Positions 1 to 34,924 of a stretch of DNA of 34,924 bases are shown here, piece by piece. Origin of the DNA: Veillonellaceae bacterium (GTDB lineage Bacteria > Bacillota > Negativicutes > JAAYSF01); contig JAAYSF010000015.1 of NCBI GenBank assembly GCA_012523975.1, forward strand, positions 1 through 34,924, given 5' to 3'. Position 1 is the first letter of the stretch. The number at the start of each line of letters is the position of its first letter. The notes under the pieces were generated by a model. It had not been told where the DNA came from. It saw nothing but the letters and a program-made list of their open reading frames with translations, and did not search any database. The position numbers were made by a program, and so were the translations under genes.

Positions 1-58
1 GAAGCCAGATAATAACGCTTGCCAGCAAGTACCCTGACTTCATTTACCGTGGACACTA

Positions 59-79
59 AGGACGTCAGACTGACGTCCT
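59..79. repeat. short perfect inverted repeat
   Basis: A 9-bp perfect inverted repeat (AGGACGTCA and its complement) with a 3-nt loop. There is no T-run on either side, so it is not a convincing intrinsic terminator. It could be a protein-binding site or the 3' hairpin of a gene left of the window. Confidence 0.4.
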
Positions 80-99
80 CTGCCGCCACTAAGCTTAAC

Positions 100-128
100 T
101 GAAACAATGTCCCTGTCCCCATGTTTCA
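100..128 (-). repeat. REP-like 29-nt element, copy 1
   Basis: On the minus strand it reads TGAAACATGGGGACAGGGAC followed by ATTGTTTCA. The ends TGAAAC and GTTTCA pair around a GGGGACAGGGAC core. Three more 29-nt copies lie at 21960, 22609 and 23437, two of them flanking a RAYT transposase. This copy sits 12 nt beyond the stop codon of yjbQ, an intergenic 3' position typical of REP elements. Confidence 0.8.
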
Positions 129-140
129 AAGCCTTCTACT

Positions 141-530
141 CTAATTCCCTACCAACTGAACCCAAACTTTCCTTTTCCGGGGGCCATCAAACTCACAAAA
201 ATAAATCCCCTGCCACGTCCCCAGACATAACCGTCGCTCTGCAACAGGAACGGTTACTGAGCAGCCGATAAGGGAGCTTTTTACATGCGCCGGCGAATTT
301 CCTTCGCCATGATGGTAGGGCAGGTCTGGAATCATCCGGTTCAATGCTGCCAACATATCGGTCACTACATCAGGATCGGCATTTTCATTTATTGTTACTG
401 CTGCCGTGGTATGAGGGACAAAGATCTGGCAAATACCATGCTGTATTTTGCCTTCTTCAACTATCTTTTGAACCTGCTCTGTAATTTCTAAAAACCCCTC
501 AACGGGAGTGTTTAGTAGGATTTTCTCCAT
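141..530 (-). CDS. YjbQ/UPF0047 family protein
   Basis: This 129-residue protein matches the compact YjbQ (UPF0047) family, whose members have been reported to have weak thiamine-phosphate synthase activity; the true role is unsettled. Visible family features are the HTTAAVTINENADPDV segment (about residues 40-55), the YHHGEGNSPAHVKSSLIG segment (about 72-89), which carries the conserved histidines, and the LGTWQGIYFCEFDGPR segment near the C-terminus. The length is the family norm. The ATG is preceded by GAGGTGG at good spacing. It appears to be a single-gene unit. Family assignment is secure; physiological function is not. Confidence 0.93.
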   Translation of the reverse strand: MEKILLNTPVEGFLEITEQVQKIVEEGKIQHGICQIFVPHTTAAVTINENADPDVVTDMLAALNRMIPDLPYHHGEGNSPAHVKSSLIGCSVTVPVAERRLCLGTWQGIYFCEFDGPRKRKVWVQLVGN

Positions 531-733
531 TTATTCCACCTCACAATATTAGCTTTATGGATAGATTTTACAAGCAAGCCACACTCTTGCCTGCGATATT
601 TTCTCTAATTCATTAATTTATCGATATATTCCTTTAAAACGATTATGAATCCATCATTTTTCATCTCTTACCTTTTCGTCCACAATTAAGTTGATAAAAA
701 AGGAACGCCTCTGCCGTCAAGATACTTATCAAA

Positions 734-774
734 AATGAGCGTCAACCCCGCGTTGCAAGGGGTTGACGCTCATT
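734..774 (-). terminator. intrinsic terminator of the CDGSH gene
   Basis: A perfect 16-bp stem (734-749 with 759-774) and 9-nt loop, followed on the minus strand by a T-run. It lies 43 nt past the stop codon of the CDGSH gene. Confidence 0.85.
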
Positions 775-816
775 AAATAAAGTTTACACTTCTTCTACCC
801 GAGCGAAGTCGATAAC

Positions 817-1044
817 TTATTTACTGCAACTGCCATCGCAATACGGCTTGTTACCTGATTTGCCGCAGCCACAGATAGCAACGGTCTTACCTTTCTCCAT
901 CTGTATAATTTCTGGCTCCTTACCTGTTCCTTGATGAGAGCCGTCGCAGTAAGGTGCATTTCCTGTTTTTCCGCAAGTGCAAACAGCTTGTGTTTTCGGT
1001 TCTTCTGGTAACATATAAGGACTTTTCCTATCGTACATTCCCAT
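817..1044 (-). CDS. CDGSH iron-sulfur protein with two motifs, second motif His-to-Cys
   Basis: A 75-residue protein with two CDGSH-type [2Fe-2S] motifs and no membrane anchor. The first is canonical: [16 protein letters not shown], three Cys and one His ligand. The second reads [16 protein letters not shown] and ends four residues later, so the expected His ligand is replaced by Cys. Members of this family carry redox-active, often labile clusters; tandem-motif versions are common in bacteria, and their substrates are mostly unknown. Three in-frame ATGs follow the ribosome site AAGGAGG, at spacings of 1, 7 and 13 nt. The second (1044) has the best spacing and is used here; the first would begin at 1050. 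A strong terminator follows, so it is probably monocistronic. Confidence 0.92.
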
Positions 1045-1138
1045 GGACATACCTCCTTTAATAAAGCTAGTATGTGCGACGAAACTTATAGTATTCAGCC
1101 TGATTAAAACTTACTTGTAAACTTTACACGTTCTTTAA

Positions 1139-1184
1139 CAGTCAAACTCCTGTCAAATTATTAAGTCTGACAGGAGTTTGACTG
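1139..1184. terminator. 17-bp hairpin after the radical SAM gene
   Basis: Perfect 17-bp stem (1139-1155 with 1168-1184) with a 12-nt loop, starting 10 nt beyond the stop of the radical SAM gene at 1194. The T-run is poor on both strands, so it may act as an RNA-stabilising hairpin or a partial terminator between this gene and the CDGSH gene. Confidence 0.6.
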
Positions 1185-1193
1185 TTTATCTGT

Positions 1194-2318
1194 CTAGAAA
1201 TCGATAAGCTCTGGTTTGTAGTCGTCAGGCAATTCTTCTTCATTTAAAAATTTGAAATTATCATCATTTAGTATTGGTATAAAAATATCGTATGGAATCA
1301 TCGAAAACTCACAGGCATAATTACTGGCTCCAAACCACATGCCCGCTTTGCTGCTTAAATTTAACCCTCTTGCAAACTTTGTATAGTTTGAGCAATCATG
1401 AACTGCTAAATCCCAGTTTTCTTCATCAGCTATTTTCATGAATTTCAAAGTTAATTCCCTGCTCCAAATTGGCGATATATAGCCATGTCTGGAAATGTAC
1501 ATATTTTCCCCATAATAATTGCTGATGTTTTTCTCATTTAAATGTAATTCCGCACAATTGATAAAATCCAGTTTTGTTTCGAAAATTGCTTGTTTTTTCT
1601 TGAAAAATGCTTCAAAAAACTCAGGCGTCATTGGAGTCTCAATACCTACATGTTTAATGTGTTTTTTCGCTAAGCCAATATTTTCAATTACTTTGTCCGA
1701 ACAATTCGAAGCACCTAGATTGAAACGTATCTCATTAAGACCGGCATCACCTAATGCTTTCAAGGTCTCTTCTGTTGCTAAAGTGCCATTTGTGTATAAA
1801 TGTTGATGAATTTGAGCATTACTAAACTTTTTTATAACCGAATAATATTTTTCAATTTCCATAAAAGGTTCTAAATAAACGTAGGAAATGCCGGTAGGTT
1901 TTTGGTAAATGGAAAGCAGCAAGTCTATATCCTTCTCGTAAAACTTTGTGCCGCCAATTTCCCACATGCCTTCTCCAACTGGATGAATAGCTTCTAGTTC
2001 GCCGTAATTATAACAGAATTTACACTCTAAATTACATTTGTTCGTTTTTCTAATTGCACTCAAACCAGTGCCTAATAGGCAAGAACGACATCCTTTGGGG
2101 AATTTGCTTTCATTTCCTACAAAAAAAGTTCTATTATTTAAAGTCTTCAAACCTTTAATTTCTGACATTAACGTATCATTTCGATGATCAACCGCTGCCT
2201 CAATTTGCGCAAAGGTAGCATAAATGATTTCTTCATGTTTTATACTAATTTCCGCTTCCTCAGGCAATTGTGAAAAGAAATCAAACCATATCAACGCATC
2301 ATTCTTTGAAATTTTCAT
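1194..2318 (-). CDS. radical SAM protein of unknown function
   Basis: A 374-residue cytosolic protein with a canonical CX3CX2C cluster motif at about residues 96-103 (CNLECKFC, followed by YNYGELE), which binds the SAM-cleaving [4Fe-4S] cluster. A second Cys pair (GCRSC) lies about 18 residues before it. Further cysteines near the C-terminus (HDCSNYTKFARG and SNYACEF) could bind an auxiliary cluster; that is inference. The segment YVYLEPFMEIEKYYSVIKKF and the HLYTNG stretch fit the TIM-barrel core. The layout resembles small-molecule or peptide-modifying radical SAM enzymes, but no partner, peptide or substrate gene is adjacent, so no reaction is assigned. The ATG has a weak ribosome site. 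The gene appears isolated between two hairpins. Confidence 0.88.
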   Translation of the reverse strand: MKISKNDALIWFDFFSQLPEEAEISIKHEEIIYATFAQIEAAVDHRNDTLMSEIKGLKTLNNRTFFVGNESKFPKGCRSCLLGTGLSAIRKTNKCNLECKFCYNYGELEAIHPVGEGMWEIGGTKFYEKDIDLLLSIYQKPTGISYVYLEPFMEIEKYYSVIKKFSNAQIHQHLYTNGTLATEETLKALGDAGLNEIRFNLGASNCSDKVIENIGLAKKHIKHVGIETPMTPEFFEAFFKKKQAIFETKLDFINCAELHLNEKNISNYYGENMYISRHGYISPIWSRELTLKFMKIADEENWDLAVHDCSNYTKFARGLNLSSKAGMWFGASNYACEFSMIPYDIFIPILNDDNFKFLNEEELPDDYKPELIDF

Positions 2319-2458
2319 AACTTATCCGCCTATCTATTAATCTATACTTCGCATTATTCGCCAATTGTGAATGCCATTTCAATTATAATGGGTTACGCAT
2401 CAGTTTACAACAAAGTTGACGGGAATGTCGGCGTTTAACCGCGACCCCAATTAAGAAA

Positions 2459-2487
2459 ACTGACGCCGCTTGAAAAACGACGCCAGT
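2459..2487 (-). terminator. intrinsic terminator of the PagL-like gene
   Basis: A 10-bp stem with a 9-nt loop, 17 nt beyond the stop at 2504. In the minus-strand RNA all ten pairs form (two are G-U), and TTTTC follows. In the plus-strand RNA two positions become mismatches. The wobble asymmetry fixes the direction as minus. Confidence 0.7.
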
Positions 2488-2503
2488 TCGCGTAATAAAT
2501 TCT

Positions 2504-3058
2504 TTAAAACTTAGTCGTAAAACCCAAGGAGATTCCGCGGGAATCATACCCTGGATTGTGAGTTTTAAAACCATTAGAAACGTGTACTACCATATACCCG
2601 AGATTTACTGATGAGTTATCGTTGATTTTATAAATGAATTGCGGCCCGATCCGCCACATGAAATTATAGTATCTTCCGCCAGCTGGAAATACCTTATCGT
2701 ATATAATTAATCCGCCGCTAACATCTAACGCCATTGATAGTTTCTCGGACTGAGGCTTTTCATAGCGAATCATATAGGTAGGACCGATACCGACTGCGGA
2801 GCTATTTCTGGTTTGGTTATTTACGGTTATGTCTCCATGCGGACGAGTAATAGTGATACCGCGATAGATAGACTTATTTTTTTTCTCCGAAATCTTTTCA
2901 AGTATATGTAGTGATACCGTATCAAGGTTGGCAGCATCATTGTATGAAGTCAGGTAGTCCCAATCCAGCTCGACATTAGAATCAGCCGCGTATGACTTTT
3001 CCGGCATGAAAACCAGAAAAAAGTTAATTACAATTATCAAACAAACTAATCTACGCAT
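2504..3058 (-). CDS. PagL-like lipid A deacylase / acyloxyacyl hydrolase family outer-membrane protein
   Basis: A 184-residue secreted protein with an N-terminal signal peptide (MRRLVCLIIVINFFLVFMPE, cleavage near SYAAD) and a C-terminal beta-barrel pattern ending in SLGFTTKF, as in outer-membrane proteins. The YMVVHVSNGFKTHNPGYDS stretch matches the H-x-S-N catalytic region of PagL-type lipid A 3-O-deacylases. The Glu of the characterised triad appears to be Asp here (GYDS), by hand alignment. PagL removes the 3-O acyl chain of lipid A in the outer membrane, so the gene supports a diderm host. The start at 3058 is chosen because AAGGAG precedes it at good spacing; the frame extends ten residues further upstream without a ribosome site. 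Family call is good; activity is inferred. Confidence 0.8.
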   Translation of the reverse strand: MRRLVCLIIVINFFLVFMPEKSYAADSNVELDWDYLTSYNDAANLDTVSLHILEKISEKKNKSIYRGITITRPHGDITVNNQTRNSSAVGIGPTYMIRYEKPQSEKLSMALDVSGGLIIYDKVFPAGGRYYNFMWRIGPQFIYKINDNSSVNLGYMVVHVSNGFKTHNPGYDSRGISLGFTTKF

Positions 3059-3532
3059 AATAAAGACACTCCTTGGCATGAAATTCATTGCTGGCTAGAT
3101 AGTTAAGTTATACAAATAACTTATGTTCTTTTCAAATCAGCCATGATTATTATTCTATATTGGAATTGTTACTTCCTTCATTCTGGTAATTTGGAATAGA
3201 TTGTTACTTAAAAGCACTATAGTATGTTATAACTTATAGGTCTTACAGCTGGGAAGCACGTTGACGGGTGTCTGCAAGCATTGTAGAAATTCGACATTTT
3301 GCCATGATGCGGACGCTAGCTGAGACAGCAGCTTCACTAGGTTAATAGATTTGAACACCGCAATGTAGGAATGCCGTAATTGGAAGATACTCACGATTAC
3401 TGTTATAAGATGTAAATTAGGACAACCTTAAGTCAGAATTCGCTTGTTGTTATGGAATAAAATACCAATTAAGATAGAGGTGGACGTTTTCTTCAACTAT
3501 TAAAATAATCCCAGGATCGGGGTGTAACAGGG
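3059..3532. other. 474-nt intergenic region
   Basis: No gene was found. It separates the minus-strand PagL-like gene from the plus-strand DegT-like gene and should hold both promoters. The nonamer TTGTTACTT occurs twice (3166 and 3201). A possible plus promoter is described separately at 3380. The rest shows no recognisable RNA structure or repeat. Confidence 0.6.
3380..3409 (+). promoter_or_regulatory. possible sigma-A promoter of the DegT-like gene
   Basis: TTGGAA, an 18-nt spacer and TATAAG, about 120 nt before the start codon. Fair but not consensus, and the only reasonable candidate seen close to the gene. Confidence 0.3.
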
Positions 3533-4747
3533 ATGGAAGTGTCAAATACCTCTTTTGCATTTTTCAATGAAAAAGTTGCCTTTTATTGTTTGCTGCAGGC
3601 TTTTGGGATAGGGAGGCATGATAAAGTGCTGCTGCCTGCCTATACAAGTTCATTCGTTCCGCAAACGGTGAGCTATACCGCGGCTATTCCTGAGTTTGTT
3701 GAGTTTGATCCGTCGAGTTATAATTCACTTTTAAAACATTATGTCCAAGCCTACGAAAATATTAGCGCAAAAAAAGAAAAGGGAAAATTGGCTGCTCTGC
3801 TTATCCACCATACTTACGGCAGCCCCAATCCGGAAACTGAAAAAATAGTCAATTGGGCCAAAGAAAAAGGCTTATTAGTTTTTGAATATTGCGAGTATGC
3901 TCCACAACTAGACAGTAACGGCAGGGCCTTAGGGACCTATGGTGACGGAGCGTTTTTCTCCTTTGGATCGCAGGGTATTGCGCATGTGACAAATCCTAAA
4001 TATCTAGGTATTATGGCAGCAATGGAATCAGTTGCTCCTAAGCCGACCAAGCCAGAAGCTTTAGGAATAATAATTCGTTATTCGTTGCGATATTTACTAA
4101 ACAAATATCGCAGTTTCAGGCTTGCGGTAAGCTATTTAGCAAGGGTCAGCCCGCTGTTTGGTTCAGAATTCTTAAGCCATGAGCCCTCACAGCGAGAGTT
4201 CTTTAAAGGAGTATGCACCATTCAACACCGGCTCTCAAAGTACTATGCAAAGCAGTTTGATACAGTTATTGCTCATAGGAAACAGTTGGCTTTGTACTAC
4301 GGTGAATTGCTAAGAAAGCGTGGTTTGACTGTCTACGAATATTCAGAAGGAGCAATATTATCAAATTATCCGGTAAAAGTGACAAACAGACAAGCGTGCC
4401 TTGAAGCTGCGGCCGCTGCCGGACTTGAGTTTGGCCAAGGGTTGAATTATCCTCTATTCCAATATGGCGAAGAATATTATGATTGGGATAATGATTTAGA
4501 ATCAAGCGCGCTTTCTGGTGGCGTTGAAGTTGTTTGTCTTCCCTTGCATAGTCAGGTCACTAGAGCTTATGCTGAGGAACTTGTAGGCTTTTTGGAATGT
4601 TTTATTAAAGGAATTGACTATCAACCGGTCGGCAGGTTCGAGAATATCAGGTCTAAAATAGCTTCTATGCCGTTCACCTTTGAACATATCGGCGATAAAG
4701 CTAGCCAATTTCTCCGCAGAATCTCATGGCTAAGCTATAAGTCTTGA
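3533..4747 (+). CDS. DegT/DnrJ/EryC1/StrS-family protein, apparently lacking PLP-binding residues
   Basis: A 404-residue protein with the fold signature of sugar aminotransferases of the DegT family: GIGRHDKVLLPAYTSSF (about 22-38), HHTYGSPNP (about 99-107), GDGAFFSF (about 142-149). Key residues are altered. The PLP-ring Asp in the usual IEDAAQ motif is Tyr (FEYCEY). The internal-aldimine Lys expected in FSFxxxK is missing (FSFGSQG). About 45 residues normally preceding the cofactor phosphate loop are absent, and no upstream frame supplies them. It may be a pseudoenzyme with a structural or sugar-binding role, or catalyse a different reaction. The ATG follows GGGGTG. A terminator follows; no glycan gene is adjacent. 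The family is fairly clear; aminotransferase activity is doubtful. Confidence 0.75.
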   Translation: MEVSNTSFAFFNEKVAFYCLLQAFGIGRHDKVLLPAYTSSFVPQTVSYTAAIPEFVEFDPSSYNSLLKHYVQAYENISAKKEKGKLAALLIHHTYGSPNPETEKIVNWAKEKGLLVFEYCEYAPQLDSNGRALGTYGDGAFFSFGSQGIAHVTNPKYLGIMAAMESVAPKPTKPEALGIIIRYSLRYLLNKYRSFRLAVSYLARVSPLFGSEFLSHEPSQREFFKGVCTIQHRLSKYYAKQFDTVIAHRKQLALYYGELLRKRGLTVYEYSEGAILSNYPVKVTNRQACLEAAAAAGLEFGQGLNYPLFQYGEEYYDWDNDLESSALSGGVEVVCLPLHSQVTRAYAEELVGFLECFIKGIDYQPVGRFENIRSKIASMPFTFEHIGDKASQFLRRISWLSYKS

Positions 4748-4754
4748 TACAGGC

Positions 4755-4794
4755 AAAAAACCTCAATCCTAAGATCCGGGGTGAGGCTTTTTGG
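4755..4794 (+). terminator. intrinsic terminator between convergent DegT-like gene and purB
   Basis: An A-run, then a CCTCA...TGAGG stem, then CTTTTT, starting 8 nt after the stop at 4747. The flanking A- and T-runs let it work in both directions, so it may also end purB, which converges from the right. Confidence 0.75.
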
Positions 4795-4819
4795 CACTGT
4801 TATCCTAATTAGTTTTCTT

Positions 4820-6175
4820 TTAGATATGTTTTACCAAGGAGGCGGCAATACCAATATACTGTGACGGGGTCAGGGCCAGTAGGCGTTTTTTGTCTGCTTC
4901 CGGCAATGCTACACTTTCGATAAAAGCCTTAATGTCTTCTTCGCTGATGCCTTTGCCGCGGGTAATGGCTTTAAGTTTATCGTAGGAATTGGCATGTCCG
5001 TGTTTGCGCATTACTGTCTGCACCGCTTCAGCTAGTACTTCCCAAGCATGATTCAAATCGGCAGCAAGGGCCTCATTATTGACGGCTGTTTTTCTAAGGC
5101 CTTTTAGGGTATAAGTAATTGCAATATAGGAATGACCAATACCTGTGCCAATGTTGCGTAATGCCGAAGAGTCGCTTAAGTCGCGCTGCAGGCGGGAAAT
5201 AGGCAGTTTGTTGGCCAAATGGTCAAGCACTGCGTTGCTTAGACCAAGGTTTGCCTCTGAGTTTTCGAAGTCGATGGGGTTAACTTTATGCGGCATGGTA
5301 GAAGAACCTACTTCACCGGCAATCGCTTTTTGCTTGAAGTAGCCAAGCGAGATGTAGAGCCACATATCGCGGTCAAAATCCAGAAGAATATTATTAAACC
5401 GCGTGAGAGCATGGAATGATTCAGCCACATAATCATGTGATTCAATCTGGGTAGTCAATGGGTTATAGGTCAATCCCAGGCCTTCGACAAAAGAACGGGA
5501 AGCCGCTTCCCAATCTACTTCCGGATAGGCAATGCTGTGAGCGTTGAAGTTGCCTACTGCACCGTTGAATTTGCCTAGATATTCCTGAGAACGAATTTGT
5601 TTTAGTTGGCGGTTCCAGCGGTAAACAAACACAGCCAGCTCTTTGCCTACTGTTGTGGGCGAGGCTGATTGTCCGTGCGTGCGGGCCAGCATGGATATAG
5701 CTTTTTCTTCTTCTGCCATAGTGGTAACGGTTTGAACAAGGTTTTCGGCCGCAGGAAGCCACACATCTTCGATGCCGTGCTTCAGCATCAGTGCATAGGA
5801 AAGATTGTTAATATCTTCTGATGTGCAGGCAAAATGGATGAATTCCAGGATGTCAGCTAGCGACATAGTACCTAGGGTTTCACGAAGAAAATATTCGACC
5901 GCTTTTACATCATGATTGGTGGTGCGTTCAATTTCTTTAATCCGTAGAGCGGCATTGTCATCAAAATTTTTAACAATGTTACGTAAAAAGGTAATTTCTT
6001 CTGGTGTAAATTGGCGGATTTCAGCAAAGGCAGGATTGCTTGCCATGGCGATGAGCCATTCGACTTCTACATGAATTCGATATTTTATCAAAGCCCATTC
6101 CGAGAAATAGTCGCCTAAAGGCTGAGTAATAGCGCCATACCGCCCATCCAGCGGTGAAAGTGATTTAATGCTCAA
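4820..6175 (-). CDS. purB: adenylosuccinate lyase
   Basis: A 451-residue enzyme that releases fumarate from SAICAR and from adenylosuccinate in purine synthesis. The fumarase/aspartase superfamily signature GSSTMPHKVNP is at about residues 292-302, the general-acid region TSEDINNLSY is at about 117-126, and the ARTHGQSASPTT segment is at about 164-175. The length and the N-terminal SLSPLDGRY match the longer E. coli-type PurB rather than the roughly 430-residue Bacillus type. The start is TTG, preceded by GAGGG at a 6-nt spacing. It stands alone, away from other pur genes, with its own promoter candidate at 6250-6278. Confidence 0.97.
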   Translation of the reverse strand: MSIKSLSPLDGRYGAITQPLGDYFSEWALIKYRIHVEVEWLIAMASNPAFAEIRQFTPEEITFLRNIVKNFDDNAALRIKEIERTTNHDVKAVEYFLRETLGTMSLADILEFIHFACTSEDINNLSYALMLKHGIEDVWLPAAENLVQTVTTMAEEEKAISMLARTHGQSASPTTVGKELAVFVYRWNRQLKQIRSQEYLGKFNGAVGNFNAHSIAYPEVDWEAASRSFVEGLGLTYNPLTTQIESHDYVAESFHALTRFNNILLDFDRDMWLYISLGYFKQKAIAGEVGSSTMPHKVNPIDFENSEANLGLSNAVLDHLANKLPISRLQRDLSDSSALRNIGTGIGHSYIAITYTLKGLRKTAVNNEALAADLNHAWEVLAEAVQTVMRKHGHANSYDKLKAITRGKGISEEDIKAFIESVALPEADKKRLLALTPSQYIGIAASLVKHI

Positions 6176-6249
6176 TTTTATCCCTCACTATTCTTTCAAA
6201 TTAGCTTTATCCAGGGTAAGTCCCCAAAAGTATATGCCTAGTATATAAC

Positions 6250-6278
6250 ATTACAGCCTTAAAATGCCACATTGTAAA
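6250..6278 (-). promoter_or_regulatory. purB promoter candidate
   Basis: On the minus strand: TTTACA (6278-6273), a 17-nt spacer, TGTAAT (6255-6250). It is about 75 nt before the purB start. The -35 lies in a small inverted repeat (TTGTAAA...TTTACAA). Confidence 0.45.
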
Positions 6279-6362
6279 GAATTTTTTACAAAAAACGTAT
6301 TCGAATACCATTTTGTAATAATTTAAATAGTACCTTTAATTAAAACGATATCATGGAAGGCG

Positions 6363-6405
6363 AAAAGCAGCTTCACCTTAGTTGCGTAGGGGTGAGGCTG
6401 CTTTT
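6363..6405 (+). terminator. orphan intrinsic terminator
   Basis: A 15-bp stem (6363-6377 with 6391-6405) ending in CTTTT. In the plus-strand RNA every position pairs (one G-U); in the minus-strand RNA one pair is a C-A mismatch, so the plus direction is favoured. No plus-strand gene lies upstream within this intergenic region. Confidence 0.6.
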
Positions 6406-6558
6406 ATATTGAACGTCAACTGTTATTCTTAGGATAATTTTGTAAGTGATAGATAGCCAAGCAATAATGGCTTCATTCGGGAATAAAAATCATATAAAAG
6501 TGTATTTCGGCATATTGGGGATTAATGCTGGAATTCGTTTACGCTGGAGGGTGAGAGG

Positions 6559-6843
6559 ATGTGTACTGGTCTTGAAGAAAGAGCCGCTAAACGCCTGGAA
6601 AAACTGGCTGACCGACTAGAAGCTCTGCAGATCGCCAGCTATATAGAGCTGTTGGAAAAACCACGCAAGCTGATAATAACTAATTTCGTAGCTGGTATCT
6701 TCCGCGGACTGGGTTTTGCACTCGGTACAACGATCGTGTTTGCCATTATAATTGAAATGCTGCGGAGAATAATTTTATTAAATGTTCCGCTCCTCAGCAA
6801 CTATCTTGTGGATGTTATCCGGATGATCGAGCAAAATAAATAA
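6559..6843 (+). CDS. DUF5665 domain membrane protein
   Basis: A 94-residue protein matching the DUF5665 family, found mainly in Firmicutes and of unknown function. The N-terminal 35 residues are charged and helical (RLEKLADRLEALQIASYIEL). The conserved NFVAGIFRGLGFALGTT segment follows (about 42-58), then a hydrophobic helix (about 50-70), LNVPLLSNYL and an amphipathic tail. The start ATG is directly preceded by GGAGGGTGAGAGG. No operon partner is present: the next gene is on the opposite strand and converges. Confidence 0.8.
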   Translation: MCTGLEERAAKRLEKLADRLEALQIASYIELLEKPRKLIITNFVAGIFRGLGFALGTTIVFAIIIEMLRRIILLNVPLLSNYLVDVIRMIEQNK

Positions 6844-6866
6844 CTGCACTACGAGAACCCATGCTT

Positions 6867-7229
6867 CTATATTGGGGTAACAGGAGCAATGAGCTGTATA
6901 CTGTTTAAATTTATGGCAATGATTCCAGTTAGGGTTATGAATGTGGGGTTAGGGCCGTTAGTACCGGGAGCGATTATTGTAACCCCAGATGCCCCTAGGT
7001 CGAGCAGGATAAAGTCAGGTGAGCAGTCGAGCTCGATATTGGTTGGTGAGAAAGGAAAGGGATTTACCTGAAGGCGGTCGTCGGTCTCTGCAACTAGCGA
7101 TCCGGTTAGTACGTAGGAAATTCCGCCAGTACCGTTGTTTGCGGTGGCGCCATTATTTAATACAACGCGAACCTGTATTCCTGGAAGAATTTTCAAACCT
7201 TGAAGAAACTTTAGAAAACTGCTGGACAT
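6867..7229 (-). CDS. hypothetical protein, beta-rich, Gly/Asn-rich
   Basis: A 120-residue protein not recognised. It has no signal peptide. After a short helical start (SSSFLKFLQGLKILPG) it is dominated by alternating beta-prone stretches rich in Gly, Asn, Thr, Ile and Pro, with a single Cys (LDCSPDF). That composition is typical of spore-surface or structural proteins in spore formers, but this is only a suggestion. The start is the ATG at 7229, which has AGAGGAG 9 nt upstream; a TTG three codons earlier overlaps the ribosome site. It converges on the DUF5665 gene and is divergent from the superoxide reductase gene. Confidence 0.7.
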   Translation of the reverse strand: MSSSFLKFLQGLKILPGIQVRVVLNNGATANNGTGGISYVLTGSLVAETDDRLQVNPFPFSPTNIELDCSPDFILLDLGASGVTIIAPGTNGPNPTFITLTGIIAINLNSIQLIAPVTPI

Positions 7230-7346
7230 AACAGTCAACTCCTCTTCGAATTGATGCTTTTATTGTAATATATTAACTTGTTTAGTTAAGTGTGACGAAG
7301 CGGATGATTTACCCCAGGGCGCGCAATAATATTTTGGGAAATTCTA

Positions 7347-7376
7347 TTGACACACCCAGCTTGTTCCAGATATAAT
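7347..7376 (+). promoter_or_regulatory. strong sigma-A promoter of the superoxide reductase gene
   Basis: TTGACA, an 18-nt spacer and TATAAT: both hexamers are perfect consensus. The leader of about 100 nt contains a bulged hairpin (7413-7444, arms GCTCAA/TTGAGC enclosing TTGC/GCAA) before the ribosome site AGGAGG. Confidence 0.8.
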
Positions 7377-7486
7377 GAAATTATTACTAACAGATAATAA
7401 TTATCCATTCAAGCTCAACGAATTGCAGTTTCGCAAGATTGAGCAGTTTTCAAATCAAGTAATAATTTTTAGGAGGGAAATTTATT

Positions 7487-7927
7487 ATGAGTTTAGACGT
7501 TTACAGGTGTTCTGAGTGTGGCCATACATTAGAAGTTATCGAAAAGGGAAAGCCGCAGCTAGTTTGCAATGGCAGCTCTTATGCGCTGACGTGCTCAAAG
7601 GCCAATGCTCAAGTCACTTGTTGTGAGAAACTGATGGAGCTTTTAATACCAAATACTGTAGATGCTTCATCCGAAAAGCATGTCCCGGTGGCCGAGTTTG
7701 GTGATGACGGGGGATTGGTTGTTAAGGTTGGCAGCGTGGTTCATCCGATGACGGCCCAACATTATATTCAATGGATTGCTGTTGTTTCCGGCAATAGCGT
7801 GCAACGAGTAAATCTAGTAGACGGGCAGCCGCCAGAAGCTGCTTTCTGTGTAGGCGAGGCGAATGAGCTAGACATGTATGCTTATTGCAATCTTCATGGG
7901 CTGTGGAAAGCAACTATAAGGAGATAG
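7487..7927 (+). CDS. desulfoferrodoxin / superoxide reductase
   Basis: A 146-residue protein. Superoxide reductases reduce superoxide to peroxide without making oxygen and protect anaerobes. The C-terminal catalytic domain is complete: the EKHVPV loop (Glu and Lys near the iron plus the first His), HPMTAQHYI (two His ligands) and CNLHGLW (Cys and the last His ligand). The N-terminal domain begins like desulforedoxin (YRCSECGHTLEV) and ends in TCCEKLMELL, so an FeS4 centre is plausible. Between them lies an insertion of about 18 residues with two extra Cys that usual desulfoferrodoxins lack. AGGAGG precedes the ATG. It has its own promoter and a terminator after the stop. Confidence 0.93.
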   Translation: MSLDVYRCSECGHTLEVIEKGKPQLVCNGSSYALTCSKANAQVTCCEKLMELLIPNTVDASSEKHVPVAEFGDDGGLVVKVGSVVHPMTAQHYIQWIAVVSGNSVQRVNLVDGQPPEAAFCVGEANELDMYAYCNLHGLWKATIRR

Positions 7928-7984
7928 TAAGATTAACGGTCTGAATAACATATAGGATTGATTAAAATAATTCAAAAAAACAAT

Positions 7985-8011
7985 GCGGGCACGTGTCCCG
8001 CGATTTTTTTT
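7985..8011 (+). terminator. intrinsic terminator of the superoxide reductase gene
   Basis: GC-rich stem GCGGG/CCCGC around the palindrome CACGTG, followed by GA and nine T. Confidence 0.85.
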
Positions 8012-8019
8012 GGATATGG

Positions 8020-8048
8020 TTGCCTTCAACATCGATATGAACTAGAAT
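8020..8048 (+). promoter_or_regulatory. promoter suggesting a leaderless EamA transcript
   Basis: TTGCCT, a 17-nt spacer and TAGAAT. The ATG of the EamA gene begins only 10 nt after the last base of the -10, and no ribosome site is present, so transcription would begin at or within a few bases of the start codon. Confidence 0.5.
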
Positions 8049-8057
8049 AAATACATT

Positions 8058-8960
8058 ATGAGACATAACATTTTACTATTACTTGCAGCCATTATCTGGG
8101 GATTTGCGTTCGTAGCTCAGCGAGTTGGCATGGATTATGTGGGACCCTATACATTCAACGGCGTCCGGTTTGCCCTGGGCAGCCTTTCGCTGCTGCCACT
8201 GATTTACTATTTTAATGGACGTGGGCAACAGGATGAACCAGATAATTATTTGACTGTCCGTATCGGAATAATAGCTGGTTCCGTCTTATTTATCGCCGCA
8301 ACGCTGCAGCAGATAGGACTAATGTATACGACGGCCGGTAAAGCCGCGTTTATTACCTGTCTATATATTGTACTTGTTCCGTTGGCAGGCCTATTCTTGC
8401 GCCAGAAGGTTTCGCCTTATACCTGGTTCGGCTGCCTTTTGGCCTTAGTCGGTCTTTTTCTGCTTTGTATCAAAGAAGAACTTACGATTGCCTATGGCGA
8501 TATGTTGGAGTTAATCGGTGCTTTATTTTGGGCGGCCCATATTCTAATCATTGATCGATATGCTAACAGGGTTAATGTGCTTAAACTTTCTTGCTGCCAA
8601 TTCGCAGTATGTTCTGTACTGAGCCTTGCTGTGGCTTTTTCGCTTGAGACTATAACCTTTACAGGTATTTCTCAAGCTGCGGTTCCGCTCCTATATGGCG
8701 GCCTATTATCTGTTGGCGTTGCCTACACGCTGCAGGTGATAGGGCAGAAAAATGCTTCGCCGTCCCATGCGGCAATCATTCTCAGCATGGAAACTGTATT
8801 TGCGGCTATCGGCGGCTATTTAATTCTGGACGAACAACTTAGCGCCGCCGAGCTATTAGGCTGTACTTTCATGTTTGGCGGAATGCTGCTGTCGCAATTG
8901 CAAAGTATTCTGGCTATTGGAAAACAAAATACCGCCCAACCGGGCGGGTTCCAGCAATAA
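8058..8960 (+). CDS. EamA/DMT-superfamily transporter
   Basis: A 300-residue inner-membrane protein with ten predicted helices in two EamA repeats. The first repeat starts at the N-terminus (NILLLLAAIIWGFAFVAQ), and the second starts at about residue 147 (MLELIGALFWAAHILIID). The GAALFWA-like and AIILSMETVFAAIGGYLIL segments are typical of drug/metabolite exporters of the RhaT/YdcZ type; substrate cannot be told from sequence. No ribosome site precedes the ATG, but TM1 begins right there, so the start is probably correct and the mRNA leaderless. The last four codons lie inside a 59-nt palindrome. Confidence 0.92.
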   Translation: MRHNILLLLAAIIWGFAFVAQRVGMDYVGPYTFNGVRFALGSLSLLPLIYYFNGRGQQDEPDNYLTVRIGIIAGSVLFIAATLQQIGLMYTTAGKAAFITCLYIVLVPLAGLFLRQKVSPYTWFGCLLALVGLFLLCIKEELTIAYGDMLELIGALFWAAHILIIDRYANRVNVLKLSCCQFAVCSVLSLAVAFSLETITFTGISQAAVPLLYGGLLSVGVAYTLQVIGQKNASPSHAAIILSMETVFAAIGGYLILDEQLSAAELLGCTFMFGGMLLSQLQSILAIGKQNTAQPGGFQQ

Positions 8961-9006
8961 TTAAAAGGTGAAACCAAAGGTTTCACCTTTTAATTATTGC
9001 TGGAAC
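8948..9006. terminator. 28-bp perfect hairpin overlapping the EamA stop codon
   Basis: Arms 8948-8975 and 8979-9006 are perfectly complementary with a 3-nt loop. The inner part (AAAAGGTGAAACC, loop, mirrored to CTTTT) is an ordinary terminator. The outer part mirrors the coding end of the EamA gene, codons FQQ and the stop. It could terminate transcription from both sides. Confidence 0.75.
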
Positions 9007-9127
9007 TGTTGTAGAAGAGCCGACGGCGTTTTGCGAAATGCCATCTCGAACGCTGCTGTTCATATTAGCATAGGTATTTTGGTGTCCTGCCCTGTGTGCC
9101 CATGATTCCCTTCACTTCCAGCCAGTT

Positions 9128-10246
9128 CTAACCGGTTATGGGTTGACTAGAGAAATACTCAGAATAAGAATTGCGTCTTGGGTCGAGTTTCTTGATAGTG
9201 GCTAATTGCTGGGCTGTTTTATTGAACACATCTGTAACCGTTAATGCTTTCATACACCAGCCTTCTCCTTTGCAATCAGCTCCGCTGGCATCACAGGGAC
9301 TGCAAGGCAGCGAAGCCCAAAGCACTGCAGCTTTGTCGCTGACGGGGTGCCACTTTAAGGGTGAATATGGACCAAATAAAGCTACAATAGGGACATCTGC
9401 CGATGCAGCGATGTGCATGGTCGCAGTATCCACAGTAATAAGCAAATCTGAAATGCGGATAATCGCTAATAACTCAGAGAGGTCTGTTTTTCCGCATAAA
9501 TTAATTATTGGAAAATCAACTTGATTAATAAGCTCATCGGCAAACAGCAAGTCCTCCTGGCGTCCTACTACATAAAAGAATAGATGGTAGCGCTTATATA
9601 GCTTTGTTAGCAGCTCGGCAGTAAAAGAATTGGGCCAACTCTTCAAACTGCTTCTCCCGCATAGACAAAGTCCGACTAAAAACTGATTTGGCGGTATGCC
9701 CTCAAACAGACGCAGGGCTTTTTCCAACTGATCAGGCAAGCTTTTTCCGATAAAGGGCAATGCGTCAGCCTGCATATTAAAAGCGTTACGAGCTAAACCC
9801 TGGTAAAATTCTGTAACATGAGTATCATGCGAGTAAGGGACTGTTATTGAGCGGGTAAATAAAAAGCTTGATAGTATGCCCTTTCCGTTATACATTTGTT
9901 TAGCACCGACCCGCGTTGGAATACCGGCCAGAAACATCAGTATTGCGGCCCGGTCTCGGTGATCTAGCGATAATGATAGATCAAACTGTCTATTTCGCAA
10001 AAAGCGAGCTGTTTTTATTATATAGCTTAGAGAGGATCGGAAGTGATCATAATCTAGAGCCAAAACTTCATCCAAGATAGGACTGGTTTTAAATAGGTCG
10101 CTATATGGCTTGCGCACCATCAGCGTAATTTTTGCTTTTGGGAATTTTCTTTTTAAAATTTCAATCGCGCTTGTGGATAATATGGTATCCCCTAACGCCC
10201 TATCCAAAGCATAGACCAGTATGTTGCTATATTTACAGGCAGACAA
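9128..10246 (-). CDS. glycosyltransferase family 9 (heptosyltransferase-like)
   Basis: A 372-residue cytosolic or peripheral enzyme of family GT9, which transfers heptose or a related sugar from a nucleotide donor to lipopolysaccharide core or similar acceptors. The N-terminal DRALGDTILSTSAIEILKRK segment (about 14-33) and the C-terminal VDTATMHIAASADVPIVALFG segment (about 264-284) with PLKWHPVSD are the two hallmark regions. A Cys cluster (LPCSPCDASGADCKGEGWCM, about 306-325) occurs in many GT9 members. The start is TTG with GGGGGTG upstream. It lies downstream of the KpsS-like gene, and the two probably form a surface-glycan unit, 123 nt apart. Confidence 0.9.
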   Translation of the reverse strand: MSACKYSNILVYALDRALGDTILSTSAIEILKRKFPKAKITLMVRKPYSDLFKTSPILDEVLALDYDHFRSSLSYIIKTARFLRNRQFDLSLSLDHRDRAAILMFLAGIPTRVGAKQMYNGKGILSSFLFTRSITVPYSHDTHVTEFYQGLARNAFNMQADALPFIGKSLPDQLEKALRLFEGIPPNQFLVGLCLCGRSSLKSWPNSFTAELLTKLYKRYHLFFYVVGRQEDLLFADELINQVDFPIINLCGKTDLSELLAIIRISDLLITVDTATMHIAASADVPIVALFGPYSPLKWHPVSDKAAVLWASLPCSPCDASGADCKGEGWCMKALTVTDVFNKTAQQLATIKKLDPRRNSYSEYFSSQPITG

Positions 10247-10369
10247 TCGTCAGCACCCCCTTAATTATGTGCTTGCTCTAAGCATATTAACCTATGGTTA
10301 ATATATGGTCTATTTTTGAACAAACACTAGCAAAATGTTGGCTGGTAGGCTGTGACCATAGTCCTTCCG

Positions 10370-11518
10370 CTAAATATGAATACCCAGATAATATAAAAAC
10401 TGATCAATTAACCGATGGTTTACTTGTTGATTTGCGATAACAGGGATCATGTCGGGTAACATTTTCGGATCATCAACATGGTGCACAATGCCTGGTACAT
10501 TATAGAAAGCGTTGCCGAGGGTAATAACCGGTTTGTGCTGGATTAGGGCTTCGATACCTACCGTAGAATTGATGGTTATAATGCCGGCTGCCTGTTTAAT
10601 GAGAGTCTGTGTAGGATAGTAGCGTAAGAACAGCGCCTTTTTTTTTCGGCAGGTTTGCTCTATTTTGCTATAGTCAATTCGCCCTGAATCTGACGGATGT
10701 GCTTTTACGACAATCGATATAGGTATATCACTACATATGTTGTATTGTTCAACAGCGGTAGTTACGCAATCTACGAGTTGATCCATAGATTTGATATTTG
10801 GTGAATGAAGCAAAATCTGTGTATCGTCATGGACTTGCAGGGGGATAAGGATGTAATGCTCCGGAAGGCTGACGGCGTCATGTTCAGGTGATTGGTTGCT
10901 TAGTTTTAATCGATCATACCATTTGCGTTTGATTGTTCGTGCAACTGGCCGTTCTTTGCGTATCTTCTCGAGTTTCGCCTCATCTATCTCAACGGTTTCA
11001 TAAAAGGATTTGCTCAATCCTACGAGACTATTATGATTGTTTACACCTTTAGGATCTACTACTGTTGTTCCGGGAAGATAGCCATTTTCAAAATAGAGAG
11101 TTTTTTTACCAAGTTTTTTTGCTATTATAGTTGCCGCAGCCAGCGGTATGAGGCTGCCATTCCATACGCAGACGAGATCGATATGCTTACTGGTAATGTA
11201 GTTGTAAAAGTAATGTATTGCGGCGATGGCTTGACGATACAACGCATTTTCACGTTGAAACAGCCGTTGTATTGATGTCATCCCTCGGTACTTATTTTTT
11301 AGTTTCATATAATTTAAGATATTATTAATATCTTCAGGCAGTATATTTAATTTTTTCGGTATAGGGGTTATTGGCAAAAATGTGCTGATTGCATGAGAAA
11401 GGGCATAGTGTACATGGTTTACTTCATATCGAGAACTTAAAGCAGCCTGCAGAGCGTGGAAATACCGTTTTTGATGCCCGTTTATGGATATAAAAAGAAT
11501 TGTTTTTTTAAAGGCCAC
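10370..11518 (-). CDS. capsule-polysaccharide-type glycosyltransferase (KpsS/Capsule_synth-like)
   Basis: A 382-residue protein. The N-terminus (FKKTILFISINGHQKRYFHA) and the C-terminal half (VVKAHPSDSGRIDY, about 268-281; TINSTVGIEALIQHKPVITLG, about 314-334) match the Capsule_synth family, whose KpsS/KpsC members add Kdo to lipid anchors of capsules. The mid-region VCVWNGSLIPLAAATIIAKK with LYFENGYLPG is also typical. The start is GTG at 11518 with only a weak GGGG upstream; no other in-frame start exists before a stop. A strong but seemingly unused ribosome site lies 90-100 nt upstream. Donor and acceptor are not known. Confidence 0.75.
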   Translation of the reverse strand: MAFKKTILFISINGHQKRYFHALQAALSSRYEVNHVHYALSHAISTFLPITPIPKKLNILPEDINNILNYMKLKNKYRGMTSIQRLFQRENALYRQAIAAIHYFYNYITSKHIDLVCVWNGSLIPLAAATIIAKKLGKKTLYFENGYLPGTTVVDPKGVNNHNSLVGLSKSFYETVEIDEAKLEKIRKERPVARTIKRKWYDRLKLSNQSPEHDAVSLPEHYILIPLQVHDDTQILLHSPNIKSMDQLVDCVTTAVEQYNICSDIPISIVVKAHPSDSGRIDYSKIEQTCRKKKALFLRYYPTQTLIKQAAGIITINSTVGIEALIQHKPVITLGNAFYNVPGIVHHVDDPKMLPDMIPVIANQQVNHRLIDQFLYYLGIHI

Positions 11519-11786
11519 AGTAAATATACCCCATTCCGTTAAAGTGTTAATTAGGGATCTTAGGGCTTACTAATTATTTACAGGATATACAGATTCTTCC
11601 AATTACATCAATATTCCTCCTTCGCGCTTCAGTTTCTTTGCATTTATCGCAGGTCCTTGCTTATTATAGGTACCTTAAGGCTATTATCGAGGTGAGGGCC
11701 CTATCTAATATCAAAGGATTATTGTATTATTGCGATGTACAAAAAATAAAAAATTTAATTAAATTTAATAAATCGTAAAATGGATA
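11519..11786. other. divergent intergenic region with a start-stop element
   Basis: Between the KpsS-like gene and the T-box promoter. On the minus strand a full AAGGAGG (11622-11616) is followed after 7 nt by ATG TAA (11608-11603), an initiation site with immediate stop. AT-rich sequence (11738-11780) precedes the T-box promoter. No other feature was seen. Confidence 0.5.
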
Positions 11787-11814
11787 TTGAAATATTTACA
11801 GAGTATGTTATAAT
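11787..11814 (+). promoter_or_regulatory. promoter of the T-box operon
   Basis: TTGAAA, a 16-nt spacer and a perfect TATAAT, a few nucleotides before the first T-box helix. Confidence 0.6.
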
Positions 11815-11834
11815 GGGCTTCAATAATATCTAAT

Positions 11835-12108
11835 GACATTGAAGAGGAAAAGTAGGCATTTTGACCTTGCTACAGAGAACCGGCGGTGTTGAGAAGCCGG
11901 TACAAGAAAGATGCTGAAGTTCTCCTTGGAGTTGCGAAGCTGAATTTTCGGTAAAGGCTGAAATAGTAGGTGACGCCGTAAACCATCACGTTATAGATGG
12001 AGGGTATCGGCTAAGTGCCTGTACCTGAAAAGTTGATTCGTTATCTAACGAATAACAAAGGTGGTACCGCGAGATAACTCTCGTCCTTTCAAGGACTGGA
12101 GTTTTTTT
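11835..12108 (+). promoter_or_regulatory. T-box leader, specifier UUC (tRNA-Phe)
   Basis: A tRNA-sensing leader. Visible elements in order: GAAGAGGAAAAGTAG at the base of stem I, AGAGAA and a CCGGC/GCCGG helix, the specifier region CTGAAGTTCTCCTTGGAG, the conserved T-box GGTGGTACCGCG (12061-12072), and a terminator (GTCCTT/AAGGAC stem, seven T, 12077-12108). Aligned on the glyQS-type arrangement GAAA-codon-nine bases-GAG, the codon is UUC at 11920-11922, meaning phenylalanine. Uncharged tRNA-Phe would stabilise the antiterminator and turn on the downstream operon. The T-box identity is certain; the specifier is by hand alignment. Confidence 0.93.
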
Positions 12109-12156
12109 GTTTTTAAAAAGACAATTTGCCATTTTAAAGAAGAGGGGGTCATCGTT

Positions 12157-13452
12157 ATGTATTGGAACAACTATATCGAAAAGCTCAGCCGAGCAGAAAT
12201 GACAGCAATCCAGTCTAGTGCGCTGTGCGATTTAGTCCAAAGAGTATATTCGCAGGTGCCTTCATATCGTGAAAAATTTCAGGCTGCCGGGCTGTTGCCG
12301 GAAGATATTCAGGGTATAGGTGATATTCACAAATTGCCGTTCACAACAAAGCAGGATTTGCGGGATAACTATCCATATGGCTTGTTTGCCTTGCCAATGA
12401 GCGAGATTGTCCGAATCCATGCTTCTAGTGGTACAACCGGTAAGCCGACTGTTGTTGGTTATACAAAGCGCGACCTAAATATGTGGGCTGAAGTTATGGC
12501 CAGAGCGTTAACAGCAGTAGGTGTTACCAATAAATCGTTTATTCAAAATGCTTATGGTTATGGGCTGTTTACCGGTGCGTTGGGTGTCCATTATGGCGCC
12601 GAGTTAATTGGGGGATCGCTTATTCCTACCTCTGTCGGCAACACGGCACGGCAGATTACCTTGATGAAAGATTTCGGCACCAGTGTTCTGGCTTGTACGC
12701 CTTCATATGCCCTTCATATCGCTGAAGTGATGCGGGAGGTAGGCGTTGATTGCCGGGAACTTCCACTGCAGGTTGGAATTTTTGGGGCTGAACCGTGGTC
12801 GGAGCAAATGCGGCAGGAGATTCAGCGTCAGCTTAATATAAAGGCTTATGATATATACGGATTAAGCGAAATCATTGGCCCGGGTGTTGCCTGCGAATGT
12901 ACTGCCCAAGATGGTTTGCATATAAATGAAGACCATTTCTATCCGGAAATTATTAACCCAGTAACCGGCGAGGTACTGCCTGACGGAGAAAGTGGTGAGT
13001 TGGTTATAACCACCCTGACTAAGGAAGGTTTGCCCCTTATTCGTTATCGCACTCGAGATTTAACAGTGCTTAATCGAGAGGTTTGCTCCTGTGGCAGAAC
13101 ACTGGTCAGAATGAGCAAAGTTATGGGACGTAGCGATGATATGCTGATAATCGGGGGTGTTAATGTATTTCCATCCCAGGTCGAAAGTGTTTTGCTCGAT
13201 ATGGGAATGGCGCCGCATTATCAACTGATTGTCGAGCGTATTGATAATCTCGACAAATTGACTATTCTGGTGGAAATTACGGAAGAAGTGTTTACTGATG
13301 AAATCCGGGGTCTTGAAATCCTTGAACACAAGCTGCAAAAAAAGATGAGTGAGCTTTTAGGTATCTCCAGTAAAGTAAAGCTGGTTTCGAAAAAAACCAT
13401 TGAACGCAGTGAAGGAAAGGCTAAACGGGTTATCGATAAGCGGAAAATATAA
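12157..13452 (+). CDS. paaK: phenylacetate-CoA ligase
   Basis: A 431-residue adenylate-forming enzyme that makes arylacetyl-CoA from arylacetate, CoA and ATP. It has the P-loop-like [14 protein letters not shown] (about 90-103), the [15 protein letters not shown] segment (about 231-245), RYRTRDL (about 296-302), and the C-terminal hinge and [21 protein letters not shown] (about 324-344). Length is the PaaK norm. The ATG at 12157 follows AGAGGGGG. The frame stays open to 12061 but that would run through the T-box and terminator, so it is rejected. First gene of the T-box operon, probably acting with iorAB on the same arylacetyl-CoA pool. Confidence 0.95.
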
Positions 13453-13468
13453 AAAGGGGGTAATAAGA

Positions 13469-13915
13469 ATGAACATTATTGAGCAAATCTCAACGTTTGT
13501 TGAAAATCGCCCTGGTGCTTTTCGGGAAGTATTACAAGTCGCCCAAACTAATAACATTAATATTAAAGCGTTATCGATGGCGGATACTTCCGATTTCGGC
13601 ATTCTGCGGTTTATAGTGCCTAACCCCGCCGAGCTAGGAGAAATATTGCGCGAGGCCGGCTTCATTGTAAAAAGAACACCGGTGCTCGCAATAACTATTG
13701 GTGACAAACCAGGCAACCTTTTAATTTATGTTAACAAGCTAAGTGAAGCCGATATAAATATTGAGTATGTTTATGCCTTTACCACTACAAGTAACCATGT
13801 AGCAAAGGTAGTAATGAAAGTCGATGATGTTGAGCGGGCAGTAGCCATTCTGAGTAATGATACAGAAATTAAAGATTGCCTCCGGACAAAAGACAATGTT
13901 GATTTCTATTGGTAA
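13469..13915 (+). CDS. tandem ACT-domain protein
   Basis: A 148-residue protein made of two ACT-like halves. The first begins QISTFVENRPGAFREVLQVA (about 5-24); the second begins around KPGNLLIYVNKLSEADINIE (about 77-96). The RPGAF and KPGNL turns are the usual ligand-contact loops for amino acids. Stand-alone double ACT proteins of this type commonly occur beside paaK and indolepyruvate oxidoreductase genes. It is probably a sensor for the aromatic amino acid, acting on a neighbouring enzyme. The start at 13469 has AAAAGGGGG upstream; an earlier in-frame ATG lies inside paaK and is rejected. 16 nt after paaK, same operon. Confidence 0.9.
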   Translation: MNIIEQISTFVENRPGAFREVLQVAQTNNINIKALSMADTSDFGILRFIVPNPAELGEILREAGFIVKRTPVLAITIGDKPGNLLIYVNKLSEADINIEYVYAFTTTSNHVAKVVMKVDDVERAVAILSNDTEIKDCLRTKDNVDFYW

Positions 13916-13971
13916 AAGTCCGGATTATACAGTTAATAATGGTCAGTGATTATTGAGCATTAGGAGGAAAA

Positions 13972-14658
13972 ATGAAGCGCGGAGATTTTTTATGGTTGGC
14001 TATATTATGCGCTGTTTCGTCAATTATGATAGTGCCGTCAAGCCACCAAATATTTGTAAGTGCTACTAAAGAGCATCCGTATATTATGGGCTTTGGAAAA
14101 TTTGCTGTTTTAGCAACTATGGGCGAGCTGCTAGCTATTCGCATTGCTATGGGGGAATGGAAGCGACCTGCGGGGGTAGTCTACCGCAGCATAATATGGG
14201 GTCTAATCGGTATATTGATTGTTTTGATGTTTGAAGTGTTTTCCAGTGGAGTTGCCGGAGCATTGTCAAAAGGACTGTTATGGTCCGGGGATACATTCTC
14301 AGCTAAAATATGGACCGCTTTTTGGATAGGCGCTATCATGAATCTGGCTTTTGGTCCTGCATTCATGACTCTTCATCGGATAACTGACACTTATATCGAT
14401 ATTATTTGCGGTGAGAATGTGCCGCTCAGAAGTGTCAAACTGTCTGACGTAATTAGCAGAATTGATTGGCATGGCCTGGTTTCCTTCGTCATTTTAAAGA
14501 CTATTCCGTATTTCTGGATACCGGCCCATACGCTCACTTTTTTATTGCCGCCCGAATACCGGGTTTTGATGGCAGCGTACTTGTCCGTAGTGCTAGGGGC
14601 TATTCTTGCCTACGGGAAAAGCAAAAAGTCCAAGGTTCAGCAAGCCGCTATCAAGTAA
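13972..14658 (+). CDS. six-helix membrane protein of unknown function
   Basis: A 228-residue integral membrane protein with six predicted helices at about 5-24, 38-58, 72-97, 111-133, 164-190 and 195-214. There is no signal peptide and no motif that I recognise. Polar or charged positions within helices (GELLAIRIAMGE in helix 2, the Pro-rich FWIPAHTLTFLLPP in helix 5) would suit a substrate path. It sits between the ACT protein and iorA in the T-box operon, with AGGAGG at a proper distance from ATG, so it must serve the same pathway. Arylacetate uptake or export is the simplest guess, but is unproven. Confidence 0.75.
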   Translation: MKRGDFLWLAILCAVSSIMIVPSSHQIFVSATKEHPYIMGFGKFAVLATMGELLAIRIAMGEWKRPAGVVYRSIIWGLIGILIVLMFEVFSSGVAGALSKGLLWSGDTFSAKIWTAFWIGAIMNLAFGPAFMTLHRITDTYIDIICGENVPLRSVKLSDVISRIDWHGLVSFVILKTIPYFWIPAHTLTFLLPPEYRVLMAAYLSVVLGAILAYGKSKKSKVQQAAIK

Positions 14659-14681
14659 AATTATCTTTTGGGAGGTTTATA

Positions 14682-16460
14682 ATGAAAAAACTATTGACCG
14701 GTAATGAAGCAGTTGCCCAGGGAGCATACGAGGCTGGCGTGACGTACGCCGCAGCTTACCCTGGGACGCCAAGTACCGAAATACTAGAGAATATTGCCGG
14801 ATTCAAAAAAGATATAATCGCCGAGTGGGCCCCCAACGAAAAGGTGGCTTTGGAAAATGCTATAGGTGCCTCCATCGTGGGTGCCAGATCGCTAGCGGCC
14901 ATGAAAATGGTTGGCGTAAACGTAGCAGCCGACCCGCTGTTCAGTTTTGCCTATTCAGGAACAAATGGCGGCATGGTGCTGATAACCGCTGATGATCCAA
15001 GTCTTCACTCTTCACAGAATGAACAGGATAACAGACACTACGCCAAATTTGCCAAAATAGCCATGCTTGAGCCAAGTGACAGCCAGGAATCGAAAGACAT
15101 GATTAAGGCAGCTATGGAAATAAGCGAAAGATTCAATACGCCGATACTTTTTAGAATGACCACCAGAGTCTGTCACAGTAAAGGCTTGGTCGAAATTGGT
15201 GAACGAAAAGCAGACAATAAGAAACCTTATATAAAAAACCTTTCCCAATATGACCTTATTCCTGCTGTATCCAAAAGGCTGCGGGCTGAATTAGAAGAAA
15301 GATTGCGTAAGCTGGCGGCATTCGCTGATGAGACCGATTTGAACTACTTCGAATGGAATGATACTAAAATCGGGATTATTTCATCGGGCGTTGCTTATCA
15401 ATATGCCAAAGAAGTTTTTGGTGAAAAAGCGTCTTATCTTAAACTTGGGTTTACCTACCCGTTGCCGGCCCAAAAAATTAAAGAATTCGCCTCCAAGGTG
15501 GAAACTCTCTATGTCATTGAAGAATTGGAACCCTACTTGGAAGAGCAGATAAAGCAAATGGGAATAACCTGTATCGGTAAAGACAAAATACCCAACATGT
15601 ATGAACTTAACCCTGATATTGTTGCCAAAGGATTGACAGGGGAAGAAAATCCGCTTATCGAGTACGATAAATCCTTAATAGCCAATAGACCGCCGGTGCT
15701 TTGCGCCGGATGTCCGCACCGAGGGTTTTTCTATGAGCTCAGTAAAAAGAAAAATGTCATGATAGCTGGCGATATCGGCTGTTACGCACTGGGTGGGGCC
15801 GACCCCCTCAATGCCAAGGACCTCTGTATCTGTATGGGAGCAGCTCCGAGCATCGGACATGGCGCGCAAAAAGTCTTCAACAAATTTAATGAGAACATGC
15901 GCGTTGTTGCGACCATCGGCGACTCAACCTTCTTCCATACCGGCATCAACAGTATTATGAACATTGCCTATAATCACAGCAATACGATCACCGTTATTCT
16001 CGATAACCGGATTACCGGTATGACTGGTCACCAGGATCATCCTGGTACCGGCTTTACACTGCAGGGAATGCTGACCAAGGCGCTGCCGATTGAAGATGTC
16101 GTGAGGGCATTGGGGATTGACCATGTACGGACCGTCAACCCTCTAAAACTAACCGAGGTAAGGCAAGCCCTCGACTGGGCATTTGCTTTGAATGAACCGT
16201 CCGTTATTATTACGCGTTGGCCGTGCGTACTAAAGAAGCAGTCACCGCAGGATAAAAGGGAATTCGGCGATTATATGGCAACCTGTGAAATAGACCATGA
16301 ACAGTGCATTGGCTGTAAAATGTGCATCAATACCGGCTGCCCGGCTCTCAGATTCGATCAAAACAGTGAAAAAGCAGCTATTGATCCGGTGCAGTGTGTC
16401 GGCTGCGAGGTATGTCGGCAAGTATGTCCGGTCGATGGCATAAAGAAGGTTGGTGAATAA
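14682..16460 (+). CDS. iorA: indolepyruvate ferredoxin oxidoreductase, alpha subunit
   Basis: A 592-residue thiamine-diphosphate enzyme subunit that interconverts arylpyruvate and arylacetyl-CoA plus CO2 with ferredoxin. It begins with the pyrimidine-binding domain (GNEAVAQGAYEAGVTYAAAY, about 7-26). The ThDP-binding domain has CAGCPHRGFFYEL (about 341-353), GDIGCYALGG and GDSTFFHTGINS (about 413-424). The C-terminus carries two ferredoxin-like [4Fe-4S] motifs: CIGCKMC and CVGCEVCRQVCP, the first cluster with a slightly altered CINTGCP. Start ATG at 14682 follows GGGAGG; the longer open frame runs back into the membrane-protein gene and is rejected. Overlaps nothing; iorB follows by 1 nt. Confidence 0.97.
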   Translation: MKKLLTGNEAVAQGAYEAGVTYAAAYPGTPSTEILENIAGFKKDIIAEWAPNEKVALENAIGASIVGARSLAAMKMVGVNVAADPLFSFAYSGTNGGMVLITADDPSLHSSQNEQDNRHYAKFAKIAMLEPSDSQESKDMIKAAMEISERFNTPILFRMTTRVCHSKGLVEIGERKADNKKPYIKNLSQYDLIPAVSKRLRAELEERLRKLAAFADETDLNYFEWNDTKIGIISSGVAYQYAKEVFGEKASYLKLGFTYPLPAQKIKEFASKVETLYVIEELEPYLEEQIKQMGITCIGKDKIPNMYELNPDIVAKGLTGEENPLIEYDKSLIANRPPVLCAGCPHRGFFYELSKKKNVMIAGDIGCYALGGADPLNAKDLCICMGAAPSIGHGAQKVFNKFNENMRVVATIGDSTFFHTGINSIMNIAYNHSNTITVILDNRITGMTGHQDHPGTGFTLQGMLTKALPIEDVVRALGIDHVRTVNPLKLTEVRQALDWAFALNEPSVIITRWPCVLKKQSPQDKREFGDYMATCEIDHEQCIGCKMCINTGCPALRFDQNSEKAAIDPVQCVGCEVCRQVCPVDGIKKVGE

Positions 16461-16461
16461 T

Positions 16462-17037
16462 ATGGCGGATGTGAAAAATATCCTGCTAGTTGGTGTAGGC
16501 GGACAAGGCACCATTCTAGTTAGTAAAATATTATCCAATGGATTAGTAGATGCCGGCTATGACGTAAAGATGTCAGAGGTGCATGGTATGGCGCAGCGCG
16601 GCGGCAGCGTCAGCACTCAGGTAAGGTATGGGAAAAAGGTATATTCGCCGATTATCGGCAAGGGACAGGCTGATATACTTGTTTCCTTTGAAACTATGGA
16701 GGCGCTAAGGTGGCTCGACTACCTACGGCCTAACGGCAAAGCAGTCGTAAATGATTACCAGATTCCTTCCGCACCGATTCTAATGGGTAAACAGGAATAT
16801 CCGGGAGGTTTGCTGGAGCTGATAAAATCCAAGGCCGATACAACGGTTATCAAGGCGGCTGAAATAGCCGAAGAACTGGGAAATGCCAAAGCCATGAATG
16901 TAGTTTTGCTCGGAGCGTTGGTACGAGCCATGGAGATTACCTATATTGATTGGGAAGAAATTATTAAAACCAGCGTTAAGGCGAGCGCCGTTAATGTTAA
17001 TCTCCTTGCCTTAAGAGCAGGAATGAATGTAAAGTAA
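16462..17037 (+). CDS. iorB: indolepyruvate ferredoxin oxidoreductase, beta subunit
   Basis: A 191-residue gamma-type 2-oxoacid oxidoreductase subunit. The N-terminal GVGGQGTILVSKILSNGL (about 11-28), SEVHGMAQRGGSVSTQVRYG (about 40-59) and the mid IVSFE-like segment are diagnostic. It forms the alpha/beta complex with IorA. The ATG lies one base after the iorA stop, with GGTTGGTG inside the iorA end as ribosome site, so translation is probably coupled. Confidence 0.96.
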   Translation: MADVKNILLVGVGGQGTILVSKILSNGLVDAGYDVKMSEVHGMAQRGGSVSTQVRYGKKVYSPIIGKGQADILVSFETMEALRWLDYLRPNGKAVVNDYQIPSAPILMGKQEYPGGLLELIKSKADTTVIKAAEIAEELGNAKAMNVVLLGALVRAMEITYIDWEEIIKTSVKASAVNVNLLALRAGMNVK

Positions 17038-17063
17038 TCCGATTAAAAGGAGAATTTAACATA

Positions 17064-18698
17064 ATGGTCATAACTGAAATACTATCCCGCAATGCTATGC
17101 TGTATGGCGAAAATGTCAGCCTGATTGAAATTAATCCTGAGCTGCAGGAAAAACACGAGATTTCATGGCGTGAATACGAACTGATTGAACCAAATCCTAT
17201 AGCAGGCTATCGGCGTGAAATGACTTGGCGTGAATTTGACGAAAAAGCCAACAGATTCGCCAATCTGCTGCTAAGCAATGGTGTAAATAAAGGCGACAAA
17301 GTTGCCATCCTCCTGATGAACTGTATTGAATGGCTGCCGATTTATTTTGGGATTCTTAAAAGTGGTGCTGTGGCAGTACCTTTAAACTTTCGCTATGATG
17401 CTGATGAGATAAAATACTGCTTGGAACTGTCGGAAGCCGTGACGCTGGTCTTTGGGCCGGAATTTGTCGATCGGGTAGAAATGATCAGTGGTAAAATTGA
17501 CAAAATAAAAATGCAGGTTTATGTAGGGGAGAATTGCCCTGCGTTTGCTAAAAACTATCAACAGATTGAGACTTCATATTCGTCTGCTGCTCCGCAGGTC
17601 AGGCTTACTGCTGAAGACGATGCGGCGATTTATTTTTCATCAGGTACTACAGGTTTTCCTAAAGCGATACTTCATAGTCACTCTAGTCTGCTGTCCTCAT
17701 GCTATACCGAGCGAAACCATCACCAACAAACGCTGGAGGATAATTTTCTGTGCATTCCGCCACTGTATCATACCGGCGCAAAAATGCATTGGTTCGGCAG
17801 CTTTTTAGCGGGAAGCAAAGCCGTTTTGCTTCGCGGTGTAAAACCAGCATGGATTCTTAAGGCCGTCTCGGAAGAAAGGGTTACAATAGTCTGGCTGCTT
17901 GTCCCCTGGGCGCAGGATATTCTTAATGCCATAGAAAGCGGCGAGGTAAATCTCAATGATTATAAGCTAGATCAGTGGCGGTTGATGCATATTGGAGCTC
18001 AGCCGGTGCCGCCAAGTTTGATTAAGCGTTGGAAAAAGTATTTCCCAAATCATCTGTATGATACTAACTATGGTTTGAGTGAGTCTATCGGGCCAGGGTG
18101 TGTTCATCTTGGCATGGAAAATATCCATAAAGTCGGGGCAATTGGAAAGCCCGGATTTAAATGGGAAGCTGCAATTGTCGATGAATCGGGCAAACCTGTT
18201 CAGCAAGGTAATGTAGGCGAACTTATTATAAAAGGGCCGGGGGTAATGAAATGTTACTACAATGACCCGCAGGCTACTGCCGCTGTATTGAAAGGTGGCT
18301 GGTTGTATACCGGCGATATGGCTCGCATGGATAAAGACGGGTTTATTTACTTGGTTGACCGTAAAAAGGATGTCATTATTTCCGGCGGCGAGAATCTTTA
18401 CCCGGTTCAGATTGAAGATTTTCTCCATAGAAATGATGCTATAAAAGATGTTGCAGTTATTGGCCTGCCGGATAAGCGACTTGGTGAAATTGCCGCGGCT
18501 GTAATAGAGTTAAAACCGGATCGCAAGTGTACTGAGGAGGATATAATTAAATTCTGTGCTGCCTTGCCGCGCTATAAGCGACCGCGCAAGATAATATTCG
18601 GCGACGTTCCGCGCAACCCCACTGGAAAAATTGAAAAACCGAAGTTGCGGGAAAAATATTGTGCAGCCAACTTAATAGCAGCTCAAACTCAGAATTAA
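17064..18698 (+). CDS. AMP-forming acyl-CoA ligase
   Basis: A 544-residue adenylate-forming enzyme of the long-chain/aryl acyl-CoA synthetase type, distinct from PaaK. Motifs: YFSSGTTGFPKAILHS (about 191-206), YDTNYGLSESIGPG (about 332-345), GWLYTGDMARMDKDGFIYLV (about 412-431), DRKKDVIISGGENLYPVQIE, and the catalytic Lys near GKIEKPKLREKY at the end. An extra stretch of about 25 residues (ISWREYELIEPNPIAGYR) lies before the usual MTWREFD start of the domain. Last gene of the T-box operon, so the substrate is likely an aryl or branched acid that PaaK handles poorly. AAGGAG lies 11 nt from the ATG. Confidence 0.92.
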   Translation: MVITEILSRNAMLYGENVSLIEINPELQEKHEISWREYELIEPNPIAGYRREMTWREFDEKANRFANLLLSNGVNKGDKVAILLMNCIEWLPIYFGILKSGAVAVPLNFRYDADEIKYCLELSEAVTLVFGPEFVDRVEMISGKIDKIKMQVYVGENCPAFAKNYQQIETSYSSAAPQVRLTAEDDAAIYFSSGTTGFPKAILHSHSSLLSSCYTERNHHQQTLEDNFLCIPPLYHTGAKMHWFGSFLAGSKAVLLRGVKPAWILKAVSEERVTIVWLLVPWAQDILNAIESGEVNLNDYKLDQWRLMHIGAQPVPPSLIKRWKKYFPNHLYDTNYGLSESIGPGCVHLGMENIHKVGAIGKPGFKWEAAIVDESGKPVQQGNVGELIIKGPGVMKCYYNDPQATAAVLKGGWLYTGDMARMDKDGFIYLVDRKKDVIISGGENLYPVQIEDFLHRNDAIKDVAVIGLPDKRLGEIAAAVIELKPDRKCTEEDIIKFCAALPRYKRPRKIIFGDVPRNPTGKIEKPKLREKYCAANLIAAQTQN

Positions 18699-18739
18699 AA
18701 ATAAGGTCTCATCCTTTGGAGGATTGAGACCTTATTTTT
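18697..18739 (+). terminator. terminator of the T-box operon
   Basis: AAAAATAAGGTCTCA pairs with TGAGACCTTATTTTT around an inner TCCT/AGGA helix, starting within the stop codon of the ligase gene. It is nearly symmetric and may also stop antisense transcription from the right. Confidence 0.9.
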
Positions 18740-18800
18740 GTTGTGTTGAGAACTGCTATGCATTACAGACGACTAGCTTATAGCCATCTTAACAAACACA

Positions 18801-18896
18801 TTATTTCTTAGTTTTGGGAGCTAATTCCTTAGAGAGTTCCATTTGCGCTTTTTTCGCGCTTTTCTTTGGCCCGCGGCCAGGTTTTTTATCACCCAT
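18801..18896 (-). CDS. 31-residue basic small protein
   Basis: A 31-residue open frame with an excellent ribosome site, GGGGGGAGGG, 7 nt before ATG. The product starts MGDKKPGRGPKKSAKKAQ and continues with MELSKELAPKTKK. It has ten Lys and one Arg, and no aromatic or Cys residue, so it should be soluble, disordered and able to bind nucleic acid or another polyanion. There is no other gene in this stretch. I do not recognise a family; the basic composition recalls small nucleic-acid-associated or spore proteins of Firmicutes, but that is only resemblance. The stop is TAA. Coding status rests on the ribosome site and composition. Confidence 0.6.
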   Translation of the reverse strand: MGDKKPGRGPKKSAKKAQMELSKELAPKTKK

Positions 18897-19005
18897 ACCT
18901 GTTCCCTCCCCCCTTCAGAAGTTTAGGCTAGTATATGTAAGGGAATCTCAATATATTCGTAAACTAGAACTGAGGGAAGCCCGGAGACGGCTCCTTGTTA
19001 AGATT

Positions 19006-19818
19006 TCACAGCCTGATCCAGGTTTGCGGAATCAGATCTTTAGTGCAGAGATCTGTATTTTCAAACCACTCATTCGGTGTAATAACGATCTTCCGCGGAT
19101 GATTGTTGAGCCATGCGCCCCACCAGCTAAAAGTACTGTTGGCCGTGATTACATGCCGAGCCTGGGACATCAGCCAAATTTCTTCATAATCGCATTGAGG
19201 GTCTACTTTCTCATTAAATTCAAGGTTGGACTTGCCTACGAAGGCCTGTTTGCACCATGGTAAATCATCAGAAAAAACAAACCAGCGTAAGTTTGCGAAG
19301 CGCTGCTCAAGGTAATTCATGGCCTTATTGTAGTAGCTGAGCGGAAGCATACGATGAATAGTAGAATGGGTATAGTCTCCGTGCCGAACGTGGACGGAGA
19401 CCGATTGGCAGCTGTTCATTCGTTCAGCTATTTGCAGGCTGCGAGCAGAAATGGTAGTGGGTGTGAAATCGGCCCTTATTACAGAGGCTATATCGGTAAA
19501 ATACTGCTCACTCTGCCAGTAGCTTTTCCATAACAGTACACTGTCTGTAATTTCATAAATAGCGGGGTAAAAATGAAAATGAGGCTCTTGAAGGGCATAT
19601 ATTCCGTTGGATTGAATTAATCCGAGCAACTCTCCCGGCGAACTGATAAGAGTTGCTTCGATATTAAACTTATTTAAGGAGAACTGACGGAGGTGATTGA
19701 ACTTATATAAACTCACATCGAGATATAAACGCTTATTTAATCGCAGTGCCAAAGCCCTCCCGCACGCATACTGAAACATCTGGTTTCCTAGGCCGCCAAT
19801 TAACTGCACTATAACCAT
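19006..19818 (-). CDS. alpha-1,2-fucosyltransferase (GT11 family)
   Basis: A 270-residue enzyme of family GT11, which transfers fucose (or a related sugar) from GDP-fucose onto surface glycans. The N-terminal IGGLGNQMFQYACGRALA (about 6-23), the VHVRHGDY donor motif (about 126-133) and the C-terminal ITANSTFSWWGAWL (about 221-234) are the family hallmarks. The start at 19818 has AAGAAGG 8 nt upstream; a GTG three codons earlier is less well placed. It is alone here, without the GDP-fucose synthesis genes, but fits the other surface-glycan enzymes at 9128-11518. Confidence 0.93.
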   Translation of the reverse strand: MVIVQLIGGLGNQMFQYACGRALALRLNKRLYLDVSLYKFNHLRQFSLNKFNIEATLISSPGELLGLIQSNGIYALQEPHFHFYPAIYEITDSVLLWKSYWQSEQYFTDIASVIRADFTPTTISARSLQIAERMNSCQSVSVHVRHGDYTHSTIHRMLPLSYYNKAMNYLEQRFANLRWFVFSDDLPWCKQAFVGKSNLEFNEKVDPQCDYEEIWLMSQARHVITANSTFSWWGAWLNNHPRKIVITPNEWFENTDLCTKDLIPQTWIRL

Positions 19819-19889
19819 AAACTTCACCTTCTTCCCGCAAGTCCTATTCTTGTTATATGAAAACTCATAAAGTATAAAACATTGAAAGA

Positions 19890-19898
19890 TGTTATAAT
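19890..19898 (+). promoter_or_regulatory. extended -10 promoter of the methyltransferase pair
   Basis: TGTTATAAT, a perfect extended -10 element, with no good -35 upstream. It is 30 nt before the methyltransferase start. Confidence 0.45.
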
Positions 19899-19927
19899 AG
19901 TTATCAAATTAACAGGAGTTGCTTTGG

Positions 19928-20956
19928 ATGAGATTTATTGGCTGTAAAACTTTATTGCTTGATAATATAAAAAATGTAATTCATGAAAATGTCGCTTGCG
20001 CTCAAACATTTTGCGATATTTTTGCAGGTACCGGGGCAGTATCAAGATACTTTAAAAGTTGGTTCGAGGTCTCCTCCAATGACTTATTATATTTTTCTTA
20101 TGTACTTCAGCGGGCAACAGTCGAAAATGATACTAAACCGTTATTTAAAGGTTTGAAAAATGTGATTGGCGATATAAGTCCTATTTTGTATTTAAACTCG
20201 TTGGCTGAAAGTCCGGCAGATATAGAGCAGGACCAATGCTTTTTCTTCAATACATATTCACCGGCTGGCAATAGAATGTATTTAACCGAAGAAAATGCCA
20301 TGCGGATCGATTGGGCCAGAATTTTCATCGAAAAGTGGCGGAGTCAGCAATTAATTAATGATAATGAATATTTTTATTTAATTGCCTGTCTTGTAGAGGG
20401 TATTCCATTTGTATCCAACATTGCAGGAACATATGGAGCTTTTCTGAAATCCTGGGATAAACGGGCCTATAAAAAGTTTGAGTTGTATGAGCTGGAAGTA
20501 GTTTCGAACGGCAGGAACAACCGAGCCTTCAACTTAGACGGCAACGATCTTGTAAGACAACTTAAAGGTGATATATTATATATCGACCCTCCTTATAATG
20601 AAAGGCAGTATTTGCCTAATTATCACTTATTGGAAACGGCAGCCAGGTACGATTATCCGCAAGTTAAGGGAGTTACCGGGCTAAGGCCGTGCGCTAGCGG
20701 GAAATCGAACTATTGCAATAAAAAAATAGTATGCGATGTTTTTTATGATTTAGTAAGTAATGCGGACTTTAAACATATTATCTTAAGTTATAATACTGAG
20801 GGCTTAATGCCAGTCGATGATATAGAAAGAATCCTGAAGACGGTCGGAAATCCTGCAACTTATAAAGTTTATACGATAGACTATCGCAGGTTTAAAAGCC
20901 GGAAAACCTCCTTTAACGGACAGATTAAAGAAATGTTATTCTACATACGAAAATGA
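19928..20956 (+). CDS. D12-class adenine-specific DNA methyltransferase 1
   Basis: A 342-residue N6-adenine methyltransferase. The FxGxG SAM motif is present as FCDIFAGTGAVSRYF (about 29-43), and the catalytic DPPY is in ILYIDPPYNERQY (about 217-229). The order of the two motifs is that of the D12/alpha class. The N-terminus RFIGCKTLLLDNI and FVSNIAGTYGAFLKSWDKRA are characteristic of a sub-family found in type II and IIS systems. The ATG at 19928 has AGGAG 9 nt upstream; an earlier TTG would overlap the ribosome site. The recognition sequence cannot be read from the protein. Ten nt before the second methyltransferase, probably co-transcribed. Confidence 0.93.
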   Translation: MRFIGCKTLLLDNIKNVIHENVACAQTFCDIFAGTGAVSRYFKSWFEVSSNDLLYFSYVLQRATVENDTKPLFKGLKNVIGDISPILYLNSLAESPADIEQDQCFFFNTYSPAGNRMYLTEENAMRIDWARIFIEKWRSQQLINDNEYFYLIACLVEGIPFVSNIAGTYGAFLKSWDKRAYKKFELYELEVVSNGRNNRAFNLDGNDLVRQLKGDILYIDPPYNERQYLPNYHLLETAARYDYPQVKGVTGLRPCASGKSNYCNKKIVCDVFYDLVSNADFKHIILSYNTEGLMPVDDIERILKTVGNPATYKVYTIDYRRFKSRKTSFNGQIKEMLFYIRK

Positions 20957-20966
20957 GGAGAAGAAT

Positions 20967-21833
20967 TTGAAGAATAAAGCAAACAACTATATTAAGAGTC
21001 CGTTAAATTATATTGGTGGGAAATACCGAACTTTACCCCAACTTCTTAGTTTTTTTCCGCAGAAAATTAATACATTCGTGGACCTATTTGCAGGAGGGCT
21101 TAATGTAGGATTAAACGTTGCCGCTAATAGGATTATTTTTAACGATCACAATAAGTATCTCGTTGAAATGTTTACAATTTTTAGCAAGCAAAGTGAGGAA
21201 GATACATTAGCGGCCATTAAAGAGCGGATAAATAAATATCAATTATCGCTTGTCAATGCAGGAGGTTATAATAAACTAAGAGCTGACTATAATGATTCAC
21301 GCGACCCAATAGATCTTTTCGTATTAACCTGCTATGCGTTTAACCATCAAATCAGATACAATAAGAAACATGAGTTTAACACCCCGTTCGGTAAAGAACG
21401 CAGCTCGTTTAACAAGAACATTGAAAAAAATCTAATCAACTTTATTAGGGCGCTAAAATCAAAGAACATAGACTTTGAATGTCAAGATTTTAATAAATTT
21501 AACTTTACTCGATTATTCAGCGCGGATCTGGTATATTGCGATCCGCCGTACTTAATAACCACTGGCTCGTACAATGACGGAAAAAGAGGGTTTAAGAACT
21601 GGACCAAGCAGGAAGAACGTGAACTGCTTGCGTTGTTAGATGGTTTGCATTTGCAGGGGCTTAAGTTTGCATTATCTAATGTTTTGGAACATAAAGGTGT
21701 ACGAAACGAGCTCTTAACATCTTGGTCAAGCCGTTATAAAGTGAATTTTATCGATATTGATTACTCCAATTGTAATTATCAGTTTAAAGCCAAAGATCAA
21801 AAGACAATCGAAGTGCTTATTACTAATTTTTAG
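20967..21833 (+). CDS. D12-class adenine-specific DNA methyltransferase 2
   Basis: A 288-residue N6-adenine methyltransferase of the Dam-like D12 class. SPLNYIGGKYRTLPQLLSFF (about 10-29), FVDLFAGGLNVGLNV (about 37-51, SAM site) and DLVYCDPPYLITTGSYND (about 187-204, catalytic DPPY) are clear. The sequence differs strongly from the first methyltransferase, so the two are not a simple duplication; they may each methylate one strand of an asymmetric site. The start is TTG with GAGGAGAAGAA upstream. No restriction endonuclease follows before the terminator, so the pair is either solitary or its nuclease has been lost. Confidence 0.93.
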   Translation: MKNKANNYIKSPLNYIGGKYRTLPQLLSFFPQKINTFVDLFAGGLNVGLNVAANRIIFNDHNKYLVEMFTIFSKQSEEDTLAAIKERINKYQLSLVNAGGYNKLRADYNDSRDPIDLFVLTCYAFNHQIRYNKKHEFNTPFGKERSSFNKNIEKNLINFIRALKSKNIDFECQDFNKFNFTRLFSADLVYCDPPYLITTGSYNDGKRGFKNWTKQEERELLALLDGLHLQGLKFALSNVLEHKGVRNELLTSWSSRYKVNFIDIDYSNCNYQFKAKDQKTIEVLITNF

Positions 21834-21842
21834 AGCGCTAGT

Positions 21843-21885
21843 AAGCCAGGCCTTTAAATCGATTGAAGGCCTGGCTTGTTTTTCT
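21843..21885 (+). terminator. terminator of the methyltransferase pair
   Basis: A 12-bp stem (AAGCCAGGCCTT with its complement), 11-nt loop and GTTTTT, 10 nt after the stop codon. Confidence 0.85.
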
Positions 21886-22140
21886 TGTATGAAAGCGGAA
21901 CATTAAATTCTTTTAGAACACCTAATTGTCTGATGGCGCGATAAACCCCTCTAGTTATATGAAACATGGGGACAGGGACGATGTTTCACGAAACGAGGCG
22001 ATTAATTACGCTGAATCATTAACGAAGCTTTTTTGAGATGAAGAGAACCGTAAAACTTAGCGATATAAGTAAATTTATTAAGTAACCATTCCTTTTAAGC
22101 TTACATAGTATAGATTAGATAATAAAAAGGAGTGATGTTA
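21886..22140. other. intergenic stretch after the methyltransferases
   Basis: With the preceding terminator this gene-free region totals 307 nt. It contains REP copy 2 and the upstream region of the small Cys-rich gene. No further gene or RNA was seen, in particular no trace of a restriction endonuclease. Confidence 0.6.
21960..21988 (+). repeat. REP-like 29-nt element, copy 2
   Basis: TGAAACATGGGGACAGGGAC followed by GATGTTTCA. The ends TGAAACAT and ATGTTTCA pair perfectly over 8 bp. It is in the same orientation as the copy upstream of the RAYT gene. Confidence 0.8.
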
Positions 22141-22458
22141 GTGTATAGAGATTACGATTACCGCCGCCGTCCGTATCCTACTAAGACTTGCCGCAGGGTT
22201 GTCCAGAAGGTTACTCATAATGCACCTGGAACGGTATTACGCGTACACATTCCAGCTGGGGCGGTTATTAGTCTGCTTAATCTGGCGGAAATTTGTTCAC
22301 CACATGGCATAAGCTTGCTCGTAAGAATACCTTTCTTAAGCGGAACTTCAGGCTTCAATAATTTTGTCAGTGCCATAACCAGTGCTGGGGGCACAGCTCA
22401 TCCGATAGATGACTGTTCCTGCGAAGAAGATTTCTACTATGATCCTTGCTGCCGATAA
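22141..22458 (+). CDS. hypothetical small Cys-rich protein
   Basis: A 105-residue protein not recognised. The N-terminus is basic and Tyr-rich (YRDYDYRRRPYPTKTCRR), the middle is hydrophobic and beta-prone (LRVHIPAGAVISLLNLAEI, then LVRIPFLSGTSGF), and the tail is acidic with four Cys (DDCSCEEDFYYDPCCR). Such Tyr/Arg-rich starts and Cys-rich ends are seen in spore coat proteins, which could suit a sporulating host; this is only resemblance. The GTG at 22141 is chosen because AAGGAG lies 8 nt upstream; the ATG at 22135 is only 2 nt away from it. A terminator follows at 22553. Confidence 0.65.
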   Translation: MYRDYDYRRRPYPTKTCRRVVQKVTHNAPGTVLRVHIPAGAVISLLNLAEICSPHGISLLVRIPFLSGTSGFNNFVSAITSAGGTAHPIDDCSCEEDFYYDPCCR

Positions 22459-22552
22459 TTAGTTGATTGTACTAAACTAAAGAATAAGCCTTGGATCTTA
22501 TAGAACTCTGAGGTGCTCCATGTCAAATAGACAGTGGAAAAAAAGAATTTAG

Positions 22553-22588
22553 GATGTCAATCTTTGAGTAAAGGTTGGCATCTTTTTT
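22553..22588 (+). terminator. intrinsic terminator before the RAYT element
   Basis: A 13-bp stem with a GAGT loop and a run of six T. Two pairs are G-U only in the plus-strand RNA, fixing the direction. It closes the small Cys-rich gene. Confidence 0.75.
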
Positions 22589-22608
22589 ATGCAGCTATAT
22601 TGATAATG

Positions 22609-22637
22609 TGAAACACGGGGACAGGGACATTGTTTTA
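22609..22637 (+). repeat. REP-like 29-nt element, copy 3, left flank of RAYT
   Basis: TGAAACACGGGGACAGGGAC followed by ATTGTTTTA, 40 nt before the start of the RAYT gene. It faces copy 4 in inverted orientation. Confidence 0.85.
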
Positions 22638-22677
22638 CCAAAAGAGAGATGATATATTATTTTTAGAGGTGAGGACT

Positions 22678-23439
22678 GTGGCAAGAAAACCGAGGAAAAA
22701 AAGCAACAGTGGGGTATATCACATCATATTACGCGGAATCAATAGGCAAAGCATCTTTGAAGATGATGAGGACCGGTTAAAATTCATTAGAATCCTTACA
22801 AGATATAAGGAAATTAGTGAGTGCCGGATATTCGCTTATTGTTTGATGGATAACCATGTGCATCTTATGCTGCAAGAACTCAAAGAGCCTATTAGTTTGA
22901 TGCTTCAACGAGTCTGTTCGAGTTATGTTTCTTGGTACAATGCCAAACATGAACGATGCGGTCATTTATTCCAGGAGAGATTTAAAAGTGAGCCCGTAGA
23001 AAACGATAGTTATTTCTTAACAGTTTTGCGATATATCCACCAAAATCCAGTGAAGGCAGAAATCGTAAGAGATATTGCCGAATATCAATGGAGTAGTTAT
23101 AGTGAATATACGAAACACAGTATAATTGTTGACAAAGAATACGCTTTACGCATGTTTTCAGATAGACCAGACGAATCAGTTGAACGATTTGCACAGTTTT
23201 CAAGAGAATTGAACGCAGATTCTTGTCTTGAAATTCCAGAAACTAAAACGAAACTTAGCGATGACGACTTACGACGAATCGTTAGACATCGATTTAACAT
23301 CGATGTATCGAGGATATGCAACGAGTTGAAAGAAAATCAAAGTGAGATTTTGCGAGGAATGAAAGAGGTTGAAGGTGTTACAATTCGCCAAATAGCTCGA
23401 TTAACGGGCTTATCGACAACAAAGGTATGGAGATCATGA
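22678..23439 (+). CDS. REP-associated tyrosine transposase (RAYT, Y1/HUH family)
   Basis: A 253-residue single-strand DNA nuclease of the HUH superfamily. The start ARKPRKKSNSGVYHIILRGI (about 2-21) is typical. The HUH metal site is in MDNHVHLMLQE (about 60-70), and the nucleophile Tyr is in VLRYIHQNPVKAEIV (about 115-129). After residue 190 a helical C-terminal part ends in a likely helix-turn-helix (TIRQIARLTGLSTTKVW), common in this sub-family. The GTG at 22678 has AGAGGTGAGG upstream; a TTG at 22630 would lie in the flanking REP. The stop codon TGA at 23437-23439 is the first three bases of REP copy 4. Confidence 0.93.
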   Translation: MARKPRKKSNSGVYHIILRGINRQSIFEDDEDRLKFIRILTRYKEISECRIFAYCLMDNHVHLMLQELKEPISLMLQRVCSSYVSWYNAKHERCGHLFQERFKSEPVENDSYFLTVLRYIHQNPVKAEIVRDIAEYQWSSYSEYTKHSIIVDKEYALRMFSDRPDESVERFAQFSRELNADSCLEIPETKTKLSDDDLRRIVRHRFNIDVSRICNELKENQSEILRGMKEVEGVTIRQIARLTGLSTTKVWRS

Positions 23440-23465
23440 AACAGGGTCCCTGTCCCCGTGTTTCA
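23437..23465 (-). repeat. REP-like 29-nt element, copy 4, right flank of RAYT
   Basis: On the minus strand TGAAACACGGGGACAGGGAC followed by CCTGTTTCA. Its plus-strand first bases TGA form the RAYT stop codon. Confidence 0.85.
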
Positions 23466-23482
23466 AAAGTATTGTTAAGCTT

Positions 23483-23528
23483 AAAGAGGCCGCCTAAAGC
23501 ATGTCATGCAGCTTTGGACGACCTCTTT
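23483..23528. terminator. hairpin after the AsmA-like gene
   Basis: AAAGAGG pairs with CCTCTTT around an inner AAAGC...GCTTT helix and a central GCATG/CATGC. It starts 8 nt after the stop of the AsmA-like gene and 18 nt after the RAYT element, so it probably serves the minus-strand gene. Confidence 0.7.
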
Positions 23529-23535
23529 TATAGCT

Positions 23536-25188
23536 TTATCGGAAAAGTTTTTCTCGCATTTTTTCTTTAACTTTCTCGGTAACCTGTTCCTTTACCTGCT
23601 CTTTTACCTCTGCTCGTGATGTCGGTAGATTGCGTTCCTGAAGCTTTTCCATCACGCTTTGGCTAAGCTGTTCAGGATAAAAAACTCCGAAATCAGTCTT
23701 AACGACAAGTTCGCTGACTTCAGCTTCTGCCGATCCCCGCTTTATGAAACTGCCGGTTAGCGTTTTGAAAGCTATACCGTAGGCCTTGCCGTCATATATA
23801 GTGAAGCTACCTTGGATAATAGGCGCTGTAGCTGAACCGGCTGCTGTTCCTGTTAATGATAACGGGCCTTTAACATCTTTTGTTGTTAACTGGGAGCTAT
23901 CTAAGCCACTGCCGGAGATAGATAAGGCGAACTGCTCTGAATCCGGGTAAATATCGCCGTTGGCTGCAATAGTACCTCCGATTGTGGCACCATCAGCCGT
24001 TAGCAGTTTAAGCGTTTGCTGAGCATATGAGAAAGTCCCGTTAATACCGCTGATGATCATATTGTCGAATTGAAGACTGCTAAGGTTGAAGCTGCCGGCA
24101 AGCACCGGTGACAATACAGAACCGGTAACCTTACCTTGCGCTGCCAAGACTCCGCCGGCCGGAAGACCGGGCAACAGGGCTGCCGGATTGCCGGAGGGCA
24201 TTTCAACAGTAAAATCCAGTGTTTTTTCACCGTCTGCTGCTGTCAGTACATGGCCTGCCGCGGTAATAGTCTGGCCTTTATACATAGCTTGACCATTTTT
24301 AATCTGAATAGTATCGCCCTGCTTTTCGAATTGGGCGCTACCCTGTGTCAAAGCCAAAGCCCCGGCAGTATTTACACCGGAAAAGCGTCCTGCTAGCGTC
24401 TTAAGCAGTATAGTGCCTGATGTAGTATCTTTGCCGATTTTAACGGTTATTTCATCGAGATTGCCGTCGGTTAACTGAATTGGATCATCCGTAACCGTAA
24501 GTCCCAAGGCGACTAAATCCATTCCTGTTGCGGACAGCGTAATTTCTGAAGGACCTTGGGTTCCCCATTGTCCGTCCAAACTAAGTGTCGCATTATTTAA
24601 TTTGCCGGTCGCCGATAGTCCGAGCTGATTTGCCTGACGAAAATCAAGTGTGCCGGACAGCTGCTCGACAGTCTTTTCGAAAAAGTCTGATTCCAGATGA
24701 AGTGTACCGTTCTGAACTTTTACCAGCCCAGAAAAGTCAGATTGTTCGTCAGTTTTTGTCTTAAGAAGCCCATCCCAGTTCAGCTTGTTCTGACGATAGG
24801 CCAACCAAAGTTCTGGTTTGTCTACGGTTACACCTTTTATCAACTGGGGCCCAAGTTCTCCTTTCAGCAAGTTGCTCCAGCTATAATTAATCTGTACCCG
24901 CTCTATCCTGGCAAGCGTTTTGCCGCCCGTATCAAGCACCTGCACGTCTTTCGCCACCACATATCCTAATATAGACAAATCGATGCCGCCGACAATGACC
25001 TGGCCATTGACGGCCTCGCTGGCACCCGTTAGCAGCGACTGTTCAGCTTCTTGACGTACTTTATCTGCGGCGAATTGAAAGAGGATTATTCCGACTAAAA
25101 AAACTACAGCCAATATGATTAAGCCGATTTTTTTCCTGTTCCATGTGAAATGGGGTTCCGTTATTGATAGCTGCTTTTCTTCATTCAC
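23536..25188 (-). CDS. AsmA/TamB-like envelope protein
   Basis: A 550-residue protein anchored by one N-terminal helix (about 20-42, IGLIILAVVFLVGIILFQFA) with the rest outside the cytoplasm. The region after the helix (GQVIVGGIDLSILGYVVAKD, about 62-81; LARIERVQINYSWSNLLKGE, about 92-111) matches the N-terminal domain of AsmA-like proteins. Long stretches of repeated beta-strands follow (for example LSATGKLNNATLSLDGQWG), as in the lipid-transfer grooves of AsmA and TamB. The last 30 residues are a charged helix (KEQVKEQVTEKVKEKMREK). It is much shorter than TamB. A role in lipid traffic to the outer membrane is inferred. Start is GTG with AGGAGG 8 nt upstream. Confidence 0.8.
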   Translation of the reverse strand: MNEEKQLSITEPHFTWNRKKIGLIILAVVFLVGIILFQFAADKVRQEAEQSLLTGASEAVNGQVIVGGIDLSILGYVVAKDVQVLDTGGKTLARIERVQINYSWSNLLKGELGPQLIKGVTVDKPELWLAYRQNKLNWDGLLKTKTDEQSDFSGLVKVQNGTLHLESDFFEKTVEQLSGTLDFRQANQLGLSATGKLNNATLSLDGQWGTQGPSEITLSATGMDLVALGLTVTDDPIQLTDGNLDEITVKIGKDTTSGTILLKTLAGRFSGVNTAGALALTQGSAQFEKQGDTIQIKNGQAMYKGQTITAAGHVLTAADGEKTLDFTVEMPSGNPAALLPGLPAGGVLAAQGKVTGSVLSPVLAGSFNLSSLQFDNMIISGINGTFSYAQQTLKLLTADGATIGGTIAANGDIYPDSEQFALSISGSGLDSSQLTTKDVKGPLSLTGTAAGSATAPIIQGSFTIYDGKAYGIAFKTLTGSFIKRGSAEAEVSELVVKTDFGVFYPEQLSQSVMEKLQERNLPTSRAEVKEQVKEQVTEKVKEKMREKLFR

Positions 25189-25298
25189 GGTTCACGCCTC
25201 CTGCCTTTCCGCAGTGGGTAGACTGCCTCCTGCAGAATGTCCCTCTTATATTATAAAGTGTGAGCCACACCAGTACAAGACAGATGGTTATAATTCCC

Positions 25299-25332
25299 AA
25301 TATTTAAGTTTGCCTAGGTCGACTTAAATATT
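25299..25332. promoter_or_regulatory. 34-bp interrupted palindrome, possible operator
   Basis: AATATTTAAGT and ACTTAAATATT are perfect 11-bp inverted arms; the centre of symmetry falls on CCTAGG. It lies between the divergent AsmA-like and histidine kinase genes and has no T-run, so it is more likely a protein-binding site than a terminator. Confidence 0.45.
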
Positions 25333-25473
25333 TAACCCTTATTAGCGATTAGAGTCTGTTGGCCTAAGTAATTAGGACATTAAAACTAAAATGCAGATTA
25401 CAGAAATGCAGGGATTTTGTAATTTATGGCAAACTTATGCAGTATAACATGCGGGCTAATTAGGAGTGAGTTA

Positions 25474-27132
25474 ATGGAATTTTTCTATACAATAACGATT
25501 GGGGCAACAATTGGCACATTTGCTATGATAATGGCCTATTTATATCTTTACGTAATGTTCCGCGAACTCAGCATGGGCTTATGGGTAGCCAGCTGGTCGG
25601 CTCTTTTCCTACGGATTATTCTTTTTGATTCCGGCATGTTTGCATGGATAAACTCGTTATGGGGCTTTTCCATTTTTTCAATTCTATTACTATCAAGCTG
25701 CATATTATTTCTCTGGGCAGCATATCGCTTTGCCGCTAAACCAGTTAATCATCGCTGGATAATCGGTGGAATTTGTGCCTTTTTACTGAGTATAACGCTT
25801 AATTATTTAGATTTTCCGTTAGCCTATAAGCTTACGCCATTAGCTTGGTTTTGCAGTTTTGTTTTAATATGGGCCGGTGTGAGTTTCATTAAATATTTTA
25901 AAGGAGAATTCCTAAGTAATCGTATTTTGGGATCTTTATATATAATTTGGGGGCTTCATACATTTGACATGCCTTTTTTAATTGATATACCTCAATTTGC
26001 TCCGTGGGGCTATATGATCGAGGGCCTCCTGCGGTTTGGGGTTGCGCTTGCAAGTATGATGTTTTATTTAGAGCAGACACGAATAAATTTGGCCCAAAAG
26101 GAATCTCAATACCGCTTATTAGCAGAAAATGCTGTAGACGTAATATATCTTTATAAAGTCCAGCCTCAAGCCAAAGTTGAATATATCAGCCCGGCAGTAA
26201 CAGCTATAACTGGTTATCGACCGCAGGATTTTTATAATGATGCTAGCTTGCTGTCCGCTATTATTCACCCCAATGACATACCGCAGTTTGATAACTTTAT
26301 GCAGAATTCCCACCCCTCAAGCACATTGCCGCTTATGCTGCGAATAATTCGCCGGGATCAAACAGTAAGATGGGTAGAACAGAATGCAGTGCATCATTTT
26401 GATCAACTTGGTAATCTTGTATCGATCGAAGGTATTATTCGCGATGTCACAGCGCGAAAAAATTTAGAACAAAGCGTATCGCGGCTTGATAGAATGAATA
26501 TAATCGGGAAGATGGCTGCTAATGTAGCCCACGAGATCAGAAATCCGCTGACGACAGTTCGGGGCTACCTACAAATGATGGCTAATAAAAAAGATTTTGA
26601 TTCATATAAAGATAGATTTGAACTAATGATTGATGAATTGGATAGAACTAATTTGATTATTCGCGAATATTTGTCACTAGCTAAAGATAAGCTGGTTGAA
26701 CTGCAGAAAAAAGACTTGAATACCATCATTAATTCCCTGCTGCCCTTGCTAGAAGCTGATGCAATTGCTAGCAGCTCCCGTATAAAAAGAGAGTTTGGCG
26801 ATATACCACTATTGTATCTTGATGAAAATGAGATTCGTCAGCTTTTACTTAACCTTGTTCGTAATGGTTTAGAGGCGATGCCGCAAGGCGGTGACCTGCA
26901 TATTAGTACTTATCATATTGATAATGAAGTTGTCTTAGCAATTCGAGATCAAGGTGGCGGCATACCTGCGCATATCCTTGACAACCTTGGGACACCGTTC
27001 CAAACAACCAAAGAAAACGGAACCGGTTTAGGCTTGCCGGTATGCTACCGAATTGCGAGTAGGCATAATGCTACTATAGCTGTTGATACAAACAAAAGCG
27101 GAACAACTTTTTTCGTTCGGTTTAATATTTAA
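25474..27132 (+). CDS. membrane PAS-domain sensor histidine kinase
   Basis: A 552-residue kinase. The first 200 or so residues form about seven membrane helices. A PAS domain follows (RLLAENAVDVIYLYK, about 215-229; YISPAVTAITGY) with a PAC tail (RDVTARKNLEQ). HisKA contains the phosphoaccepting His in NVAHEIRNPLTTVRGYLQMM (about 349-368), and the ATPase domain has NLVRNGLEAM, DQGGGIP and GTGLGLPV. The H-box is that of sporulation-type kinases (Kin family) feeding Spo0A, which suits a spore former. No response regulator is adjacent, so it is an orphan kinase. The ATG at 25474 has AGGAG at good spacing; an upstream open extension is rejected. Confidence 0.93.
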   Translation: MEFFYTITIGATIGTFAMIMAYLYLYVMFRELSMGLWVASWSALFLRIILFDSGMFAWINSLWGFSIFSILLLSSCILFLWAAYRFAAKPVNHRWIIGGICAFLLSITLNYLDFPLAYKLTPLAWFCSFVLIWAGVSFIKYFKGEFLSNRILGSLYIIWGLHTFDMPFLIDIPQFAPWGYMIEGLLRFGVALASMMFYLEQTRINLAQKESQYRLLAENAVDVIYLYKVQPQAKVEYISPAVTAITGYRPQDFYNDASLLSAIIHPNDIPQFDNFMQNSHPSSTLPLMLRIIRRDQTVRWVEQNAVHHFDQLGNLVSIEGIIRDVTARKNLEQSVSRLDRMNIIGKMAANVAHEIRNPLTTVRGYLQMMANKKDFDSYKDRFELMIDELDRTNLIIREYLSLAKDKLVELQKKDLNTIINSLLPLLEADAIASSSRIKREFGDIPLLYLDENEIRQLLLNLVRNGLEAMPQGGDLHISTYHIDNEVVLAIRDQGGGIPAHILDNLGTPFQTTKENGTGLGLPVCYRIASRHNATIAVDTNKSGTTFFVRFNI

Positions 27133-27152
27133 AATGGGATAGTTAACCTCAA

Positions 27153-27197
27153 AATAGCTCTCATTCCTTAATTAAGGGTGAGGGCTATTATTTTTTT
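27153..27197 (+). terminator. terminator of the histidine kinase gene
   Basis: AATAGCTCTCATTCCTT pairs with AAGGGTGAGGGCTATT (G-U pairs in the plus RNA), followed by a run of seven T. Confidence 0.85.
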
Positions 27198-27324
27198 ACT
27201 AATTACAAAAAAATACAATAGTAGGGATAATTTTACAAATATCGTATTTTACATTTAAAAGGGGGTGTAAATAAATGGTTACATAAGCTGCGTTATTCGT
27301 GTTAACAAAAAGCAAAAGGAGAGG

Positions 27325-28461
27325 ATGTTCTTGGAGAAAATTCAGATTGGGATTGCGTCCACAGAGTATGAAAAAGAAGCAATTTTTCGGCTTCGATACC
27401 ATATTTATGTTGAAGAAATGTACAGGCAGCCTGTTGTAATTGACCATGGCAGCAAAATGTTATTCGACGAATTAGACAAATGGGCTTTTTTGCTGTACGC
27501 CAAAATCGGTTCCGAGATTATAGGTACTATGCGGGTTAACATCGGCTTAATTGAGCAGTTTCCCCGTGGCTTAGCCAAACTTTTATACATGGATAACTTT
27601 AAAACTTTTTGTCAAGAGAGCGGCTGCCCTTTAGTTGCGTTTAGCTCTAAATTAATGGTATCCCCGGCTTACCGGAATTCACCGGCATTGCACTTGCTTT
27701 CAGCCAAAGGGTATGAACTATATTGCAACCACCATGTTCAGTTTAACTTTGGTGGTTGCAATTTTTATTTGCTCCGCCTTTACGAGCAGTTTGGCTGTCG
27801 GCGTTTTGGCCGCAATTTTATCGATCCTGGCTATGGGATGCTAACGCCATTCGTCTTAATGGTGAATGATGCCAGCCACTTAAAAGCTGTTCGTTCACCG
27901 TTTATTCGGATAGCAAGAAAAAGAGGGATAGATGATCGAACAGCGACGGAGTGGTTCTATCAGGAATTCCCTGAGGCCGCTTCTGGAATTAATAGTCAGC
28001 TAGTTACAGAGGAAGAATTGTGGGATTTTTTATGTCAAAAATTAGGCGGGCTGCCGCAGGAAATTATACCTGCTCTAAGGGGCTTAACCGAAGTTGAAGC
28101 GAGGAGCTTTTTGTATAGTACCAGTGTTAGTGTCCACTGCTATCCTGGGGATCATTTAATCACTGCAGGGCTGATAAGTGATGAATTAAATATTTTGATG
28201 TCCGGTAGATTAATATCCTTTGATCAATCTTGCAGATCAACTAGTTTAGTTCACCCCGGCCAGCACTTCGGTAAAATCGGCTTATTTGGCCAAGCAATAC
28301 AGAACGTTAATATCAAAGCTGATACTGATTCGGATATATTAGTAGTTTCACGTCAAGCATTCACCTCATTTAGCCGTTCTAAGCCGGGTATTGCTTATAA
28401 AATTAAGCGCAACTTGTTATCAGGATCAACGGAAGCTAATTTTAGGAGGATAATAAAATGA
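27325..28461 (+). CDS. GNAT-type N-acyltransferase fused to a cyclic-nucleotide-like domain
   Basis: A 378-residue two-domain protein. Residues 1-190 resemble the acyl-amino-acid/autoinducer synthase branch of the GNAT fold: AIFRLRYHIYVEEMYR (about 19-34), DELDKWAFLLYAKIGSEIIG (about 48-67), then FSSKLMVSPAYRNSPAL. Residues about 265-375 follow the CAP_ED cNMP-binding fold (HCYPGDHLITAGLISDEL, MSGRLISF, HPGQHFGKIGLF), but the ribose-binding Glu of FGE is Lys and the phosphate-binding Arg is absent, so binding of cAMP or cGMP is doubtful. The reaction is unknown. It overlaps the next gene by ATGA. AAGGAG lies 3 nt from ATG (27325) and 9 nt from TTG (27331), so either start is possible. Confidence 0.8.
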   Translation: MFLEKIQIGIASTEYEKEAIFRLRYHIYVEEMYRQPVVIDHGSKMLFDELDKWAFLLYAKIGSEIIGTMRVNIGLIEQFPRGLAKLLYMDNFKTFCQESGCPLVAFSSKLMVSPAYRNSPALHLLSAKGYELYCNHHVQFNFGGCNFYLLRLYEQFGCRRFGRNFIDPGYGMLTPFVLMVNDASHLKAVRSPFIRIARKRGIDDRTATEWFYQEFPEAASGINSQLVTEEELWDFLCQKLGGLPQEIIPALRGLTEVEARSFLYSTSVSVHCYPGDHLITAGLISDELNILMSGRLISFDQSCRSTSLVHPGQHFGKIGLFGQAIQNVNIKADTDSDILVVSRQAFTSFSRSKPGIAYKIKRNLLSGSTEANFRRIIK

Positions 28462-30176
28462 AAAATAAATTAGAGATACTTCTTGTTAATAGTGTCGCAC
28501 CGCGTCAGCGAATTGCCTCGGATGCAGCGTTAGAAAATGGCCTGGCCATTCTTAGGACATATTTAGAGGATAAGGGCTGCTTAGTTCAAGTTGTTGACGA
28601 CCAAAGGATAGCAGCTGTTGAAGAGGGGGTGCCGCAATGGTGTCTGGATTTATTAAGAACCATGATAGATTTGCAGATGAAGCTTTATAATAAAAGACTA
28701 AAATTTTTATGGTTCATCATTATGCTACTGACTTGGCCCATTCACGCTCTATCGCTGTACTACCGAAAGGTATACACTCAGAGCAGAATTGACGACATAA
28801 TAAAAACAATTAAAGATAAGGATATTAGATTTTTGGGAGTAAAGGTTTGGTACGGAGACGCCTTTAGCTGGAGTAATTTACTGGCTTCAAAGGTGAAAGC
28901 GGCCTGTCCCGATACAATAATTGTTGCCGGTGGTCCGCATGTTAAGGTATATGGCGAAGACTTGCTTTTAAATTCTGACTTTGACCTTGCGATTATGGGG
29001 CCAGGAGAAAAAGTTTTAGAAGAAATGATCGGTTTACGCCGGCAGGTTAAAGATAAGCAAGGATTTCTGGCGGCTTTTCACAATAAATACGGTAAATCAA
29101 AACTCATTAAAACCGGTGTCTATAATGAAAATGAAAGTATCGACAGCCAATACTTCACCATTCCGCGCTATAGGACTGCTGATTTAGAAGGCAAGATATA
29201 TTTTCATACGCTCGTCGATGGATTTGGCTGCACGTGGAATCGTTGCAGTTTCTGTTCGCATACTCGTCAGGCCAGACCATATCAACCGCGTCCTGCCAGT
29301 GATATAGCGAATGAAATTGAATTGCTGTCGCAGCAGGGAATAGCGTTTTTTCGCTTTAGCAGTTCAGAAACTCCCCTTGAGCATGGCAGAAAAATTGCTG
29401 AAGAAATATTAAAAAAAGACTTAAACATTAATTTTTCCATGTTTGCCAGGGCGGTCAAAGTAACGCCGAGAGTATATGATACCTACCGCTTAATGATAAG
29501 TGCCGGACTGAGAGCTGTGTTCATCGGTGGCGAAACTGGACATGACTATATCAATGAGAAGATAATGAACAAGGGAGTTACCAAAAAGGATCTTATTGAT
29601 ACGATAAATTGTATCAAGTTAGCAGCCGATGAGGCTGGTAAAAACTGCAAAGTTGGCTTATCGCTAATCTATCCCTGTCCTGTGACTGACGGCATAACGA
29701 TTGAGGATGTCTTTCAGGAAAATATGATGCTTATAAAATCTGCAAATCCTGATACTGTTATTGTAAATCCACCGGGAGTATTCCCGAAAACTCAGTGGAT
29801 GGAAAAAGCTGATCAATATGGCTTTTCTGTTAAGCCTGATTTTGTAGCAAATTTTATGAGATATGAGTACTCAATATATAAACCTACTGAGTTGTGGAAA
29901 GATCTTGGATATTCTTTGCAGGGAATGAGCAGTGCCGATTTGTTGAAGGAAACAGGCAGACTGAGAGCCGAAGTCCTCAACCTGGGAATACCAACAGACA
30001 TTTCTGATGAATATTTAATGATGACTGAGGCAATCGGCTATACTACCAGGCAGGATTTGCTTAAATTTAAAAGCAGGTCGCTTCATGATATTATGTCGGG
30101 TAGCTCAAAGTACATGAGGGAAATTGTGGAGAAAATCAATGAACGCAGTCGGCAGATGGCAAGGAAATCAGTTTAA
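28458..30176 (+). CDS. B12-binding-type radical SAM protein
   Basis: A 572-residue protein. The first 190 residues have the B12-binding Rossmann pattern (LEILLVNSVAPRQR, about 5-18; TIIVAGGPHVKVYGEDLLL, about 154-172) without the DxHxxG motif. A hydrophobic stretch (FLWFIIMLLTWPIHALSLYY, about 76-95) interrupts it and may contact the membrane. The cluster motif GCTWNRCSFCSH (about 257-268) is CX4CX2C rather than CX3CX2C. The barrel continues through FRFSSSETPLEHGRKIAEEI (about 296-315) and FIGGETGHDYINEKIMNKGV. B12-type members often modify lipids or natural products. Its start overlaps the acyltransferase stop by 4 nt, so the two are translationally coupled and probably act together. Confidence 0.88.
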   Translation: MKNKLEILLVNSVAPRQRIASDAALENGLAILRTYLEDKGCLVQVVDDQRIAAVEEGVPQWCLDLLRTMIDLQMKLYNKRLKFLWFIIMLLTWPIHALSLYYRKVYTQSRIDDIIKTIKDKDIRFLGVKVWYGDAFSWSNLLASKVKAACPDTIIVAGGPHVKVYGEDLLLNSDFDLAIMGPGEKVLEEMIGLRRQVKDKQGFLAAFHNKYGKSKLIKTGVYNENESIDSQYFTIPRYRTADLEGKIYFHTLVDGFGCTWNRCSFCSHTRQARPYQPRPASDIANEIELLSQQGIAFFRFSSSETPLEHGRKIAEEILKKDLNINFSMFARAVKVTPRVYDTYRLMISAGLRAVFIGGETGHDYINEKIMNKGVTKKDLIDTINCIKLAADEAGKNCKVGLSLIYPCPVTDGITIEDVFQENMMLIKSANPDTVIVNPPGVFPKTQWMEKADQYGFSVKPDFVANFMRYEYSIYKPTELWKDLGYSLQGMSSADLLKETGRLRAEVLNLGIPTDISDEYLMMTEAIGYTTRQDLLKFKSRSLHDIMSGSSKYMREIVEKINERSRQMARKSV

Positions 30177-30334
30177 AGACTATATTGATTGTTAGCCGTC
30201 CGTTAACTTGCGAGTGAAAACAGATACCCATCAAGTCTATATGGCTTGACTTCTTCAAGTAAAGCCTGGCCAACATGGCACAGGATTTACAGAACGTCAT
30301 AAGCAGGTTTAAAGTTTAAATCCATAGTAAAAGT

Positions 30335-30381
30335 AAAAACGACTTCAACCTTGCATAAATGCACAGATTGAAGTCGTTTTT
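30335..30381. terminator. convergent terminator between the radical SAM gene and gdhA
   Basis: A long stem with AAAACGACTTCAA pairing with TTGAAGTCGTTTT, inner GCA/TGC helix, and flanking A- and T-runs. It begins 2 nt after the gdhA stop and can work in both directions. Confidence 0.85.
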
Positions 30382-30382
30382 A

Positions 30383-31849
<1,467 letters not shown>

Positions 31850-31972
31850 TTATAAAGGATTATTGCATAAATCTAACGGGCTACTGACCCGGCAGGTGTG
31901 TTACTTTAAAAGTGTATACATGTCGTAATAAATCCCACATTACCTCCTCTTTCTAACAAAAAAACCAACCAA

Positions 31973-31985
31973 TGTATAATATACA
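31973..31985. promoter_or_regulatory. 13-bp palindrome, possible operator
   Basis: TGTATAATATACA is a perfect palindrome; TGTATACA at 31913 and TGTATAC at 32027 share the half-site. The arrangement upstream of gdhA suggests a repressor or activator site. Confidence 0.35.
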
Positions 31986-32181
31986 CCTCATAAATGTATA
32001 TGTCCACTAGACGAAAGGATGTTTTTTGTATACTTTTTTGGAAGCCTCACGATTTAACACATCCCTTTATATGCATAATTATTCATACGGTTACTGATAT
32101 AAGAGATGGTATGCGTCAGTAAAGTCGAGATAAGTAATCTCCGTGCCAGCCCAAATAAAAAGAAGCACGGGGATGGCTCCG

Positions 32182-32210
32182 TTGCTTCCTTTGCTTTCCA
32201 ATGATATAAT
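32182..32210 (+). promoter_or_regulatory. mscS promoter
   Basis: TTGCTT, a 17-nt spacer and TATAAT, about 80 nt before the mscS start. The -35 lies in the right arm of a hairpin (32162-32188) that on the minus strand is followed by TTTTTATTT. Confidence 0.6.
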
Positions 32211-32289
32211 GTGGAAAAATGTGAAAGACGAGAGAAAATGTCAAAAAGGGATTCATCGTTACGTTAATTATTGATAGGAGGAGATTGAG

Positions 32290-33402
32290 CTGACGTTTAC
32301 CAGTCAAATGATTGACCAGCTTACTGCAATCACCGTATATGTAACTAGCTATGTACACTTATATAAGCTAGCTGTATCTCTTACTATTTTTCTAATATTT
32401 TGGGGCTTTAAGAATTTATTTACTAATTACATTTTTCATTTCATGCTTAGCTTGATTAATCGAAACAAGCTGGATTCTAGTGCATCTTTTCTTAATGCTG
32501 TACGAAACCCGTTAAAAAACTTGATTGTTCTCATCGGTGCTTATTTTGCTTTGCAGAATTACTTACCAAACGCGTTTAACCCTATTTTGAATGATATATT
32601 CAGAACAGGTATCATTGTTTTATTTGCTAATGCAATTTATTCGCTAGTTCTCTACTATGCGGCCAACGAAAGTGAAATTAATAAATTGGTTAATCGTGAA
32701 GTAGATAAAATTTTAATACCTTTTCTTTCGAAAGTTTTCCGGGCAATTGTGCTGGCATTAGCTTTTGTTGCTATAGCCAGTACATGGGGATATGATGTGA
32801 ACGGTTTTATTGCAGGTTTAGGCTTAGGCGGATTAGCTTTCGCTTTAGCGGCAAAAGATTTACTGGCTAATATTTTTTCAGGGATTGTTATTATAACAGA
32901 CAAACCCTTTAGTATTGGGGACTGGATAAAAACAAATGAAGTTGAAGGCACAATCGAAGACATTAATTTCAGAAGTACCAAAATACGAGCCTTTGACCAG
33001 GCTTTAGTCACCGTTCCAAACTCAACATTGGTTAACACACCTATCATCAATTTTACAAAAAGATTAATACGAAGAGTTACTTTTGAAATATCGCTAAAAT
33101 ATAATACGCCCAGTTATAAGCTGAAAGCATGTATTTCAAAGATTGAAGACCTCTTACGGAACCATCCTGATGTTGATCAACAGACGATATTTGTAAAATT
33201 CGATTCTCTTGACAAGAGCTCTTTAAATATTTTTGTGTACTTTTTTACTGCAACTGTAATATGGGGAGAGTATCTGAATATTAAGCAGGATATTAACTTT
33301 AAAATAATGGAGATATTAGAAAACGAAGGTGTTTCATTTGCCTTCCCAAGTACCAGTGTCTATGTTGAAACGCCAATCGAGATGAAGGCTCAGGAAAAAT
33401 AG
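32290..33402 (+). CDS. MscS-family mechanosensitive channel
   Basis: A 370-residue inner-membrane channel that opens on membrane tension to release solutes during hypo-osmotic shock. Four hydrophobic helices precede the pore helix and beta domain, where GFIAGLGLGGLAFALAAKDL and the IFSGIVIITDKPFSIGDWI stretch are diagnostic (about 172-210). The C-terminal vestibule domain follows (RSTKIRAFDQALVTVPNSTL). GGAGGAG at 32277-32283 is 6 nt from an in-frame CTG (32290), whereas the first ATG is at 32308, 24 nt away and without a ribosome site of its own. CTG is therefore taken as the likely start, with ATG (364 residues) as the alternative. Confidence 0.92.
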   Translation: MTFTSQMIDQLTAITVYVTSYVHLYKLAVSLTIFLIFWGFKNLFTNYIFHFMLSLINRNKLDSSASFLNAVRNPLKNLIVLIGAYFALQNYLPNAFNPILNDIFRTGIIVLFANAIYSLVLYYAANESEINKLVNREVDKILIPFLSKVFRAIVLALAFVAIASTWGYDVNGFIAGLGLGGLAFALAAKDLLANIFSGIVIITDKPFSIGDWIKTNEVEGTIEDINFRSTKIRAFDQALVTVPNSTLVNTPIINFTKRLIRRVTFEISLKYNTPSYKLKACISKIEDLLRNHPDVDQQTIFVKFDSLDKSSLNIFVYFFTATVIWGEYLNIKQDINFKIMEILENEGVSFAFPSTSVYVETPIEMKAQEK

Positions 33403-33418
33403 GGAACATAAAGTGCAT

Positions 33419-33467
33419 AAAAAGAAGGCTTGAGATTCAGAATAGAACGAATTCAAGCCTTCTTTTT
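33419..33467 (+). terminator. terminator of mscS
   Basis: AAAAAGAAGGCTTGA pairs perfectly with TCAAGCCTTCTTTTT around a 19-nt loop, 16 nt after the stop. Symmetric runs allow it to work for the convergent gene at 33512 too. Confidence 0.85.
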
Positions 33468-33511
33468 AGATGGAATTTTAAGACAAACAATAATTCACCG
33501 TTCTCGGGCAT

Positions 33512-33943
33512 CTAGTGTTGGGTGAGTTCGATGGTTAAGGGACGGATAGTCGTATCTACGCCGATGGTATATATGAGGGTCTGGCCAGTATTTTTAAATT
33601 TTTCCATGATTTGAAATACTGAAGCACCGGGACCGGCCAAGAAGGGAATTTTTATTTGGTAGTCGGAGCCTTCGATGCCAGTGTAGTCAAAGCTTAGCTC
33701 ATTTTGACCGGGAGTTAGGGTCTTGAATTCTTGCGGCAATCCTTTATCAAGCACGACTACGCCGATGCCGTTTATTTCGGCTTTGTTGCCATTAGGAAAA
33801 GTTACTTTGCTGTCCCAAAAATCCTGATTAACGATAACTTTTACAGTAAACGTTTTATCCGCGGCGTAGGCATTTGGTGCAAATACACCCAGTACAAGAA
33901 ACATGACGCCGGCTAATATAAGAGCAATTTTTGCGGTTTTCAT
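33512..33943 (-). CDS. secreted hypothetical protein
   Basis: A 143-residue protein with a clear signal peptide (KTAKIALILAGVMFLVLGVF, cleavage after NAYA). The mature part is a single beta-rich domain of about 117 residues without Cys (FTVKVIVNQDFWDSKVTFPN, LTPGQNELSFDYTG, LIYTIGVDTTIRPLTIELTQ). I do not recognise the family. It may act in the periplasm or at the surface. AAGGGG lies 9 nt before the ATG. Confidence 0.8.
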   Translation of the reverse strand: MKTAKIALILAGVMFLVLGVFAPNAYAADKTFTVKVIVNQDFWDSKVTFPNGNKAEINGIGVVVLDKGLPQEFKTLTPGQNELSFDYTGIEGSDYQIKIPFLAGPGASVFQIMEKFKNTGQTLIYTIGVDTTIRPLTIELTQH

Positions 33944-34193
33944 TTAGCTAGCCCCTTCCGTTAAATTTTCCCTGTTGGTATGATTCCGCAATCCGGGATA
34001 ATATTCCTGCGAAGAATGGTCAAATTTATACTTTCATGATAATTAAGTTGGTAGCGTAATGTGGATGTTGCAGGACTTTTCACTAATTTCAGGTAATGAT
34101 ATACTTACATGTGCTGTGTGAGATGTCTGTATGCTTTGGCCAGCATCACTAGGGATATGGTTATTTTTATGTAAGACTGAGAGGTAATTATTT

Positions 34194-34637
34194 GTGAAAC
34201 GAAAAATGTGGTTAATATCAGCAATTGCCATTATTATACTTTGTGCAGGAGGACTTTGGTTTTGGTTTCAAAGGAGCTCCAGCGAAAAAGGTGTCCCAGT
34301 TCCCGAGCAGAGCCAAACTCCTGCACAGCACCCTGATATACATACTGAAAAAGATAACAAAACCGAAACTGCAGATCAACCGGCGCAGCTCCAAAAAAGG
34401 CAAATGCGATTGTCGCCCGAGCCAATTCAATTTCGCGGCAGTGATCCAATAAATCCGGAAGACAACACTATGTCAATCAAAAAGAAAAACCGGGATATCG
34501 ATATCGCGCCTAATGTCGTAGTCCGGCCCGGCGAAGGGGTCGTCATTAAACGCTCAAATGATGCAGAAACTATAAAAATTAAGCGGGACAAAGAATACCG
34601 AAACGAGTATCAGGTGCTTTTTGAAAAAAGATATTAG
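34194..34637 (+). CDS. anchored hypothetical protein with disordered linker
   Basis: A 147-residue protein with one N-terminal helix (WLISAIAIIILCAGGLWFWF, about 6-25) followed by a Gln/Pro/Thr-rich, probably disordered linker (about 28-70) and a small charged C-terminal part (NVVVRPGEGVVIKR, then KRDKEYRNEYQVLFEKRY). There is no lipobox. Unknown family; a membrane-anchored periplasmic protein is the likely form. The GTG has GAGAGG 9 nt upstream. The next gene starts 15 nt later, so they are probably an operon. Confidence 0.75.
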   Translation: MKRKMWLISAIAIIILCAGGLWFWFQRSSSEKGVPVPEQSQTPAQHPDIHTEKDNKTETADQPAQLQKRQMRLSPEPIQFRGSDPINPEDNTMSIKKKNRDIDIAPNVVVRPGEGVVIKRSNDAETIKIKRDKEYRNEYQVLFEKRY

Positions 34638-34652
34638 CGGGGTGCTGACCAA

Positions 34653-34924
34653 GTGAAAAGCCTGCAAAAGGTTGTGTTTGTATTCTTACTCCTGTGCGTC
34701 TTGACGGGCGGTTTAACTGCTCAGGCAATGACTCCGCTCAAGGTGGCTGTTTTGCCGGTTATTAAGTCAGCTAATTATAAGTACATAGATGATATTCAAA
34801 TAATCGAGCACAAAATTAGGGAACCCTTTAAATATCCTTTTTATTCAGTTATACCATTAAAGGCGGTTGATGAAGCTGACAAAGCCTCTTTGGCGGATAA
34901 CAAAGTGGTCAGGCAGGCAGAAGA
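34653..34924 (+). CDS. secreted protein, truncated by the window end
   Basis: The frame opens with GTG at 34653 (GGGGTG upstream) and continues to the window end, about 90 residues visible. It has a signal peptide (KSLQKVVFVFLLLCVLTGGL, cleavage after AQA), and the mature part starts MTPLKVAVLPVIKSANYKYI. The LKVAVLPV opening, followed by a predicted alternating helix-strand pattern, recalls the periplasmic proteins that begin with a TolB-like or CsgG-like strand (KVAVLPF), but too little is visible to decide. It is 15 nt after the anchored protein. Confidence 0.7.
   Translation, partial: MKSLQKVVFVFLLLCVLTGGLTAQAMTPLKVAVLPVIKSANYKYIDDIQIIEHKIREPFKYPFYSVIPLKAVDEADKASLADNKVVRQAE

Follow-up and report, generated by a model that had tools for sequence, protein, structure and literature searches.

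A FeeM/LuxI-type acyltransferase gene linked to a seven-helix sensor kinase gene in Negativicutes: a candidate N-acyl signalling module

Within 3 kb of 81 of the 82 copies of a FeeM/LuxI-type acyltransferase gene found in 300 Negativicutes genomes lies the coding sequence of a seven-helix membrane (7TM) domain that belongs to a sensor histidine kinase. The linkage between the kinase and acyltransferase genes is thus well shown. We consider the chances about even that these loci are modules in which an N-acyl signal is made by a synthase and perceived by a cognate receptor kinase, a B12-type radical SAM (rSAM) enzyme tailoring the signal in one subtype.

Gene order and distribution

The window, that is the whole stretch of DNA analyzed, comprises 34,924 nt of the forward strand of contig JAAYSF010000015.1 (GCA_012523975.1) from a Veillonellaceae bacterium. 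Its relevant features are:

25474..27132, + strand: sensor histidine kinase with N-terminal seven-helix domain, PAS, HisKA and HATPase_c
25474-26088, + strand: seven-helix membrane domain of the kinase (model with 7 helices)
27260..27267, + strand: strong Shine-Dalgarno sequence AGGGGGTG before the minimal ORF
27275..27286, + strand: minimal ORF ATG GTT ACA TAA (MVT*), corresponding to the MKT*-type ORF of most homologous loci
27317..27321, + strand: Shine-Dalgarno sequence AGGAG of the acyltransferase gene; in related loci it lies under P1 of the RNA junction
27325..28461, + strand: FeeM/LuxI-type acyltransferase with degenerate cyclic nucleotide-binding (CNB) domain, 378 aa; likely start TTG 27331
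28135..28374, + strand: CNB domain, residues 271-350, canonical Glu and Arg absent
28443..28448, + strand: Shine-Dalgarno sequence AGGAGG of the rSAM gene
28458..30176, + strand: B12-binding-domain radical SAM enzyme, 572 aa, with CX4CX2C motif and a hydrophobic stretch at residues 82-102
29229..29255, + strand: CTWNRCSFC, the CX4CX2C motif, present in 19/19 aligned rSAM homologues

The initial annotation described two genes, for the acyltransferase and the rSAM enzyme, that overlap by the 4 nt ATGA, and took them for a possible two-enzyme pathway. The overlap is there (28458-28461), and the unit also reaches upstream of the acyltransferase gene to include the kinase (25474-27132) and a leader (27260-27286). 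The kinase start at ATG 25474 agrees with the start of most homologues, the ORF itself opening at 25426. For the acyltransferase, TTG 27331 is more likely to be the translation start than ATG 27325, because the AGGAG at 27317-27321 is too near the latter and because the two nearest homologues have a GTG start at the position matching the TTG.

The acyltransferase-CNB protein is present at full or near full length in 17 of 40 relatives, an 18th match covering the CNB part only. The 82 copies in the larger sample come from 44 of the 300 genomes, several copies per genome being common, and the carriers include Sporomusa, Pelosinus, Anaerospora, Propionispora and Lucifera as well as Negativicutes MAGs. 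When the neighbours of 32 copies were clustered, a histidine kinase was found to adjoin every one. The kinase lies upstream on the same strand in 69 cases and divergently in 4; in the remaining 8 the nearest 7TM domain is downstream, and 3 of these loci are flanked by kinase domains on both sides. The sole copy without a 7TM kinase (G070:C84) lies 6 nt from a contig end. An arrangement of two 7TM kinases around one synthase (kinase-acyltransferase-kinase) was seen at L046, L131 and the G055/G065 loci.

Homologues of the rSAM enzyme (at least 52% identity) number 27 in the 300 genomes, and 26 of them are encoded directly 3' of an acyltransferase gene, so that the pair is indeed syntenic elsewhere, a point on which the initial annotation had called for a check. 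As the rSAM gene is present at only 26 of 82 acyltransferase loci, and the kinase at 81, rSAM is an optional third gene, and the reading shifts from a two-enzyme pathway to a synthase and receptor kinase with optional tailoring. A modified acylated product of the acyltransferase and rSAM enzyme, as originally proposed, is still likely; what had been missed is the invariable partner, the kinase. The only rSAM homologue with no acyltransferase gene within 3 kb is G118:C39:36300-37949 (52% identity).

Kinase and rSAM are the acyltransferase's conserved neighbours. The clustered neighbours contain no conserved response regulator, and none adjoins the kinase in the window; nor do they contain a conserved transporter or resistance gene. 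No LuxR partner was seen among them, which may set these loci apart from LuxI systems: here the membrane kinase would be responsible for perception. Relatives of the acyltransferase-CNB protein outside Negativicutes have no adjoining kinase of the 7TM type, which we count against the synthase-receptor reading.

The acyltransferase, its CNB domain and the modifying enzymes

Residues 19-179 of the acyltransferase match Pfam FeeM (PF21926, 1e-9; 38.8 bits, above the gathering score of 27) and Acetyltransf_5. The best structural match of its model (pLDDT 93) is FeeM itself (PDB 2g0b; Z 18.1, rmsd 2.2 Å, 171 residues aligned over residues 3-190), at 12% identity; unlike FeeM, the window protein has a C-terminal CNB domain, a partner 7TM kinase and an optional rSAM enzyme. 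Further structural matches were GNAT enzymes and the LuxI-type AHL synthases, which share the fold at Z about 15 (LasI 15.5, RpaI 15.5, BjaI 15.3, TofI near 15). When the catalytic domain was compared by sequence with solved structures, only weak GNAT/AHL-synthase matches came up.

The 53 Negativicutes acyltransferases compared share R24, E31, D48, D51, R70 and R117 without exception, and Y28 is conserved; position 109 is Lys in these 53 sequences and Arg in relatives. The order and spacing of R24, D48, D51 and R70 may be LuxI-like; for the LuxI Trp, and for the Glu of the later Glu/Arg pair, no clear equivalent is seen. A dead active site had been named as something that would speak against the earlier proposal; as far as sequence allows a judgment, the site is not obviously dead, because the residues listed above are conserved.

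The C-terminal part (residues 271-350) matches Pfam cNMP_binding (PF00027, 8e-9). In its motif, HFGKIGL...AIQNVN, Lys takes the place of the Glu of FGE and there is no phosphate-binding Arg, as in the original description of a degenerate CAP_ED-like domain joined to a LuxI/FeeM-like fold. The canonical Glu is kept in 6 and the Arg in at most 1 of 53 Negativicutes sequences, compared with 31 and 30 of 36 relatives from outside the class; judging from these sequences, the loss in Negativicutes is derived. The replacing residues (Ala or other at the Glu site, His or Gln at the Arg site) are themselves conserved, which argues for an altered domain over a decaying one. Binding of cAMP or cGMP is unlikely, in line with the earlier suggestion that the domain senses something else. 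Foldseek places the CNB-homology domain of the EAG channel, which does not bind cyclic nucleotides, among its nearest structures. Mycobacterial Pat likewise has CNB and a GNAT-fold acyltransferase in one chain, but the window protein differs in its reversed domain order, its other GNAT subfamily and the absence of the cyclic-nucleotide residues.

The second protein is a B12-type radical SAM enzyme, as had been annotated, with B12-binding (PF02310) and Radical_SAM (PF04055) matches both over cut-off. All 19 aligned homologues share CX4CX2C, the lack of DxHxxG and the hydrophobic stretch at residues 82-102. The best NCBIfam matches, PhpK (TIGR04479), TIGR04072 and HpnJ, have a like domain layout, but the window enzyme differs in its CX4CX2C motif and scores far lower, at 53 bits against curated cut-offs of 360-600. 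It is an orphan B12 radical SAM enzyme, for which we predict an acyl substrate.

Other enzymes take this place in other lineages. Synechococcus has a SAM methyltransferase gene downstream of acyltransferase-CNB (L164, L166), as do MAGs of Flavobacteriales (L162) and Desulfobulbaceae (L170); the spirochaete MAG L161 has the methyltransferase fused to acyltransferase-CNB, at residues 420-690. In filamentous cyanobacteria (L159, L160, L163, L165), acyltransferase-CNB is followed by a haem-oxygenase-like (Haem_oxygenas_2) enzyme. The recurrence of different modifying enzymes at the same acyltransferase supports a small molecule as its probable product. The fused spirochaete gene (L161:4902-6977) encodes acyltransferase, a CNB domain with intact FGE motif and SAM methyltransferase together.

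The leader: minimal ORF and RNA junction

In homologous loci, the gap between kinase and acyltransferase genes is mostly 180-350 nt long and contains a strong Shine-Dalgarno sequence followed by a tiny ORF; the corresponding region of the window is 27133-27324, and a further example is found at L122:4842-4938. The minimal ORF has at most 4 sense codons in 34 of 45 loci and exactly 3 in 28 of 45 (typically MKT*), with about 28% of minimal ORFs expected to have at most 4 in Markov-shuffled gaps. TAA, TAG and TGA all occur as its stops.

Leaders of loci without rSAM can form a three-way junction, in which the P1 strand TCTCTCC pairs with the acyltransferase Shine-Dalgarno sequence, P2 covers the Shine-Dalgarno sequence of the minimal ORF, and P3 its start codon. 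No consensus fold emerged when 35 long leaders were first aligned; the consensus came from 12 related leaders, trimmed and picked after inspection of single folds. A covariance model built from these 12 recovers leaders outside its training set, and in 40 whole genomes 14 of its 15 matches fall in the kinase-acyltransferase gap. In a set of 27 sequences, both partners have changed in 14 of the 24 pairs, and covariation is 0.268, compared with 0.177 (sd 0.010) for shuffled and at most 0.139 for slid controls, in an alignment that was fitted to the structure and so favours the junction. The significant matches are all outside rSAM loci. In the window, the leader has no junction fold (z +0.24), the covariance model does not find it, and Rfam has no relevant match over gathering score at positions 24000-31000.

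On a wider alignment fitted to the covariance model (A8), RNAalifold instead paired the TCTCC strand with the Shine-Dalgarno sequence of the minimal ORF. Its pairings with the two Shine-Dalgarno sequences may alternate, an idea that calls for caution because TCTCC can pair with any Shine-Dalgarno sequence. Plausibly, the junction is opened by ribosomes that occupy the minimal ORF, which would permit translation of the synthase.

The seven-helix kinase and readings of the module

The 7TM domain is modelled as seven helices (pLDDT 90) and has no convincing Pfam match. Its invariant residues in 33 copies include W41 and R187; the latter sits in the middle of helix 7, and we conjecture that it would bind a carboxylate. 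The domain stays with the acyltransferase when the rest of the kinase changes: at two loci (L056, L058) the PAS domain is absent and another kinase core is attached, and at a third (L139) the core is also exchanged. Over 50 pairs, evolutionary distances of the acyltransferase correlate with those of the 7TM domain (r 0.89) and of the kinase core (0.86), with partial correlations of 0.53 for the 7TM domain given the core and 0.30 for the core given the 7TM domain, joint inheritance accounting for much of these correlations. A kinship to GPCRs or rhodopsins is not claimed (Z 12.9 or less, below the caution level for helical bundles), and identity as a KinD-type sporulation kinase was set aside, with a KinD score under cut-off and a higher one for AtoS.

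Together, our data suggest the following model, in which the substrate and product, the binding of a ligand to the 7TM domain, and the output are inferred. With acyl-ACP or acyl-CoA as donor, the FeeM/LuxI-type domain would acylate the amine of an amino acid or a comparable small molecule with a fatty acyl group. The hydrophobic N-acyl product would be perceived by the seven-helix domain of the neighbouring kinase, from which phosphate would pass to a regulator encoded elsewhere, be it Spo0A or a different one. Where present, the B12 radical SAM enzyme, probably membrane-associated, would tailor this compound, methylation being the likeliest reaction, and the signal would thereby acquire a different identity. 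The degenerate CNB domain would no longer read cAMP or cGMP and may be a structural or dimer domain, or a sensor of another ligand. Putative Spo0A boxes upstream of kinase or acyltransferase genes showed no clear excess over shuffles, and PHROGs gave no match.

The model has precedents. In Vibrio, acyl-signal synthase genes adjoin those of multi-helix membrane histidine kinases (LuxM/LuxN, AinS/AinR, CqsA/CqsS), and the linkage typical of such receptor-kinase quorum sensing is what 81 of 82 loci display. The parts differ: LuxM and CqsA are unrelated to the window acyltransferase, and, unlike the Vibrio receptors, the kinases here are of a simple type, with a 7TM domain for which Pfam has no model. 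Parallel signalling channels would lead one to expect several paralogous kinase-acyltransferase pairs per genome, and these are seen.

Several other readings have to be weighed. Adjacency of the two genes by inherited order alone, with no joint function, fits the fact that every kinase-acyltransferase pairing falls in one class, but adjacency is kept though the orientation varies (upstream, downstream or divergent) and the 7TM domain is retained when the kinase core is swapped; we regard this reading as very improbable. Hardly more credit is due to a Pat-like regulated protein acyltransferase, whose CNB domain would control the acylation of some protein, the kinase being one candidate. Mycobacterial Pat does combine CNB and GNAT, and the NCBIfam model for Pat hits relatives in their CNB part; against this stand the domain order, a catalytic domain closest to FeeM and AHL synthases, the lost cyclic-nucleotide residues and the methyltransferase fusion, which indicates a small-molecule product. 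Also improbable, if a little less so, is that the product of the pair is an N-acyl antibiotic or surfactant and that the kinase senses the cell's own product or membrane stress to bring about protection. FeeM makes long-chain N-acyl amino acids that have antibiotic activity, and rSAM or methyltransferase tailoring, common in natural-product clusters, recurs at the acyltransferase; the loci nevertheless have no conserved transporter or resistance gene.

A role in membrane homeostasis deserves more weight, although we think it unlikely. Here the acyltransferase would make an N-acyl amino acid lipid of ornithine-lipid or lyso-lipid type, and the kinase would monitor the membrane and control sporulation or envelope genes, with no signal passing between cells. 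The acyltransferase has weak similarity to OlsB-type enzymes, the rSAM enzyme contains its hydrophobic stretch, and the association with diderm spore-formers is strong: SpoIVA is present in 40 of 44 acyltransferase-carrying genomes and in 11 of 256 without the acyltransferase, a statistic inflated by shared ancestry. Moreover, 7TM domains occur without a synthase, in 22 of 106 Negativicutes copies and in 23 further genomes of a phylum sample, whose examined copies have kinase, GGDEF-EAL or GGDEF-HD outputs; this also speaks against the synthase-receptor reading, since the domain may respond to a broader stimulus, for example the membrane. On the other hand, an OlsA-like second acyltransferase is not conserved among the clustered neighbours, and a bulk lipid accounts less well than specific ligand channels for multiple paralogous pairs with stable pairing.

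The synthase-receptor reading can be widened: diderm Firmicutes that form spores would then have a new class of cell-to-cell signalling, with FeeM/LuxI-type N-acyl signals, cognate 7TM kinases, diversification by B12 rSAM enzymes and, where there is no rSAM, gating of the synthase by a three-codon ORF and RNA junction. This is a tentative proposal, about which we are more doubtful than confident. Firmicutes signals are known mainly as peptides, and our search, which covered a collection of open-access full texts but not subscription papers, found no description of such an acyl synthase/receptor kinase system. If true, Sporomusa, Pelosinus and relatives would have an undescribed signalling route, possibly linked to sporulation and with several parallel channels in some cells. 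The module offers specific, testable synthase/receptor pairs, an orphan B12 rSAM enzyme and a minimal-ORF leader.

In other Firmicutes, the 7TM domain is fused to PAS-GGDEF-EAL or PAS-GGDEF-HD (L210:6156-9236, L213:7061-9070). Beyond the module, the window encodes an IS200-like transposase with a C-terminal helix-turn-helix-like stretch (22630-23439) and, on the opposite strand and adjoining the kinase gene, a DUF748-like (AsmA-type) protein (23536-25188), a homologue of which is also encoded close to the module in L048.
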